From NCBI RefSeq assembly GCF_003795145.1, contig NZ_CP027786.1, positions 930,001-994,000 on the forward strand: 64,000 nucleotides of DNA, read 5' to 3'. A program made the translations under genes and the position numbers. The number at the start of each line of letters is the position of its first letter. Position 1 is the stretch's first letter. The notes beneath the pieces were generated by a model that saw nothing but the letters and a program-made list of their open reading frames with translations, did not search any database and had not been told where the DNA came from. The stretch is from Tetragenococcus koreensis. GTDB lineage: Bacteria > Bacillota > Bacilli > Lactobacillales > Enterococcaceae. Positions 1-64,000 of the stretch are shown here, in pieces.

Positions 1-1633
1 TAATTCGATTAGGAAACCCGGAAAAAGCCATCATAAACGTCCAAAAAGGAACATAACCACTGAAATCAATACCCACTTCTATATTGATATCGCCTAATAA
101 TCTTTTCCATTCTTGTTGTACAACTTCTTTATAAAAGTCTACATTTTCCACTTTTGAATAATTCATGAAACGGTTATAACGAACCCATTCATAAAAAGTT
201 AAATTCATTCCTCCACCACGATAAGCCATATGCACATTTGGTGAGAGTCGTTTAATATTATCTTCAAAAGTTTTATTTCCTCTACTTTTATCAATAATAA
301 TTAAATTATATTTATCATAAGGAAAAAGTTTCGATAGATTAATTGCTGATGTTGTTACTCCATTGTTTAGAAACGCTCCCGCATACATTACAATATTGGA
401 CTTTTTATTATTATAATCTTTTTCTACGACGCTTTGTTTAGCTAAAAATATATGGGCAACATAATCTTTAATAACTGAACCATTATCATAATGTGTAAAT
501 TGTTTCTTGTATCTTTCAACCTGTACTTTATATCTATTCACAATTGTGTTACTTTCTGTGATATTTTTAGAAACATCCTCAGCGCTATAACAAATGCTGC
601 CAGGTAAATTGTCTAAATCTAAATAAACACCACGTTTTTCTAAATACTCATCTTTATCATATAGATAAAAAATAATCGGTTTATCGGTAACTAGAAAATC
701 AAAAAAGATACTGCTGTAATCTGTTACTAATATATCAATATAATGTAATAGTTCATCAGTGTCTACCCAATTAGGGATTAGTGTAATCCCTTCAAAATCC
801 ATACCTTCTATATATTTATACACTAAAGGGTGGACCTTTACCAAAAATTCATATTCATCTATGTTAATATTCTCGACAATATCATTAATACTCTGAACAA
901 TTTGAAAAACGATATCATCCACTTTGCCTACTTCACCCCGCCAAGTAGGGGCATAAAGAACAAGTTTTTTGTTTCCTTTTAATATGGAAAAGTTGCTTTC
1001 TAAAACTTGGCTTTCATAGAAAATATTATCAATCCTAGGATAACCATTTTCTAATACTTTTCCAGTATAAATATCATTTATATCATGAGAATAAACGATT
1101 TTTTCTGAAGTAAATTCATTTGGTGATAGTATGTAATCCGTTTGTAGAAAGTTTCTTTGCAGATTACTGTGTTGTGTAATCGAGCCTTCCATATCTTTGC
1201 CTAAAGTCTTTAAAGGGGTGCCATGCCAAGTATTCACATATACTTGTTCTTCTTTTTTTAAGAAATACGGCGGAAAGCTCACGCTATTAATTAAATATTT
1301 AGCAGTAACTAAATAATAGAAATACTTTTTAGTATGAGTTTTAACAAATTCAACGTTAGCAAACTTTTTATAATAGTTATAGTATCCATTATCTTCATAA
1401 TTGTTTAAAACCCAAATATGTTTCATATTCTTATATTCAGGATTGTTCACTAAATATTTAAATATTGCAAATGGATTATCTGTCATTCCTTTTCCATGAA
1501 AAGATTCGTATAAGATAATATTATTTTTGACATCGTATTTCTTGAAAGCTTTTTGATACTCAACCTGTCTAGAAAAATTAATGTTCCCCATTTTCTTTCT
1601 ATAATTTCTTATAACTTTTTTAACGTCTGGCAC
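1..1633 (-). CDS. TagF-type glycerophosphotransferase–GT4 fusion, 3' part cut by window edge
   Basis: This is the first of two tandem paralogues; translated, it follows the gene at 1968-4463 almost residue for residue. The N-terminal CDP-glycerol glycerophosphotransferase domain shows WHGTPLKTLGKDM, YPRID, YAPTWRGE and VTDYSSIFFDF, the hallmarks of TagB/TagF enzymes that add glycerol-phosphate units to teichoic acid at the inner membrane face. The reading frame then enters a GT4-like domain (NNGVTTSAINLSKLFPYDKYN) and runs off the left edge with no stop. I place the start at GTG 1633, ten bases after an AGGAG at 1648-1644; the alternative upstream GTG overlaps that ribosome site. Acceptor and sugar are unknown. 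Family assignment is confident, substrate is inference. Confidence 0.85.
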   Translation of the reverse strand, partial: MPDVKKVIRNYRKKMGNINFSRQVEYQKAFKKYDVKNNIILYESFHGKGMTDNPFAIFKYLVNNPEYKNMKHIWVLNNYEDNGYYNYYKKFANVEFVKTHTKKYFYYLVTAKYLINSVSFPPYFLKKEEQVYVNTWHGTPLKTLGKDMEGSITQHSNLQRNFLQTDYILSPNEFTSEKIVYSHDINDIYTGKVLENGYPRIDNIFYESQVLESNFSILKGNKKLVLYAPTWRGEVGKVDDIVFQIVQSINDIVENINIDEYEFLVKVHPLVYKYIEGMDFEGITLIPNWVDTDELLHYIDILVTDYSSIFFDFLVTDKPIIFYLYDKDEYLEKRGVYLDLDNLPGSICYSAEDVSKNITESNTIVNRYKVQVERYKKQFTHYDNGSVIKDYVAHIFLAKQSVVEKDYNNKKSNIVMYAGAFLNNGVTTSAINLSKLFPYDKYNLIIIDKSRGNKTFEDNIKRLSPNVHMAYRGGGMNLTFYEWVRYNRFMNYSKVENVDFYKEVVQQEWKRLLGDINIEVGIDFSGYVPFWTFMMAFSGFPNRI

Positions 1634-1967
1634 TAAATTCACACTCCTACTAAAATTATGCGCTCTATTTAATTTTATCATAAATAACTTTCATGCACAG
1701 GTTATTCATAGAATTTTATTGTTCAAATTAATAAAGAATAAGCAAACATAATTTCCAAATCTTTCGCAAGAAGCGCTTTTTAATTCCAGGAAAGCGATCG
1801 TTCCCCCATTCCACTAAGAAAAACTTTACACCAAAAACGAAAAACAGCCAGACAATAGGAACTATCTAACTGCTTGACTTGATCCAAAATTTTTGAACGC
1901 TACAGCAAAAGAACAAAATGATTTATCTTTTAAGTAAACAAGTTTTAAAAAATAACTTCATTAACAG
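1634..1967. other. AT-rich intergenic stretch between the tandem paralogues
   Basis: No reading frame with a ribosome site was found and I see no convincing hairpin followed by a T-run. It presumably contains the promoter of the left paralogue. The stretch is not a copy of the region upstream of the right paralogue. Confidence 0.4.
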
Positions 1968-4463
1968 TTATTCACGATAATCGAGCATCCTAGTAAATTT
2001 ATCGATGGCATAATCATCGTAATTTTTTATATCAAAATTTGTTTTTGATTTCATTTTACCTGAAAGAAAATCTTTCATTCCCGATACTAAACCATAGACA
2101 CTATTTTCAACGATATCTCCATACTGACTATTATCACCTAGTACGGATCGATTTCCTTCAATATTCGTTGCAATAACCGGTTTGTTCAAAGCAATGGCTT
2201 CTAATAGAGTCATAGGCTGTCCTTCATGATTTGAAGATAGTATAAAACAATCACATTTATCTAATAATTCTATCGCTTGGCTCGTTTGTCCAGTAAAAAC
2301 AACATTATCTTCTATGCCTAAATCAGTTGCTTTCGCTTTTAAGCTTTTTTCCAGTTCACCTGTACCAACCATATACAATTGATGTTGTCTACCTTCTTCT
2401 TTTAAGAATAAGTCAAATGCTCGAAGTAATTTATCTTGATCTTTTTCAGGAGAAAATCTGCCTATATTAATAAAATTTTTCCCCTTTTTTGTTGGCGCAA
2501 TAATGGCAGTCGCTTTAACCTTACCATATTTTTGTTCATCTTCAATTAACAATACATCCTTATGATAGATCTTTGTTTCTTCTAATAAAGGCTTGATACG
2601 ATGCATGAATAATGAATCAATATCTAAAACATTAGGAATATAAATAAACTGATTTTTATTAGTGTATTCAGACAGGTTATTTTTATTTAATTCTAAAGTT
2701 TTTTCTCCTACAGCAGCGATATAATCAAAATATTTATATAATGCAAAAATTCTAGCCAAATTTTTTAAATGTACTTTTTTCCCGTCGATGATTTTTAATT
2801 TTTCAGCTGCCATATCATTATGTTGGTAAATAATTTTATTAGAAAAATCAGAAAAAGCCATCATAAATGTCCAAAAGGGAACATATCCACTAAAGTCAAT
2901 GCCTACTTCTATCTCAACATTTCCTAATAGACGTTTCCACTCTTGTTGTACAATTTTTTTATAAAAGTCTACATTTTCTACTTTTGCGTAATTCATAAAA
3001 CGATTGTAACGTATCCACTCGTAATAAGTTAAATTCGTTCCCCCACCACGATAAGCCATATGTACATTGGGTGAGAGTCTTTTTATGTTATTCTCAAAAG
3101 TTTTATCTCCTTTGTTTTTATCAATGATAATTAAGTTATATTTATCGTAAGGAAAAAGCTTGGATAAATTTATAATTGAAGAGGTTACTCCGTTGTTTAA
3201 AAAAGCTCCTGCATACAGGACAACATTGGGCTTTTTATTATTATAGTCCCTTTCCGTTACGTTTGGCTTGCCTAAAAAGATACGGTCAACGTAATCTTTT
3301 GTTGCTTTTCCATTATCATAATTTATAAACTTAGCCTTGTAGCCCTCAATTTGTCCTTTACGTCTATCCATAATTGCATCACTTTGTTCAATATTTTTAG
3401 AAACATCTTCAGAAGTTAAACAAATACTACCAGGTAAATCGTCTAAATCTAGATAAACGCCCCGCTTATCTAAATATTCCTCTTTATCATATAAGTAAAA
3501 AATAATCGGCTTATTAGTTACTAGAAAATCAAAAAATATACTACTGTAGTCTGTTACTAGTATGTCAACATAATACAATAATTCATTGGTATCTACCCAA
3601 TTAGGAATCAATGTTACCTCTTCAAAATCGATTTCTTTGATATATTTATATACTAGCGGATGAACCTTTACTAAGAATTCATAATTATCTGTATCAATAT
3701 TTTCCACTATATCATTAATACTCTGAATAATTTGAAAAACAATATCTTCTACTTTGCCCACTTCACCTCTCCAAGTAGGTGCATATAGAACTCTTTTTTT
3801 ACTACTCTTTAATATAGGAAAAGTACTTTCTAAAACTTGGCTTTTGCAAAAAACATTGTCGATTCTTGGATATCCATTCTCTAACACCTTACCAGGATAA
3901 ATATCGTTGATGTCATGAGAGTAAACAATTTTTTCTGAAGTAAATTCGTTAGACGATAATATGTAATCAGTTTGTAAAAAGTTTTTTTGTAGATTACTAT
4001 GTTGAGAAATTGCCCCATGCATATCTTTACCTAAAGTTTTTAAAGGAGTGCCATGCCAAGTATTTACATATACTTGCTTTTCTTTTTTTATAAAATATGG
4101 CGGAAAACTAACGCTATTTATTAGATATTTCGCAGAAGATAAATAGTAAAAATACTCGGTGCTATGGGTTTTAACAAATTCGACATTAGTGAATTCTTTA
4201 TAATAATCATAATATCCGTTATTCTCATAATTATTTAAGACCCAAACATGTTTCATATTTTCAAAATTCGGATTATTCAATAAATATTTAAATATAGCAA
4301 AAGGATTGTCCGTCATCCCCTTTCCATGAAAGGACTCATACAAAATAACGTTATCCTTAACGTTGTATTTTTTAAAAGCTTTTTTATATTCTACTTGCCT
4401 AGAAAAATTAATATTTTTCATATTTTTCTTATAATTTTCTGTTATTTTTTTAAAATCACGCAT
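1968..4463 (-). CDS. TagF-type glycerophosphotransferase–GT4 glycosyltransferase fusion
   Basis: This is a two-domain protein of 831 residues. Roughly residues 30-390 are a CDP-glycerol glycerophosphotransferase domain (WHGTPLKTLGKDM, YPRIDN, YAPTWRGE, VTDYSSIFFDF). Roughly 415-830 are a GT4/GT-B glycosyltransferase (GVTSSIINLSKLFPYDKYN, NIGRFSPEKDQDKLLRAF, FILSSNHEGQPMTLLEAIA, an EX7E-like catalytic signature). The domain pairing suggests one protein both adds glycerol-phosphate and glycosylates a surface polymer; that coupling is inference. I chose ATG 4463 because AGGAG sits eight bases upstream; a GTG at 4472 would overlap that ribosome site. A near-identical paralogue lies immediately downstream in transcription at 1-1633, indicating tandem duplication. 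Confidence 0.88.
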   Translation of the reverse strand: MRDFKKITENYKKNMKNINFSRQVEYKKAFKKYNVKDNVILYESFHGKGMTDNPFAIFKYLLNNPNFENMKHVWVLNNYENNGYYDYYKEFTNVEFVKTHSTEYFYYLSSAKYLINSVSFPPYFIKKEKQVYVNTWHGTPLKTLGKDMHGAISQHSNLQKNFLQTDYILSSNEFTSEKIVYSHDINDIYPGKVLENGYPRIDNVFCKSQVLESTFPILKSSKKRVLYAPTWRGEVGKVEDIVFQIIQSINDIVENIDTDNYEFLVKVHPLVYKYIKEIDFEEVTLIPNWVDTNELLYYVDILVTDYSSIFFDFLVTNKPIIFYLYDKEEYLDKRGVYLDLDDLPGSICLTSEDVSKNIEQSDAIMDRRKGQIEGYKAKFINYDNGKATKDYVDRIFLGKPNVTERDYNNKKPNVVLYAGAFLNNGVTSSIINLSKLFPYDKYNLIIIDKNKGDKTFENNIKRLSPNVHMAYRGGGTNLTYYEWIRYNRFMNYAKVENVDFYKKIVQQEWKRLLGNVEIEVGIDFSGYVPFWTFMMAFSDFSNKIIYQHNDMAAEKLKIIDGKKVHLKNLARIFALYKYFDYIAAVGEKTLELNKNNLSEYTNKNQFIYIPNVLDIDSLFMHRIKPLLEETKIYHKDVLLIEDEQKYGKVKATAIIAPTKKGKNFINIGRFSPEKDQDKLLRAFDLFLKEEGRQHQLYMVGTGELEKSLKAKATDLGIEDNVVFTGQTSQAIELLDKCDCFILSSNHEGQPMTLLEAIALNKPVIATNIEGNRSVLGDNSQYGDIVENSVYGLVSGMKDFLSGKMKSKTNFDIKNYDDYAIDKFTRMLDYRE

Positions 4464-4638
4464 CACTTGCACTCCTTATAAACTATAAAATTAACCAACT
4501 CTTTTATATTAACACAGCCCATTTATATTTCATAACTGTTTTATCAATTTACATTTATACAAGTTAAATAAATTGTTACAACCAAATCAAAAAAGAAAAA
4601 TCTTCTCCAACCTTGGTTACAGAAGGATGAACTCTTCT

Positions 4639-5817
4639 TTACTTTTCCGTTATTACCTTACTTACTTTTTCCGAAGCGTCCCCATTTTCCCAACTACAAA
4701 ACAATTGCTCAAACTGTTTCATTATATTATCATATTTTGAAAATTTCCCTTGTGAAATAAACTCCCGGATAAATTTGTATAAATATTCTTCGTTCTCCGC
4801 AATAGGACCAGGGACTTCACTATAATCTAGATAAAAGCCTCGTAATTTTTCTTCATAATGTGCCATGTCATAAGGGTAAAATAACATTGGGCGTTGCAAT
4901 ATCGCAAAATCAAACATTACTGAAGAATAATCTGTAATTAATAAATCGCTAATTAAGTATAGATCATTAATCGCTTCGTTCATGCATACTTTTACCTGAT
5001 CTTCATAACCAGTAATATCGATTGTATCACCAACGAGATAATGAGGACGGATAATTAACGTGTCTTCTTTATCCAAACAATTGACAATTTTTTCTAAGTC
5101 AAAGGGGATAAAAAATCTATAACTTCCTTTTTTGATAAAGTAATCGTCACGCCAAGTTGGCGCATAAAGAATAACTCTTCCTTTTTCTTTACCAATAATC
5201 TTTTTCTTTAATTCATTCTGTAATTTTTTATTAGCTTTGTTATTCACTAACTCGTCATTTCGCGGATACCCAATTTCTAGCATATCATTTTGAAAATGAA
5301 AGGCTTGTTTAAAAACTTTTTTAGAATATTCGTTTGGAACGATTAGATAATCCCAACGATTGGCTTCAAATATAAAATTGTTCTTATAATTTTCAGTGTC
5401 AGTTCCTGGCATTGCCACTTCTTGAATATCAGCGCCTAACCTTTTTAAGGGAGTTCCATGCCAGGTTTGAATATAAATTGTATCATTATTTTTCTTTAAC
5501 CAATTGGGCATCCGTGAATTAAATACCCAAAAATTCGCTCTAGTAGCAAACCACAGCCATTGAACAGAAAAGCGAGGGATAAGATTCAAATCAGGGTATT
5601 GAGCTCTTGCTTCCTTCATGTACTCTTTTTTTATCCCCCAATATAAATTTTTCTTTTCCGTCTGTTTGACTAGTTCTTGATAAATTGCATAAGGATTATC
5701 TGAAGGGAGTTTTCCGTTAAAAGATTCAAACAAGACAAGTCCTTTATGTATAGGAAAAACAGTAGCTATAAAATTAAAAATAATTTTATAGATTTTACTA
5801 AGAATTCTTTTTATCAT
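4639..5817 (-). CDS. CDP-glycerol glycerophosphotransferase family protein (TagB/TagF-like)
   Basis: The 392-residue protein is a single-domain member of the TagB/TagF family, which transfers glycerol-phosphate from CDP-glycerol to a lipid-linked teichoic acid precursor on the cytoplasmic side. Visible family motifs are YIQTWHGTPLKRLGADI (histidine of the HGTPLK motif intact), YPRNDEL, YAPTWRDDY and ITDYSSVMFDFA. A hydrophobic N-terminus (IYKIIFNFIATVFPIHKG) suggests membrane association. Its 5' end overlaps the 3' end of the tagA gene by 20 bases, so the two are probably translated from one mRNA. Whether it is the priming or polymerising enzyme cannot be read from sequence. Confidence 0.88.
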   Translation of the reverse strand: MIKRILSKIYKIIFNFIATVFPIHKGLVLFESFNGKLPSDNPYAIYQELVKQTEKKNLYWGIKKEYMKEARAQYPDLNLIPRFSVQWLWFATRANFWVFNSRMPNWLKKNNDTIYIQTWHGTPLKRLGADIQEVAMPGTDTENYKNNFIFEANRWDYLIVPNEYSKKVFKQAFHFQNDMLEIGYPRNDELVNNKANKKLQNELKKKIIGKEKGRVILYAPTWRDDYFIKKGSYRFFIPFDLEKIVNCLDKEDTLIIRPHYLVGDTIDITGYEDQVKVCMNEAINDLYLISDLLITDYSSVMFDFAILQRPMLFYPYDMAHYEEKLRGFYLDYSEVPGPIAENEEYLYKFIREFISQGKFSKYDNIMKQFEQLFCSWENGDASEKVSKVITEK

Positions 5818-6544
5818 TTTTTGTACGAACCTTCCAAAATAAACTTTTAATTACAAAAACAGGTAGTTGTAAAATTCTTTTAAACCTTTTAGGGTCAGTT
5901 ACCGATCGATACAACCACTCTAAATGCACATCGATAAAAAACTGTGGAGCGCGTTTTACATGTCCGCTTAATACGTCAAAACTCCCTCCAACATCTTGAA
6001 ACACCGAAACATCTAATCGAGAAATGTTTTTTGCTAACCATTTTTCCTGTTTAGGAAAACCTAAAGCAACAAATAAGAAATCTGGCTTCGCTTGATTAAT
6101 TTTTTTGATAATTTCTTTTTCTGATAAAGTCGTGTATCCATCAATTTGTCCACTTAAGGTTAAATTGGGATAGTCCTTTTCAATTTGAGTCGCAGCATCA
6201 GCAACTACTTCTGGTTTTGCGCCGTATAAAAAAATACTTTTACCATAAGCATTCGCATAATCTAAAAACCGTACCATCAATTCGATACCTGCTACTCGCT
6301 CTTTGATTTGACCTCCCGTTAATTTTGAAACTAAAACAATCCCAATACCGTCAGGAATTCGATGCGTACTTTTTTCAATAAAATCATATATTTCAGAATG
6401 GTTTTGTCCTTCAACGATAATTTGTGGATTAACGCTGATAGCACTCATTTTTTTATCGTTGTGTAAATAATTTGGCAAATCATTAATTATATCGTTATAA
6501 GTAATCACATCTATGGGAACTCCCATGATTTCTTCAGTTGTCAT
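5798..6544 (-). CDS. tagA: TagA/WecG-family N-acetylmannosaminyltransferase
   Basis: This 248-residue GT26-family enzyme is predicted to transfer ManNAc from UDP-ManNAc to undecaprenyl-PP-GlcNAc, the first committed step of wall teichoic acid linkage-unit synthesis. Sequence support: IPDGIGIV places an aspartate at residue 65 and KERVAGIEL an arginine at 83, matching the catalytic D65 and R83 known from characterised TagA. Also visible are FLYGAKPEVV, FVALGFPKQEKW, GGSFDVLSGHVKRAPQ and the membrane-proximal LEWLYR tail. It overlaps the following transferase by 20 bases and the preceding TagB-like gene by 11, so the three form a tight operon for linkage-unit assembly. Confidence 0.93.
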   Translation of the reverse strand: MTTEEIMGVPIDVITYNDIINDLPNYLHNDKKMSAISVNPQIIVEGQNHSEIYDFIEKSTHRIPDGIGIVLVSKLTGGQIKERVAGIELMVRFLDYANAYGKSIFLYGAKPEVVADAATQIEKDYPNLTLSGQIDGYTTLSEKEIIKKINQAKPDFLFVALGFPKQEKWLAKNISRLDVSVFQDVGGSFDVLSGHVKRAPQFFIDVHLEWLYRSVTDPKRFKRILQLPVFVIKSLFWKVRTKNDKKNS

Positions 6545-7688
6545 AAGTTTTTTTCACCCACTTTAAGAGTTGTTCACGCGCATTTCCCTGAGCGTACTCA
6601 TTCCATAACTGGTTAAAAGGATCAAAATTTTGTTTCAATGGTTTTTTTATCGCAGAGACCAACTCTTCCTCCGTGCTGACAATTGGTCCTGGGGCCCATC
6701 TCTCAAAACCTTCTTCAATCCCAACCTCTTTATTATATTCATTATAGTCGTAACAAAAGAAAACGACCTTTCCACTAGGATTTGCTAAAGAGTACTCAAA
6801 AGGAACTGAGGAATAGTCAGTAATTAAGCAATCCACTGATGGTAGCATTTGTACCAAATCCATTTCTTCAAAATCAAAAATAATGCCATCTTCATTTTTA
6901 ATTTTGCGATAAAGTTCTTCATCATGCGGGTGTGGCTTTATCATAATTAGCCACTCATCGTCTAACAGGTGTTTCAAACGAGAAAAATTTAAAGGAATTT
7001 CTGAGCTATGCTCTCGATAGGTTGGAGCATACAAAGCGATTTTTTTATTCGATGAAAAATTGCTTTTGAAAAGCTCTTTAGCTTTTTTTAGCCATTCTTG
7101 ATCAAAAAAAAGATCCGTTGGTAAATAACCAAAGGGCAACTCATCGAACGTCTGCTGATAGTTTTCAGCGAAAGTCTGTGCCATTTTCCTTGAACTAACT
7201 ACATAATGCGTAATCTTTTCATAAACTTCGCTATATCTTTTTCGGTCCTTTTCTGAAACTCTTTTAGTATATTCTGCTGCAAGTCCGAACGATTTAATAG
7301 CGCCATTTGCGTGCCAAAGTTGTACTACTTTAGCACTAGAATTAAACTTAATCCCGGCTAAAAACGCAAAATAATTATCACAAAAAACTAATTGACTGCT
7401 TGTCACTACCGGTACGATGCGCTTTAATAGTACAGGAAAATCATCAATACAATAAATAAGGCAGCCCTTTTGTTCATAATAAGATGCTAGATTTTTACTA
7501 TTTTTAGTATAGCAAATAACTAACTGTCCTGGAAAATTTTCATATAACATTTGCAAAGCTAATTTGCTAGTTGAAGGAAAACTGAGCAGAAATATGATTT
7601 TATTGTTCTTTTTTATAATACTTTTACTAGCTAACTGGACAAGCCAAAGATATAATTCTTTACTTGCTAAAACAAGTGGGTTACTCAT
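6534..7688 (-). CDS. TagB-like glycerophosphotransferase (probable teichoic acid primase)
   Basis: At 384 residues this has the length of TagB/TarB, which adds the first glycerol-phosphate to the ManNAc-GlcNAc linkage unit. It carries the variant family motif VQLWHANGAIKSFGL in place of WHGTPLK, then YAPTYREH, MIKPHPHDEE and ITDYSSVPFEYSL. It immediately precedes and overlaps tagA, the gene order expected for linkage-unit synthesis, which supports the TagB role; the role remains inference. The start at 7688 is backed by a strong AGGAGGTGA seven bases upstream. Confidence 0.85.
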   Translation of the reverse strand: MSNPLVLASKELYLWLVQLASKSIIKKNNKIIFLLSFPSTSKLALQMLYENFPGQLVICYTKNSKNLASYYEQKGCLIYCIDDFPVLLKRIVPVVTSSQLVFCDNYFAFLAGIKFNSSAKVVQLWHANGAIKSFGLAAEYTKRVSEKDRKRYSEVYEKITHYVVSSRKMAQTFAENYQQTFDELPFGYLPTDLFFDQEWLKKAKELFKSNFSSNKKIALYAPTYREHSSEIPLNFSRLKHLLDDEWLIMIKPHPHDEELYRKIKNEDGIIFDFEEMDLVQMLPSVDCLITDYSSVPFEYSLANPSGKVVFFCYDYNEYNKEVGIEEGFERWAPGPIVSTEEELVSAIKKPLKQNFDPFNQLWNEYAQGNAREQLLKWVKKTYDN

Positions 7689-7787
7689 ATATTCACCTCC
7701 TGAGTCGTTCTATATCATTTTAACTGAAAATAATAAAAAAAGAAATCACTCTTTAGCGTTATATGTTTATATCAAGTTTTTCACAAT

Positions 7788-7868
7788 AAAAAAACAGAAA
7801 TAAGTATCAAACCTTGATACACTACGTTCTAGTAACGCATTTACTGTGCAGGTTGTCTTTATTTCTGT
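7788..7868 (-). terminator. branched (three-way junction) terminator
   Basis: A perfect 10-bp outer stem (7794-7803 with 7859-7868) encloses two further perfect hairpins: GTATCAA/TTGATAC at 7804-7820, and AGTAA/TTACT at 7831-7845. On the minus strand the outer stem is followed by a run of T (7793-7788). It lies directly downstream of the glycosyltransferase gene ending at 7891. Termination is inferred from the stem plus T-run. Confidence 0.65.
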
Positions 7869-7890
7869 ATTTTTAACGCTATTTTATTTA

Positions 7891-9375
7891 TTATAATTCT
7901 AGTATATTTTCCCATTGTTCCATTACTAATTTGGAACTATATTTATCTATGATGTCTTCTCTTGCTTGCTCTCCCATTTGTCTAGCTGTGGTTTTATTTT
8001 CTATTAAATATATAATGCTTTCAACCATTTTATCTATATCCTTATTGTTTACTAAAATACCATTTTGATTGTCCCTAATAAAATCCGAAGGCCCATACTT
8101 CACATCAAAAACGACCACAGGTTTTTGATGAAGCATAGCCTCAATTATACTTAACCCTTGTCCTTCTATTTGTGAGCTAGATACTACGCAATCAAATGTT
8201 TCTATTGCCTTGTTCGGATTAGACGTATAGCCCATTAACTTAAAGTTCTTTGCTAAATTATTTTCATATATTAATTCTTCAATTTTCGGTCGATATTCGC
8301 CTTCTCCATAAATATGAAAAACCACTTCAGGGTGAAAGTCAGTGACCTTTTTCGCTACTTTAATAAGATAATCAAACCCTTTATTTTCCACTAGACGAGA
8401 AACCACTCCAACAATCTTTTCACTATTATCGTTAATACTATTACTTACATCTGGAATTTCAATAAAATTACTATTTACAAATAAATTATTTAAATTGTAA
8501 TCCCTGCTTACATCTTTTTTTTGTGACTCGGTCAGCAAAACAATACCATCTAATTTATCCCCGTTTTTTAGAATATTTGTCTCTTTACGTTTTTCCTTGT
8601 TGTTTTTATTAAGATGATTTGTATGGATTGCTGCATATTTTTTTACATGTTTAAATCCAGCATCAATAATTTTAGGAAAACTTCCAGGTCCGTCACATAT
8701 TATAATATTTTTCGAATCGTCTTCTATTAATTCTCTTAAAAAGTAAGAACATAATTCAGAGCTATTTTCAAATTGCTTATTATCCACAAGAAGAAATATC
8801 TTACCTACTTTTCCTGTTTCTCGATTAATATTTCTTCTCAAAAATGGATTTCCTGCTTTGTCAAAAAATCTTTCAGAAATTAATCGGTTTTTAAAATCAT
8901 ATTCTTTGATTCTTTTTAGTATATTCTTTTTATAATAGACTTTTTCTTTTCTTTGATTATTTTCAAATATATCTAAAGTATAGTTTCCTGTTTTTAAATT
9001 TCCCTTTTTATAAGCTAAATATTCTCCTGTTAATTTAGAAAAATATCGAGATATTTTTTCGTCTTGTTCTATACACAAAGTTCCATTTAGCAAATTTTCA
9101 TAACGGTTATACAAGACCTCATTTTTTTTGTTATTGTTTGATAAGGATCTTGCTTCAAAAAACATAAACATATTAAACAGCTTAGTCTCTGAATACATTT
9201 TACCGTCATCTTTTAATTCTTTAACAACCTTAGGATAATTAGACTTATAATCGAATGTAACAATATCAGCTGGATATCCGTTTTTATAAAAATGTCGGCT
9301 TCTATTTAAAACAGCCGAAGTAATTCCTCCTTTGTTCAATCCTAAATCAAAAAATACCATATAGATATTATTCAT
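7891..9375 (-). CDS. GT4 glycosyltransferase, TarM/TagE-like
   Basis: This 494-residue protein has the size of TarM-type polymer glycosyltransferases (about 490 residues), which attach sugars to poly(polyol-phosphate) teichoic acid. The N-terminus GLNKGGITSAVLNRS is the nucleotide-side GT-B glycine-rich region. The C-terminal half shows VGVVSRLVENKGFDYLIK, HIYGEGEYRPKIEELI, GYTSNPNKAIE and SSQIEGQGLSIIEAM, containing the EX7E pair of retaining GT4 enzymes. The middle (about residues 100-200) contains the degenerate beta-rich insert common in this group. Start ATG 9375 is preceded by GGAGG. It is set apart from its neighbours by its own terminator and a long leader, so it may be transcribed alone. 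The sugar is unknown. Confidence 0.82.
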   Translation of the reverse strand: MNNIYMVFFDLGLNKGGITSAVLNRSRHFYKNGYPADIVTFDYKSNYPKVVKELKDDGKMYSETKLFNMFMFFEARSLSNNNKKNEVLYNRYENLLNGTLCIEQDEKISRYFSKLTGEYLAYKKGNLKTGNYTLDIFENNQRKEKVYYKKNILKRIKEYDFKNRLISERFFDKAGNPFLRRNINRETGKVGKIFLLVDNKQFENSSELCSYFLRELIEDDSKNIIICDGPGSFPKIIDAGFKHVKKYAAIHTNHLNKNNKEKRKETNILKNGDKLDGIVLLTESQKKDVSRDYNLNNLFVNSNFIEIPDVSNSINDNSEKIVGVVSRLVENKGFDYLIKVAKKVTDFHPEVVFHIYGEGEYRPKIEELIYENNLAKNFKLMGYTSNPNKAIETFDCVVSSSQIEGQGLSIIEAMLHQKPVVVFDVKYGPSDFIRDNQNGILVNNKDIDKMVESIIYLIENKTTARQMGEQAREDIIDKYSSKLVMEQWENILEL

Positions 9376-9663
9376 AAAATATTAACCTCCAAAGTTTTCT
9401 AGATAATCGAATTTTCTTAATGGGTACGGGTACAACTGAATACTGGCATGTTTAAAACATAATCCAATCACAGCACTACATCATTTTACTTTCCGTCGTT
9501 ATTAATTAACTTATTTTTCCTAAATAAGAAGGTTATTCGCATCTTCAAAATCTTATCTTTTTTATTATTCTAACTGAAAAGAACAATAAAGAAAACTTTT
9601 AAGACAAGCAGTAGTTAACTAAATTTTTAGTTTTAATTTAATTATATAGGCGTTAATTAACTA
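9376..9663. other. Intergenic leader upstream of the TarM-like gene
   Basis: The stretch is AT-rich with no supported gene. It must hold the promoter of the minus-strand gene starting at 9375, but I could not choose one -35/-10 pair among several AT-rich candidates. Confidence 0.35.
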
Positions 9664-9699
9664 AAAATCCTAGTTACTTTAAAAAGTAACTAGGATTTT
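9664..9699. terminator. perfect 17-bp hairpin terminator
   Basis: A 17-bp perfect stem (9664-9680 with 9683-9699) with a two-base AA loop, flanked by A-run and T-run on opposite sides, so it can work in both directions. It lies 12 bases past the stop of the GT2–TagF gene on the minus strand. Confidence 0.9.
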
Positions 9700-9711
9700 G
9701 TTGCCAGGTTT

Positions 9712-11985
9712 TTAGCTTTTTAAAACTTCCTCAACTACGCGTTCAGAAGCCTTCCCATCATCTAATGAACAATACTGCTCGTAAAAAAGCTTATATTTTT
9801 CTTCGTATTCGTACATAACTGATTTAATATTTTTTATTCGATCAATTACTTCTTCTGAAGTATATAATAATGGTCCTGGTAAATCATTTTGCACGTCAAT
9901 GTAAAATCCACGCAGCTCATCTTTGTACTTAGCTAAATCATAGGTGTAAAACAGAATAGGTCTTTTTAAATTAGCAAAATCAAAAAACACTGAAGAATAA
10001 TCTGTAATCAAAAGATCACTGATAATATATAAATCATTGATATCATTGTATTTTGAATAATCAAAGGCAAAGCCTTCATATTCACTTAAATCTAACACAT
10101 CTGAAATGAAATAGTGCATGCGTAGTACAATGACATATTCATCGCCCAATTCTTCCCGCAAACGTTCTAGATTTAAACGCAATGTAAACTTATAATTTCC
10201 CACAGAATGAAATTCATCATCACGCCACGTAGGAGCGTATAAAATAACTTTTTTATCTAGCGGTATTCCCAAACTTTGTTTAATTCTATCATGATCTTCT
10301 GGGGTATGGTTAACCAAAATATCGTTCCTAGGATAGCCATACGTTAAAATATTCTCTCTAGGGTACATAAAGGCGCTTGTAAAAATATTTTCACTGTATT
10401 TATTATCAGCAATTAAATAATCCCATTTTCTTGATTGTTCATAGAAAATCCTTTTATATTTTTTATTAGCTGAAGTTACGTTGTCCATATCAAACACCAA
10501 ATGTTTTAGCGGCGTACCATGCCACGTTGACAAGATCACTTGGTCTTTATGTTTTTCTAAATAATTTGGTTGCCGCATATTTAAAACAAAATACTTAGCA
10601 ACTGATACATAATAGAAATATCGCCAGCTAAAACGAGGAATAACTTTTACATTTGAACCTTGAAACTCAGGCTCATCCTTTATTAATTCTTTATCGTTTA
10701 GAATCCAAACGTGCTGCCATTTATCAGGTTCTTCTTGTAATAAATAGTTGAACAGCGCTTTAGGACTATCAGAATAGTTCCTACCTAAAAAGCTTTCATA
10801 CAAAATAGTCCGCTTTTTAATTGGTAACTTGGAGAAAATATTCTTTTGAAGGCTCTTTTGTCTGTAACGTGTCTTTTTAGGTTTAATAAAACGAGAGATA
10901 CTATATGCAAATAAACGACTTCTACTTAAAAAATAAGCAGCTTTAAAACTACCGCTTTTGATACTATCAATTTCAGGTCTATGTCTTTTTTTTATTTTTA
11001 TTGGCTCTGAATCAACCTGCAATATCGACTGCAATTCTTGGTAAACTGGAAGAACTGCTTTAAAAGATTCTTTAAAAGAAGCCTTTGTTACTACGTTATA
11101 TAAGTAATAATTAACCGCAGCTTTTTTTACTTTTTTTATAATTATATCATTAGTACTTTCTTTTATAGATTCATTAAAAGCTTGCACTTTTTTTAATTGT
11201 CGATCGGGTCGTTCGACCTGTGAAGCAGACGGTTCATTAATTGGATCATTATGAATGGACTTATAATATAACTTGGTTGTAGTTTGTTTAATTTCCTCTG
11301 TTTGGTTGTAAAGACGAATTAAAAATGGCATATCAGCATATAAATCATTCTGTGTGTTGAAAAATAAGTTATTTTCTAGTAAAAAAGTTTTCTTTATAAT
11401 AAAACTATGGGCCTTCAAATGATAACTTAATTTCGAAAAATAATCATCTGCCATATATGATTTAAAATCATGAGGAATAACATCATAATTAAATAGATCT
11501 TCTACAATTTGACGTTCATTAGCAGAAACATCGCTCGTGTTCTCCAACATTCTATTTAAATGATCCAAAGTAGCGCTACGATAAAAAGGCTTTTTTTCTG
11601 ATTTCAAAGCAGAAGTTTTATCTAGATCCGTTTTAGCTATTCTTAGCTTAAGAACGTTGGCTGTGTCTCTATTTTCGTCAATAACCCGTTTAGCATAGAT
11701 CAATGCATTAGGATGTAAAAAATCATCCGCATCCATAAATAAAATATAATTGCCAGCAGCTTCTCTTATTCCCACATTTCGGAAACTAGCGGTTGTTTCT
11801 GTAGTATTTTCAAAAATCCGATAGTTTAAACTACTTTTTTCTAAATAATCCTCCAAAATAGCTGATTGATTATGGATAAAAAGCACTTCAAATTTTTGAT
11901 AAATTTGATTTTCCAGGCTTTCAATGCAATATTCTAGAAATTTCGGGCTATTTTCTTTGTATGGGATAACAATCGAAAATTCCAT
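9712..11985 (-). CDS. GT2 glycosyltransferase–TagF-type glycerophosphotransferase fusion
   Basis: The 757-residue protein has two catalytic domains. About residues 1-240 form a GT2 (GT-A fold) domain: EFSIVIPYKENSPKFLEYC, TASFRNVGIREAAGNYILF and the DADDFLH metal-binding DxD. About 390-755 form a CDP-glycerol glycerophosphotransferase domain: TILYESFLGRNYSDSPKALF, STWHGTPLKHLVFDM, YPRNDILV, YAPTWRDDEF and ITDYSSVFFDFA. The linker is basic (KPKKTRYRQKS), fitting membrane-surface binding. Such fusions are known in teichoic-acid and capsule loci of lactic acid bacteria; the two activities probably build alternating sugar/glycerol-phosphate repeats, which is inference. It follows the membrane-protein gene at 12069-13802 by 83 bases and ends at a strong terminator. 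Confidence 0.9.
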   Translation of the reverse strand: MEFSIVIPYKENSPKFLEYCIESLENQIYQKFEVLFIHNQSAILEDYLEKSSLNYRIFENTTETTASFRNVGIREAAGNYILFMDADDFLHPNALIYAKRVIDENRDTANVLKLRIAKTDLDKTSALKSEKKPFYRSATLDHLNRMLENTSDVSANERQIVEDLFNYDVIPHDFKSYMADDYFSKLSYHLKAHSFIIKKTFLLENNLFFNTQNDLYADMPFLIRLYNQTEEIKQTTTKLYYKSIHNDPINEPSASQVERPDRQLKKVQAFNESIKESTNDIIIKKVKKAAVNYYLYNVVTKASFKESFKAVLPVYQELQSILQVDSEPIKIKKRHRPEIDSIKSGSFKAAYFLSRSRLFAYSISRFIKPKKTRYRQKSLQKNIFSKLPIKKRTILYESFLGRNYSDSPKALFNYLLQEEPDKWQHVWILNDKELIKDEPEFQGSNVKVIPRFSWRYFYYVSVAKYFVLNMRQPNYLEKHKDQVILSTWHGTPLKHLVFDMDNVTSANKKYKRIFYEQSRKWDYLIADNKYSENIFTSAFMYPRENILTYGYPRNDILVNHTPEDHDRIKQSLGIPLDKKVILYAPTWRDDEFHSVGNYKFTLRLNLERLREELGDEYVIVLRMHYFISDVLDLSEYEGFAFDYSKYNDINDLYIISDLLITDYSSVFFDFANLKRPILFYTYDLAKYKDELRGFYIDVQNDLPGPLLYTSEEVIDRIKNIKSVMYEYEEKYKLFYEQYCSLDDGKASERVVEEVLKS

Positions 11986-12068
11986 ATTGTCACTCTTTTC
12001 AAATATAATTTTCTACTTAACTTAGACAGTATAATAACAAAAATAACTAATTGCAACCTATTCGATAA

Positions 12069-13802
12069 TTATTTCCTTGTTCTTATAATTTGCCATAGGA
12101 TAAAAAGTAACCAAGACAATGATGAAATGAAAAACATATAGTAAAATACAAAGGAAGTTTTATAAGTAATTTTTACCGTATTATTTCCTTTTTGAGGTTG
12201 GACTAACAATGCGCCAATCTCATTCGTTTTTATTTGTGCATTATTTAACTCTACTCCATTGACGGTAACATTAGTACGCTTATAAATAATCAAGGGCAAC
12301 AACGTTTCTTTTCCATCGGAATGCCAGGAAACAACTAATTGATGGTTTTTTACCTTTTTAGATAAGCTTTCATTCACTGGATTTTCGATAATGGCCCGCT
12401 TTTGTTTACCGTAAGGATGGAAGTCCTCATCATAAGCAAGTGCTTTATCAGCTACAGGCAAATAATCTGAATTTCTTTTTTCAATCAAACGCAAAGGGGT
12501 TGCTAAATCTTTTGACTTAAAACTATTTTTCAAAGTTTGATAGTCTTGTGTTTTAAAAATTACATTTTTCGTTGAAGAAAATAGCTCATCACTCTCCCAA
12601 ACTTTTTGCTGTTCATTTGAATAGTCTATATGGTCTCTAACTGCTCCGAAAAGCGCTAAAAATAAAACTGGATACACAACGATACGTTTATCTAATTGTC
12701 CTCTCCCACTTGTAACAATTGATTCAATTGAAAGACCTAACGCTAGAATAATTAACACTATAGCCGGCAGTAGCAAACGTCCAGGAAACTGTATAATTGA
12801 AATACTAGGGAACCTGTTTACTATATCGTTCCACGGAAATACTCTTGATGACAAAGCAAATAACATAAAAGCTATAACAGTTGTTAAACGATTGAGTGTA
12901 GTCATTTTTCTATAAAGAACTATTAAAAATTGACCAACAAATAATAGACAAACAACTAAAGAAAAATCTTTATAAGGTTTAACTAAATCTAACCTAACAG
13001 CATTATTTTCCATTTCCCAAACAACTGCAGGTCGCATCAATTGGTTTTCAGTGTTTATTTCCAATAGTGGATACCAAACGTTAGCAGTCATAAATAGCGT
13101 AGCCAATGCTGCAATGAGCGTGTATTTAAAAAGTATTTTTCTATTTTTTGAATAAATAAGACCAACAATAAAAAAGGGAATTAAAATGATAACAGAAAAA
13201 AGTGCCGTTAAAACATGAACTTGAATTGCCAATGTCATAACAAAAGCTAAGAAAGCCAAATCTTTTTTCTGATATTCTTTATATAAAAATTTCGACGCTG
13301 CCAGAACAACTAAGGGCAAAATAAAGGCGCCCCAGTTCCCAAATGACTGGTTAAATGACCAAGATTGGATTACATAAAAAGATGTATACATAATAGCAAA
13401 CATTAAGGAAATTGGGGTTCTTATTTTATTTTTTACAAGAAGGGTAAACATACTGACAGCGGATAAAAATGTGATTAGAAAATTCGAAAATAGCTGATAA
13501 CTAAACCACGAACGGCAAATAAGCAAAAATAAACCATTAAGGTAAGCAAACATCGGACCATATAGCGCATTAATAATCCGTCCAGACTGAGAAAACCCGT
13601 ACATTGAAATGAAATATTGGAAATTTCCTTCTCGAATTTGTTGTGCAGCGTCATAAAAACGATTATAGTGAAAAATCCAATCATACCCCAAATACAAATT
13701 TTTATTACTAATTTGCACCCACTGTAACAAGATCGAAGCAATAAAAATAGCTATCAAAGAAATAAATAGCTGGTTTCTATGATTAGCAAAAAAATTTCTC
13801 AT
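12069..13802 (-). CDS. Large polytopic membrane protein, GT-C / YfhO-like
   Basis: The 577-residue protein has a short cytoplasmic N-terminus, a first membrane segment (LFISLIAIFIASILLQW) and an extracytoplasmic loop GYDWIFHYNRFYDAAQQI. About ten more hydrophobic segments follow, then a soluble C-terminal region and a final membrane helix (MFFISSLSWLLFILWQII). The D/H-containing first loop and overall layout resemble GT-C fold lipid-linked sugar transferases and YfhO-type proteins that glycosylate polymers outside the membrane; it may match the PTPS-related membrane family. The location upstream of a GT2–TagF gene in a teichoic acid locus fits that. I cannot assign donor or acceptor. Confidence 0.7.
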   Translation of the reverse strand: MRNFFANHRNQLFISLIAIFIASILLQWVQISNKNLYLGYDWIFHYNRFYDAAQQIREGNFQYFISMYGFSQSGRIINALYGPMFAYLNGLFLLICRSWFSYQLFSNFLITFLSAVSMFTLLVKNKIRTPISLMFAIMYTSFYVIQSWSFNQSFGNWGAFILPLVVLAASKFLYKEYQKKDLAFLAFVMTLAIQVHVLTALFSVIILIPFFIVGLIYSKNRKILFKYTLIAALATLFMTANVWYPLLEINTENQLMRPAVVWEMENNAVRLDLVKPYKDFSLVVCLLFVGQFLIVLYRKMTTLNRLTTVIAFMLFALSSRVFPWNDIVNRFPSISIIQFPGRLLLPAIVLIILALGLSIESIVTSGRGQLDKRIVVYPVLFLALFGAVRDHIDYSNEQQKVWESDELFSSTKNVIFKTQDYQTLKNSFKSKDLATPLRLIEKRNSDYLPVADKALAYDEDFHPYGKQKRAIIENPVNESLSKKVKNHQLVVSWHSDGKETLLPLIIYKRTNVTVNGVELNNAQIKTNEIGALLVQPQKGNNTVKITYKTSFVFYYMFFISSLSWLLFILWQIIRTRK

Positions 13803-13910
13803 GTAAATCTTCCTTTACATTTTAATAATTATTTCTATTTTTGTTATTATATCACAAAAAACTGTATTTTTTGTGTTCAAGCTGCTCAAAGCACCTCTCT
13901 ATGTAAGCAT

Positions 13911-13946
13911 AAAAAAACCTTTCTGCTATATTACAAGAAGAAAGGT
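13911..13946 (-). terminator. hairpin terminator of the small gene
   Basis: An ACCTTTCT / AGAAAGGT stem (13917-13924 with 13939-13946), followed on the minus strand by seven T, just past the stop of the 75-residue gene. Confidence 0.8.
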
Positions 13947-13963
13947 CTAGTTTATCCTATTTT

Positions 13964-14191
13964 TCAACTAAAGAAATAACTGCTATCCATTGGGTACTTC
14001 ACATCCACAGTGTCCACAGTAATTAAACGACTATCGTCAACTTTGCCTTCATCGCAAAGTTCAAAATTTTCTATTTCAAATACGATTGTCGATCCATCCA
14101 CACTTTTTACATTTCCAATAAATGTACGATGAAAATGACTTGGCTGTACCCTATAACGTTTACCAACTTGTATATCGTCTACTTGATTCAT
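13964..14191 (-). CDS. Small uncharacterised protein (75 aa)
   Basis: I do not recognise this family. The sequence starts MNQVDDIQVGKRYRVQPSHF and is rich in alternating hydrophobic/polar stretches (IGNVKSVDGSTIVFEIENF), which suggests a small all-beta barrel of SH3/KOW-like type; this is only a pattern impression. Support for it being real: a GGGGG ribosome site ten bases before ATG 14191, its own terminator directly downstream, and no competing gene on the other strand. It sits alone between the teichoic acid locus and asnS. Confidence 0.6.
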   Translation of the reverse strand: MNQVDDIQVGKRYRVQPSHFHRTFIGNVKSVDGSTIVFEIENFELCDEGKVDDSRLITVDTVDVKYPMDSSYFFS

Positions 14192-14396
14192 TGAATTTAG
14201 CCCCCTATTTAAAATTACTGAAACCGTTACTATACTATATACATAACACGTATAAGTTAAACATACAAGTATTTTTCATTAAAATTTTTTTAAACTCCTT
14301 AATTTTTTTAATACATATAGACCAATTCACTTTACTCATTACAATTATAACAGAGTTAACACTGTGCTTCTTCAAATATTACATATACCATTTCAT

Positions 14397-14436
14397 AAAA
14401 AGAACGAGCAACTTTTAAAAGTTGCTCGTTCTTTTT
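14397..14436. terminator. asnS terminator, overlapping the stop codon
   Basis: An 18-bp perfect stem (14397-14414 with 14419-14436, loop TTAA) with A/T runs at both ends. The stem includes two bases of the asnS stop codon. It ends the dinG–asnS operon and can act in both directions. The 205 bases between it and 14192 hold nothing I can identify. Confidence 0.9.
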
Positions 14437-15733
14437 ATGGATAAATCCGATTAAGCAAACGTGGAAACGGAATTGCTTCACGTACGTGTTCAATGCCGGC
14501 CAACCAAGTCACTGTTCTTTCTAGACCAAGCCCAAATCCTGTATGAGGCACAGTTCCATATTTGCGTAGATCTAAATACCAAGAGTATTCCTCTTCATCT
14601 AGTCCATAATTTCTAATTTGTTCTAGCAAATAGTTATAATCAGTTGCCCGTTCAGAACCCCCAATGATTTCACCGTATCCTTCTGGTGCAATCAAATCAG
14701 CACAGATCACGATATCTTCTCTGGTTGGATGAGGTTTCATATAAAAAGGCTTGATATCTTTTGGATAATTCAAAATAAATACGGGCTGATCAAATGAATT
14801 GGCAATGAAGGTTTCATGCGGTGAGCCAAAATCTTCGCCCCACTCAATATCATCAAAGCCATTTTCTTGTAACATTGCTACTGCATCGTCATAAGAAATA
14901 CGCGGATAAGGTAATTTTGTATATTTTTCTAATACAGTACGATCGCGGTCTAAAACATGCAGTGCATAATCACAATGATCTAACAAGTTTTGTACTAAAA
15001 AGGCAACATACTCTTCTTGGATTTGTAAGCTTTCTTCTTGATGCATAAAAGCCATTTCTGGTTCCATCATCCAAAACTCAATCAAATGACGACGAGTTTT
15101 AGATTTTTCTGCCCGAAAAGTTGGCCCAAAGGAAAAAACTTTTCCAAAAGCCATTGCGGCAGCTTCCATATAAAGTTGTCCTGATTGAGATAAATAAGCT
15201 TTTTGGTCAAAATAGTTCGTTTCGAATAAATCTGTTGTTCCTTCTGGTGCAGAACCAGTCAAAATGGGCGGGTCAACTTTTGTAAAATGCCTAGCATTGA
15301 AAAATTCATAAGTTGCTCGAATAACTTCGTTACGAACCTGCATAATAGCATGTTGTTTAGAAGACCGTAACCATAAATGACGGTGGTCCATTAGAAATTC
15401 TGTGCCATGTTCTTTTGGCGTTATTGGGTAATCGTGGCTTTCACCGACAACTTCAATCTCTTGTACACCAAGTTCATAGCCAAATTTTGAGCGACTATCT
15501 TCACGAATTTCCCCAGTAACCCAGATTGAGGTTTCTTGTGGTAATTCTTTAGCTAAATGAAATATTTCTTCTGAAACATCATTTTTTACCACAACTCCTT
15601 GGAAATAAGCTGTACCATCACGTAGTTGTAAAAAGGCAATCTTGCCGCTGGAGCGTTTATTAGCCACCCAAGCTCCGATTTTTACAACTTCTCCTACATG
15701 CTTTTTGGCATCGATAATTTGAATTTTTTCCAC
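14435..15733 (-). CDS. asnS: Asparaginyl-tRNA synthetase
   Basis: The protein (432 residues, usual length) is a class IIb aminoacyl-tRNA synthetase that charges tRNA-Asn in the cytoplasm. The N-terminal OB-fold anticodon-binding domain spans about residues 1-110 ([19 protein letters not shown]). The catalytic core has motif 2 in [15 protein letters not shown] followed by [12 protein letters not shown], and motif 3 in [15 protein letters not shown]. It is the last gene of the dinG–ypmB-like–aspB–asnS operon, a grouping conserved in Firmicutes that couples aspartate/asparagine supply to charging. No T-box leader precedes it; only 40 bases separate it from aspB. Confidence 0.98.
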
Positions 15734-15773
15734 TTGTGTCTCTCCATTCTATAGACTGCTTTTAAATCTGTTC

Positions 15774-16964
15774 TTATTTTTGACTTTTTTTCTCCACGAA
15801 TTCTTTGATGCGTTTCACCATTTCTTCTAGTGTTCTGATATCCGTAGCATAACTGATCCGGATATTTTCATCAGCTCCAAATCCTTGTCCAGTTACAGTG
15901 GCTACATGGGCTTCGTTTAATAATGCATCGCAAAATTCTATTACATCCTCATAACCACATAGTTCCATTGTTTCTTTCACATTAGGAAAGAAGTAAAAAG
16001 CTCCTTGTGGCTTTTGCAATTTAAATCCAGGAATTTCTAATAACAGCGGGTAAATACGTTTCATGCGTTCTTCAAACGCCTTGCGCATTTCTTCAACAGA
16101 ATCCTGTGGTCCATTCAGTGCTTCAGCTGCTGCATATTGACTAACGGCTGCTGAATTACTAGTTGATTGTGAAGCGATGTCTGACATAGCTTTAATCAGT
16201 TTTTGATCACCTGCAACAAATCCGATCCGCCAACCAGTCATCGAATAGGACTTAGAAACACCATTAACGATCAAGGTTTGACGCCGAATTTTTTCTGAAA
16301 GAGTGGCAATTGGCGTAAATTCATTGTCCTCATAGACTAACCGACCGTAAATATCATCGGAAACAATCAGAACATCATGTTGGACTGCCCACTCTCCAAT
16401 TTTTTCAAGCTCTTCTTTACTATAAATCATACCAGTCGGGTTCGAAGGTGAATTTAAAATCAGTGCTTTGGTATGTTCATTGGTGACTGCTTCCAACTGC
16501 TCAGCTGTCACTTTAAATTGATTTTCTTCTTTTCCTTCAACAAAAATTGGCGTCCCTGCTGCTAATTTGACTTGTTCGCCATAACTTACCCAATAAGGAA
16601 CAGGAATAATGACCTCATCGCCTTCATCCAAAATTGCTTGAAATAGGGTGTAAAGTGCAAATTTCGCCCCGTCTGTTACCATTGTTTCTGATGTATCATA
16701 GGTCAAGCCGTAGTATTTTTTTAAGTAAGCGACAATGGCTTGTCTTAATTGCGGTATACCAGCTGTAGGAGTATAAAAACTTGTTTTGCCGGAACGGATC
16801 GCTTCAATAGCCGCTTCTTGAATATGAGAAGGTGTAGTAAAATCCGGCTCCCCAACAGTTAGACTTAAGACATCCGCGCCTTGGGCCTTTAATTTTTTCG
16901 CCTTTTCTGATGCGCCTAAAGTAACAGAAGGCTCTAAATTATCGGATCGTTTTGAAAATTTCAT
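15774..16964 (-). CDS. aspB: Aspartate aminotransferase, class I/II PLP enzyme
   Basis: The protein (396 residues) interconverts aspartate and 2-oxoglutarate with oxaloacetate and glutamate. Class Igamma aminotransferase features are present: LTVGEPDFTTP near the N-terminus, SPSNPTGM, SDDIYGRLVYE and the PLP-lysine motif VSKSYSMTGWRIGF, with the arginine that binds the alpha-carboxylate at ENIRISYA. I prefer ATG 16964 (MKFSKRSDNLEPS, the family's usual start); an ATG six bases upstream is also in frame, and the AAAGGGA site fits neither perfectly. It lies between the ypmB-like gene and asnS. Confidence 0.95.
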   Translation of the reverse strand: MKFSKRSDNLEPSVTLGASEKAKKLKAQGADVLSLTVGEPDFTTPSHIQEAAIEAIRSGKTSFYTPTAGIPQLRQAIVAYLKKYYGLTYDTSETMVTDGAKFALYTLFQAILDEGDEVIIPVPYWVSYGEQVKLAAGTPIFVEGKEENQFKVTAEQLEAVTNEHTKALILNSPSNPTGMIYSKEELEKIGEWAVQHDVLIVSDDIYGRLVYEDNEFTPIATLSEKIRRQTLIVNGVSKSYSMTGWRIGFVAGDQKLIKAMSDIASQSTSNSAAVSQYAAAEALNGPQDSVEEMRKAFEERMKRIYPLLLEIPGFKLQKPQGAFYFFPNVKETMELCGYEDVIEFCDALLNEAHVATVTGQGFGADENIRISYATDIRTLEEMVKRIKEFVEKKSQK

Positions 16965-16992
16965 TTGCATACATCCCTTTCTACTTTACAAG

Positions 16993-17505
16993 TTAGATAT
17001 CGCGAAGGCTGTTGACTTCTTCCCCATCTTCAAATTGTAGTAAATAATAATTGCTGCCTTCGCTATCGCCATTATCATCGGTTGTAACGACTTCCCAAAC
17101 GGGTGTGTCATCCACCATACCTAAACTTGTTTTTTCAACTGTTTCATTTTCATGTTCTTGTAGTACTGCTTGTCTTGCCTCTTGCTCGGTCAGTCCTTCA
17201 TCTTGTTGTTCAACTGTTACTTTATTCCCTGATTGAGGAATAATTACAGCTAAATCTCGATCATTTTCATCTTTTCCCATTACTGTAAAATATGTTTCAT
17301 CCCGCGTAAACCAATAAAAATCATCAACAGTATCGATGTTCGCATATTCTTCAGCAATTTCGACTGCTTCTTGCTTAGCTTGTCGCATTGGACGTGAAGC
17401 ACGAATGTAAAAGATAATAGAAAAGAAGATAATGAAAAGTAAAACCATGCTGATGACAAATAAGGCAGTGACTTTCTGTTTTTCTCTTTTTTCGTTATCC
17501 GGCAC
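16993..17505 (-). CDS. YpmB-like membrane-anchored protein (DUF5590-type)
   Basis: A small protein with a short basic cytoplasmic tail (NEKREKQK), one membrane helix (ALFVISMVLLFIIFFSIIFYI) and an extracytoplasmic domain with PepSY-like repeats (AKQEAVEIAEEYANID, EQEARQAVLQEHENE). Position between dinG and aspB matches ypmB in Bacillus and enterococci, whose function is not established. Start is uncertain: GTG 17505 lies eleven bases after AGAAAGGG, while GTG 17517 would overlap that ribosome site. Confidence 0.85.
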   Translation of the reverse strand: MPDNEKREKQKVTALFVISMVLLFIIFFSIIFYIRASRPMRQAKQEAVEIAEEYANIDTVDDFYWFTRDETYFTVMGKDENDRDLAVIIPQSGNKVTVEQQDEGLTEQEARQAVLQEHENETVEKTSLGMVDDTPVWEVVTTDDNGDSEGSNYYLLQFEDGEEVNSLRDI

Positions 17506-17582
17506 TTTTACACGCACCCTTTCTTTTAACTAATTTCCATTATACAAAAAGTTTTATGGAAACTGTACCTTTTTATTCGAAA

Positions 17583-20333
17583 TTATTGGTTTTCTAAAAA
17601 TTCTTGAATAATTTTTTTCATTTCGTCAATCGTCGCTTCTTGAATCGGCAGTTCCTTAGGCAAAGCTTTTTCTAAACGTTCTCCGTAACTTTTAGTAACT
17701 AAACGTCGATCAAATAGGATCATCAGACCTTTATCATTTTCCGAACGAATCAAACGCCCTAACCCTTGGCGTAATTTTAGCGCAGCTCTAGGTAAACTTT
17801 CTTGCGAAAAAGGACTGACATTTTGTTCTTTCAAATAATAGTTCCTAGCTTGAATCAGCGGGCGCTTAGGATTTTCAAAAGGCAAGCGCGTCACAATTAA
17901 TAACTGTAGAGCATCCCCTGGCAGATCGACCCCTTCCCAAAAGCTATCAGCGCCAAATAAAATAGCTTGCTTGGATTGAATGAACCGTTTGAGTAGTTTT
18001 TCTTTGCTGCCACCCATTCCTTGCGCCAGGATTTCTCTACCTTTACTTAAAAAATGCTGATGAATTTTCTTATAAACTTTTTGTAATATTTCATGGGAAG
18101 TGAACAAGACCAAAGCTGACTGCTCAATATCTTCCAAAAGTATCGTTAAGTTTTTGGCTAAATAATCCGCGTAATCATCACTACTTAATTCATTAACATT
18201 GACATGATCACTAGCAATTAAAAGCTTGGCTTGCCTAGCATAATCATAAGTTTGCGGGATCACTTTTAACGGAGCTTCCGGGATCCCTAATTTTTTAGCA
18301 TAATAATTTCTATTTTTAGGGACCTTCAAGGTGCCACCTAGATAGATAATTTTTTCATAACGATCATACCAAGCAGTATTAGGTAAAATAGCCGCATGAA
18401 AGTCAATTAGCTGAATACGTGCAGTTTTTTTATTGCCATATAAATACAACCAGTGAACATAATGAGAAGACCAATTTGTCAGCCAATCAGTCATAAAAGC
18501 GGCTTGAGTTTTCATTTCCTCATAAAAAGTCAAAAATTCGCCGAAATAAATACGTTGGCGATCTAACCAAGCATCGCTGATCTTATTCATATATTCGTTT
18601 AATTGAGCTTGAATAGAGAGCAGCTCTTGATAATACAATAGCAATCGCTGAATAATTTTCTCGCAGGCTAGCGACAAATCTTGTCGCTGCTCCGCTTGCA
18701 AAATAATTTCTTCTTGCGTGGGCCACTCTTCAAACCACTCGACAAAAAGATCTTCTTGGCATTCAATAATTGCTTGTAGTTCTTCTTGATATAAACGTAA
18801 CAGCCGCAAACTTTCAGCATCCTCTGTAAGCATCATTTCTATTTGATCAAACAGTTGGTTCTCTTCATAAAATTGATTCACTTTACGTTGAAAAGTTGGC
18901 GTATCAAGGTAATGCTTAGAAACCTTTTCCATCGTTTCTGGCAGATGGTGGGCCTCATCGATAATTAAGTAGCGGCTTTTTGGCAGCAGCGGTTGGACCC
19001 GCTGAGTTTCTTGTGCCAAAAAAGCATGATTGACAATCAAAACATTACTTTGGGTCATACGCTTTTGCAAATGACGTAAGAAGTCTTCTTGGTAAAACGG
19101 CTGTTGATCTGATAAATAAGTAATCCCTCGATGCGTAATTTCTTGGAACAACAAGTGATCCAAACGAATCAAGTTCAATTCATCCAAGTCTCCGGTTGTT
19201 GTTTGCGTCAGCCATACTAAAATCCCCATCTGATAGAGAGCGTATTGTTTTTGCTGAATAGGTGCATCTAAGGTTGCTTTGAAACGCTGTAAGTCGATAT
19301 AATGACTTTTACTTTTAACCACAGTCGCATGCAACGGCTGATCAATCAAGGTATTTAGTAATGGAATATCTTGATCAATCAACTGATGCTGCAACAAAAT
19401 AGAAACGGTACTGATAACCATCGGATTTTCAGGTATTGCTAAAAAAGCTGCCGGCAATAAATAGCCGATCGTTTTGCCCATTCCAGTCGAAGCTTCAATC
19501 AATAAGTCTTTCTCATCGTCTTCTGTAAAATGACGGAAAACCATATTCATTAACTGACTTTGCTCTTTACGATACATCAGTTTGTCTTGATAAAGCTTGA
19601 CCTTTTCCTTTTTACTTTTAGGATAATGATGATTATAATAGTTTTCTTCAAACAACGGGACTTCTTTTTTGCGCAGCGCAATACCATCAATTACTTCTAG
19701 TGTAGATGGCAAAGGTTCCAGCTTTTCTTGCATTTCTGTCGTGACCTGCTTGATAAACAACTGAGTCTGTTTACTAGTCACTTCGCTTAACTGGGAAATT
19801 TTTTCCAGCGTTACCAGCGGCAATTGCTGCATAGTAGCTTTAATATATAATAGTAAGTCCGCTGTCACTTCGGCATCGCTATCTGCTTGATGCGGTGTTT
19901 CATGCTGCAAACCTAAGCTTTCAGCCAGATCGTTTAAACGGAAGCTGACTTGTGTAGGCAAAAAAATTTGCGCTAACTCGACCGTATCGATACCGGGAAT
20001 ATTCAACTCTGGCATGCCACAACGTGTCAACTCATAATTTAAAAAATTATAATCAAAATGAATGTTATGAGCCACAAATATGGTATCTGCTAATAAGTTA
20101 TAGATTGTTTCAGCGACATCTTCAAAATAAGGCGCTTTTTTGACGCGCTTATTTGAAATATGAGTCAAATGCTGGATCTGATTTGAAATTGGCTTAATCG
20201 GATTAATATCTGCTGCAAAACGACTGACAATTTCATCATTTTCAACTAATACGCAACCAAATTGGATGATGCGGTCAGTTTTAGGATCCGTCCCTGTCGT
20301 TTCGATATCTACGATTGCATAAGTGGTATTCAT
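17583..20333 (-). CDS. dinG: DnaQ-like exonuclease–DinG helicase fusion
   Basis: A 916-residue two-domain protein. The first 170 residues are a DEDDh 3'-5' exonuclease (IVDIETTGTDP for ExoI, HNIHFDYNFL for ExoII, HQADSDAEVTADLL for ExoIII). The rest is an XPD/DinG superfamily 2 helicase: Walker A IEASTGMGKTIGYL, DEAH box LIIDEAHHLPE, and motif VI LRQGLGRLIRSENDKG. The four iron-sulfur cysteines of Gram-negative DinG are not evident, as is usual for the Firmicutes form, which acts mainly as an exonuclease in repair. It heads the operon leading to asnS; its promoter is at 20362-20390. Confidence 0.96.
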   Translation of the reverse strand: MNTTYAIVDIETTGTDPKTDRIIQFGCVLVENDEIVSRFAADINPIKPISNQIQHLTHISNKRVKKAPYFEDVAETIYNLLADTIFVAHNIHFDYNFLNYELTRCGMPELNIPGIDTVELAQIFLPTQVSFRLNDLAESLGLQHETPHQADSDAEVTADLLLYIKATMQQLPLVTLEKISQLSEVTSKQTQLFIKQVTTEMQEKLEPLPSTLEVIDGIALRKKEVPLFEENYYNHHYPKSKKEKVKLYQDKLMYRKEQSQLMNMVFRHFTEDDEKDLLIEASTGMGKTIGYLLPAAFLAIPENPMVISTVSILLQHQLIDQDIPLLNTLIDQPLHATVVKSKSHYIDLQRFKATLDAPIQQKQYALYQMGILVWLTQTTTGDLDELNLIRLDHLLFQEITHRGITYLSDQQPFYQEDFLRHLQKRMTQSNVLIVNHAFLAQETQRVQPLLPKSRYLIIDEAHHLPETMEKVSKHYLDTPTFQRKVNQFYEENQLFDQIEMMLTEDAESLRLLRLYQEELQAIIECQEDLFVEWFEEWPTQEEIILQAEQRQDLSLACEKIIQRLLLYYQELLSIQAQLNEYMNKISDAWLDRQRIYFGEFLTFYEEMKTQAAFMTDWLTNWSSHYVHWLYLYGNKKTARIQLIDFHAAILPNTAWYDRYEKIIYLGGTLKVPKNRNYYAKKLGIPEAPLKVIPQTYDYARQAKLLIASDHVNVNELSSDDYADYLAKNLTILLEDIEQSALVLFTSHEILQKVYKKIHQHFLSKGREILAQGMGGSKEKLLKRFIQSKQAILFGADSFWEGVDLPGDALQLLIVTRLPFENPKRPLIQARNYYLKEQNVSPFSQESLPRAALKLRQGLGRLIRSENDKGLMILFDRRLVTKSYGERLEKALPKELPIQEATIDEMKKIIQEFLENQ

Positions 20334-20361
20334 CGTTTTTCACCTTTTCTTTGCTCCTTGC

Positions 20362-20390
20362 ATTATAATACAGAACCATCGAAAAACCAA
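20362..20390 (-). promoter_or_regulatory. dinG operon promoter
   Basis: On the minus strand, -35 TTGGTT (20390-20385) and a perfect -10 TATAAT (20367-20362) are separated by 17 bp, 29 bases upstream of the dinG start. No LexA-like palindrome overlaps it. Confidence 0.75.
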
Positions 20391-20562
20391 TCAACGAAAT
20401 CAACAATCACCGCTTAAAAACAGTTTGAAAATTGCCATGCTCTTTTATTGCGAAGAGAAGTATAAAGCCAGACTTCCTTTCTTTTCCCAAATATTATTTA
20501 TATCTAATGGCTATATTGTTTATTCATTTCTAATTAAAACACAAATGTTTTTTAAGCAAAAT

Positions 20563-20590
20563 AAAAAACGGAGCAATAAATGCCCCGTTT
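20563..20590 (-). terminator. csp terminator
   Basis: An AAACGGGGCA / TGCTCCGTTT stem (one G-T pair), followed by a T-run on the minus strand, 18 bases past the cold-shock gene. Confidence 0.85.
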
Positions 20591-20608
20591 AGTGCTTGAT
20601 TTTTTAAA

Positions 20609-20809
20609 TTAAGCTTTAACTACGTTAGTAGCTTGTGGTCCGCGTTGGCCTTCTTCGATATCGAAGTTTACAGCTTGACCTTCTTCTAAAGTCTTGAAGC
20701 CTTCTTCTTGGATAGCTGAAAAGTGAACGAATACATCGTTTCCGTCTTCACCTGTAATAAAGCCGTAGCCTTTTTCTGCGTTAAACCATTTAACTGTTCC
20801 TGTTTCCAT
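20609..20809 (-). CDS. csp: Cold-shock protein, CspA family
   Basis: A 66-residue single OB-fold RNA chaperone. Both RNA-binding motifs are intact: GYGFITG (RNP1-type [11 protein letters not shown]) and VFVHFSAI (RNP2). The protein binds single-stranded nucleic acid and melts mRNA structure in the cold. AAGGAGGA lies nine bases before ATG 20809. A leader of roughly 110 bases upstream is typical of cold-regulated csp mRNAs. Confidence 0.97.
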
Positions 20810-20941
20810 GTAAAAAAATCCTCCTTGTGTATAAACACATATTTTGCAAATCCTTGTTAAGTGAATATTTGGAAGATGTTCTTAGATGAAACAAGCTACC
20901 ATAAATTACGTAACAAAAACTACATACGTAGTATAACACAT
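20810..20941 (-). promoter_or_regulatory. csp promoter and long 5' leader
   Basis: An extended -10 (TGTTATACT, TATACT at 20935-20930) lies about 120 bases before the start codon, leaving an untranslated leader. Near its 5' end is the inverted repeat ACTAC/GTAGT (around 20919-20932). Thermoregulation by the leader is known for csp genes; here it is inferred from length and position only. Confidence 0.5.
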
Positions 20942-21025
20942 AATAAAAAAAATACCTAGCCTTTTTTGAAGAAAATATTTTTTCTTATAGCTACTAATAA
21001 AGTCCACTTTATTTATTACTCAGCA

Positions 21026-21070
21026 AAAAATAACAGCCCCTTACTCTTACAGTAAGAAGCTGTTATTTTT
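21026..21070 (-). terminator. terminator of the eRF1-like gene
   Basis: A 12-bp perfect stem AAAAATAACAGC / GCTGTTATTTTT (21026-21037 with 21059-21070), extended by an imperfect inner arm around TTACT. It lies 14 bases past the stop on the minus strand. Confidence 0.85.
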
Positions 21071-21084
21071 AAACGAGTAAACCA

Positions 21085-22179
21085 TTAATATCTTAATGTA
21101 GCAAATAGACTTTTTTTGCCCGGCGCATCTTCTTGTTCTAGTACAAATACATCCCCGCTATTACGTAATACATCGCGAGAAATAGTATTGAGTACTTGGC
21201 GCCAATCGTATTCAGCTTCAGGATCTTCGCCGAAGTTTTCTTGTAAATTAGATGTAGCGATAAAGAATTGATCCACTCGCCCTGCTTCAGCTGCTTGTTT
21301 AATATCAGCAACTTGATCGAAGTTTTTCCGATTAATCAATTTTTGATAGCTTTCCACTTCTCTTTTTGACAACTCTTCGGTAATCGGTCCAGTTTCCTCT
21401 TCTATTTCTTGCATAGAAAGTTGAGCCGGTGAACGAGTAATCGCTATACTAGGGTCATAATGATTATACTTTGCGTTTTTCTTAAATGTCGTTTGGTTTT
21501 CGGAAAGAGCAAAAAGATAAAGCGGTACTTTTTCCTCATTTTCAAGTTCATTGCTTAAAAAGTTATCAATTGCTTGATAGTAGTTATTCCAGTCGATTTC
21601 GACTTCTTCATCTTTAGGATTACCACTGTGATAACCTAAACCAGCACGAAAGTCAGTGCCGCCACCAGTAAGTTCGCTGCCTAGAGCTGTTTCTAAATCA
21701 GTGGGAGCGTCGCTTGGCAATTCAACCTTGGAGAGTTTTTTATTACTCATGAAATATAAACTCATCGAGCTCCGGTTTAATACCATCAAATAGTAACGAT
21801 AATTAAATTGTGCGTTCTTGATGATCGCAAGTAAGTAAGGAGTGTCCCCTACATAATATTGATCATCAACAGTAATACTTAAGCGATGGATATAAGTTTC
21901 TTCAGCAGTCAAAATAATGGCAACACTTTTCGTTGCATCACGGAAAAATGCTTTATCATTTAATAAATTATCAAATTTTTCTTGGAATGGTGCCCAGTCT
22001 TGCTCTGAGTAACGTTTATCAAAACGTTTTTTTGCTTCTTTCATGAAGTTTTTGATCTTCAGCTGATCTTTTTCAACGCCTTGAGGAGACACATTCGTGT
22101 TCATCATAATCGTAACAAATGGCCCTTGTACCCCTTCATCTGACAAACGTTCTAATAATTCTCTTCCAATTTTTGCCAT
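21085..22179 (-). CDS. baeRF-type (archaeo-eukaryotic release factor-like) protein
   Basis: The 364-residue protein begins GRELLERLSDEGVQGPFVTI followed by MMNTNVSPQGVEKDQLKIKN, the entry pattern of bacterial eRF1-like (baeRF) proteins. The centre has YLLAIIKNAQFNYRYYLMVL and SMSLYFMSN, and the C-terminal domain ends with the pelota/eRF1-like AEAGRVDQFFIATS, FVLEQEDAPGKKSLFATLRY. Some baeRF families are proposed to act on stalled ribosomes; no activity is established for this type. The gene is monocistronic, with AGGGAG close before ATG 22179 and its own terminator. Family assignment is from pattern memory and is moderately sure. Confidence 0.65.
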   Translation of the reverse strand: MAKIGRELLERLSDEGVQGPFVTIMMNTNVSPQGVEKDQLKIKNFMKEAKKRFDKRYSEQDWAPFQEKFDNLLNDKAFFRDATKSVAIILTAEETYIHRLSITVDDQYYVGDTPYLLAIIKNAQFNYRYYLMVLNRSSMSLYFMSNKKLSKVELPSDAPTDLETALGSELTGGGTDFRAGLGYHSGNPKDEEVEIDWNNYYQAIDNFLSNELENEEKVPLYLFALSENQTTFKKNAKYNHYDPSIAITRSPAQLSMQEIEEETGPITEELSKREVESYQKLINRKNFDQVADIKQAAEAGRVDQFFIATSNLQENFGEDPEAEYDWRQVLNTISRDVLRNSGDVFVLEQEDAPGKKSLFATLRY

Positions 22180-22208
22180 ATATGTTTCCCTCCTACAAAA
22201 ATTATATA

Positions 22209-22457
22209 CTACAATTTTAGTGTACCATGACTAAGCATTATAGCAAAATAAAACGTTACCAATTTTGTTATGAAATGATCTATTTTTTTTATCAAACCAG
22301 CCAATTTACTAGTGGTTGCTGTGATTTTAGCGACTGAAAAAGAAATACTATTCGTTTTTGCTTGCTCAAAAACTGAATGAGTAATCTTTTGCTTTTCTTG
22401 ATTATCCAGTGCTTGAATAAATAATACCTCTTCATTCAACTTTCCAGTTAGCAACAA
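22209..22457 (-). CDS. Doubtful small ORF (82 aa) beside the SOS promoter
   Basis: An open frame with TTG start at 22457 behind AAAGGGGA. It has no recognisable motif and a weakly hydrophobic tail (FITKLVTFYFAIML). It fills the otherwise empty 327-base gap between the baeRF-type gene and the divergent polymerase, and its start abuts that polymerase's promoter. It could equally be chance; I would not rely on it. Confidence 0.25.
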   Translation of the reverse strand: MLLTGKLNEEVLFIQALDNQEKQKITHSVFEQAKTNSISFSVAKITATTSKLAGLIKKIDHFITKLVTFYFAIMLSHGTLKL

Positions 22458-22464
22458 GTTCCCC

Positions 22465-22494
22465 TTTACAAACAGGAACGTTTGTTCGTATAAT
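22465..22494 (+). promoter_or_regulatory. SOS promoter with LexA (DinR) box between -35 and -10
   Basis: -35 TTTACA (22465-22470) and -10 TATAAT (22489-22494) are spaced by 18 bp. The spacer contains GGAACGTTTGTTCG (22475-22488), one base from the Gram-positive LexA consensus CGAAC-N4-GTTCG. A repressor here would block RNA polymerase, and damage-induced LexA cleavage would release the polymerase gene downstream. Confidence 0.85.
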
Positions 22495-22512
22495 AAAAAG
22501 TGAAAGTTGGTG

Positions 22513-23859
22513 ATGGTTTTGGTTTATTTCGATTATAAAAAGGAGCCGTTGCGTGATATTTTATTTATCGATGTAAAAAGTTTTTATGCTACGGTGGAAT
22601 GTATTTATCATGGATGGGACCCTTTAGAAACATTGCTTGTGGTCGCTAGCCACGCTGATAATACTGGAAATGGTTTGATTTTGGCTGCCTCTCCTAAGGC
22701 CAAAGAGCAGCTGGGAATTTCTAATGTTTCGCGGATAGATAATTTACCTGATCATCCTTTGTTAAAACAAGTGCCACCTCGGATGAGTTTATATATCCAA
22801 GAAAATGTAGAATTAAACCAGCTATTTAAAACCTACGTTGCAGCAAAAGATTTGTTGGTCTATTCAATTGATGAATCAATCTTGGATGTCACGCACTCGT
22901 TAAATTTATTTTTTCCTAATCCAAATTTGTCACGGAAAGAAAAACGCTGGTTAATGGCGAGAAAAATTCAAAAGGAAATTTATGAAAAAACTGGATTAAT
23001 CCTTACTGTAGGCATCGGTGACAATCCTTTATTAAGCAAACTTGCACTAGATACAGACGCCAAACATCAAAAAGCTAGCGGCTATATAGCTGAATGGACT
23101 TATCAGGATATCGAAAGTAAAGTTTGGCAAGTTGACCCTATGACTGAATTTTGGGGGATTGGCTCTCGGACAAAAAAACAATTATTTAAAATTGGTATTA
23201 ATACTATCGAGCAATTAGCAAATTCTGATGTTGATTTACTTTATTATCGTTTTGGTATCATCGGCGAACAGCTCTATCACCATGCCAATGGAGTTGACCG
23301 GACAATTTTGGCGGAAACGCCGCCTGTGGTCAAGGAAAAATCCTATGGCAATAGTCAAGTATTACCCAAGAATTATACGGACCAACGTGAAATTGAGATT
23401 GTGATTGGCGAATTAGCAGAACAAGTTGCTGCCCGTATACGCCGACATGGTTGTTTGACTTCGTGTGTACATCTTTATATTGGTGCCGCGTATGGTGAGG
23501 TCGATGGTGGTTTCTCTCATCAAATGAAAATACCGGCAACCAACACCAGCAAAGAATTGAAGGCACATTGCCTGCGTTTATTTCGTAAATATTATAAAGG
23601 ACAAGCAATTCGACACCTTGGAATCACCTACTCTAAATTGACTTACACACAAGCTCGAGAATTGGATTTATTTGAAGATATGAATACCCATTTAAACGAA
23701 GAGCGCTTAGACAAAGTCATTGATAAAATTCGCGCAAAATATGGATTTACTTCAATTGTTTATGCGACAAGTAAACTAGAAGGCGCGCGCAGTATTGCTC
23801 GTAGCCACCTGATTGGTGGTCATAACGGTGGTGCGGGTGGTTTAGATGGACTCTCGTAA
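22513..23859 (+). CDS. Y-family DNA polymerase (UvrX/UmuC-like)
   Basis: About 448 residues. The palm is marked by LFIDVKSFYATVECI (first catalytic Asp, steric-gate aromatic) and LLVYSIDESILDVTH (catalytic D-E pair). The helix-hairpin-helix region is WGIGSRTKKQLFKIGINTIEQLA and the little finger domain follows (KSYGNSQVLPKNYTD). It belongs to the Firmicutes UmuC-like branch, which performs mutagenic lesion bypass. ATG 22513 is used; TTG 22507 and TTG 22519 are alternatives, and all give a very short leader after the SOS promoter. No umuD-like partner lies beside it. Confidence 0.93.
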   Translation: MVLVYFDYKKEPLRDILFIDVKSFYATVECIYHGWDPLETLLVVASHADNTGNGLILAASPKAKEQLGISNVSRIDNLPDHPLLKQVPPRMSLYIQENVELNQLFKTYVAAKDLLVYSIDESILDVTHSLNLFFPNPNLSRKEKRWLMARKIQKEIYEKTGLILTVGIGDNPLLSKLALDTDAKHQKASGYIAEWTYQDIESKVWQVDPMTEFWGIGSRTKKQLFKIGINTIEQLANSDVDLLYYRFGIIGEQLYHHANGVDRTILAETPPVVKEKSYGNSQVLPKNYTDQREIEIVIGELAEQVAARIRRHGCLTSCVHLYIGAAYGEVDGGFSHQMKIPATNTSKELKAHCLRLFRKYYKGQAIRHLGITYSKLTYTQARELDLFEDMNTHLNEERLDKVIDKIRAKYGFTSIVYATSKLEGARSIARSHLIGGHNGGAGGLDGLS

Positions 23860-23887
23860 CAAATTCCTTCTTAAGACATTCGTTTTC

Positions 23888-23917
23888 GTTTACACGCGTA
23901 AACAATTATGCTACACT
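23888..23917 (+). promoter_or_regulatory. copB promoter with palindromic operator over the -35
   Basis: -35 TTTACA (23889-23894) and -10 TACACT (23912-23917) have 17-bp spacing. The palindrome GTTTACACGCGTAAAC (23888-23903; arms GTTTAC/GTAAAC) covers the -35. It resembles the TACANNTGTA copper-repressor (CopY) box only in part, so the regulator is uncertain. Confidence 0.6.
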
Positions 23918-23950
23918 GAATATGTAATACACAAATAAGGAGGAGTCGTA

Positions 23951-25999
23951 ATGAGTACAACGCATGAACATCAACAACATATGGATCATTCATCAATGGA
24001 ACACGATCACCAACACGGCGGTCATTCAGGGATGGATCATTCCATGCATATGGGAAATTTAAAACCGAAATTCTTTATCTCACTGATTTTGACTATTCCG
24101 ATTATTTTAATGTCACCGATGATGGGGTTGGATCTGCCCTTTCAATTCCAATTTCCTGGTTCTGAATGGGTTGTATTGATTCTGGCGACCATTTTGTTCT
24201 TTTATGGCGGCATGCCTTTTCTACAAGGAGCAAAAATGGAACTGTCTTCCAAAGAGCCGGCAATGATGACCTTAATTTCTCTAGGGATTACCGTTGCTTA
24301 TATTTACAGTTTGTACGCCTTTGTCATGAACCATTTTGTACCGCAAGCTGATCATGTCATGGACTTTTTTTGGGAACTAGCTACATTGATTGTCATTATG
24401 CTATTAGGCCATTGGGTGGAAATGAATGCCGTAAGTAACGCTGGTAATGCACTAGAGCAAATGGCGCAATTGCTACCTAATACCGCACATATTGTGGATG
24501 AAAATGGCGATACAAAAGATATTTCTTTACAAGAAGTACAAGAAGGTCAACATGTTTTAATCAAAGCCGGCGAAAAAATTCCAACTGACGGTACAGTATT
24601 AAAAGGTTCTACCAGCGTGAACGAAGCCATGGTTACCGGTGAAGCTAAAGATGTAGAAAAAGAACAAAAAGATAAAGTTATCGGCGGCTCTGTTAATGGC
24701 TCAGGTACAATTACGGTGGAAGTAACAGGTACTGGTGAATCAGGGTATCTTTCCCAGGTTATGACTCTTGTCGAAAATGCGCAGAATGAAAAATCAAGAG
24801 CTGAATCATTATCTGACAAAGTCGCTAAATGGTTATTCTACATTGCTTTAACTGCTGGGATTTTAGCGTTTATCGGTTGGTTAATTGCCTCAGATTTAAG
24901 TACTGCTTTTGAACGTATGGTCACGGTTCTAATCATTGCTTGTCCGCATGCTTTAGGACTTGCGATTCCTCTAGTTATTGCACGTTCAACTTCCTTAGGT
25001 GCTAAAAATGGCCTATTATTACAAAATCGTCAAGCACTTGAAACAGCTAAAAAAGTTGACGTCATTTTAATGGATAAAACAGGAACATTAACAGAAGGTA
25101 ATTTTGCAGTAAATGATTATCGTTCTTTTAATGAAGACTATAACGCAGAACAAGTATTATCTTATATTTCTGCTCTAGAACAAAATTCTAGCCATCCACT
25201 GGCTGTCGGAATTTTAAATAAAGCGGAAGAATTATCATTAGATATTCCGGAAGCTTCTGATGTTGATAATTTACCTGGCGTTGGATTAGAAGGAACAGTT
25301 GAAGGAAAAGACATTAAAATAGCTAGTGTTTCTTATTTGAATAAGCAATCTATCAGCTACGATCAAGAACTTTTTGATAAACTATCAAGCAAAGGAAACT
25401 CCGTCAGCTTCTTATTAATTGATGAAAAAAATATTGGTTTAGTTGCTCAAGGGGATCAAATCAAGCCTGCTGCTAAGTCTATGATTCAATCACTGAAAGA
25501 TCAAAATATTGAACCAGTTATGCTGACAGGTGATAACAAACAAGTTGCACAATCTGTTGCAAAAGAATTAGGTATTACCGATATTCATGCAGAATTAATG
25601 CCCGAAGATAAAGAAGAAATCGTAAAAGATTATCGTGATAATGATCAAGTTGTTATGATGGTCGGCGATGGTGTCAACGATGCACCTAGTCTGGCGCGTG
25701 CCGACATTGGTGTTGCTATTGGTGCTGGTACAGATGTCGCAATTGATTCAGCAGATGTCATTTTAGTCAAAAGCGATCCATCTGATATCATGCACTTCCT
25801 AACGTTAGCTAAACGTACACAACGTAAAATGGTACAAAATATTTGGTGGGGTGCTGGCTACAACATTGTAGCTATTCCACTAGCAGCTGGTGTTCTTGCT
25901 CCTATCGGTATAATCTTAAGTCCTGCAGTTGGTGCAATCGTGATGTCACTAAGTACAATTATCGTAGCTATTAACGCAATGTTGCTGAAAATTGATTAA
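23951..25999 (+). CDS. copB: Copper-exporting P1B-type ATPase, CopB type
   Basis: A 682-residue heavy-metal P-type ATPase. Instead of a CxxC ferredoxin-like domain the N-terminus is rich in His and Met (about residues 4-33: [18 protein letters not shown]), as in enterococcal CopB. The membrane metal site is CPH ([14 protein letters not shown]), the phosphorylated aspartate is in [10 protein letters not shown], and the hinge is [19 protein letters not shown]-type pumps export copper or silver. Ribosome site AAGGAGGAG precedes ATG 23951. No copY, copZ or copA is adjacent, so regulation must come from elsewhere. Confidence 0.93.
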
Positions 26000-26014
26000 A
26001 GCTTAATTCAATTC

Positions 26015-26046
26015 AAAAGAAGTTACCAAAAATGGTAGCTTCTTTT
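26015..26046 (+). terminator. copB terminator
   Basis: AAAAGAAGTTACCA / TGGTAGCTTCTTTT stem (one G-T pair) with AAAA loop and a T-run, 16 bases after the copB stop. Confidence 0.88.
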
Positions 26047-26087
26047 TTTATGTCTAAAATTTAATTTAGAAAAATTTTTAATCCGCT

Positions 26088-26139
26088 AGTGACATTTTGT
26101 CACTTTTGTTGTATATTGAGTTAGTGACATTTTGTCACT
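26088..26139 (+). promoter_or_regulatory. hrtBA promoter with two identical 17-bp operators
   Basis: The palindrome AGTGACATTTTGTCACT occurs at 26088-26104 and again at 26123-26139, 35 bp apart. A promoter fits exactly: -35 GTGACA (26089-26094) inside the first copy, 17-bp spacer, -10 TATATT (26112-26117), with the second copy over the transcription start. Paired palindromes at hrtBA are the known architecture for haem-sensing TetR repressors of lactococci and enterococci. Confidence 0.85.
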
Positions 26140-26175
26140 TTAACTGAATAAAAATTTATCTAGGAGGTTATAGAC

Positions 26176-27240
26176 ATGTTTTTAGCATTAAAAGAAATGC
26201 ATTATTCCAAATTGCGTTTTGGATTGATTATCGGAATGATGATTTTAATTGCTTATGTTGTCTTTATGTTATCTGGACTAGCAAGAGGTCTAGCAGAAGA
26301 ATTTAAAAAAAGTGTAGAAGATTGGCAAGCTGAAGAAATTGTTCTATCTGATGAAGCGAATAAGACCCTTGCTGCTTCCCAGTTAACAAGGAGCGACATT
26401 GATGATGTACAAAGTTCTACTAAAGCTCCTGTCGGTTTATACAGCGGAGCAATTAAAGGCACCCAACAAGACATCACAGTTTTTGGTAGTAGCAAACAAG
26501 CCTTTTTATTGCCTGAACTTACTCAAGGTGAAAACTTCAAAAATAAAAATGATATTATCATCTCACAAAATCTAGCAGATACAGGCTATCAAATCGGCGA
26601 TAAAATTAATATTGGTCAATACGAAGAAGATTTAACCATTACTGGTATTTTCCCCGAATCTTACTATACCGTAAGTCCTGTGGTTTATACAGATTTGGAA
26701 ACTTGGACATCATTGAAATTTGGCGATCAACCATTTGCTTCTGATGAGGAAAAACCAATCAACGCCATTGCTACAGAAGAAAAAGTGACTCAAGTAGAAA
26801 ATGAAGAAGGTTTAGATCTCTTGACGACTCCCGAATTGATTGAAAATATTCCTGGGTATTCAGCTCAAAACCTCACATTAGATGCTATGATCTATTTCTT
26901 ATTCGTAACAGCTGCAGCAGTTATAGGAATATTCATGTATGTTATTACCCTCCAAAAGACCTCGATTTTTGGTGTAATGAAAGCTCAAGGCATCCGAAAC
27001 TGGTTCATAGCAAAATCGCTCATTGCTCAATCCTTTTTAGTAGGAATATTGGGAACTGGAATTGCTATGCTACTTGCCTACCTTACAAGTTTGGTCTTAC
27101 CCACTGCGATGCCTTTTGCCATTATCTGGTCTCAGTGGTTACTTTATAGTTTTGTTTTAGTTTCTGTCGCTATTATTGGTGGGTTATTCTCAATACGAAC
27201 CATCGCTAAAGTTGATCCCATTACTGCTATAGGAGGATAA
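26176..27240 (+). CDS. hrtB: Haem-efflux ABC permease HrtB-like (FtsX fold)
   Basis: 354 residues, the length of HrtB. It has an N-terminal membrane helix (FGLIIGMMILIAYVVFMLSGLA), a large extracytoplasmic MacB-like domain (about residues 45-235) and three C-terminal helices (AMIYFLFVTAAAVIGIFMYV, the segment around AQSFLVGILGTGIAMLLAYL, and WLLYSFVLVSVAIIGGLF). HrtBA extracts haem from the membrane and detoxifies it. It is followed after two bases by its ATPase. AGGAGG sits eight bases before ATG 26176. Operators upstream and a TetR gene downstream complete the module. Confidence 0.88.
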   Translation: MFLALKEMHYSKLRFGLIIGMMILIAYVVFMLSGLARGLAEEFKKSVEDWQAEEIVLSDEANKTLAASQLTRSDIDDVQSSTKAPVGLYSGAIKGTQQDITVFGSSKQAFLLPELTQGENFKNKNDIIISQNLADTGYQIGDKINIGQYEEDLTITGIFPESYYTVSPVVYTDLETWTSLKFGDQPFASDEEKPINAIATEEKVTQVENEEGLDLLTTPELIENIPGYSAQNLTLDAMIYFLFVTAAAVIGIFMYVITLQKTSIFGVMKAQGIRNWFIAKSLIAQSFLVGILGTGIAMLLAYLTSLVLPTAMPFAIIWSQWLLYSFVLVSVAIIGGLFSIRTIAKVDPITAIGG

Positions 27241-27242
27241 TT

Positions 27243-27923
27243 ATGGAAAATATATTAGTCATGGACAATATTTTGAAAAAATTTGGTTCTGGTCATACAG
27301 AAGTGGCCGCATTAAAAGATATAAATTTTACAGCTAAAAAAGGAGAATTCATAAGTATTATCGGTCCTTCTGGCTCAGGAAAAAGCACATTTTTGACTAT
27401 TTCTGGAGGCCTGCAAAGTCCAAGTTCTGGAGACATTTTAATTAACGGCACTTCCTTTTCTAACTTATCAGAAAAAAAGCGCTCTGATTTACGTTTTAAA
27501 GAAATTGGTTTTATTTTACAAAGTTCTAACTTAATTCCTTTTTTAAAAGTCAAAGAACAATTTATGCTAGTTGATAAGGTCGATAAACGTAAAGCTTCTA
27601 ATGGACAAATAAACGACCTATTAGAATCTTTGGACATTACTTCTTTAAAAAATAGCTACCCTCGTGATTTGTCTGGTGGTGAACGACAACGTGTGGCTAT
27701 CGCGCGCGCCTTATTTAATAACCCAAGTTTGATCCTAGCAGACGAGCCCACGGCAAGTTTAGATACAGAACATGCTTATGAAGTAGTTAAGTTATTAGTA
27801 AAAGAAGCACATGAAAAACAGAAAGCTACAATCATGGTAACTCACGATGAACGAATGACTCATTGGAGCGATCGAAACTACCAAATGAAAGATGGTCAAT
27901 TACTTAAAATGGATAAAAGTTGA
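27243..27923 (+). CDS. hrtA: Haem-efflux ABC ATPase HrtA-like
   Basis: 226 residues of MacB/LolD-type ABC ATPase: Walker [13 protein letters not shown]-loop [13 protein letters not shown], signature [15 protein letters not shown], Walker [13 protein letters not shown] and switch histidine [10 protein letters not shown]. It pairs with HrtB, whose gene ends two bases upstream; AGGAGG within the hrtB end serves as ribosome site. It powers release of haem from the membrane leaflet. Confidence 0.92.
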
Positions 27924-27937
27924 GCTGTTTTTCTATA

Positions 27938-27966
27938 GTGACAAAAAAAGTAAGCACGAGTATACT
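27938..27966 (+). promoter_or_regulatory. Promoter of the TetR gene
   Basis: -35 GTGACA (27938-27943) and -10 TATACT (27961-27966) with 17-bp spacing. AGTGACA at the -35 repeats one arm of the hrtBA operator, but the second arm is missing, so any autoregulation would be weaker. Confidence 0.65.
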
Positions 27967-27997
27967 ATAAATAAAGATCACTAAAGGAGACAAGTAA

Positions 27998-28609
27998 ATG
28001 CCTAAAGAAACCTTCCTTAATTTGTCACAGGAAAAAAAACAGCATATTGAACAGATTTTATTGGAAAAATTTTATAATCGGCATATTAGTCAAGTGAAAG
28101 TTTCAGAAATCGTTGAGGCGATGCAGATGTCTCGTGGTGCTTTCTATAAATATTTCCAAGATTTAGAAGATGCCTACTTCTATCTTATTCATAAATATGC
28201 TATGAAAATCCATGGAGACATCTTATCTTCTATCAGTCAGCATAAACAAGACTTTTTCTTAGGTATCGAAAATTTTCTGATATTTTGCAGTGAATTAGAC
28301 CGAAATGATCGATATTGGCAAATGCTTCAATTACTTACTCAAAGTAGTCATTCACAAATGACTCAACGAAAGAAATTGTCACCAGACTCGCCCATGTTTT
28401 CTCAATGGTTAGATTTGCTTAAACACAACCATTTTGTTATGGACTCTTATGATGAAGCTCTTAGTTTCTTATATTTCATAATGAATTTAGTGATGAACGC
28501 TCTTACTGATTGCATTGTCAATAATTGGAGTACGGAAGAGTTAGTTCATGACTTCCACTTTCAAAAAAAATGGCTACTACAAGGAATTAAGCATAAAACT
28601 ACTTCATAA
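27998..28609 (+). CDS. TetR-family regulator, probable haem sensor (HrtR/FhtR-like)
   Basis: A 203-residue TetR repressor. The N-terminal HTH is VSEIVEAMQMSRGAFYKYFQ with the family's conserved GAFYKYF. The C-terminal ligand domain is divergent, as expected. Placement directly after hrtBA and the two palindromes at the hrtBA promoter imply that it represses haem efflux and lets go when haem binds. Several histidines in the ligand domain (HSQMTQ, KHNHFVMD) could ligate haem, but I cannot pick the axial one. Ribosome site AAAGGAG precedes ATG 27998. Confidence 0.85.
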   Translation: MPKETFLNLSQEKKQHIEQILLEKFYNRHISQVKVSEIVEAMQMSRGAFYKYFQDLEDAYFYLIHKYAMKIHGDILSSISQHKQDFFLGIENFLIFCSELDRNDRYWQMLQLLTQSSHSQMTQRKKLSPDSPMFSQWLDLLKHNHFVMDSYDEALSFLYFIMNLVMNALTDCIVNNWSTEELVHDFHFQKKWLLQGIKHKTTS

Positions 28610-28722
28610 AGGTCTTTTTACTATTATTCTTACCTGAAAATTTGGTTTGATTTTTAAAACTAATAAACTCGGTGCAAATTACAATTTTACATCTTGAAAG
28701 CTCTTCTAGCTAATTTTTCGCA

Positions 28723-28772
28723 AAAAAATCCTCTATCTAAGATTCTTTAATGTCCTAGATAGAGGATTTTTT
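28723..28772. terminator. bidirectional terminator between tetR and glpF
   Basis: A 17-bp perfect stem (28723-28739 with 28756-28772) with A- and T-runs at its ends. It stops glpF on the minus strand two bases after the gene and can serve the TetR gene on the plus strand. Confidence 0.9.
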
Positions 28773-28774
28773 AT

Positions 28775-29491
28775 TTAAAATGGAATAAGACTAAATACGC
28801 CAGCTGCTACAAGTCCTCCAACGATAGGACCAACGATTGGTACCCATGAATAAGACCAATCAGAAGTTCCTTTATTGGCAATTGGTAAGATTTGGTGAGC
28901 GATTCTAGGCCCTAAGTCACGGGCTGGGTTAATCGCATAACCTGTAGGTCCACCAAGGGATAGGCCGATAGAAAGTACCAAAAGTCCTACAAGAAGCGGG
29001 TTAAACCCATCAGAAATAGAATTTTCTCCTAAGCTAAGTAAGCCCATAACTAAAATAAAAGTGCCTATAATTTCAGTTACAGTATTAGCTGTTAAGTTAC
29101 GTACAGCCGGTGCAGTGGCAAATGAACCTAAAATACCATCTTTGTCATCTGTTTCACTCCATAATGGCATGTATGCCAACCATACAAGAGCTGCTCCAAC
29201 AATACCACCTAAGATTTGTGCAATAATAAATGGTACAACTAAACCAGCAGAGAAATCACCCATAGCTGCAAAAGCAAGTGTTACGGCTGGGTTTAAATGG
29301 GCGGGTCCCATAAAACCAGAAATATAAATCGCCATGGCTAAGCCCATGCCCCATCCTACAGTAACAGCGATCCAACCTGCACCTTCTGCTTTACTCTTTT
29401 TTAAATTAACACCAGCAACAACGCCGTCACCTAGTAAAACAAGTACAGCTGTCCCTAAAAATTCACTAAATATTTGTAAACTATCACTCAC
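28775..29491 (-). CDS. glpF: Glycerol uptake facilitator (aquaglyceroporin)
   Basis: 238 residues with six membrane spans and the two half-helix NPA boxes: GPAHLNPAVTLAF and GYAINPARDLGPR. The aspartate after the second NPA (NPARD) is the glycerol-channel hallmark separating GlpF from water-selective aquaporins. It lets glycerol diffuse in for phosphorylation by GlpK. Four bases separate it from glpO; the set glpK–glpO–glpF is one transcription unit. Confidence 0.96.
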   Translation of the reverse strand: MSDSLQIFSEFLGTAVLVLLGDGVVAGVNLKKSKAEGAGWIAVTVGWGMGLAMAIYISGFMGPAHLNPAVTLAFAAMGDFSAGLVVPFIIAQILGGIVGAALVWLAYMPLWSETDDKDGILGSFATAPAVRNLTANTVTEIIGTFILVMGLLSLGENSISDGFNPLLVGLLVLSIGLSLGGPTGYAINPARDLGPRIAHQILPIANKGTSDWSYSWVPIVGPIVGGLVAAGVFSLIPF

Positions 29492-29495
29492 GGTA

Positions 29496-31304
29496 TTAGT
29501 CCTCCTTCAACTCTTTCAAATCCGATTCTGCCACTACTTCAGCTAATTCTTTTTGATAATTGGCTTTTTCTTCATCGCTCCATTGATAAAATTCAGCCAT
29601 TTTGTCAAGCACTGGTTGTTCTAAAGCGTCTAACTCATCGCGAATAAATAAGATAAAGTTTGTGCGTCGTAAGAAGTAGTCAACCGGAGTTAACACAAGT
29701 TCCTCATTTAACGCATAATTTAATGAAAAACTATCACGTTGGCTTAACCCTTTGATTGGTTCATCATAAGTCAATACTGTTGGTAAACTTGATCCATAAA
29801 GATTTGCCAAGTAAAGAGCGTCTTTTTCATTTAATCCTTTACCTTGTGCCTGTTTAGCTAATTTTTCAATTTCTTCATCAACGTTATCAGGATCAATATC
29901 TCCACCAGAAACTGGATATTCTTTAGAGTCAATTAAGTCAAATTGATTATCTAGCTTCTCATTAATTTTCTTTAAAGCACCTTCTGCCATCAAACGATAG
30001 TCGGTAATTTTACCACCTGAAAGAGTAACTAAACCGTCGCTAGCTTCTTCCAAGCTACTTCCGCGAGAAATTTGTGATGGATCAACTTCCCCACTATCCT
30101 GTGCACTATCTGCTTCTTGGATCGCTTTTTCGACATCGTCTCTTTTAGCACTGTCTTCTAAATATTCTTTTGTGGTGTTTACTACTTTATTGAAACTTTC
30201 ATCAGAAAGTTTTTCACTGCCGCCACCACCATTATAATCAGAACCGCCATTTGCAGTGATTAATGGGCGTAGTCCTGCCCAACTAGCTTCGATATCATCT
30301 AAACTAATTTTAGCATCAGGATAACGGCGGTTAACAATTCTTAACAAGTAGTCGACATCTTCTTGTGTAACTTTTGGATGTTTTAAATCACCATGATAGT
30401 CAGTATCTGTTGTTCCAAAGTAGGTTTTGTCCTCTCTGGGAACAACAAAAATCATACGGCCATCGTTTTCACCTGTATCAAAATAAGTTGGTTGTGGAAC
30501 ATTTAATTTTTCTTTATCCACAACTAAATGAACACCTTTTGTAGGACGCATTTGGTCAGATAAATCATCTTTTTTATCTAAGTCACGTACTTCATCTGTC
30601 CATGGACCGGAAGTATTGATCACAACTTTAGCATTGATATGGAAAGTCATACCGGTAATGACATCTTGAACATCAGCGCCGTTGACCATACCTTGTTGAT
30701 CATGTGTAATCTTAACAACTTTGACTTTATTTAATACTCGAGCACCATCTTCATGCGCTTTTTTGATATTTTCAATCACTAGTCGAGAGTCATTGTTACG
30801 AAAATCAAGGTAAACGCCGCCACCTTGCAAACCTTCTTTTTCTAATTGAGGTTCTCTTTCTAACACTTCTGACTTATTTAAGGTATAGTTAGCAAATTTG
30901 CCGGTAACGCCTGCCAACCGATCATATAAGTCCATTGCTACCTTTGCTGAAAACATGTTAAATGTTGCGCCAGCTTCATCATAAATAGGCAAAAGCATTG
31001 GGTCTGGTTTCGGAATATGCGGTGCGATATGTTGTACATTCGCACGTTCTTTTACCGTATCGTTAACAACTTCCACATCAAATGTTTTTAAGTAACGAAT
31101 ACCACCATGGACTAATTTTGTTGATCGCGAAGAAGTTCCTTCAGCAAAATCTTGCATTTCAACTAATGCGGTTTTCATACCGGAAGCGGCGGCTTGTACA
31201 GCAACGCCAGCTCCGGTAATCCCTCCTCCAATTACAAGTAAGTCTAGTTCTTCATCTTGAACTTTTTGTATTTCTTCATTTCTTGTCTTATATGAAAAGA
31301 CCAT
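29496..31304 (-). CDS. glpO: Alpha-glycerophosphate oxidase
   Basis: 602 residues, typical for the lactic-acid-bacterial GlpO rather than quinone-linked GlpD. It oxidises glycerol-3-phosphate to dihydroxyacetone phosphate with O2, releasing H2O2. The FAD site is LLVIGGGITGAGVAVQAAA, followed by GTSSRSTKLVHGGIRYL. An extra acidic/lysine-rich insert around residues 350-400 (AIQEADSAQDSGEVDPSQIS) is the flexible region characteristic of GlpO. Start ATG 31304 has GAAGGA six bases upstream. It abuts glpK. Confidence 0.96.
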   Translation of the reverse strand: MVFSYKTRNEEIQKVQDEELDLLVIGGGITGAGVAVQAAASGMKTALVEMQDFAEGTSSRSTKLVHGGIRYLKTFDVEVVNDTVKERANVQHIAPHIPKPDPMLLPIYDEAGATFNMFSAKVAMDLYDRLAGVTGKFANYTLNKSEVLEREPQLEKEGLQGGGVYLDFRNNDSRLVIENIKKAHEDGARVLNKVKVVKITHDQQGMVNGADVQDVITGMTFHINAKVVINTSGPWTDEVRDLDKKDDLSDQMRPTKGVHLVVDKEKLNVPQPTYFDTGENDGRMIFVVPREDKTYFGTTDTDYHGDLKHPKVTQEDVDYLLRIVNRRYPDAKISLDDIEASWAGLRPLITANGGSDYNGGGGSEKLSDESFNKVVNTTKEYLEDSAKRDDVEKAIQEADSAQDSGEVDPSQISRGSSLEEASDGLVTLSGGKITDYRLMAEGALKKINEKLDNQFDLIDSKEYPVSGGDIDPDNVDEEIEKLAKQAQGKGLNEKDALYLANLYGSSLPTVLTYDEPIKGLSQRDSFSLNYALNEELVLTPVDYFLRRTNFILFIRDELDALEQPVLDKMAEFYQWSDEEKANYQKELAEVVAESDLKELKED

Positions 31305-31307
31305 CAA

Positions 31308-32877
<1,570 letters not shown>

Positions 32878-32974
32878 TACAGTTACATCCTACCGCGGAA
32901 CCAACCGTTTATTTTCCCAATTTTTTACAGATTTTTGGAATTTCTGACAAAATCTCATGCTGACAACGCTTACG

Positions 32975-34411
32975 TCATACTTGACGAACCAATTTTTTTA
33001 TTTCTTTTAAATCGTACGCTGAACCAAGTTCGGTTATGCGATAAATCGTGGTATTCAAATCAAGCGCTGTATTCGTAATTACCAAATCATATTTTTTCCC
33101 AGCTTCAAAAGGTTCGACCACCACCCCATTTAAACTTTTCAATTGCAGCATTAGCATATTTGTCGCAGCTTCCTTAAATAACGCATCAAACTGTAAGGCA
33201 ATTCCTACATGAACTTCTCGATTGACTTTGACATCAACAATAGTAAGTACGCTTAAATACTTAACCGCCGCCATTGCTAATAAACTATTTTGTTCATTTT
33301 GTTCGATTTGTAGTTCTTTACAAGAAAGCGTCAGCAGCTTTTCAACATAAGATTGGATGTTACGCGTAGATAACGTTTCTTCTAATTGCCAAATATTTGC
33401 ACGGTCATAAGTTTCAACGTCTCCGACAAAAAAGTAAAGTCGAATATGTATCTGAGATAAATGATAATAGCAGGTTGCTTCTAACTCCTTACGAATATTT
33501 CTAGGATCATACATTCTTAAAATTGTTTCTAAAATCACTGTGTCACACCAAGCAGAGGGAGTTAAACGTGAACGTTGCAACGAATAAGCGTGAAAATCTT
33601 CCTGCGAAAGAACGGACATGCCAATTAAAAATATGAAATGTAGCATTGCCTCTTCTTCTTTAATTTCAACAGCATAAAAACTGAAAGAACGACGAATAAT
33701 CGGAACTAATTTCAAATATAAAGGGTCTTTTTTATAAGGTTCAAACTTTTCTTTGAATTGGCTAAACTGGGAATCAGGAACTGTAATTCGCTTTTTGGTA
33801 ATACGCAGCCATAAAAGAATCCGCTTTTTAACTACTGGAACAAAATTTAAATTCAAGCCTCTTTCAAGACTTTCAATAATATGTGATTCTCTAGAAGAAC
33901 TTTGCTCATACCCTTGCTTTAGATACCATAACAATTGAAAATAAAAATAACGAATTTGACTTTCTTCTCCAATAATCTTCCCTTGCCAGATCCGCAGCTC
34001 AAATTCTTTTAGTATTGTATTTAAATCTTTTATTTTGCGTGACAAAGAGGATTCACTGATTTTTAATTCTTGTGATAAGCGAACCGGATTAATTTCTTTT
34101 TCTTCTAATAAATATAATAAAATTTGGTACTTTGGTGTACTTAAATAAAGATTTGTTTCCACCTCTTCTAAAGAAAAATCAGGTGCTTTAGAAAAGGTTA
34201 CTTGAGCTCCATCATATTTTATTTGACAACGATTTTTAAATGGCTCAAATGCTTCAACCAGTTCTTCAATATAATTATCCGTTGACTTTTTTGATAGGTC
34301 CAACATTCTACGTACGTCATGAACGTTCATTTGTCCACCAGCGATAATTAACTGTTTGATTAAATAAATTTGCTTAGCTTCTCTTTTTTCTAATAACGCT
34401 TCAAAACGCAT
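32975..34411 (-). CDS. Mga-like transcriptional regulator
   Basis: About 478 residues. Two N-terminal helix-turn-helix modules are visible: GGQMNVHDVRRMLDLSKKSTDNYIE (in two halves) and INPVRLSQELKISESSLSRKI, the layout of Mga/AtxA-type regulators. The middle (residues about 180-390) is the helical PRD-like region and the C-terminus (YDLVITNTALDL) resembles an EIIB-like fold. Such proteins can be phosphorylated by the PTS. Its 5' end overlaps the upstream oxidoreductase gene by 11 bases and its 3' end lies 150 bases before glpK, so it may control glycerol use; that is inference. ATG 34411 is preferred over a GTG at 34423. Confidence 0.8.
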   Translation of the reverse strand: MRFEALLEKREAKQIYLIKQLIIAGGQMNVHDVRRMLDLSKKSTDNYIEELVEAFEPFKNRCQIKYDGAQVTFSKAPDFSLEEVETNLYLSTPKYQILLYLLEEKEINPVRLSQELKISESSLSRKIKDLNTILKEFELRIWQGKIIGEESQIRYFYFQLLWYLKQGYEQSSSRESHIIESLERGLNLNFVPVVKKRILLWLRITKKRITVPDSQFSQFKEKFEPYKKDPLYLKLVPIIRRSFSFYAVEIKEEEAMLHFIFLIGMSVLSQEDFHAYSLQRSRLTPSAWCDTVILETILRMYDPRNIRKELEATCYYHLSQIHIRLYFFVGDVETYDRANIWQLEETLSTRNIQSYVEKLLTLSCKELQIEQNEQNSLLAMAAVKYLSVLTIVDVKVNREVHVGIALQFDALFKEAATNMLMLQLKSLNGVVVEPFEAGKKYDLVITNTALDLNTTIYRITELGSAYDLKEIKKLVRQV

Positions 34412-35717
34412 GACGAGTTTCACTTCCCATATTTATTCGATTTAAAGGCTCCATTACGTTGGTAAATTCTGGTTGGAAGAAATAATCATTTTGCATTAAT
34501 TCAGCTAGCGTTACTTCATTTTCGATCGCTAAAGCAGCGGTATTAATTTTTTCTAAACAGTTCGTCTGCGATAATAGTTGCATTCCCAAAAGTTTTTTAG
34601 AAGCTTTTTCAAAGACTGCTTTGCAATAGATCGGTGTTTTATCAACTAATGAAGCATTTTGTGTAAAAGATTTCGTCGCAACTTCGCCTGAATAGACAAA
34701 TGCTTCTTCCTCGATTAATCCCGTACTAGCTAGATACCAGTCAAATACTTTGGTTCCAATTGTGCGCAAACCACCTTTAAATTTCATTTGTGTTTGTAAT
34801 AGATTTTCCGCAGCCACAACTCCTGAGCGAACGGCGTGATTAATTTGCGGCAGATAGGCCCCTTCTTCTCTTATTCTCACAGGACTATGAATTAAATCTC
34901 CCACAGCAAAAACATCTTGGGCTGATGTTTCTAAATAATCATTGATTTGAATCGTGTTATCACTATGCAGTTTAAACTTTTTCGTAAATTTCGCCAGTTG
35001 CGGATGCACATTCACTGTCGTCAAGACATGATCGCTGGCAATTTTTTGCTCACCAAGCAAAATTTCATATTGTTCATTTTTAGTTACTTCTGTCACAGTC
35101 GTATTGAAATGAAAGTGTACATTGGGGGTTTTTTTCAGTGCCGCTAAAAAAGGCTTCAAAAAATCTGGATCAAAGTATTTGAATAACGGATAATCCATTG
35201 CTTCAATTAAATGAACTGTCTTATTTAAATCAACAAAGGTACTCGCTGCTTCCATACCAGCTTGTCCAGCGCCAATAATAGCAATGGTAGAAGCATTTTT
35301 GATTTGTGCTAATATTTTATTCGATAAATCATAATTTTTAAAACTAGGATCCCATTCATCGTCATCTTCGAGTCCAATATTCAGCGACTTCTGTTCGGAA
35401 CCATTCGCTAAAATCAATTTATCATAATGATAGGTGTTCTTACTTGTTGTAATTTCATGTTTTTCAGGATCACAATCAAACAACGTTTCTGACAGTTTTA
35501 CGTTGATACGTTGCTCTTCTAATTGTTTTTTTGTAGTAAATACTGCATCGTTTAAATTTTCAAATTTATTTTGTAAGTATAGCAGTAAACCACCTGGCAA
35601 GAATCCCACAATCGGGTTTTTCTCAATGATAGTAATTTCTGCATCAGGATAAAGTTCTCTCGCATGAACGCCACAACTTACTCCCGCAAAAGATGCACCA
35701 ATAATATAAATCTTCAC
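34401..35717 (-). CDS. NADH oxidase/peroxidase-family flavoprotein lacking both catalytic residues
   Basis: 438 residues, the length of enterococcal NADH oxidase (Nox) and peroxidase (Npr). FAD site IYIIGASFAGVSCG, NAD site IAIIGAGQAGMEAAS, second FAD motif DVFAVGDL and a dimerisation domain ending NDYFFQPEFTNVMEPLN are all present. In Nox and Npr, His10 and the redox cysteine Cys42 (SFLSCG) do the chemistry; here position 10 is Phe and position 42 is Gly (VGFLPGG). Without Cys42 such enzymes make H2O2 or act as plain NADH:acceptor reductases. It forms an overlapping pair with the Mga-like regulator. Confidence 0.85.
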   Translation of the reverse strand: MKIYIIGASFAGVSCGVHARELYPDAEITIIEKNPIVGFLPGGLLLYLQNKFENLNDAVFTTKKQLEEQRINVKLSETLFDCDPEKHEITTSKNTYHYDKLILANGSEQKSLNIGLEDDDEWDPSFKNYDLSNKILAQIKNASTIAIIGAGQAGMEAASTFVDLNKTVHLIEAMDYPLFKYFDPDFLKPFLAALKKTPNVHFHFNTTVTEVTKNEQYEILLGEQKIASDHVLTTVNVHPQLAKFTKKFKLHSDNTIQINDYLETSAQDVFAVGDLIHSPVRIREEGAYLPQINHAVRSGVVAAENLLQTQMKFKGGLRTIGTKVFDWYLASTGLIEEEAFVYSGEVATKSFTQNASLVDKTPIYCKAVFEKASKKLLGMQLLSQTNCLEKINTAALAIENEVTLAELMQNDYFFQPEFTNVMEPLNRINMGSETRHAF

Positions 35718-35809
35718 TTTCGGTCCCCTTTCTATGGATACCCTTTCATAATTATAACATAAAGTATGTTAGTTAGAATGCTAAACGTTTGTCAGCTAAA
35801 GTATGCCTT

Positions 35810-35971
35810 GTGAACTACTCGCCACTTAGCTAAACCTGACGGTTCTTAACGCTTGAAGTGGGAGCTTCTTGGGAAAAGAGCCTACTTGTTCGTTTATTTT
35901 TTTACTAACAGCGGTGTCTCTTATTTACCAAGCTATCCCCGTAGTTCCTACGGTTCTTGATGGTATTGTAT
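35810..35971 (-). ncRNA. Predicted omega-RNA (reRNA) scaffold at the tnpB 3' end
   Basis: In this family the guide RNA of TnpB is made from the 3' end of tnpB and the right end, ending in the right-end hairpin and a guide copied from flanking DNA. The 160 bases after the tnpB stop have several paired segments, including CCACTT/AAGTGG. The guide would read from 35809 downward. Position follows known TnpB biology; expression is not shown. Confidence 0.5.
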
Positions 35972-37114
35972 CTAAGCCAATGCTTGTAATCGCAGACCCT
36001 CGGTCAGAATATTTATACTCGCATTGATGTCTCGATCATGGTGTGTATGACAAATAGGACAAGTCCATGCTCGAATATCGAGCGATTTCTTCCCATCCTT
36101 ATGTCCGCACTCTGAACAGATTTGACTCGATGGAAACCATTTGTCCACTTTGACGATTTTCCGACCATACCAATCCGCTTTGTACTGCAATTTAGTCACA
36201 AAACTTGACCATGATACATCAGAAATGCTTCTTGCTAATTTATGATTACGTAACATCCCTTTTGTGTTTAAGTCTTCAATACAGATAATATCGTGATTTT
36301 TGATCATTTCTGTACTCAACTTATTCAGAAAGTCGTTACGCTGATTCATTACTTTTTCATGGAGTCGTGCCACTTTTCGTTTTTGCTTTTGGTAGTTCTT
36401 AGCTTCAAAAAGATTTGTGCCTTTCTGTTTAGCTAACAAAGCACGCTTTGACAACTTGCGTTGTTCGCGTTGGAGTTTCTTTGCCATTTTGGACGTGAAT
36501 TGATTATTATCGATTTTTTGACCGTCAGAAAGAATCGCAAAATCCCTAATACCTAGGTCAATGCCAATAGCGGAATGGGTTTTAGGTAACGCAACAACTT
36601 CTTCTTTACACAACAAAGAAATAGAGTATTTGCCACTTGAATGATGTGAGATTGTAGCAGATTTTATCATTCCTTTAGGATTCCTATGAAGCTTAATCCT
36701 AACGAATGACTTCAACTTAGGGAGTTTGATAAATTTATTATCAATCAGAGCGATTGTTCCGTTTTGATTGTTGGTTGTATAGCTTTGAACTGGATTTTTC
36801 TTGCTTTTAAAACGAGGAAACCCGACAGATTTATCATGAAAGTAGTTCTTGTAAGCTTTATCTAAATGGAGTTGGGCATTTGCTAGCGCAAGACTATCTG
36901 CTTCTTTCAAGAACGGAAAATCTTCCTTATATTTAGCAGGTGTTGGAAAACGCATTTTTTTAGATGAATCATTCTTCGTTTCTTCGTAAGCTTTCATTCG
37001 GTCATCAAGCATCAGATTGTAGACCTTACGAACACAGCCAAAAGACTTAGCAAAGAAAATTTCTTGTTCTTCTGTTGGATAGATTCGGAATTTGTATGCT
37101 TTTAGTCGCTCCAT
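35972..37114 (-). CDS. tnpB: TnpB RNA-guided nuclease
   Basis: 380 residues, full length for TnpB. The wedge/REC part begins [16 protein letters not shown]. The RuvC catalytic triad is complete: Asp in [16 protein letters not shown], Glu in [13 protein letters not shown], and Asp in [12 protein letters not shown]. The zinc ribbon [12 protein letters not shown]…CPICHTHH holds four cysteines. TnpB with its omega-RNA cuts DNA next to a short target-adjacent motif and helps the element persist. Ribosome site AAAGGAGG lies a few bases before ATG 37114. The partner transposase is broken, so this is a potentially active nuclease in a non-autonomous element. Confidence 0.93.
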
Positions 37115-37129
37115 AAAGGAACCTCCTTT

Positions 37130-37550
37130 CTATTTGTGATTGTTTCCTTGGTTTTGAATATATTTCTTAATGACATCCATTGAAGCGTCTCCAGTTGTCA
37201 AAAGGCAAAAACTTTTAGACCAAAACGTTTCTTTCCAAAGAAATTGTTTGACTCTTGGAAAGTCACGTTTTATCAAGCGTGAACTGGCACTTTTATAGGC
37301 ATTAATGAATTTTGTAAGTTCTGTTTTGGGTTGAGTTTTGAACATAATATGAATGGGGTCTTTATCATGATTCCACTCCACTAAAGTAATAGAATACGAT
37401 TCTGAAATTCTTTCAAAAGTTGCTTTAGCATCATCAGATATTTCACCATCAATCCCTTGTCTACGATGTTTTATTACTAAAACAAGGGGGGGAATAAAGA
37501 AGAAACACGGAATGATTATTGGTATCTAATTCCATGTTATATCCACTCAT
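37130..37550 (-). pseudogene. tnpA: TnpA (Y1 HUH transposase), frameshifted and with a HUH mutation
   Basis: Starting at ATG 37550 the frame reads MSGYNMELDTNNHSVFLLYS, then breaks in a run of seven C (minus strand, 37492-37486). With six C it continues LVLVIKHRRQGIDGEISDDA to the open 83-residue tail that starts MEWNHDKDPIHIMF. In the tail the usual HVH metal-binding motif reads PIH, so the first histidine is lost independently of the frameshift. The catalytic tyrosine region (VIKKYIQNQG) is kept. Two separate lesions make an active transposase unlikely. Confidence 0.85.
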
Positions 37551-37756
37551 TTCTTATATAGACTGATTATAACACGAGATAGAATAAAAAAGTAAGCATG
37601 CCCTAATTGTCGGTTTTCAAGTTACCCTTATACCGGACGGCATTCATCACCCACCTATAAAGGCTGGGCGACTTCTGCCTGAATTACGTTAAACAACAGG
37701 ATGTTTTTGCTGCGGTACATAATCTTTCATCGTTTAGCTAGCTTGCTAGGTTATTT

Positions 37757-38758
37757 CTAAAAGGGAAAGATCGTTAGTGTCTCTTCGTTTTGATTAATCA
37801 GATGCAGTTCATCTACTTTAAAATCTAGTGCTGTTAATTGGAGAACACTTTCCAATTGATTTTGTTCTTCTTCTGTCCATTCTGCTTTTTGATCAATAGA
37901 ATAACTTACTTCAGCTTGATTTTCATCAATTGTCGCATGATGGATTTCAACCGTTTCGTTAATACTTGGCTGTCTTGCAACATTGTCATCTGTCACACTC
38001 CGCATCGCTACTAACGTCTCAGCAAAGTCGAGCAGTTCTCCATTTTCATCATAGACTTCTTCACCCGCGGTAGCGCCAGTTACATAGTGATATTCTGGAT
38101 CGTCTGTTTCTTCTGTTGGGAAAAGATAATATCCTCGATTTTCATTGGCATCTACTTCCATCGATTCTATGTCACCAGATTGGCCGATGCTAATCCCTGG
38201 TTCATCCCCCACATAGAAATACAACTGTTCTACCCCATAAAGGAAACTGATCTGCGTTAACATTTTTGAAAACTGCGTTTGTTCAGTTGAAGACATACTT
38301 GCCATCATTTCATCTGGTGAAAAAACAAGAGTAGCCTCAGTACCATTCTCAATCGTAACATTTTCTAATTCCGACAATACATTTTGCGAGGTCATATCAC
38401 TTTCCACTAGTGAGTTTTTCATATCTTCTTCTAATGAACCATTTTCTTTTGTTCTGTTGAAGTCTAATGTAAGAATTGCCGGTGTATTATTCTCTAAATA
38501 AATATATTCGCCATAGATCAGATAATCCGTTGGCGTGGTCTCTTCTTGATAAGTCGATTCTTCATTTGTAGTCACTTCGGTTGTCTGGGCATCAGTTTCT
38601 TGATCCGTTTCCAACGCTGCTTCTGATTCGCTTTCATTGCTTACTTCGGATTCATGCTCCGTATGGGTTTCATTATTTCCCGTCTCATTTGCTGAGCTAC
38701 ATGCTGTAAAAATGAATAAGAAAACGATCGCAAAAAATAACCGGTAAAAGTACTTCAT
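37757..38758 (-). CDS. Lipoprotein with two GerMN-like domains
   Basis: 333 residues. The signal peptide MKYFYRLFFAIVFLFIFTACSS carries the lipobox FTAC, so the protein should be lipid-anchored outside the membrane. An acidic Ser/Glu/Thr-rich linker spans about residues 24-80. Two similar domains follow: the first contains the segment around QISFLYGVEQLYFYVGDEPG, the second LQLTALDFKVDELHLINQNE, both recalling GerMN folds. I chose ATG 38758 because GGGAGGA stands eight bases upstream. Function is unknown; some GerMN lipoproteins work in cell-envelope processes. Confidence 0.7.
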   Translation of the reverse strand: MKYFYRLFFAIVFLFIFTACSSANETGNNETHTEHESEVSNESESEAALETDQETDAQTTEVTTNEESTYQEETTPTDYLIYGEYIYLENNTPAILTLDFNRTKENGSLEEDMKNSLVESDMTSQNVLSELENVTIENGTEATLVFSPDEMMASMSSTEQTQFSKMLTQISFLYGVEQLYFYVGDEPGISIGQSGDIESMEVDANENRGYYLFPTEETDDPEYHYVTGATAGEEVYDENGELLDFAETLVAMRSVTDDNVARQPSINETVEIHHATIDENQAEVSYSIDQKAEWTEEEQNQLESVLQLTALDFKVDELHLINQNEETLTIFPF

Positions 38759-38964
38759 AGTAGTGATCCTCCCTCTAAAATGAATTTGTCGCCAGCTGTT
38801 ATTAACTAATTGTAAAATACTTATCAAACGAAAGCTTAGGTTATAAAATGAGTTTTCCTGTACCGTATATACCGAATCGATTTCAATAATTTACATCTCT
38901 CAGTTTCTTAGTTTAATTATAACATTTTCTGCACTTAGATCTAATCTCCAAAATATTTATAATT
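38759..38964. other. Intergenic leader of the lipoprotein gene
   Basis: AT-rich stretch with the lipoprotein's ribosome site at its left edge. Nothing else identifiable apart from the possible promoter of that gene. Confidence 0.3.
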
Positions 38965-39081
38965 TTACTTCTTCATCATGCCACGTTGCAAACGTTGATA
39001 TGTTTCTCTTTCTTCTTCTGTTAACAAATGACGTTGACTGAATATCTCTAGTCATTGTAGATCATGTGATCCTTTTCTCAT
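38965..39081 (-). pseudogene. Small ORF interrupted by an in-frame TGA
   Basis: A good ribosome site (AGGAAGGA) precedes ATG 39081. The frame reads MRKGSHDLQ, stop TGA at 39054-39052, then LEIFSQRHLLTEEERETYQR LQRGMMKK and TAA. The tail is clearly protein-like (amphipathic, Glu/Arg-rich). One base change from TGG would explain the stop. I do not recognise the family. Confidence 0.5.
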
Positions 39082-39225
39082 TAAAATATTCCTTCCTATT
39101 TTAGTAAATATGCAAAAATAGCCGATTTCTTTTTCAATAAAATGAATTTTTGAATACGCTTTTCTTGCAAAAACGTGAAAAATGTACAATACTGAATGTA
39201 GAGAAATTTATAAGGAGTGGAGATT

Positions 39226-40110
39226 ATGACAAAAGAACAATTCGATTTAGTACGTTCAAAAGATGGTTTTATTGCTGCACTAGACCAAAGTGGTGGTAGC
39301 ACTCCTAAAGCATTAAATGACTATGGTATTTCCGATGATCAATATAATTCAGAAGAAGAAATGTATGATTTAGTCCAAGAAATGCGAGCTCGGATTATTA
39401 CTTCTCCTGCTTTTTCTTCAGAAAAAATCATTGGAGCTATTTTATTTGAAGCCACAATGGATAGAGAAATTGAAGGGAAACTAACTGGTGATTATTTAAC
39501 AGATAATGGTATCGTCCCTTTCCTAAAAGTGGATAAAGGTTTAGACGAAGAAAAAAATGGCGTGCAACTCATGAAACCGATAGATAACTTGGATGATCTT
39601 TTACGTCGTGCTAATGTGCGTCATATTTTCGGAACGAAAATGCGTTCTAATATTCTTTCTTTCAATGAACAAGGGATTCGCGATGTCGTTAAACAACAAT
39701 TTGATTATGCAAAACAAATTATTGCTGCTGGTTTAATTCCTATCGTGGAACCTGAAGTAAATATTAATGCAGAAGAAAAAGAAAAAATCGAAGCACTATT
39801 GAAAGATGAAATAACGGCACAGTTAGATCAATTATCTGAAGAACAAAATGTTATGTTGAAACTAACAATCCCGTCTGTCGCTGGGGCTTATAAAGAGCTA
39901 ATCGAACATCCAAGAGTTGTTCGTGTAGTAGCTTTATCTGGTGGTTATCCAATTGATGTTGCAAACGAAAAATTAAAAGAAAACAAAGGGCTAATTGCAA
40001 GTTTCTCAAGAGCGCTAACCCAAAACTTACATGTTGAACAAACTGAAAAAGAATTTGATAAAGCCCTTAAAGAAGCTGTTGATAGTATCTACGAAGCATC
40101 GATCACTTAA
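39226..40110 (+). CDS. fda: Fructose-bisphosphate aldolase, class I
   Basis: 294 residues of the Schiff-base (metal-independent) aldolase found in staphylococci and lactic acid bacteria. Visible: [17 protein letters not shown] near the N-terminus, PFLKVDKGL with a substrate/Schiff-base lysine environment, [10 protein letters not shown], and the C-terminal [13 protein letters not shown] phosphate-binding loop. It cleaves fructose-1,6-bisphosphate to triose phosphates. AAGGAG eight bases upstream fixes ATG 39226 as the start. A strong terminator follows, so it is a single-gene unit. Confidence 0.95.
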
Positions 40111-40120
40111 AAAAATTACG

Positions 40121-40160
40121 AAAAAGCTACGTTCTATCCTTTTTGGGAACGTAGCTTTTT
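40121..40160. terminator. bidirectional terminator after fda
   Basis: A 14-bp perfect stem AAAAAGCTACGTTC / GAACGTAGCTTTTT (40121-40134 with 40147-40160) with a T-run. It also stands downstream of the minus-strand flavoprotein gene ending at 40195. Confidence 0.9.
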
Positions 40161-40194
40161 TTATTTAATAATGTACACAATTAATAACAAGACC

Positions 40195-41325
40195 TCAACA
40201 CTCGCAATTTACTTCACAGTTTTGGCAATCATCCAAATAAAACGATTCATCTTTATAATAAGAAAGTCTCTGTTGATTAATTGATAGATCATTACTTCTT
40301 TTAGCAATTTCTTCAGCAATCATCGCAAAACGTTGCCGAAATTTATAAATATAGCAAAAAACGACACCTTGATTACATACACTTGGACCAATTAAAAAGA
40401 CATTTGGTGAAATTATAGATTCATCAAAGTCATTTAATTGCGCTTCATCCGCTTGATAAAGGAACAAATCAGGAGCTAAAATTTGCGCACCGTTAGTAAA
40501 ACCCGTACATAAAATAGGCTGGTTTTCTACTTGAAGAGTATGACCATCAGTCGTTATCAAGTTATACTTCTTCGCTTTTCTGCTAATTTCCTTGATAGAA
40601 ATATCCTGATAAATTTGAATTTCTCCCTTTACAGCTTGATTGGTTTTAAAATCAAAAAACTTTTGCCGCGTAAAAGGTGATAAACGAATACTAGGATCCG
40701 CTTTTTTAGCTGTCAAACCCGTGGTGTTCGTATAAAGAGTAACCTTTTTACCTAATTCAGCCAAATTTAACGCGGCATCGATCCCACTTTCATTGCCACC
40801 AATAATTGTTTGCTGGTCACCAGAAAATTGGCGCCACGAGTCTACTTCCCCATAATGAATGCCATGTTCTTTTCCACCAGCAATCCAACTTTTATTAGGG
40901 AAAGAATACTCTCCCATTGCAAAAATAAGGTATTCAGTAAAAATCTCTTCTTGTATTGTTTCCAATAAATAACCGTTCTTTTTTTTTACAATTTTCTGTA
41001 CCTTCCTATTTGTAAAAACCGGTAATTGATATTCTTTTGCTGCCAAATCAAGATATTTTGCATAGTCTTTTCCAGATAACCGTTCTTTTCCAAGCGTAAA
41101 AGCTGGTGAAGTGTCTACTGAAATAGCATTCAAATCAGACATTCCGAAGCCATTACTGGTAAACGAAGGTGTTATAAAGCGCGTTTCTTGCGGCCAATTT
41201 TTAAAACTATTGCCTACTTCATCCTTATCTAAAATTACAAAATCTCGAACTCCTAATTCAGTTAACGTGATCCCCATACCAATACCAGCTGCGCCAGCGC
41301 CAATAATAACAATTTTTTTATCCAT
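40195..41325 (-). CDS. FAD/NAD(P)-dependent oxidoreductase with Cys-rich C-terminus
   Basis: 376 residues. FAD Rossmann motif VIIGAGAAGIGMG, NAD(P) motif TIIGGNESGIDAALNLAELG and ILCTGFTNGA near the end of the core place it with the Pyr_redox_3/flavin-monooxygenase-like group. Odd feature: the last residues DDCQNCEVNCEC hold four cysteines, a possible metal- or thiol-exchange tail. It is last in a minus-strand run after the amt-like gene and the COG0523 GTPase, under a Fur-family operator, which hints at a role when metal is scarce. Substrate unknown. Confidence 0.75.
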   Translation of the reverse strand: MDKKIVIIGAGAAGIGMGITLTELGVRDFVILDKDEVGNSFKNWPQETRFITPSFTSNGFGMSDLNAISVDTSPAFTLGKERLSGKDYAKYLDLAAKEYQLPVFTNRKVQKIVKKKNGYLLETIQEEIFTEYLIFAMGEYSFPNKSWIAGGKEHGIHYGEVDSWRQFSGDQQTIIGGNESGIDAALNLAELGKKVTLYTNTTGLTAKKADPSIRLSPFTRQKFFDFKTNQAVKGEIQIYQDISIKEISRKAKKYNLITTDGHTLQVENQPILCTGFTNGAQILAPDLFLYQADEAQLNDFDESIISPNVFLIGPSVCNQGVVFCYIYKFRQRFAMIAEEIAKRSNDLSINQQRLSYYKDESFYLDDCQNCEVNCEC

Positions 41326-41341
41326 TTACTCCCACCTTCTG

Positions 41342-41491
41342 CTAGTTAAAATCTAAATATAATTTACTCCCTTGATTATTCGCATACTTACCATGTTTAT
41401 ATAAAGCAAACGCTCCAGCTAAAACGTAATACCATTAAACCCGAATAGATCCAATTGGGCACAATGCAATGCCATTACAAGCGCTCCATAA
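41342..41491 (-). pseudogene. Coding-like remnant after the amt-like gene
   Basis: In the same frame as the amt-like gene, past its stop, the sequence reads LWSACNGIALCPIGSIRV, stop (41437-41435), then WYYVLAGAFALYKHGKYANN QGSKLYLDFN and TAG. The second part looks protein-like but I cannot name it; the first recalls a ferredoxin-type CxxxxxC patch. Probably the tail of a decayed gene. Confidence 0.3.
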
Positions 41492-42566
41492 TTAATCCAT
41501 ACCTTCCAAAACTTCAACTGGATTTAAAAAAATACACAATAAACGATGTAATAACCAACAAATAACAAAACTCCAAATACACACGAAAATCGTACCTGTA
41601 ATTTGAACAAAAAAATTGCCATTTTCAGCAAAAATCCCAGCAAGTACAGAGCCAACCACACCACCTGTTGCATTCATCCCAAAAGAATCTACTGCATCAT
41701 CAAATAAAGGATATTTTTTCTGCAAAAAGTTAATTACTATTGGACAGCTACCCCCTACAATCAAAGCAATTAAAAAAGAACTTAATGGTGTGACATAGCC
41801 AACAGAACAAGTACTGCCTACTAGGCCCGCAATCATGCCATTCATCAAAGCAGAAATTGTATATTTCTTTTCAATATAACGAGTCATTAAGAACCAACTA
41901 ATACCGCCACCTAGGAACGAAAGTAATGTATTGAGCCAGATGCTTATTGCTTCAGTACCAAAATAACCGGCCGGTGCCATATTGAACCCAAACCAACCTA
42001 AGGTAATAAATAACATACCAACATAGGAAATTGTATATTGCATCGGTTTCATAGTACTTTTTTTATTTCTTATTGGTAAACTCTGAGCTAAAACTAAACT
42101 TCCAATTCCAGCTGTAACATGTACTACTAAACCTCCAGAAAAGTCTAGCACGCCCAACTGGTCTAATAAAGCAGATTCTCCCCAGAGTAAATAACAAATT
42201 GGCGCGTAAACAACGAATATCCATAAAGAAGAGAAAACTGCTGCATAACACCAACTGCCTCTTTCTAAAACAGATCCAATAAGCATAATGACCGCATACA
42301 AACAAAATAATTGTTGCAAAAGCATTTGCATTATGGTTTGCGAAGATAGTTTAGTCGAAAAAAATGGTTTGCTGCAAATTGCCAAAATAGCTGACTGAAA
42401 AACCACCAAAGAGCCAAATTACACTTCCTGAAAGAAGAACAATTGTCCCTAATAACAGGGTATGCTGAATATATTTCTGTTGCACAAAGCCAATATAATA
42501 CAGTACTACACCAAAAACCATTAACCACATAAAAATAAAACATAACCAATTAAATAATTCGTCCAT
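41492..42566 (-). pseudogene. Ammonium-transporter-like gene with one frameshift in a T7 tract
   Basis: The N-terminal part (MDELFNWLCFIFMWLMVFGV … SVSYFGNLQQTIFF) and the C-terminal part (STKLSSQTIMQML … EVLEGMD) lie in two frames that meet at seven T (minus strand, 42364-42358); six T would restore one protein of about 358 residues. Amt/Mep/Rh features: VVYAPICYLLWGE, LDFSGGLVVHVTAG with the first pore histidine, and DDAVDSFGMNATGGVVGS where the second pore histidine (usually FGxHGxGG) is Asn. ATG 42566 follows a GGGGGG site. It sits between a COG0523 GTPase and a flavoprotein. Could be phase-variable, a pseudogene or a sequencing error. Confidence 0.8.
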
Positions 42567-42600
42567 GGTCCCCCCTACCCGCTCATTAAAAGTCCCCATT

Positions 42601-43581
42601 TTAATTTATTAACATTTCTCTTATGTTTTTTTCTGGTAAATTTTTACCAATCAATACGATTTTTGTCGCAGGATCATTTCGCCACTCTTCCCCTTCCTCT
42701 ATACGAAAGGCCATATTAACGCCTTGAAGTATTAGTTGCTTTTCATTTCCCTCAATATTTAAAATCCCTTTATAACGCATCAAATCCATACCATATTTTT
42801 GAATTAAAATTTGGATCCATCGCATTATATGTTTTTCAGAAAAAGAATCCTCGGAGTGAATCACAAAACTATTCACCGGTGTGTGAACATGGTCATGATA
42901 ATGATGCTCATGATTTTCCATCATATGTTCAATATCGTTTTCGATTTCACTATTTTGTTTAGACGAATGGTCAAAAAGATCTAGTCCGATCAGATCTGAG
43001 TATATTTCATTAAAATTCAATTTCCACTTGTCAACGAAAGGGTTAATCGCTTCTAGTTCTTTTGCTATCTTTTTTGTTTCTTGCGTGGATACTTGATCCG
43101 TTTTTGTAAGCAGCAGTTTATCAGCAAAAGCTACCTGCTCTACTGCTTCTGTATAGTTTTCAAGTTGATAATGAGCATTTTTAACATCAACAAGTGTCAA
43201 AATACTATCAATCACAAAATGCTCGCTTAAAACAGGCGTCCGGATGATTGTCTGAGCAATCGGGCTTGGTTCAGCAAGCCCACTCGTTTCAATGATGACA
43301 CGATCAAACCCTGAGGGACTATCTTTAGCCACAGATAAAATCGCTAAAAACATTTCCGCTAAATCTTCTCGAACCACGCAGCACATACAACCATTACTCA
43401 ACTGAAAAATTCTTTCCCGTTCATCTGACAAAATTAATTCATGATCAATACTAGTATCACCAAATTCATTTACGATGATTACAACCTTTTCTTCTCCTTT
43501 TGTTTGCATTAATTGATTCAATAACGTTGTTTTTCCAGAACCTAAAAACCCCGTTAATATCGTAACTGGTATAACGGACAT
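42601..43581 (-). CDS. CobW/COG0523-family GTPase, predicted zinc metallochaperone
   Basis: 326 residues of G3E GTPase: Walker A TGFLGSGKTTLLNQLM, the CxCC metal site GCMCCVVREDL, Walker B-like VIIETSGLAEPSPI and base motif LLTKTD. A His-rich linker (EHHYHDHVHTP) typical of metal-trafficking members precedes the C-terminal CobW_C domain. COG0523 proteins under Zur control help supply zinc during starvation. AGGAGG lies seven bases before ATG 43581. A promoter with a Fur-family palindrome lies upstream, divergent from the Fur-like regulator. Confidence 0.92.
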   Translation of the reverse strand: MSVIPVTILTGFLGSGKTTLLNQLMQTKGEEKVVIIVNEFGDTSIDHELILSDERERIFQLSNGCMCCVVREDLAEMFLAILSVAKDSPSGFDRVIIETSGLAEPSPIAQTIIRTPVLSEHFVIDSILTLVDVKNAHYQLENYTEAVEQVAFADKLLLTKTDQVSTQETKKIAKELEAINPFVDKWKLNFNEIYSDLIGLDLFDHSSKQNSEIENDIEHMMENHEHHYHDHVHTPVNSFVIHSEDSFSEKHIMRWIQILIQKYGMDLMRYKGILNIEGNEKQLILQGVNMAFRIEEGEEWRNDPATKIVLIGKNLPEKNIREMLIN

Positions 43582-43625
43582 GCTCATTCCTCCTATATTA
43601 TAAATGTCTAATACTGCGTTCGTTT

Positions 43626-43674
43626 TTGCGAATCATTTGCAAGTATTCTACACTAAGCAATCCAACTCCGTCAA
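43626..43674 (-). promoter_or_regulatory. cobW promoter with Fur/Zur-type operator
   Basis: On the minus strand -35 TTGACG (43674-43669), 18-bp spacer, -10 TAGAAT (43650-43645). Directly downstream, over the start site, lies TTGCGAATCATTTGCAA (43626-43642), a 17-bp inverted repeat with one mismatch that copies the core of the operator at 43676-43704. Confidence 0.75.
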
Positions 43675-43675
43675 C

Positions 43676-43710
43676 AACTAATTGCAAATCATTTGCAATT
43701 AGTTTATAAT
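43676..43710 (+). promoter_or_regulatory. Fur-family regulator promoter with a 29-bp perfect palindrome
   Basis: Positions 43676-43704 form a perfect palindrome around C43690, core ATTGCAAATCATTTGCAAT, the 9-1-9 layout of Fur/Zur boxes. -35 TTGCAA (43682-43687) lies inside it and -10 TATAAT (43705-43710) follows with a 17-bp spacer, so binding would shut the promoter off: autoregulation. Confidence 0.85.
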
Positions 43711-43749
43711 TATCGTACATTGAAATCCTAAAAAAGAGGTAAACACATT

Positions 43750-44121
43750 ATGCGAATGACAAAACAACGCAAAGCGATTGTTGAAACCCTTAAGCAAAAT
43801 AGTAACAAAGCATTGAGTGCGGAAATGATCTATCAAAAAGTTGAGAGTGAGAACTTAAACTTATCTACGGTTTATCGCACCATGGATAAGTTAACGGAAG
43901 CTGAATTGATACATAAAACTGTCGTTGGTACTGTCGCTTATTTTTATTTAGCAGAAAATGAGCACAAACACTTTATGATCTGTACAAATTGTCAAAAAAT
44001 GATACCCATTGGTTGTCTCATCCAAAAATTCCTTCCTGACTTAGCTGAAAAAAATCATTTTAAGGTAACTGGTCACGATATTACCATCTTTGGTCTATGT
44101 GAGGAATGTTCTGTTTTGTAA
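43750..44121 (+). CDS. zur: Fur-family metalloregulator, probably Zur
   Basis: 123 residues, slightly short for the family. The winged helix is MTKQRKAIVETLKQNSNKAL to LNLSTVYRTMDKLTEAELI (recognition helix STVYR). The dimerisation domain has the metal-ligand stretch NEHKHFMICTNC and GHDITIFGLCEEC; both CxxC pairs of the structural zinc site are present. Zur rather than Fur or PerR is inferred from the divergent COG0523 GTPase carrying the same operator. GAGGT precedes ATG 43750. Confidence 0.85.
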   Translation: MRMTKQRKAIVETLKQNSNKALSAEMIYQKVESENLNLSTVYRTMDKLTEAELIHKTVVGTVAYFYLAENEHKHFMICTNCQKMIPIGCLIQKFLPDLAEKNHFKVTGHDITIFGLCEECSVL

Positions 44122-44151
44122 CAAAAATAATTGCCAATAAGGAGTATTTCT

Positions 44152-45059
44152 ATGCGTTACGTTTGCATCATTGTTGGTGGCGGACCTGCTGGTTTAAGCG
44201 CAGCATTGGTTTTAGGTAGAGCAAAATTAAATGTTTTAATTATTGATAATAAAAATCCACGGAATCAAATAACTCATGAATCACACGGTTTTATTACTAA
44301 CGACAGTCTTTCACCTCTTACTATCAGAGAAAAAGGCAAAAATGATTTAGCTAAATATCAAAATATTCACTACCTCGAAAATACTGTAGAAGGAATAACT
44401 GACCAAGAAACCTACTTTGCCGTAAAAACGGTAAAAAATTTATATGAAGCCACATGAATCGTAATTGCAACTGGGCTCAAAGAAGTATTACCTGAAGTTA
44501 AGGGATTAGATTCTGTATACGGGGAACTTTTTTCAATTGTCCTTTTTGTGATGGCTGGGAAATGAAAGATCGGAAATTAGCAATTATTGCTGGACAGGAA
44601 GAGCAACTCCTACACTTTGTCCAAATGATTTTTCATTGGAGCAAGCAACTGTCTGTTTTTACAAACGGATTACTTGTTTCAAAAATAATTAAACCAGTTC
44701 TTGAGAAACATGAAGTGAAGTTATTTGAACGAAAAATTAAAACAATCGAAAATGATACTCAACAATGCACGATCCATTTAATAAATGGACAAAAAGAAGT
44801 TATTGATGGTGGCTTTTTGATGCCTGAGCTCAAACCAAATTTAAACTTTGCTAAAGACCTTTCATTAGAATTAAATGACAGGGGAAGAATATACACCGAT
44901 GAATTTGGTCATACGTCACACAGAAATATTTATGCTACGGGTGATATTAACACAACTTTTGCTGAACAGCTTGTTCACGCAGCAAGTTCTGGGAGTAAGG
45001 TTGCTGCTGGGATCGTTAGAGAAATTGCTTCATCTAACTTTGATTTCCAAACTAAATAA
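44152..45059 (+). pseudogene. Thioredoxin-reductase-like flavoprotein, one stop and one frameshift
   Basis: AAGGAG precedes ATG 44152. The first part has the FAD motif CIIVGGGPAGLSAALVLGRA and runs to EAT, then TGA at 44455-44457. Read through, it gives IVIATGLKEVLPEVKGLDSV, after which one base is missing near 44521-44526; in the shifted frame the redox motif CPFCDGWEMKDRK and the NADP/FAD end ATGDINTTFAEQLVHAASSG follow. CPFCDGWE marks the thioredoxin-reductase-like group of lactic acid bacteria. Both lesions together indicate a dead gene. It may once have been co-transcribed with zur. Confidence 0.82.
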
Positions 45060-45103
45060 TGATTTCAATTTAAGTCCAAAATAATTTAAAATAGACAAAT
45101 ATA

Positions 45104-45148
45104 CAAGAAAGGCTTGCTATTATCAGTTTAAGTAGCAAGCCTTTCTTG
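45104..45148. terminator. strong hairpin terminator
   Basis: A 16-bp perfect stem CAAGAAAGGCTTGCTA / TAGCAAGCCTTTCTTG (45104-45119 with 45133-45148), placed after the zur unit. Confidence 0.8.
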
Positions 45149-45222
45149 TAGAACATATTTACTTATAGGACGCTGATTCCTTCAAACCTAATTTGTCCAG
45201 TAGTTCTCGGTTTTATTGTTTT

Positions 45223-45287
45223 CACTTAAATATTTCGAAAACAATTCCGATAATAGCTATGATTCCAAGAATAATTCCTGATATAAG
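45223..45287 (-). other. Coding-like tail after the DUF4336 gene
   Basis: In frame with, and just past, the stop of the DUF4336 gene the minus strand reads LISGIILGIIAIIGIVFEIF K then TGA, a perfect membrane-helix pattern without a start codon. It may be the end of a lost small membrane protein gene or chance. Confidence 0.2.
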
Positions 45288-46037
45288 TCAGCTCTCCAAC
45301 CAACGAAACGCTCGTTTTAATTCCTCTGTTCCATTTTTATCGTACCAGCGGCCGTGAGCTAAGATGATTTTTTCAGGTTGCCAATCAAGCATCTGTTCAT
45401 AACATTGTCGAGCTCTTTCTTTCTGCCCTAGAAAAGTCATTCGTAAGTCAATTGGCGTTTTACCATCAGGATCAGCAATCCCCGCGAATTTATGCACACT
45501 TTTCCAAAAATAGCCTGTCGTTTGTGGAGTTTCAAAGTTTTCAATTAAGTCCGTTAAAATTAATGTTTGGCTGCTTTTATGAAAGAAAACCACTTCTTCA
45601 ATAGCACGGCTTCCTTTGAATATGAGTTGTTTAATCTCATTTTGCCAATAAGATGGTGTCTCATCTTCCAGCGGATAATCAAAGCTGACCTTTATATTTT
45701 GTGAATAAGCGCGTTTTTCTACACCTGGACTTGACCATGCAATTGCATTGGGATAGTGTTTTTTCCATTCTTTGATATAGGCATAATGAATTTTATTCGG
45801 AGAAATCAGATGTTTTACCTCCCCTAGTTGGTCGATTTCTTTTAATAATTTTTCATTGGGTTTAATAGGTGAATGACACCACAACGTTTGATCATTTAAT
45901 TTAATAATGGTCATTCTCGTTGAAAACGGAATACCAAATGCTAAAACATTCATTTTTATCCGGTCTCCATCAACAATCCAAATATTATCGGCAACTTTTT
46001 TTAAGGTATTCAGTGGTTCGTAAATCGGGATGGTCAT
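45288..46037 (-). CDS. DUF4336-type (metallo-beta-lactamase-like) protein
   Basis: 249 residues. The start IYEPLNTLKKVADNIWIVDG and middle LWCHSPIKPNEKLLKEIDQL, HLISPNKIHYAYIKEW, ILTDLIENFE and ILAHGRWYDKNG follow the DUF4336 pattern, an MBL-related fold in which the usual HxHxDH motif is not visible. Activity unknown. AGGAGG before ATG 46037. It lies 47 bases after the alpha/beta hydrolase gene and may share its transcript. Confidence 0.75.
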   Translation of the reverse strand: MTIPIYEPLNTLKKVADNIWIVDGDRIKMNVLAFGIPFSTRMTIIKLNDQTLWCHSPIKPNEKLLKEIDQLGEVKHLISPNKIHYAYIKEWKKHYPNAIAWSSPGVEKRAYSQNIKVSFDYPLEDETPSYWQNEIKQLIFKGSRAIEEVVFFHKSSQTLILTDLIENFETPQTTGYFWKSVHKFAGIADPDGKTPIDLRMTFLGQKERARQCYEQMLDWQPEKIILAHGRWYDKNGTEELKRAFRWLES

Positions 46038-46084
46038 AATGATCCTCCTTTAGATGTCAAAATTTTGCTATATCGTTCAAAGAC

Positions 46085-46915
46085 TCAGTTATCTATTGAA
46101 TATTTAAACCGGTCCAAGAAATTTTTTACATAAATTTTGTTAAATTCAAAGTTGTCTATGAATAAGTTATGACCGCCATCACTAAACAGACTAATTGTTG
46201 CATTAGGAAAATTTTTGAAATAATCAAATTGATCCTCAAAGCCTACCACGTTATCATACCTTCCCAGCATAATAGTTAACTGAGTTTGTTCACTTATAGT
46301 TAATGTATCTTCAAAAGAAAATTTATAGTATTTTTGATTTTGTCTCTGAACATTTTCCATGAACGCTTGATTCGTTTTTTCGATTCCAGGAATAATTGTT
46401 ATATTATACAAATCCCAGCTTTTTCTATTAATACGCGTATTCATTTCTAAGTAATCATCATAGTACTCTTTGTTTTTTTCTACGATAAATTCTTCTTCAA
46501 TGATCGTTCTCCCATTTTCAACTCTTCTTTTGTGGGTTTCCCCATAAACAACTGGACAAGTGAGATATGCGCCTTTAATTTTTTCTCTCAACTGATGCAT
46601 AATTCCTAAACATAAATAGCCACCGTATGAATGTCCGAATAAAATAAGGTTATTGGCAATCTGCTTTTTCTCGATAAATTTCGTTAGATATTCCAAAATA
46701 TCATCTGAACTTTGGATGTCTTCACTCGCATCTGAATCGCCCATCCCAGGTAAATCTAGATAAATTCTCTGATGTTGTTGTAATTCAGAAAAAAATGGTT
46801 CATAAACTTCTTCCATACTCGTTTTATTTAGTCCATTTCCATGCAAAAATAAAATCGGAGTTCCTTTACCATAGATAGAATAATTTAGATGATTATCAAA
46901 AATTTGTATTTTCAT
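46085..46915 (-). CDS. Alpha/beta hydrolase
   Basis: 276 residues with the complete catalytic layout: oxyanion strand LFLHGNGLNKTSM, nucleophile elbow LFGHSYGGYLCLG (Ser), acid near LGRYDNVVGFEDQF (Asp), and His in SDGGHNLFIDN. No signal peptide, so cytoplasmic. Substrate cannot be told. AGGAGATAG precedes ATG 46915. Confidence 0.85.
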   Translation of the reverse strand: MKIQIFDNHLNYSIYGKGTPILFLHGNGLNKTSMEEVYEPFFSELQQHQRIYLDLPGMGDSDASEDIQSSDDILEYLTKFIEKKQIANNLILFGHSYGGYLCLGIMHQLREKIKGAYLTCPVVYGETHKRRVENGRTIIEEEFIVEKNKEYYDDYLEMNTRINRKSWDLYNITIIPGIEKTNQAFMENVQRQNQKYYKFSFEDTLTISEQTQLTIMLGRYDNVVGFEDQFDYFKNFPNATISLFSDGGHNLFIDNFEFNKIYVKNFLDRFKYSIDN

Positions 46916-47021
46916 GGCTATCTCCTGTTTCGTTCATTGTTAGCTCTTAGTATAGCATCTTTTATTCATTTTCTTAGCCATCTATTTTAAAGTTGAGCTG
47001 AATGAAATTTGTACAATTACT

Positions 47022-47909
47022 TTAAAAAGTAATAACAACCTTGCCGTTATTTCCGCTCTGATTAGCATGCTTCAAAGCGGGTTGAACGTCATTTAACGTG
47101 TAGTTTTCAGCAATTCTTGTTTGTAGCTGCCCTTCTAAAATTAAATCAATTATATATTGTAAATCTTCCTGACTAGTACGCACATAGTTGTGTTCGGCAA
47201 ATGAAGCGTGCTCTTCTACTTCGCTACTAATCGCATCATCACTGATCGTTGTCAATTTTCCTTCTGGAGCGATTATATCTGTTCGATCCAAAATCCCCGC
47301 TGTATCAAAGACAGCATCAAACGCTGGAAGTTTTTCATCACTTGTATAGACATTATCCACCGACCATTGCTTTACAATTTCTTTTTGGGAATTATTTCGA
47401 ACGAGACCAGCTACAGGAATGCCTTCTTGTTTGGCAATTTGAATAGCGTACCCGCCGACTGAACCTGTCGCACCAGTTACTAGTAATGTTTCGCTTGGCT
47501 CTAGCTGTAGTTTTCTTATGGCTTGTAAAGCTGTTACTGCTGCTAATGGAATACTTGCGCCACTGACAAAGTCTATTGCATCTGGTAATTTTACCAATTC
47601 GTTTTCTTCGATTGCAACAATTTGTTGCCAACTACCTTGAGGATGCATAGCTATCACACGATCTCCTGGCTTGAATTCAGAATCTTGGTCAGCTTCAATC
47701 ACAACACCTGTGACATCCCAACCAAGTACTGCAGGAAATTGACTAATTTTTTGAATCGTATTGGGTGTCATATGCTTGATATCTACCGGATTGATAGAAG
47801 AAGCAACAACTCTAACTAACACTTCATTTGCACTTCTACTTGGAGAAGCAATCGTTTGTATTTTTGCTACCTCAGGCCCTCCATAGTCTATAACTTGGAT
47901 TGCTTTCAT
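47022..47909 (-). CDS. Zinc-independent alcohol dehydrogenase / quinone oxidoreductase (MDR)
   Basis: 295 residues of the medium-chain dehydrogenase/reductase superfamily. GroES-like half: KAIQVIDYGGPEVAKIQ, PAVLGWDVTGVV, FKPGDRVIAM. Rossmann half: LLVTGATGSVGGYAIQIAKQ (NADPH motif). The zinc-binding cysteines of alcohol dehydrogenases are missing, so it is of the QOR/NAD(P)H-dependent enone-reductase type. ATG 47909 is chosen for AAAGGA eight bases upstream; an ATG at 47930 is in frame but lacks a ribosome site. Confidence 0.88.
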   Translation of the reverse strand: MKAIQVIDYGGPEVAKIQTIASPSRSANEVLVRVVASSINPVDIKHMTPNTIQKISQFPAVLGWDVTGVVIEADQDSEFKPGDRVIAMHPQGSWQQIVAIEENELVKLPDAIDFVSGASIPLAAVTALQAIRKLQLEPSETLLVTGATGSVGGYAIQIAKQEGIPVAGLVRNNSQKEIVKQWSVDNVYTSDEKLPAFDAVFDTAGILDRTDIIAPEGKLTTISDDAISSEVEEHASFAEHNYVRTSQEDLQYIIDLILEGQLQTRIAENYTLNDVQPALKHANQSGNNGKVVITF

Positions 47910-48002
47910 ACAAAACATCCTTTCTTTCATTTAATTTACTATTTGTCTGATTTTAGTATATCTTTCTACTAATAAAAAGTCAGTTAAAACGTTTATTTGG
48001 AG

Positions 48003-48120
48003 TTATTGGAGGCAACTTCGTTGATGTACCTCCAATAATTTATAAATTGGTGGCACATCAAGAAAGGTAACCCCAATCTCTAGAATATTGGTGGCACATT
48101 TGTGTGATATGCCACCAATA
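48003..48120. repeat. Tandem hairpins built from related TATTGG(A/T)GGCA arms
   Basis: Hairpin 1: TTATTGGAGG / CCTCCAATAA (48003-48012 with 48029-48038). Hairpin 2: TATTGGTGGCA / TGCCACCAATA (48086-48096 with 48110-48120). Between them ATTGGTGGCACAT (48046-48058) directly repeats 48087-48099. None has a T-run. They fill the 380-base gap upstream of the bce-like regulator. Function unknown. Confidence 0.75.
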
Positions 48121-48210
48121 GCGTTATTATTTAGTTAATTTTCCAAACATGAAGAGACCTTTCTCTTTTTTCCTAATTGACTGACAATACATACAATTTT
48201 GAACTTCACT

Positions 48211-48244
48211 TATTAGACAGAGTCCTCTATTTAAGGCATACTAA
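48211..48244 (+). promoter_or_regulatory. 34-bp promoter-like repeat, copy 1
   Basis: Identical over 34 bp to 54989-55022; each copy lies upstream of a response regulator gene. It contains -35-like TTAGAC and -10-like CATACT with 18-bp spacing and the small inverted repeat AGAG-TC-CTCT in the spacer, so it is most likely a shared promoter/operator. Confidence 0.75.
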
Positions 48245-48290
48245 TAGAAAATAACTCGTTCTTAGCGACTTACTAAAAGAGGTGGCGTAA

Positions 48291-48962
48291 TTGAAGATAT
48301 TTATTGTTGAAGATGATCAAGTAATTGCGAACAAAATCAAACAATACTTGGGTAGATGGAATTATGAAAGCCTGATAGTAAAAGATTTTCAAAATGTATT
48401 ATCAGAGCTTGTTACCTTTGATCCGCAGTTAGTATTATTAGATATTACTCTCCCCTTTTTCGACGGTTACTATTGGTGCAGTGAGATTAGAAAACTAACA
48501 AACATCCCTATCGTTTTTATTTCTTCTGCGGTAGACAATATGAATATCCTTCGAGCGATCGAACTAGGTGCAGACGATTATATTACGAAACCTTTTGATT
48601 TGGAGATTCTTAACGCAAAAATTCAAGCAATTCTCCGTCGTACTTATGATTTCGGCGAAACCAGCCATTTATTAGAGCACCATGGACTAATTTTTAATAG
48701 CAATAATTTCACGATTTCTTACCAAGATCAAGAAATGGAACTGACCAAAAACGAAGCAAAAATTTTTCAAAAGTTAATGGAAAATAAGGATAGCATTGTC
48801 ACACGTAAAAAACTAATGCTCTATCTGTGGGAATCGGAAAGTTATATCGATGATAGTGCTCTTTACACAAATATCAACCGGTTAAGAAAGAAACTGACCC
48901 AAATGGGGCTAAGAGACTTTATTACCACTAAAAAAGGAGAAGGTTATCTCATTGAAAGCTAA
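48291..48962 (+). CDS. OmpR-family response regulator, BceR-like
   Basis: 223 residues. Receiver domain: acidic pocket VEDDQV, phospho-aspartate in LVLLDITLPFFDG, Thr/Ser switch VFISSAVD, Lys in DDYITKPFD. The C-terminal winged helix is LTKNEAKIFQKLMENK to TNINRLRKKLTQMG. TTG 48291 is used as start, after AGAGGTG. It overlaps the kinase by 11 bases and heads a BceRS–BceAB-type set, which senses and pumps out cell-wall-active peptides. Confidence 0.9.
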   Translation: MKIFIVEDDQVIANKIKQYLGRWNYESLIVKDFQNVLSELVTFDPQLVLLDITLPFFDGYYWCSEIRKLTNIPIVFISSAVDNMNILRAIELGADDYITKPFDLEILNAKIQAILRRTYDFGETSHLLEHHGLIFNSNNFTISYQDQEMELTKNEAKIFQKLMENKDSIVTRKKLMLYLWESESYIDDSALYTNINRLRKKLTQMGLRDFITTKKGEGYLIES

Positions 48963-49950
48963 AACTCGCTTGTTTACCCAATACCTACTCAATCGAAAAT
49001 ATTTTCTGATACTCTGCTTTTTATTCGCTATTGTAAATCTCCTAGTAGGTTATGTATACCAGCTTCCTTTAGAAAGAGCCTTATTAGCAATTGCAATTTG
49101 CGGATTTTTGACCGTCATCATAGGCGCTTTTGATTTTTACCAATTCTATGAAAAACACACCAAATTAGCATCGCTATACAAACAAGAAGTCATTGACCTA
49201 AAAAAATTGCCTGAAGTAAAGAATTTAATTGAAAACGACTATCAAGAAGTTGTTCAAAAAATACAAGAACGACTTCTGAAACTAGAAAATGACTCCGCCC
49301 AATCAGAACAAGAAATACTAGATTATTTTACGACTTGGGTTCATCAAATCAAAGTTCCGATTTCAGCGCTCCATCTGATTTTGCAAGAACATGATCAAGA
49401 AAATTCTGATGAAATGGAGGAACAATTATTTAAAATCGACCAGTATGTTAACCTCATTTTACAATATGTTCGTTTAGGAAGTTCTTCGACTGACTATCAT
49501 TTTCAAGAAGTCAATTTAGACGAATTAATTCGAGAAAACATCAAAAAATATGCTCCTTCTTTTATTCGAAAAAACTTAGCATTACAATATGAACCCACAA
49601 ATTTTTATCTCATTACGGATCCAAAATGGCTTGGTTTCGTGATTGACCAGCTACTATCCAATGCTTTGAAATATACGAATAAAGGAGCTATCACTATTTA
49701 TTTAGAAAAACAAGCATTGGTAATTGAAGATACAGGTATCGGGATTTTACCTGAGGACCTCCCTCGCATTGGCAAGCGTAACTTTACTGGGTTTACTGGT
49801 CGAAAGCATAAAAACGCAACTGGTATTGGTTTTTATCTTTGCAAACAGATCGCACAAAAATTAGGGCACAGCATCATCTTGTCTTCTGTTCCAAAAAAAG
49901 GCACCAAAGTTTCTATCCAATTTGATGAACAAGATATCTTAACTAAATAA
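48952..49950 (+). CDS. Intramembrane-sensing histidine kinase, BceS-like
   Basis: 332 residues. Two N-terminal helices (FLILCFLFAIVNLLVGYVYQ and LLAIAICGFLTVIIGAFDFY) with almost no loop between them define the BceS/intramembrane class, which senses through the ABC permease. Phospho-acceptor: TTWVHQIKVPISALHL. ATPase boxes: LGFVIDQLLSNALKYT (N), IEDTGIGILPEDLPRI (G1) and ATGIGFYLCKQIA (G2). Start TTG 48952 overlaps the regulator's end. Confidence 0.9.
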   Translation: MKAKTRLFTQYLLNRKYFLILCFLFAIVNLLVGYVYQLPLERALLAIAICGFLTVIIGAFDFYQFYEKHTKLASLYKQEVIDLKKLPEVKNLIENDYQEVVQKIQERLLKLENDSAQSEQEILDYFTTWVHQIKVPISALHLILQEHDQENSDEMEEQLFKIDQYVNLILQYVRLGSSSTDYHFQEVNLDELIRENIKKYAPSFIRKNLALQYEPTNFYLITDPKWLGFVIDQLLSNALKYTNKGAITIYLEKQALVIEDTGIGILPEDLPRIGKRNFTGFTGRKHKNATGIGFYLCKQIAQKLGHSIILSSVPKKGTKVSIQFDEQDILTK

Positions 49951-49955
49951 TGCAA

Positions 49956-50020
49956 TCTAACGAAAATGTTAGAAAACAAAGAGAAGTGTCAGATTGAAAT
50001 ATAGAAAGGCAGTTCTCTTT
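49956..50020 (+). promoter_or_regulatory. Intergenic control region before the BceAB-like genes
   Basis: An inverted repeat TCTAAC-N6-GTTAGA (49956-49973) is a candidate binding site for the BceR-like regulator. It is followed by a weak AAAGAGAA / TTCTCTTT hairpin with T-run (49978-50020) that may end kinase transcription. The ABC promoter should lie just after it; TATATATAC at 50031-50039 is a possible -10 region. Confidence 0.45.
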
Positions 50021-50060
50021 TTTGCTATGGTATATATACAGCAAGGAAGGAGAATTTGCT

Positions 50061-50828
50061 ATGACACTTTTACAAGTACAACAATTAAAAAAAGTATACA
50101 CAAATCGTTTCGGAGGAAATAAAACAGAAGCTTTATCTGGCATTTCGTTTTCCGTTGACGCAGGAGATTATATCGCTATTATGGGTGAATCTGGTTCAGG
50201 GAAAACCACTTTATTAAATATTTTAGCTGCACTCGACCAGCCGACAAATGGTAAAGTTTTATTAAATGATCAAGATATTGGCCGAGTATCGGAAAAAAAT
50301 ATTTCTAAATTTCGTCGTGAACATCTCGGATTTGTATTTCAAGATTTTAACTTATTAGACACTTTTTCTCTAAAAGATAACATCTTCCTTCCCTTAGTAT
50401 TATCTGGGAAAAAACATCCTGAGATGGAACGTAAGTTAAATCCAATTGCTGAAAAATTAGGTATCCTCCCTCTTTTGGATAAATTTCCTTATGAAGTATC
50501 TGGAGGTCAAAAGCAAAGAGCGGCTGTTGCAAGAGCCTTAATTGCAAGTCCTGAATTAGTTTTAGCTGACGAACCTACCGGCGCATTGGATTCAAAATCT
50601 ACCAACGAATTATTAACTCTTTTCAATCAAATTAACAATGAAGGGCAAACAATTCTGCTGGTTACACACAGTGTTCAAGCTGCTAGTCATGCCAAACGGG
50701 TATTATTCATTAAAGATGGGAATGTTTTCCATGAGTTACACAAAGGTGAAGAAAGCAACGACCAGATGTTGCAAAAAATATCTCATACACTCACTGTATT
50801 GAGTTCAGGAGAAGATCGTTATGCATAA
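50061..50828 (+). CDS. ABC ATPase, BceA-like
   Basis: 255 residues: Walker A MGESGSGKTTLLNIL, Q-loop FVFQDFNLLDTFSL, signature VSGGQKQRAAVARAL, Walker B LVLADEPTGALD and switch His VTHSVQAASH. This is the MacB/BceA subgroup that energises peptide-antibiotic detoxification. ATG 50061 has AAGGAG eight bases upstream. The stop overlaps the permease start. Confidence 0.93.
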   Translation: MTLLQVQQLKKVYTNRFGGNKTEALSGISFSVDAGDYIAIMGESGSGKTTLLNILAALDQPTNGKVLLNDQDIGRVSEKNISKFRREHLGFVFQDFNLLDTFSLKDNIFLPLVLSGKKHPEMERKLNPIAEKLGILPLLDKFPYEVSGGQKQRAAVARALIASPELVLADEPTGALDSKSTNELLTLFNQINNEGQTILLVTHSVQAASHAKRVLFIKDGNVFHELHKGEESNDQMLQKISHTLTVLSSGEDRYA

Positions 50829-52836
50829 TGGATTTTACTTAAAGTTAGCCTTACAAAGTATGCGACAGAATAGCCAGCTTTACTATCCGTTCATTATTTC
50901 AAGTATTGGAACAGTCATGATGACCTTTGTTATCCAAGCCTTAACTACAAATAGCGGCCTTTCGCAAATACCTGGAGGAGATAACTTACAAACAATTCTA
51001 GGGTTAGGTTATGTCGTATTGATTCTATTTTCGACTATTTTTTTATTTTACATGAATAGTTTTCTTATGAAAAATCGGAAAAGAGAATTTGGGATTTACA
51101 ATATTTTAGGTATGGAGAGAAAACACATCACTAAAATCCTTGCTTATGAAATAGCCTTTATCTGTTTTATTAGCTTAACCATCGGCTTAGTAGCAGGAAT
51201 TTTATTAAATAAGCTTTCTACCCTCCTAATACGTCGCATGTTAGGCGCTTCTGTCTCTTTCGGCTTTGAGTTTTCCAGTCAATCTGTTCTTTGGACACTT
51301 TGTTTCTTTCTACTCATTTTTCTTGCGATCCTACTTTCAAATATTTTTCAAATTCGGCTCGCCAATCCAATTGAATTATTGCGCGGGAGTAATGCTGGAG
51401 AAAAAGAACCAAAAACAAAAATAGTATGGACTCTTGTAGGCTTGTTCCTTCTAGGAGTTGGTTACTATTTAGCATTGACAATTCAATCTCCTATTATGGG
51501 TATGAGTTTAGTATTTTTAGCAATTTTAATCGTTATCGCTGCTACCTATTTGTTGTTTACAACTGGAACCATTACATTGTTAAAATTGCTTAAAAACAAT
51601 AAGGATTATTATTATCAGAGCAAACACTTTATCCCAGTATCAGGAATGCTTTATCGAATGAAGAAAAATGCAGTGGGCCTAGCTAATATCTCCATTTTGT
51701 CTGTAGGTGTTATTTTGATGTTATCAATCGCAGTATCTCTATATCTTACTACTGACGATGCCGCAAATTCGCAATATCCAAGTGATGTTGTCTCTGAAAT
51801 ACGAATAGAAAATAGCAACCGTGAGAATGAAGCAGCAACCAAGGAAAAAATTAATGAGTCGATCGAACAAACTTCTGAGAAATTAAGTATAGCGGTAAAC
51901 GATCAACGTTCTTACGCCTATTTAAACTTCCCGGCACTCTTAAATCAAAGCCGTTTTGAGGTCACTGAGGACGTGTATGCCTCTCAAGCAAGCCAAACTC
52001 CAGCTAGACTCTATTTGGTTGATCAAGAAAACTATCAAACAATTTCTGGAGATAATCTGAATTTAGCAGATGATGAAGTAGCTGTTCATGGTACAGTAAA
52101 AGATTATACCGAGGACACTTTAACCATCTTAGATCAAGAATTTACTGTACAACCAGTAGAAGATATCGATGAATTTGCCATTGGTAATGAAACAACTAAT
52201 GTAATGAATGATAGTTACTATATCATTGTAAACTCTCCAGAAGTTCTTGGCGACATTGAAAAAGGGCAACAAGAAGTGCTTGGAGATTTGGCTTCTAGTA
52301 TTAGTGTATTTACTCAGTTTAATTTAGAAAACGCGTCTAGCCAGCAAGAAATCAACTTTTCAAATAGTTTCAGAAATAAGTTAGAAGAAAATGATTTAGT
52401 TATTGGTAATGTTGATACACGAGTCGAAGCAAATGGAAATTTACGTGCTCTCAGAGGCGGTGTTTTGTTCCTCGTACTGAGCTTAGCATTGTTATTGTTA
52501 ATGATGACGATTTTAATTATTTACTATAAACAAATTTCAGAAGCTTATGATGATAAAAAACGTTTTAAGATTATGCAAAATGTTGGGTTGAGTGATATTG
52601 AAATTAAACGAGCCGTTCACTCTCAAATTTTAAGCGTCTTTTTCTTACCAGTATTGATGACAGGACTTCATATACTCGCAATACTGCCTTTAATGAAAAA
52701 AACAATGGTTTTAGTGATGTTAAATCAAGTAAATTTATTTCCTGTTAGCCTCTTGATTGCATTTCTTATCTTTTTAGTTGTCTATATATGTATCTATCGT
52801 ATTACTGCTAGAACCTACTATAAAATTGTGAAATAA
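50821..52836 (+). CDS. ABC permease with large extracellular domain, BceB-like
   Basis: 671 residues, BceB size. About ten membrane helices are arranged 4 + 4 + 2-like FtsX units (ILFSTIFLFYMNSFLMKN, ISILSVGVILMLSIAVSLYL, GVLFLVLSLALLLLMMTILI). A hydrophilic extracellular domain of about 200 residues (roughly 315-540: DDAANSQYPSDVVSEI … NVDTRVEANGNL) serves as sensor/drug-binding part for the kinase. It overlaps the ATPase gene by 8 bases. Confidence 0.92.
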   Translation: MHNGFYLKLALQSMRQNSQLYYPFIISSIGTVMMTFVIQALTTNSGLSQIPGGDNLQTILGLGYVVLILFSTIFLFYMNSFLMKNRKREFGIYNILGMERKHITKILAYEIAFICFISLTIGLVAGILLNKLSTLLIRRMLGASVSFGFEFSSQSVLWTLCFFLLIFLAILLSNIFQIRLANPIELLRGSNAGEKEPKTKIVWTLVGLFLLGVGYYLALTIQSPIMGMSLVFLAILIVIAATYLLFTTGTITLLKLLKNNKDYYYQSKHFIPVSGMLYRMKKNAVGLANISILSVGVILMLSIAVSLYLTTDDAANSQYPSDVVSEIRIENSNRENEAATKEKINESIEQTSEKLSIAVNDQRSYAYLNFPALLNQSRFEVTEDVYASQASQTPARLYLVDQENYQTISGDNLNLADDEVAVHGTVKDYTEDTLTILDQEFTVQPVEDIDEFAIGNETTNVMNDSYYIIVNSPEVLGDIEKGQQEVLGDLASSISVFTQFNLENASSQQEINFSNSFRNKLEENDLVIGNVDTRVEANGNLRALRGGVLFLVLSLALLLLMMTILIIYYKQISEAYDDKKRFKIMQNVGLSDIEIKRAVHSQILSVFFLPVLMTGLHILAILPLMKKTMVLVMLNQVNLFPVSLLIAFLIFLVVYICIYRITARTYYKIVK

Positions 52837-52853
52837 TTGAAAGAGGTGAAAAA

Positions 52854-53141
52854 ATGATGTCTTTAACAATGACCGAATTAGCCACTATTTTTATTACAGT
52901 CATCGGAGGTATAGGCATTCAGATATGGTTATCTACGAGAAAAAAATGGTGGTTAGGTTTACTATTGCCTTTGATTTCTTTAGGATATTCATTTTATATG
53001 GTCCCTCGAATTTCCTTTTATCCAGAGATTAATAACTACTTTAAATTTGGATTATACCTACAACAGAACATATTAACGATTGCTCTATTAGTTATTTATG
53101 GGATCTGTCAATGGCACATATACAAAAGTCAAAACCAATAA
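52854..53141 (+). CDS. Small three-helix membrane protein
   Basis: 95 residues with three hydrophobic segments (LATIFITVIGGIGIQIWL, WWLGLLLPLISLGYSFYMV, NILTIALLVIYGICQWHIY). AGAGGTG precedes ATG 52854, 17 bases after the BceB-like gene, so it is probably co-transcribed. I do not recognise a family; a helper or immunity role is only suggested by position. Confidence 0.7.
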   Translation: MMSLTMTELATIFITVIGGIGIQIWLSTRKKWWLGLLLPLISLGYSFYMVPRISFYPEINNYFKFGLYLQQNILTIALLVIYGICQWHIYKSQNQ

Positions 53142-53154
53142 AGGTGTGAAAATA

Positions 53155-53397
53155 TTGATTGCCCAAGACAAAGGCTACTTCCTTTGGCGGGAAAAAGAAG
53201 AAAGTTACTTTCAAGCGACAGATAATTGCGAATTATATATTCCTTTGCGTCCAATACAATTATCACAAGTAGACCGAGAAACCTTACCAATACTTTTACA
53301 GACAATTTGGTGTAAACGTAATGGTTATGTTAATGAAAATATTGGTGTCACTTATAAACAAGACCGGAAAATTGCCGAAGCATTAAATGTTTGGTAA
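53155..53397 (+). CDS. Small uncharacterised protein (about 80 aa)
   Basis: Sequence IAQDKGYFLWREKEESYFQA … YKQDRKIAEALNVW, soluble and without known motif. TTG 53155 follows AAAGGTG by eight bases; GTG 53146 is an alternative. It sits 13 bases after the small membrane protein gene and ends before a strong terminator, so it is likely the last gene of the bce-like operon. Confidence 0.5.
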   Translation: MIAQDKGYFLWREKEESYFQATDNCELYIPLRPIQLSQVDRETLPILLQTIWCKRNGYVNENIGVTYKQDRKIAEALNVW

Positions 53398-53417
53398 TCA
53401 ATCACTACTTCACAAAG

Positions 53418-53450
53418 AGAAGCAATTACTTCATTTAGGTAATTGCTTCT
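53418..53450. terminator. terminator of the bce-like operon
   Basis: A 12-bp stem AGAAGCAATTAC / GTAATTGCTTCT (53418-53429 with 53439-53450), then TATTTTT. It may also serve the convergent MerR gene. Confidence 0.88.
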
Positions 53451-53473
53451 TATTTTTATGGCAATTTTTGACT

Positions 53474-53914
53474 TTATTTTCTATCATGCTGCTCACTTAT
53501 AAATTGGTCTTTTTTGTTTGTCCAATTAATCGGATTCAGCTCATCAGTGACTTCGCCTTGAAAAATTAAATCAAACTGTGTCAATTTTTCATTTAAAAAC
53601 TCCAGACGTGTTTTAGTGTCTCTCAACTGCTGTTCTGTTTTTTCCCGCAAATTTACAATGATTTGATATCGTTCATCAATGGTCTGGTTGCCTTGAACAC
53701 ACAAATTTATATACGTACGAATTTGTCTAATCGTCATTTCACACTGCCGCAAATAGTAGATAATGATTAACCAGTTAATAGCCTCTTCATTGAATTGTCG
53801 ATATCCATGAACGTCCCTTTTTAAGTGAGGGATCAATCCTTGATCAGTGTAATAACGAATCGTGTGCACGTTCATATTCAATAAATCAGCAACTTCTTGC
53901 ACTGAATAATTCAT
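53474..53914 (-). CDS. MerR-family regulator
   Basis: 146 residues. The MerR winged helix is MNYSVQEVADLLNMNVHTIR followed by YYTDQGLIPHLKRDVHGYRQ. A coiled-coil dimer helix follows (QIIVNLREKTEQQLRDTKTR). No cysteine cluster for metal is present in the short C-terminus, so it more likely senses an organic compound or aldehyde-type stress. It is divergent from the aldo-keto reductase and the shared gap holds a MerR-style promoter. Confidence 0.9.
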   Translation of the reverse strand: MNYSVQEVADLLNMNVHTIRYYTDQGLIPHLKRDVHGYRQFNEEAINWLIIIYYLRQCEMTIRQIRTYINLCVQGNQTIDERYQIIVNLREKTEQQLRDTKTRLEFLNEKLTQFDLIFQGEVTDELNPINWTNKKDQFISEQHDRK

Positions 53915-53962
53915 AGTAAACCTCCTTTTAAAATAATTGCTTAAATAAATTGCTTATAACGC

Positions 53963-53993
53963 TTGCTTTAGAGTAACTCTAAAGCATTACACT
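53963..53993 (+). promoter_or_regulatory. MerR-type promoter (19-bp spacer with palindrome)
   Basis: -35 TTGCTT (53963-53968) and -10 TACACT (53988-53993) are 19 bp apart, the over-long spacer that MerR proteins correct by bending DNA. The spacer region carries a perfect palindrome CTTTAGAGT-A-ACTCTAAAG (53966-53984, extendable to 53964-53986). Confidence 0.9.
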
Positions 53994-54037
53994 CATCTTG
54001 TAAAACTTTTTTAAAAGAAGACAAGGAGGAAATAAAC

Positions 54038-54898
54038 ATGGAATATGTGACTTTGAATAATGGTGTGAAAATGCCTATCTTAGGTTATGGAGTCTATCAA
54101 ATCGAAAAAGAGATCTGCGAATCATGCGTACTAAACGCTTTGGAGGTTGGTTATCGTTCTATTGATACAGCACAAGCTTATTTAAACGAAACAGCGGTTG
54201 GACAAGCGATTGCCAAAAGTTCTGTTCCTCGAGAGAAAATTTTTCTGACCACTAAAATTTGGATCTCCAATGCCGGTTACAAAAAAGCAAAACAATCAAT
54301 TGAACGGTCACTAGCAGATTTACAAACGGACTATCTTGATCTACTCTTAATCCATCAACCACTCAACGACTATTACGGAACCTATCAAGCAATGGGGGAG
54401 TTTTACCACCAAGGGAAAATTCGAGCTATTGGAGTAAGTAATTTTTATGGCGATCGTTTCATCGACTTAGCAGAATTTACGGATGTTCCCCCTGCCATTA
54501 ATCAAGTAGAGCTACACCCCTTTTATCAACAAAATGAACTTAGAAAAATTATGGAAAACTACAACACTGTAGCTGAAGCATGGAGCCCTTTAGCTGAAGG
54601 TAAAAATAATTTGTTCACCCACGATGTATTAACGACCATCGGAGCCAAATATCAAAAAACTGCTGCACAAGTCACTCTCCGCTACCTTACACAATTGGGC
54701 GTTGTAGTGATTCCAAAGACCGTTCATAAAGAAAGGATGATTGAAAACTTAACTATTTTTGACTTTAAACTTAACGACGAAGAAATGGCAGAAATCGCTC
54801 AATTAGATACCCATCAGCCTTTATTTATGGATCATTATGATCCATCTACCGTACAACATCTGACTGAACTGGGTAAAATAGAAACTATGGATAATTAA
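54038..54898 (+). CDS. Aldo/keto reductase
   Basis: 286 residues, AKR5-like. The catalytic tetrad is visible: Asp and Tyr in YRSIDTAQAYLNE, Lys in FLTTKIWIS, His in LLIHQPLND. NADPH-binding end: VVIPKTVHKERMIENLTIFD. It reduces aldehydes or ketones in the cytoplasm. AAGGAGG precedes ATG 54038. Control by the divergent MerR protein is strongly suggested by the promoter structure. Confidence 0.93.
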   Translation: MEYVTLNNGVKMPILGYGVYQIEKEICESCVLNALEVGYRSIDTAQAYLNETAVGQAIAKSSVPREKIFLTTKIWISNAGYKKAKQSIERSLADLQTDYLDLLLIHQPLNDYYGTYQAMGEFYHQGKIRAIGVSNFYGDRFIDLAEFTDVPPAINQVELHPFYQQNELRKIMENYNTVAEAWSPLAEGKNNLFTHDVLTTIGAKYQKTAAQVTLRYLTQLGVVVIPKTVHKERMIENLTIFDFKLNDEEMAEIAQLDTHQPLFMDHYDPSTVQHLTELGKIETMDN

Positions 54899-54915
54899 AG
54901 TTCTTAGCAATATTT

Positions 54916-54952
54916 AAAGAAGTAACGATTCGTTATAAGTCGTTACTTCTTT
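54916..54952 (+). terminator. terminator of the aldo/keto reductase gene
   Basis: A 13-bp stem AAAGAAGTAACGA / TCGTTACTTCTTT (54916-54928 with 54940-54952) and a T-run. Confidence 0.9.
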
Positions 54953-54988
54953 TTTTATTCCCCTAACATTCTTTTAAATCTCCTTGCA

Positions 54989-55022
54989 TATTAGACAGAG
55001 TCCTCTATTTAAGGCATACTAA
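54989..55022 (+). promoter_or_regulatory. 34-bp promoter-like repeat, copy 2
   Basis: Exact copy of 48211-48244, here about 50 bases before the start of the second response regulator gene (TTAGAC, 18-bp spacer with AGAG-TC-CTCT, CATACT). Identity stops sharply at both ends. Confidence 0.75.
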
Positions 55023-55070
55023 AAGAAATAAATGTCTATAAAACTTGTACTTAATTTGTGAGGGATGAAT

Positions 55071-55760
55071 ATGAATCATAAAGTTTTAATTGTTGAAGAT
55101 GATATTTCCGTAAATGAAATGATGAAAGAGTATCTTGAAAAAGAAGGATATAAAGTCACTTCCACCTTTGAAGGCCAAGAAGGTTTGCATTCTTTTCAAA
55201 AACATCCCTTCGATTTGGTTATTCTTGATATTATGATGCCTAAGCTAGATGGTATTGAAGTATTGAAAAAAATTCGTTTTGGTCATACCATTCCAGTACT
55301 AATAGTATCTGCTAAGGACACTGATGTTGAAAAAGTTTTAGGTTTAGAATTAGGCGCAGATGATTACATCACTAAACCCTTTTCCATGATTGAACTTTCT
55401 GCGCGAGTAAAAGCTGCGATTAGAAGGGCTACCAGCTATTTAGATGAGCGAAAAGAAAAGAGTAAAGTTCAATATAAAGACTTAACTATTGATATAGAAA
55501 ATTATCTAGTAGAAAAAGATGGTAAACTTTTAAATTTAACTTCTAAAGAATTTGAAATTTTAAAACTATTTTTAAACAATCCAAAGAGCGTTTTTACCAA
55601 AGCACAAATATATAATAGCGTTTGGAACGAAGACTACTATGGCGACGAAAACGTAATTAACACTCATATAAGCAGGCTCCGAGATAAATTGAACGGTAAT
55701 ACAACAGAATTTACTTATATCAAAACAATTTGGGGTATCGGTTATAAATTAAATGATTAA
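55071..55760 (+). CDS. OmpR-family response regulator
   Basis: 229 residues. Receiver: KVLIVEDDISVNEMM, phospho-Asp LVILDIMMPKLDG, PVLIVSAKDTD, DDYITKPFSM. Winged helix: LTSKEFEILKLFLNNPKSVF to NTHISRLRDKLNGN and WGIGYKL. ATG 55071 is chosen because GAGGG lies six bases upstream. Its kinase gene now begins about 1.56 kb further on, beyond an IS element that inserted right at this gene's stop codon. Confidence 0.93.
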   Translation: MNHKVLIVEDDISVNEMMKEYLEKEGYKVTSTFEGQEGLHSFQKHPFDLVILDIMMPKLDGIEVLKKIRFGHTIPVLIVSAKDTDVEKVLGLELGADDYITKPFSMIELSARVKAAIRRATSYLDERKEKSKVQYKDLTIDIENYLVEKDGKLLNLTSKEFEILKLFLNNPKSVFTKAQIYNSVWNEDYYGDENVINTHISRLRDKLNGNTTEFTYIKTIWGIGYKLND

Positions 55761-55763
55761 TTT

Positions 55764-57287
55764 ACTCAAGTTTCGCACACCAAATCTGGGAGATAAGCCT
55801 TGATATAACGGGGCAGAGTATCCACCCAGTGTTGGAGTTGACTTGTAATAAAATCTTGTAATTGGCTTCCTGATTCTTCACTTACCGCTTGAATAATATG
55901 TACTAATTCGATAAGAGCAGCGGACCAATCGAGTTCTTTTATTTGATCGCCCAGTTCATAAAATAAGCCACCTAAGGTCCGCTCATCATTGGCACAGCGC
56001 TGCTGCCAGCTTAATAAAATATACCGTGTGAACACAATGGTGGTGTGACAAATTAAGGCTTGATAATGTCGCGTTTGTGTTTCTTTAGTCAGATGAAGCA
56101 ATGATTTCGATGCCTTAAAAAATGTCTCGATGTCCCATCTCGCCGAGTATGTTTTGACCATTTCTTGGGAAGATAAATCCAGATCATCGGTCATAATCGC
56201 CAACCAAGCACTTTTCTTATTGTGATTTTTGACAAAAACGATTTTCACGGGATTTTTGCCGGAGCTTGGTTTCACCACAATCGAGGAAATAATCGCTTCT
56301 TGTGTATATTCTTTCGTAGATTTGGCATAAAGTTCTTCCAGCTTGTATAAACGTTGATGAAAAAGGTATTTGGTTTTTCCATTTTTCACCATCCCAATGG
56401 TGTGAATCCCCATATCGTGTAATTGGTCTATCATTTTAGGGGAAGTAAACCATTTATCCATCAACACATGGGTGGCGTAAATCCCTTGGTTCAAGGCGCG
56501 TTGAACCATCTCAAGTGCCACTTCGGGCATTTTACGACTTGATTCGTTGAATCGTTTGGCTCCTACGGTTCGTTGATCTTTTTCTGCTATTGTTTGGTTC
56601 ACTTTTTTCTTACCGGATAGTAACCCGAAATCAATCGGAATGAAAGAATAGCCATCGGAGAACCCTAAAGTAAGCATACGATACCCTTTGTATCCTTGTT
56701 TGAGCGCATGATCCCAAAGACGAGCTAAGCCTGGTACCTCTTGGCTTCGATTACGATAAAACGTCGAATCATCCAAGATCAACGTCCGAATATGGGTTTT
56801 CGTATCCGTTAAAGAATGGAGCTTTTCGATGACAGACGCACTAAACCGAAGTAAAAACAGACGCCAGTTGTTATGGGGATTGTTCATCCATCGATACACG
56901 GTATCTTTTTTCATGTATTGGTCGCTTTCCCGCCCACTGAGAACTTGGTTTAAGGATTTTCCTTTAAAGACGAGGCTAAAGAGAAAAGTGAATAGAATAG
57001 CCACCGAATACCCTTTTTGCTTTTCCATATGGGCTTGTTTTAAAAATTGCGTGACTTTTAATTCAGAAAAAAGGGCTTTTATTTCATTCGGTAATTGATT
57101 TTTAATAGCTTTTAAGTGTACCATAAAGGCAAGAACTCCTTTGTTTTTGGTTTGTGGTTAAATCAATTATAAAACAAAAGGAGTTCTTTTTGTATAAAAA
57201 GGTAGGCAGTCAATATCAGGACTTTTTTCGACCTAAGAGTTGATAAGACCGTTGTTTAATATCATTTTACATGTGCGAAACTTGAGT
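55764..57287 (-). mobile_element. IS4-family insertion sequence
   Basis: 1524 bp, bounded by about 16-bp terminal inverted repeats (ACTCAAGTTTCGCACA and its complement) and flanked by a 5-bp target duplication AATTT (55759-55763 and 57288-57292). It holds one complete transposase gene reading against the host operon. The left duplication overlaps the response regulator's TAA. Confidence 0.92.
55766..57124 (-). CDS. IS4-family DDE transposase
   Basis: 452 residues. DDE triad: Asp in TLILDDSTFYRN, Asp in HVLMDKWFTSPKM, Glu in YSARWDIETFFKASK, which also shows the Y(2)R(3)E(6)K signature of IS4. The gene is full length, and the stop lies inside the left terminal repeat. The upstream AGGAG-like site (CAAAGGAGTTC region) precedes ATG 57124. 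The intact frame and clean target duplication suggest a recent, possibly active insertion. Confidence 0.95.
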   Translation of the reverse strand: MVHLKAIKNQLPNEIKALFSELKVTQFLKQAHMEKQKGYSVAILFTFLFSLVFKGKSLNQVLSGRESDQYMKKDTVYRWMNNPHNNWRLFLLRFSASVIEKLHSLTDTKTHIRTLILDDSTFYRNRSQEVPGLARLWDHALKQGYKGYRMLTLGFSDGYSFIPIDFGLLSGKKKVNQTIAEKDQRTVGAKRFNESSRKMPEVALEMVQRALNQGIYATHVLMDKWFTSPKMIDQLHDMGIHTIGMVKNGKTKYLFHQRLYKLEELYAKSTKEYTQEAIISSIVVKPSSGKNPVKIVFVKNHNKKSAWLAIMTDDLDLSSQEMVKTYSARWDIETFFKASKSLLHLTKETQTRHYQALICHTTIVFTRYILLSWQQRCANDERTLGGLFYELGDQIKELDWSAALIELVHIIQAVSEESGSQLQDFITSQLQHWVDTLPRYIKAYLPDLVCET

Positions 57288-57322
57288 AATTTACTATGAA
57301 TTCTAAAGGATGTGTTTTCGTA

Positions 57323-58255
57323 ATGGTTTATTTCCTACTTACGATTATTTTAATTTTAGCTGGAATAATCTTCTATCAATATAAGGCTAAAATAAATAGA
57401 AATCGACAATTGAGCTATATACAGCAAAAATTAACAACAATTATCACAAATAATACAAGAGAAAATTTACTTGTTTTCACAGACGATAAACAATTGATTT
57501 CTTTGCTAACAAGTATAAATGGCTTATTGAATGCAAATCAAAAGATACTTGCTGATTATATAACGAATCAAGAATCAACTAAAAAAATGATTTCAAATAT
57601 TTCCCATGATTTAAAAACACCACTAACGGTTATTACTGGATATTTAGAAATGGTTGCTCTTAATAAAGCCATCCCTATTGACGAGGAAAGAAAGATTAGC
57701 AAGGCTTACGAAAAAGCTGAAGAATTACAAACGTTAATTACCAAGTTTTTTGATCTAACTAAAATTGAATCTGGCGATAAACAGGCCTCTCTTGAGAAGG
57801 TCAATCTAAATGAGGTTTGTAAAAAATGCATGCTAGGTTTTTATGAAATATTGACCGATAATGAGTTAGAAATTTCAATCAACATCCCTAATAAAAACCT
57901 TTACGCCATAGGAAACGAGGAAATTTTAACAAGGATATTAAATAACCTAATTTCAAACGCTATCAAGTATGGCAGCGAGGGGAATATAATCGGCTTAAAT
58001 TTGACTACTGATGATCAGTTTATCTACATAGAGATCTGGGATAAAGGTAAAGGAATCCAAGAAAAAGAACAAGAAAAAATATTTGAAAGACTATATACTC
58101 TAGAAGACTCAAGAAATAAAATGTACCAAGGAAGCGGTCTTGGTCTTACGATTACCAAAAGATTGGTGGAAAGTATTGATGGAAAAATACAACTAACAAG
58201 TGAGCCTTACGATAAAACTACTTTTACTATTCAACTAAAAAAATTGACTGCTTAG
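57323..58255 (+). CDS. Sensor histidine kinase
   Basis: 310 residues with one N-terminal membrane helix (MVYFLLTIILILAGIIFYQY) and no clear sensor domain, followed by HisKA (MISNISHDLKTPLTVITGYL) and HATPase (TRILNNLISNAIKYG, EIWDKGKGIQEKEQEKIFER, GSGLGLTITKRLVES). It is the partner of the regulator at 55071-55760. ATG 57323 follows AAAGGA; ATG 57296 lacks a ribosome site. The IS element now separates it from the regulator's promoter, so expression may be reduced. A hairpin terminator overlaps its stop codon. Confidence 0.88.
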   Translation: MVYFLLTIILILAGIIFYQYKAKINRNRQLSYIQQKLTTIITNNTRENLLVFTDDKQLISLLTSINGLLNANQKILADYITNQESTKKMISNISHDLKTPLTVITGYLEMVALNKAIPIDEERKISKAYEKAEELQTLITKFFDLTKIESGDKQASLEKVNLNEVCKKCMLGFYEILTDNELEISINIPNKNLYAIGNEEILTRILNNLISNAIKYGSEGNIIGLNLTTDDQFIYIEIWDKGKGIQEKEQEKIFERLYTLEDSRNKMYQGSGLGLTITKRLVESIDGKIQLTSEPYDKTTFTIQLKKLTA

Positions 58256-58307
58256 CTATTATACTTGCTTAACTTGAAATATATAAGCAAGTTATAATAG
58301 CTTTTTT
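58254..58307 (+). terminator. terminator after the kinase gene
   Basis: Stem AGCTATTATACTTGCTTA (58254-58271) with its complement at 58284-58102+200 (right arm ending at 58302; one bulged T) followed by six T. It splits the kinase from the ABC genes, which must have their own promoter in 58308-58400. Confidence 0.85.
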
Positions 58308-58406
58308 AACTTATGAAATTTGTAAGATTTGAGTAAGAAAAAAGCTCACTTTTATTGATAGTATCTTTTATAAGGAATTCCAAACTAACAAAATGGAGTG
58401 ATTAAT

Positions 58407-59321
58407 GTGAAATATATTCTGCAAACCTACGACTTAGGAAAATCATTTAATGAAGAAGTCATACTCAATAATATTAATATGTATATTAAAAAAGGAGAAA
58501 TTTATGGGTTACTTGGGCCAAACGGAGCAGGAAAAAGTACGTTAATGAAATTACTTATGAATCTGTTGAAGCCAACTGAAGGAGTGATTGAAATATTTAA
58601 CATTACTTTATCAAATGGCACATTTGAAATATTTAAAAGAATCAGCGCGATTATTGAATATCCTATCTTTTATGAAAATCTTACGGCTAAAAAGAATTTA
58701 GAGCTGCACTGTGAATACATGGGATACCATAATAAAGAAGATATTGAAATTGCATTAGATTTAGTAAAGCTAAAAAATATAGACAATAAAATTGTTAAAA
58801 ATTTCTCATTAGGAATGAAACAACGTTTAGGCATCGCTAGAGCAATTATCACCAAACCTGAATTATTGATTTTAGATGAACCAGTTAACGGCTTGGATCC
58901 TATCGGAATTATTGAAATTAGAAATTTAATTGAAATGTTAAACAAAGAGTATGGGATGACTATCTTAATATCTAGCCATATATTAGCCGAAATAGAACGT
59001 GTAGCTGATACCATTGGTGTTATGAGTAACGGAAATTTAGTTGAAGAAGTTTCAATGGATACTATACGAGAAAGCAGCGCAGAATATATTGAAATTGAAA
59101 CAAACAATCTAAAAAAGGCCGTTTATCATATTGACTCTGAATTGAAAATTTCTAATTTTAAAATTGTTGGAGAAAATAAAATTCGAATTTATCAAACCGA
59201 AATCCCCCAAGACACTATATATAAAGAATTACTTTCTAATGATGTTTCTATTAAATCAATAAATACGATGAACAACACACTAGAAGAATATTTTTTAAAA
59301 GCAATTGGAGGCGAAAAATAA
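58407..59321 (+). CDS. ABC ATPase, BcrA/lantibiotic-immunity type
   Basis: 304 residues: Walker A GLLGPNGAGKSTLMKLLM, signature FSLGMKQRLGIARAI, Walker B LLILDEPVNGLDP, switch His LISSHILAEIE, plus the C-terminal extension of about 90 residues seen in BcrA/NukF-like pumps. GTG 58407 has GGAG eight bases upstream. It overlaps the permease gene by one base (TAATG). These pumps remove lantibiotics or bacitracin from the membrane; the specific drug is unknown. Confidence 0.92.
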   Translation: MKYILQTYDLGKSFNEEVILNNINMYIKKGEIYGLLGPNGAGKSTLMKLLMNLLKPTEGVIEIFNITLSNGTFEIFKRISAIIEYPIFYENLTAKKNLELHCEYMGYHNKEDIEIALDLVKLKNIDNKIVKNFSLGMKQRLGIARAIITKPELLILDEPVNGLDPIGIIEIRNLIEMLNKEYGMTILISSHILAEIERVADTIGVMSNGNLVEEVSMDTIRESSAEYIEIETNNLKKAVYHIDSELKISNFKIVGENKIRIYQTEIPQDTIYKELLSNDVSIKSINTMNNTLEEYFLKAIGGEK

Positions 59322-60004
59322 TGCTGAAATTGATTCGATTAGAAATGAAAAAAACTAATTTTACTTTTTATATTCAAAGAGCATTAGTAGCAAGTATAGT
59401 AATTACTGGGTTTTTATTCGTTATGCTCTATTTTGACCGAGATTTGATCCCTACAGGAAGTGAAGAATTTCTTTTTATCACTGATAGTATTACTAGAATG
59501 GTTTTCATTATATTTTCGGGGGTGCTCATCTCAAAACTTATTATTGAAGAATATAATAACAAAACAATAACACTAATGTTTACTTATCCAATAGAACGAA
59601 AAAAAATTCTCATTGCAAAACTTTTGATTATTATAAGTTTCACTTTTTTATCAATTGTCATCACAAAAATATTAGCGCTTGCTACTTTGAGTATATTAAC
59701 GAATTACTTGCATTTCATTAACGAGAACATCACCCTATCAATGATTTTTGAACATTTCAAAAATACGATCCTGTATGATTTTTCTGCAAGTGGTGTGAGC
59801 TTAGTTGCGTTATCCTTTGGAATGAAACAAATGTCTGTTAGAACAACAATTGTAGCTTCTGTTATCATAGCAATCCTTCTAGGTATAAGCAATGAAAGCA
59901 TATCAGTCGGTTCTTTTATAGTTGTTCCTATAACTCTTACCACGATTGGACTGGTAATTACTTATCTTTCCATTAGTAGTATTGACCAGAAAGATGTTTT
60001 TTAA
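59321..60004 (+). CDS. ABC-2-type permease subunit
   Basis: 227 residues with about six membrane helices (ALVASIVITGFLFVMLYF, MVFIIFSGVLISKLIIEE, LLIIISFTFLSIVITKILAL, TTIVASVIIAILLGISNES, IVVPITLTTIGLVITYLSIS). Size and EE/IERKKILIAKL cytoplasmic loop fit the BcrB/LanE-G permeases that pair with BcrA-type ATPases. Confidence 0.88.
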   Translation: MLKLIRLEMKKTNFTFYIQRALVASIVITGFLFVMLYFDRDLIPTGSEEFLFITDSITRMVFIIFSGVLISKLIIEEYNNKTITLMFTYPIERKKILIAKLLIIISFTFLSIVITKILALATLSILTNYLHFINENITLSMIFEHFKNTILYDFSASGVSLVALSFGMKQMSVRTTIVASVIIAILLGISNESISVGSFIVVPITLTTIGLVITYLSISSIDQKDVF

Positions 60005-60032
60005 ATTAAAAATAATATAAGGAATGTTTCTT

Positions 60033-60590
60033 ATGAGCAAAGAAAATATTTATTTGATATTTACAAGTACTAAAACGCCGTTATCTAAAGTAATAGGTAT
60101 ATATACAAAATCAGAATACAACCATGTTTCTATTGCTTTAGATCCTGATTTTGCCATGGTTTACAGTTTCGGAAGAAAAAATTTTAATAATCCTTTTCTT
60201 GCTGGCTTCGTACAAAAAGACTTACAAGATCGAATATTTCAAAAGGCGAACTGTATTATTTATACATGTAAAATTTCTTTCCTTCAAAGTAAAAAAATAC
60301 AAAAAGTACTAAACAATTTTACTAGCAAAGAACATTATTATAAATATAATTTCTTAGGTTTATTTGGAGTCATCCTTGGCAAATCCATTTCGAGAAACAA
60401 CGCCTTTTTTTGTTCACAATTTGTGGCTTACGTTCTTTCCGAAGCAAGTATTGCCCTCTTTCATAAACCGCTAGAATTGACAACTCCACAAGATATTAAG
60501 CAAATTTCTCAGTTAATTTGTATTTATCAAGGTAAAGTCAATGCAATCTGTCAGTCAAATTTAAAAATACAAGGTGATGAAAAAATATGA
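60033..60590 (+). CDS. Permuted NlpC/P60-like (YiiX/YycO-type) protein
   Basis: 185 residues. NIYLIFTSTKTPLSKVIGIY then SEYNHVSIALD (His) and much later FFCSQFVAYVLSEA (Cys) give the His-before-Cys order of circularly permuted papain-like NlpC/P60 proteins. No signal peptide, so it should act inside the cell, perhaps on lipids or peptides; catalytic function is unproven. ATG 60033 follows AAGGAATG. It lies between an immunity-type ABC permease gene and a small membrane protein gene that it overlaps by four bases. Confidence 0.7.
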   Translation: MSKENIYLIFTSTKTPLSKVIGIYTKSEYNHVSIALDPDFAMVYSFGRKNFNNPFLAGFVQKDLQDRIFQKANCIIYTCKISFLQSKKIQKVLNNFTSKEHYYKYNFLGLFGVILGKSISRNNAFFCSQFVAYVLSEASIALFHKPLELTTPQDIKQISQLICIYQGKVNAICQSNLKIQGDEKI

Positions 60591-60943
60591 AAAGATTAGT
60601 CTTACTTGGAGTTTTACTAATATTATCTATAGCAACTTTACTATTCGTAGCAAATTTTCAAAAAGACACAAACACAATATCTATAAATGAACCTAATGTA
60701 ATCAAAGCCAGCGTAATAATGATAATTATTTTTTTCTTACCACCTATACTATTGTCATTTTTTAACAATCGATTTAGCCGGATGTTTTCTTTTTATTATC
60801 AAATTATATTTCTTTTGGGTTTTCTAGCCCTTGTTCCAATAGGACTATTTAGCTTTAGAGGCATTCCTATTACCATTTTAGCGAGCTGTGGTGCGATTGT
60901 AAGCTTATGGAGTCTTTTAATCACAAAACCGAATCAAAAGTAA
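60587..60943 (+). CDS. Small four-helix membrane protein
   Basis: 118 residues, four hydrophobic segments (LVLLGVLLILSIATLLFV, SVIMIIIFFLPPILLSFF, YYQIIFLLGFLALVPIGLF, ITILASCGAIVSLWSLLI). Family not recognised. It starts within the stop of the NlpC/P60-like gene (ATGA overlap), which implies translational coupling and a shared task. Confidence 0.75.
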   Translation: MKRLVLLGVLLILSIATLLFVANFQKDTNTISINEPNVIKASVIMIIIFFLPPILLSFFNNRFSRMFSFYYQIIFLLGFLALVPIGLFSFRGIPITILASCGAIVSLWSLLITKPNQK

Positions 60944-61098
60944 GGAGCCTTTTACAATCAATTCGTTTATCTGAATTACTTGGTGCAAACTTAAAGGTCA
61001 GATTAATTATGATATTGGTGTGACCAAAAAACAAGCAATTGTGCAATAATTAGACATATGGTAATGATTAACTATCAAAATCCGTCTTCATTGAAAGA

Positions 61099-61138
61099 AA
61101 AAAAGTAACTACGAAATCCATTCAGTAGTTACTTTTTT
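61099..61138. terminator. terminator at the end of the second peptide-resistance operon
   Basis: Stem AAAAAAGTAACTAC / GTAGTTACTTTTTT (61099-61112 with 61125-61138), usable in both directions. The 150 bases before it hold no gene. Confidence 0.88.
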
Positions 61139-61144
61139 ATTTTA

Positions 61145-61347
61145 TTAAAAGAGATTTTTTCCCTCTGTCACAAGATATGACGCTGCCATATCTTTGTCCC
61201 CATGCCCTTCATTAACTACACGTTCAAATCTTTTTAAGCCAGCTTGTGCAATATCCAATTGTAAACTTCCTTCTTTAGCAGCTTCTGCTACAATTTCTGC
61301 CCCTTTTAAAGCGTTGTAAGCTGAAAAGCTTGGAACGAAATTTTTTT
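61145..61347 (-). pseudogene. C-terminal fragment of a hydroxyisobutyrate-dehydrogenase-like gene
   Basis: The frame MLEKNFVPSFSAYNALKGAE … QAGLKRFERVVNEGHGDKDM AASYL is the C-terminal helical domain of the 3-hydroxyisobutyrate / tartronate-semialdehyde reductase family (GHGDKDMAA is diagnostic). The Rossmann half is absent, replaced at about 61348 by the truncated abiEii gene. A deletion or recombination joined the two. Confidence 0.8.
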
Positions 61348-61770
61348 CTAACATCTTGAAGTTTGTAAATAAAAAGGAAATTTAGTTCGACCGTTTTTAA
61401 ATAACAATTTCAGTTCATATCCATTATAATCGAACTCTTCCCTAGTTTTTCTTATTCCTCTCAATTCAAAATGGACCTCACCATTTTTGTCGGTGGTTGA
61501 AACAAAGTCAGCAATATTGATAAGCATTGCTTCGGTCAAATAGATATTTCTCACTGCTGTATTTAAGTCACGAGTTACCCGATTATTTAGTCCATATACT
61601 GTAGCAAGAAGATAACCGCCTTTTAGGATCAATTTATCTTTATAGGAAGAATCATTTAATTTCACTAGCAGTTGTTCTAACGCGTACAGTCCATATAATT
61701 GTTGTTTAGGTAAATCAGTTTCTCTAGCTTTTTTATCAATTAAGTTTTTCATCTTTTGTTCACTTAACAA
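61348..61770 (-). pseudogene. AbiEii-like nucleotidyltransferase toxin, truncated
   Basis: The frame keeps about 130 residues of a normally near-300-residue toxin: KMKNLIDKKARETDLPKQQL, LILKGGYLLATVYGLNNRVT, then RDLNTAVRN where the active site normally reads R-x-DLD; the second aspartate is Asn. The protein ends FYLQTSRC at the junction with the dehydrogenase fragment. Both truncation and the active-site change argue for an inactive toxin. The start overlaps the antitoxin gene by 11 bases (TTG 61770). Confidence 0.82.
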
Positions 61771-62350
61771 GATTTATCACCTTCGCTTCCACTTCCTTTT
61801 GAACACCAAATGCGTTAGCATATTTTTTTAATTTATCGATATTTTTATCTTCGGTCCAAAAATAGTTATTAATCATCTCATCAACAATTCCAGGAAAAGC
61901 TTTCCCATTGTTCATCATATCAATAACCGTACGTTCTAAATCTGTAACAAAAATAGAATTCCCGTGCCAACTATCCATTTTTACAATGCCTATATTGAAT
62001 TTATCCGCCGACATATGATGAGAGTAGATGTAATTTTTTTCTGGATTGGTCAAATGATAACCTCTCGGAAATGTTAAGTGATAAACAAAGGGAGAGTAAG
62101 TACTTAAAGAATGAAGCATTACTGCAGTTTCATGAGAATATACGCCTTTAGAAAACCGTAACTGGGTTGTATATAGTTCATCAGAGTAAGAATTATCTAA
62201 GAGGTAAATGCCACCCTCAAGTTTGATGAGATCGCCACGTAAATGGGCCTTTCTTATCGATTCCTTCGTTAACCCATTTTCTACTGCCTGATCTAAAGTA
62301 AGAATCCCATTATGTTCTATAAAGATATTTTTTACTCTTTTTGTTAACAC
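61760..62350 (-). CDS. AbiEi-family type IV antitoxin / transcriptional autorepressor
   Basis: 196 residues, full length. The N-terminal winged helix is KNIFIEHNGILTLDQAVENG to TKESIRKAHLRGDLIKLEGG IY, the C-terminal antitoxin domain includes VYSHETAVMLHSLS, LTFPRGYHL and FVTDLERTVIDMM. GTG 62350 follows AGAGGTGA. AbiEi proteins repress their operon through inverted repeats; a fitting repeat is at 62400-62434. Its toxin partner is broken, leaving an orphan antitoxin. Confidence 0.9.
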   Translation of the reverse strand: MLTKRVKNIFIEHNGILTLDQAVENGLTKESIRKAHLRGDLIKLEGGIYLLDNSYSDELYTTQLRFSKGVYSHETAVMLHSLSTYSPFVYHLTFPRGYHLTNPEKNYIYSHHMSADKFNIGIVKMDSWHGNSIFVTDLERTVIDMMNNGKAFPGIVDEMINNYFWTEDKNIDKLKKYANAFGVQKEVEAKVINLVK

Positions 62351-62399
62351 TACGCTTCACCTCTTTCAACATACTTACTTAACCTTATCAAAAAATAGC

Positions 62400-62434
62400 G
62401 TAGTATAAAATGCAATTGTTGCATACTATACTAC
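62400..62434 (-). promoter_or_regulatory. Inverted-repeat operator upstream of abiEi
   Basis: GTAGTATA-AA-ATGCAA, loop TTG, TTGCAT-AC-TATACTAC: 14 of 16 arm positions pair. It overlaps a minus-strand -10-like TATACT, 50 bases before the antitoxin start, as in AbiEi autoregulated promoters. The 170 bases left of the SAP gene's end hold nothing else. Confidence 0.7.
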
Positions 62435-62606
62435 AAAAAATTCTGGTTGTTTATTAGTAGACTATTTAATCATACTGTACTTATGATGCACAATAATAAA
62501 AAATTACCTTTTTTCACTCCTGTTTATACTTTTTGATATCATCAGAATATTTTTTTATTAATGTCGGACTATAAGATTTAGTTCCTTTTTCCTGCCTTAC
62601 TTTTCT

Positions 62607-63161
62607 TCAAATAATAGAAGCGACTTTCATTTTATTTGTATATTCATTAGAACTAGGGTCATCACAAAAATCTCTAACAAAATTATTCCATTGATAAGTT
62701 CTCTCTTCTTCATTATCAATGACGTTTTCCTTATTTTGTGATTCTAAATAAGCATTAATTATACCCTTAATAGTTGCGTCATAGTCCTTCGTTCTTTCCA
62801 CCTCTCTTAGCTTAATTGCCATTGCTTTTTTGAAAGAAAAATTTTTTACTTGAAAATAATTCGAAAAGAACTTCCGAGCTTCATTATTGAACGAAAAACC
62901 ATTCTCAAGTAGTTTAGTATCTTCTTTCATGTCTTCAGCCTTTATTTTTTGTTTGGATCTTTCTCTTCTTCTCCTTGGCTTAAGAGACTCTGCCGGCTCT
63001 CCTTCAAGAAGACTTACAATATACTTCGTTAACTCTGCTTTCGTTCCATACGTTGGCAAACAATTTTTTCTGCAAATATCTACCAATTCTTCTTTATACC
63101 AGTAATAATCAAGAAAAGTTTTGCTGCTCATTTTAGCCGTAAATTCTGGTCTAACTGTCAT
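62607..63161 (-). CDS. SAP-domain protein (DUF6434-like)
   Basis: 184 residues. Residues about 24-54 (LVDICRKNCLPTYGTKAELT KYIVSLLEG) form a SAP helix-extension-helix, a DNA/RNA-binding fold. A basic linker follows (KPRRRRERSKQKIKAEDM), then a region (EARKFFSNYFQVKNFSFKKA … IINAYLES) seen in Firmicutes SAP proteins of unknown role. It stands alone near an abortive-infection remnant. GAGTGAGTAGGGATG precedes ATG 63161. Confidence 0.75.
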   Translation of the reverse strand: MTVRPEFTAKMSSKTFLDYYWYKEELVDICRKNCLPTYGTKAELTKYIVSLLEGEPAESLKPRRRRERSKQKIKAEDMKEDTKLLENGFSFNNEARKFFSNYFQVKNFSFKKAMAIKLREVERTKDYDATIKGIINAYLESQNKENVIDNEEERTYQWNNFVRDFCDDPSSNEYTNKMKVASII

Positions 63162-63521
63162 CCCTACTCACTCCACGTTTATTTAATAGCTAAGCGTAAA
63201 TTGTACTAGGTCTTCCTGGTCGACAAATAAATGCAAGTAACGGAGTAAAGCTCACCATTCTTTTATTCGAAAACGGAATCATGAAGAATAGTTTAGAAAA
63301 AGCTTATCCAAGAATCCAATTATGGAGAAAGAATTTGAAAAGTTTTGTCTGAAATGCAAGAGCATAATTTTCAATTTATCAGATCAAGAGTCGATCAACC
63401 TCTTATCCTTTGTCTTTGCTCAGTAACCTTGCATTATCTATCAAAGATAGCGTTCATTTCAATTATTTTATCATTTCTGCTATACTTTGTATAACGCTTA
63501 CAAAAAGGGAGTGTGGTCAAC
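63162..63521. other. Intergenic region with possible gene debris
   Basis: No gene with a ribosome site. On the plus strand a protein-like run IMEKEFEKFCLKCKSIIFNL … LLSFVFAQ ends at a TAA near 63424, without start, perhaps debris of an older gene. The promoter of the CPBP gene is expected near 63476-63500 (TATACT at 63480-63485). Confidence 0.3.
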
Positions 63522-64000
63522 TTGTTTATTCAGTCAGTCATAGATGCATTGGTTCAACTAGTCATTTTCGCTGTTATCCCTTTCTTGTACTGGGCATTAA
63601 AATTCAAAAACCAAGAAAATTTTTTCCAATGGATCGGGTTAAAAAAACCAGTATTCCACAATAAGTCTAAGTCCATTATTTTTTCAGCGCTGACTTTTGC
63701 AATACTACTTCTTCCTGGAATGCTCTTACTCTTTGTTATTGATGACAAAACAATGATTGCCAATGCTCAGTTTGCTACTAAGGGATGGCAAAGTATTGGG
63801 GGTATTTTGATTTATAGTATAATCCAGACAGGCTTATCTGAAGAATTATTATTTCGTGGCTTCTTCTTGAAAATCTTTTCCAATCTGTGGGGGCTAGGCA
63901 TAGGTAGCTTTGTTCAAGCTTTGCTATTTGGACTATTACATGGCGTGATTTTGTTTGCCTCACTAAATTTCTTTTTGGTCATTACCATCATTGTATTTTC
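63522..64000 (+). CDS. CPBP-family intramembrane metalloprotease, partial
   Basis: The open frame runs off the right edge. Membrane helices (VIDALVQLVIFAVIPFLYWA, SIIFSALTFAILLLPGMLLL) precede the two hallmark motifs of CAAX/CPBP (Abi) proteases: SEELLFRGFFLKI (EExxxR) and FGLLHGVILFA (FxxxH). Family members process peptides in the membrane, including bacteriocin self-immunity. TTG 63522 after AAGGGAG is used; GTG 63513 is an in-frame alternative. Confidence 0.85.
   Translation, partial: MFIQSVIDALVQLVIFAVIPFLYWALKFKNQENFFQWIGLKKPVFHNKSKSIIFSALTFAILLLPGMLLLFVIDDKTMIANAQFATKGWQSIGGILIYSIIQTGLSEELLFRGFFLKIFSNLWGLGIGSFVQALLFGLLHGVILFASLNFFLVITIIVF

Follow-up and report, generated by a model that had tools for sequence, protein, structure and literature searches.

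A partly decayed flavoprotein-permease locus beside a Fur-family regulator in Tetragenococcus koreensis, probably a copy of a widespread zinc-starvation module

The window analyzed here, a stretch of 64,000 nucleotides from Tetragenococcus koreensis (NZ_CP027786.1, positions 930,001 to 994,000), contains two divergently arranged groups of genes with a pair of operator sequences between them (positions are those of the window):

40195-41325, minus strand: flavoprotein, FAD/NAD(P), Pyr_redox_3, 376 aa, with a C-terminal four-Cys tail (DDCQNCEVNCEC)
41492-42599, minus strand: gene for an Amt/Mep/Rh-family channel (N318/P219 subclade), with a frameshift near 42355 that divides it
42601-43587, minus strand: COG0523 (CobW/YjiA-type) P-loop GTPase, 328 aa, with a GCMCC motif and a His-rich loop
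43626-43642: operator copy 2 (TTGCGAATCATTTGCAA), just past the predicted -10 element of the cobW promoter
43676-43704: operator copy 1, a 29-bp perfect palindrome (AACTAATTGCAAATcATTTGCAATTAGTT) that holds the predicted -35 element of the fur4 promoter
43750-44121, plus strand: fur4, Fur-family regulator, 123 aa, with two CxxC pairs; the genome's fourth Fur-family member
about 44151-45059, plus strand: thioredoxin-reductase-like (TrxR-like) flavoprotein gene with a CPFC motif, broken by a TGA and a frameshift

The three families named in a preliminary description of this DNA, a Cys-tailed flavoprotein, a metallochaperone-type GTPase and an Amt-like channel, are all present in the minus-strand run; the run is not intact, however, as the amt gene is read as two open reading frames (42351-42599 and 41492-42409) because of a frameshift at a T7 run. 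The GTPase carries both COG0523 domains (cobW, PF02492, 168.7 bits; CobW_C, PF07683, 66.5 bits) as well as the CxCC motif after Walker A (NGCMCC), and matches YjiA (1nij) with an E-value of 4.5e-49. On the other strand, the TrxR-like gene begins 29 bp past fur4, with which it probably forms one operon, so that the unit would consist of two divergent operons spanning about 40195-45059; its reading frame is interrupted twice, once by a TGA codon in frame and once by a frameshift in a T6 run. The long open reading frames of the window are mostly intact, which suggests that these frameshifts reflect real decay and not sequencing error, and since amt is frameshifted in this strain, the module may not work there. 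No second Amt gene was found in the T. koreensis genome, and no near-identical DNA was found on plasmids.

The perfect palindrome that had been described over the promoter of the Fur-family gene consists of 14-nt arms, 100% complementary, about a 1-nt centre, and does overlap the predicted fur4 promoter (TTGCAA-17-TATAAT, 43682-43710). The second copy of the operator core, which carries 1 mismatch, likewise lies where it had been placed, at the promoter of the three-gene run; this promoter is predicted at 43674-43645 on the minus strand, flanked by the two operator sites, and the number of predicted promoters is not above that in shuffled sequence. In the whole 2.73-Mb genome, only these two sites match with at most 1 mismatch (reversed-pattern control, 0). 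Five more sites, each with 2 mismatches, are all either within genes or next to non-zinc genes; the palindrome regulon hence looks local, and a genome-wide one was rejected; furthermore, the TTGCAAAT core has no match at the genome's three loci for zinc-binding proteins. Exact operator matches occur in 3 of 105 family genomes, namely in T. koreensis, in the genome that carries the Enterococcus avium zinc cluster (G301), where the copy lies upstream of cobW, and in a third genome (G316), where it is near no zinc gene. Single-mismatch sites turn up here and there among the 105 genomes, and the operator was rejected as a family-wide signature. Probably, a dedicated Fur-family repressor autoregulates and, when metal is replete, represses the cobW-amt-flavoprotein operon, acting through two 7-1-7 operators (TGCAAATnATTTGCA).

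The regulator itself belongs to the Fur superfamily (PF01475, 78 bits against a cut-off of 23.1, with CTNC and CEEC present), but its earlier designation as Zur is not borne out: Fur4 scores 32 bits against the cut-off of 167 of the Zur equivalog NF008646, reaches none of the NCBIfam equivalog cut-offs for a regulator of any metal type (Zur, Fur and PerR included), and was rejected as an ordinary member of any of them. It keeps the His-x-His motif and the His of the C-terminal domain, while its PIGC segment contains a Cys; the residues at what we take to be the Asp and Cys ligand positions of M. tuberculosis Zur differ in Fur4. None of the 8 other genomes of the genus has the gene, and no Fur4 orthologue stands behind the shared operator in E. 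avium, where the best match (36%) is an ordinary paralogue. We infer that zinc is the metal sensed by this paralogue. The least probable of the readings considered here is that Fur4 senses iron, manganese, nickel or peroxide, the T. koreensis copy of the module having been captured by another stimulus or being a relic; this would agree with its low equivalog scores, with an operator pair of which neither member lies at a zinc transporter, and with the two broken genes of the island. Against it stand the identical operator core in E. avium, which lies amid a zinc cluster (S14, AdcA, COG0523, ZnuCBA), and the response of the module's relatives to zinc regulators.

Among solved structures, the closest relative of the flavoprotein is S. 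aureus 3d1c (E 4.6e-99; 41% identity, TM 0.90), the tail of which is Cys-rich too. The AF2 model of the flavoprotein has a pLDDT of 93.7, with residues 374-376 below 50, and the end of the four-Cys tail is accordingly disordered in the model. This tail (CxxxCxC) is kept in 74 of 79 relatives, whatever the partner, and the motif C[YF]IYK[FY]R in all 79; by its Pyr_redox_3 fold, motif and tail the protein falls within the 3d1c-type family of Cys-tailed flavoproteins. Members are found across Bacteria and Archaea, and the pair of flavoprotein and permease in S. agalactiae, staphylococci, Klebsiella plasmids, cyanobacteria and haloarchaea. The flavoprotein has relatives in mostly anaerobic groups (Erysipelotrichaceae, Thermodesulfobacteriota). 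The fold is near those of class-B FMOs and disulfide reductases. A monooxygenase was rejected, the FMO and BVMO fingerprints (FxGxxxHxxx[Y/F] and FxGxxxHxxxW[P/D]) occurring in 0 of the 79 relatives, as was a low-Mr thioredoxin reductase, a TrxR-type CxxC within the first 250 residues being present in only one of them. Bdr (YpdA) shares the fold and the two-Rossmann architecture at ~20% identity; the flavoprotein, however, falls below the TIGR04018 cut-off (89.2 against 339.9 bits), has a Gly-rich motif (GAGAAG/GAGPAG) that lacks the Cys of the Bdr GGGPC, and carries the Cys tail in addition, and this assignment was also rejected.

The kinship with disulfide reductases bears on a reading in which the flavoprotein, as a disulfide or persulfide reductase, would keep low-molecular or zinc-finger thiols reduced and so free or buffer zinc, the permease being only loosely related. 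In the PDB fold search, bacillithiol disulfide reductases follow 3d1c at ranks 2-7; S. agalactiae co-regulates a rhodanese gene, another of which lies near the L. raoultii copy, and the T. koreensis island contains the TrxR-like gene, relatives of which are found in other zinc loci, for example after a Zur box (L111). In S. aureus, furthermore, sulfide triggers a zinc-limitation response in which the module's operon takes part (PMC5480029). The tight permease linkage would be left unexplained, however, both the TrxR CxxC and the GGGPC cysteine are missing, and the score lies far below the Bdr cut-off. Many flavoprotein hosts, to our knowledge, lack bacillithiol. On balance, we regard this redox role as quite improbable.

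The flavoprotein is present in 11 of 295 Lactobacillales genomes, with an Amt-like gene adjacent in 11 of 11. Moreover, in a reciprocal search with an Amt profile, which was built from these same 11 flavoprotein-linked Amts, the 11 scored at E <=1e-116 and all other Amts at >=7e-83. The cobW-amt-(dcd)-flavoprotein order recurs in E. avium together with the exact operator core. In kind, the locus is thus not peculiar to this strain, although within the genus (9 genomes) it is, and the preliminary description withstands its own test, by which a gene order confined to one strain would have refuted it. Across 80 named flavoprotein loci, the partner is a FeoB-like Gate protein (46 loci, in most phyla), an Amt variant (12, in Lactobacillales) or an SBF-family permease (6, in Bacteroidota, Alphaproteobacteria and others), with no partner found in 16. 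Unbiased clustering of neighbours returned Gate, COG0523, which often accompanies the flavoprotein-permease pair, Amt, parts of Zn-ABC transporters, dCTP deaminase and Zur, as well as S14, SBF, FolE2, CysS and HisI; in this analysis the flavoprotein has no further conserved biosynthetic gene next to it. That the FAD/NAD(P)H flavoprotein with its flexible four-Cys tail is the fixed part of a widespread module, and the permease an exchangeable one, is strongly supported. With the flavoprotein so strictly tied to a permease from one of three unrelated families, what had been an annotation gap becomes a testable question as to what crosses the membrane.

One answer would be a metabolite: in zinc starvation the flavoprotein would make or modify a small metal-binding or signalling molecule, which the permease would export or exchange. 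Such a role would explain how unrelated permease families can replace one another around one common enzyme, the SBF and Amt families do carry small molecules, and a fold close to both class-B FMOs and disulfide reductases would fit. The missing monooxygenase fingerprints, the mostly anaerobic distribution and the absence of a further conserved biosynthetic gene, however, make it unlikely.

A link to zinc is supported by the regulatory sequences of the module's relatives. In 31 of 47 Bacillota loci, a zinc operator of the AdcR or Zur type lies ahead of the flavoprotein gene or that of its partner, compared with 23 of 1781 control windows (1.3%), and the AdcR boxes at streptococcal loci are exact. 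Furthermore, the AdcR regulon of S. agalactiae holds sak_RS07375 (Amt) and sak_RS07380 (flavoprotein), to which no function was given (PMC11580457). The two families are thus recurrent members of zinc regulons, contrary to the preliminary description, which had considered them unexpected there; its proposal of a zinc-linked but undescribed module was largely right. In S. agalactiae ATCC 13813 (L127), the two genes are divergent neighbours that flank an exact AdcR box. This unit matches that of T. koreensis in both families, but is controlled by a MarR-type regulator and contains no cobW, whereas T. koreensis has a Fur-family regulator, another operator, cobW in the operon and a frameshifted amt. 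In S. aureus, calprotectin induces NWMN_2481/2482/2483 43/83/152-fold (PMC5480029). Like the T. koreensis unit, this operon contains a COG0523 gene and an apparent counterpart of the flavoprotein with the same Cys tail (~42% identical in close staphylococci), NWMN_2483, which would be the protein of 3d1c (NP_373108.1); the permease paired with it, however, is by synteny with a related locus (L073) of the FeoB-like Gate type and not an Amt. A further likeness, by description only, is offered by the divergent, Zur-regulated cg0794 (COG0523) and cg0795 (oxidoreductase) of C. glutamicum, for which a joint metallochaperone role was proposed (PMC2823685). No dedicated study was found in the literature on a Zur regulon with an FAD oxidoreductase or with Gate proteins. 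Zinc limitation is a main means of host defence and a stress common in the environment, which lends importance to a flavoprotein-permease pair that counts among the genes recurring in zinc regulons with no function assigned to them.

The T. koreensis locus is probably an acquired, partly decayed copy of this widespread zinc-starvation module. We favor, with a probability of about 55%, an overall explanation in which a fixed Cys-tailed flavoprotein and an exchangeable permease, here partly decayed and under Fur4 control, serve in zinc starvation. COG0523 proteins bind zinc. In a tentative mechanism, favored among those considered but less probable than not, the permease would import zinc, or else a small zinc-ligand species, the thiol tail of the flavoprotein would capture the metal on the cytoplasmic side, flavin and NAD(P)H would hold or reset the tail thiols in the reduced state, and the COG0523 GTPase would pass the metal onward. 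Slightly more doubtful is the proposition that this constitutes an unnamed zinc-acquisition or hand-off system, in which the four-thiol tail takes zinc, or a zinc-ligand species, from whichever permease the host has recruited, whether Gate, SBF or an N318 Amt repurposed from simple ammonium transport.

The Amt partner bears directly on these proposals. It belongs to the Amt/Mep/Rh family (Ammonium_transp PF00909, 159 bits), the model of its E. avium relative superimposes on AmtB (1u77) with a TM of 0.91, and it shares with AmtB/Amt channels F107, W148, D160, H168 (kept in 22 of 22), W212 and F215. The twin-His pair H168/H318 and S219 of canonical ammonium transporters, which keep H318 and S219 in 19 of 19 Lactobacillales Amts, is nevertheless incomplete, position 318 being Asn in 22 of 22 flavoprotein-linked Amts and position 219 Pro in 21 of 22. 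Judged by their sequences, these Amts form a distinct subclade. Lined by hydrophobic residues and one His, the pore offers no obvious path for zinc, and we know of no Amt or SBF protein that acts as a metal permease, both of which count against zinc import.

Single-His variants of AmtB do still conduct ammonia (PMC3647058), and ammonia is the candidate product in a zinc-sparing reading, in which the flavoprotein would replace a zinc enzyme while the permease supplies the substrate or carries off the product, in the Amt type ammonia. Zinc-sparing paralogues are frequent among the neighbours (dCTP deaminase, S14, L33, FolE2, CysS, HisI). A four-Cys tail able to bind zinc would, however, be odd in a zinc-sparing enzyme, there is no evident zinc enzyme that catalyses an equivalent reaction, and ammonia does not suit the Gate and SBF partners; zinc sparing is improbable, ranking below metabolite export and above the thiol redox role. 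The only common natural variant of the twin-His motif described is Glu at the first His (PMC3647058). The N318 subclade, which always adjoins the flavoprotein in the genomes examined, represents a natural experiment on this motif.

Reading of the window and Pfam scans reveal a COG0523 GTPase (cobW), Amt and flavoprotein gene run divergent from a Fur-family gene (fur4, the genome's fourth), as initially described:

40195-41325, minus strand, flavoprotein gene
41492-42599, minus strand, Amt-family gene, in two frames
42601-43587, minus strand, COG0523 GTPase gene
43750-44121, plus strand, divergent from the run, Fur-family gene fur4, 123 aa
44151-45059, directly behind fur4, thioredoxin-reductase-like gene with a CPFC motif, broken

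The operon had been taken as intact, which is incorrect: the Amt N-terminus is read from 42351-42599 and the remainder from 41492-42409, with the break at a seven-T run. An in-frame TGA interrupts the thioredoxin-reductase-like gene, which also carries a frameshift at a run of six T. Because most long ORFs in the rest of the window are uninterrupted, genuine decay appears more likely than poor sequence, and the amt frameshift makes it doubtful that this strain's copy of the module still works. Streptococcus uberis and S. penaeicida likewise carry a split Amt gene (flavoprotein loci L104, 6818-7848, and L096, 6775-7832), and a frameshift interrupts the flavoprotein gene of the E. avium assembly (L083, from 7938); the module seems to have decayed repeatedly. 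Relatives of the thioredoxin-reductase-like gene occur in other zinc loci, from Gracilibacillus (L111, after a Zur box), Acaryochloris (L031) and Chloroflexota (L106). Among nine genomes of the genus, the flavoprotein, cobW and fur4 are restricted to this one, while its remaining three Fur paralogues also occur elsewhere in the genus, which makes acquisition of the island probable. A transposase-type element with some 20 near-identical genome copies lies at 55766-57124.

The perfect 29-bp palindrome reported beside fur4 was recovered at 43676-43704 (two fully complementary 14-nt arms about one central base), as was the second operator core at the divergent run's promoter (43626-43642, one mismatch). 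No further site with one mismatch or fewer is found in the 2.73 Mb genome, a reversed-pattern control gives zero, and the remaining near-matches lie at non-zinc genes, such that the predicted regulon looks local. The core, TGCAAATnATTTGCA, shows the 7-1-7 form of Fur-family boxes, with a heptad that differs from those of Fur, PerR and Bacillus Zur. The predicted fur4 promoter has its -35 element within the palindrome and the predicted minus-strand cobW promoter spans the region between both boxes, although promoter predictions are no more numerous than in shuffled sequences. The picture from this layout is one of putative fur4 autoregulation and repression of the divergent operon.

A genome search for the cobW-amt-flavoprotein linkage, proposed in the preliminary description, found the flavoprotein in 11 of 295 Lactobacillales genomes, adjoined by an Amt-family gene, in either orientation, in all 11. 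In the reverse search, Amts were found in 129 of these genomes and the 11 separate from the others (E 1e-116 or better; next best 7e-83), a gap that alone is not independent proof because the profile was derived from the flavoprotein-linked Amts themselves. The pore of the linked Amts is, in fact, altered: N318 is present in 22/22 and P219 in 21/22, whereas ordinary Lactobacillales Amts carry H318 and S219 (19/19), with F107, W148, D160, H168, W212 and F215 kept throughout both groups. Structure prediction for the E. avium member gives an AmtB fold (TM 0.91 to 1u77). Single-His variants of AmtB lose methylamine transport and keep ammonia transport, and since Glu at the first His is reported as the sole common natural variant of the Amt twin-His (PMC3647058), a natural N318 lineage is unusual.

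The relatives are under zinc-type regulation. In 31/47 Bacillota loci, versus 23/1781 random windows, the flavoprotein or its partner has an AdcR-, Bacillus-Zur- or TTGC-type box no more than 300 bp away, with exact AdcR boxes at streptococcal loci and Zur boxes at those of staphylococci, lactobacilli and E. faecalis plasmids. The closest gene-order match, E. avium (cobW, amt, dcd, flavoprotein), has an operator core identical to that of the window and a cluster that also holds S14, AdcA, two more COG0523 genes and ZnuCBA; a Fur4 orthologue was sought there and none was found. The occurrence of the pair under three operator types speaks for a zinc role not tied to one regulator. Annotated plasmid loci (Staphylococcus, Paenibacillus, Pantoea, Klebsiella, Paracoccus, Acaryochloris, haloarchaea) have as neighbours COG0523/ZigA, Zur, zinc-binding proteins, zinc ABC transporters, S14, L33, FolE2, DksA, a carbonic anhydrase paralogue and CysS, and when neighbours up to 4 kb away were clustered without bias, the same zinc list emerged, plus dCTP deaminase and HisI. 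In such company, the flavoprotein itself may possibly replace a zinc enzyme. In 12 loci from 9 genera (e.g. L173, 9881-10393; L033, 8381-8857), the flavoprotein adjoins a dCTP deaminase-like gene (PF22769) whose product probably takes the place of zinc deaminases without needing zinc. Some 500 Klebsiella plasmid records carry a flavoprotein relative in a zinc-sparing cluster of folE2, dksA, carbonic anhydrase paralogue, COG0523 and Zur (e.g. L038, K. pneumoniae plasmid NZ_CP132989.1).

The permease partner is exchangeable. Across 80 flavoprotein loci from a species-genome scan covering many bacterial phyla and Archaea, the partner within 1.5 kb is a FeoB-like Gate protein in 46, an Amt in 12 (all Bacillota: Lactobacillales and Erysipelotrichaceae) and an SBF permease in 6 (Bacteroidota, Alphaproteobacteria, Calditrichota, one archaeon), with no recognised partner in 16. 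A tree of 59 flavoproteins places Amt-linked and staphylococcal Gate-linked rows in one set, consistent with Amt having replaced Gate in few changes. Exchange among three unrelated permeases provides the strongest hint to function and the best experimental handle. Two other proteins recur near flavoproteins that lack a recognised permease: a small membrane protein with two helices, in Bacteroidota and Balneolota, and one weakly resembling DsrE, in Balneolota and Cyanobacteriota (L088 8262-8570, L115 9111-9924, L093 10911-11312).

Whatever the partner, the C-terminal four-Cys tail of the flavoprotein is unchanged, and it therefore belongs to the enzyme function rather than to docking with one permease. 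The window protein is modelled with high confidence (pLDDT 93.7), its final residues being disordered, and its nearest fold is that of the solved S. aureus relative 3d1c, followed by bacillithiol disulfide reductases. Thiol redox upkeep is thus a possible role, to be weighed with the absence of the Bdr cysteine and the presence of a TrxR CxxC in only one of 79 relatives; the FMO/BVMO fingerprint occurs in 0/79. Under zinc starvation, the repressor would leave its operators, the module would be made, and permease and thiol-tailed flavoprotein would act on a common cargo. The favoured cargo, at a probability of about 0.35, is zinc or a zinc-ligand species that the tail would capture and the COG0523 GTPase pass on; the permease and flavoprotein might instead export a small molecule.

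The proposal of a coherent, zinc-linked and undescribed system stands, but Amt and flavoprotein are not unexpected additions: two published regulons already include members of the pair, and to that extent the kind of system is known. The S. agalactiae AdcR regulon includes Amt-like sak_RS07375, flavoprotein sak_RS07380 and a rhodanese gene, with undefined roles (PMC11580457). In S. aureus, calprotectin raises expression of NWMN_2481 to 2483 (COG0523, hypothetical and FAD-dependent oxidoreductase genes) 43-, 83- and 152-fold (PMC5480029); their order agrees with staphylococcal flavoprotein-Gate-COG0523 loci, from which we infer that this flavoprotein corresponds to NWMN_2483. A possible parallel is found in C. 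glutamicum, where Zur controls a COG0523 gene and a divergent oxidoreductase gene (PMC2823685). Relatives of the flavoprotein also appear in three phage records (OR846637.1, OR849962.1, OR844989.1), likely explained by host DNA in the assemblies.
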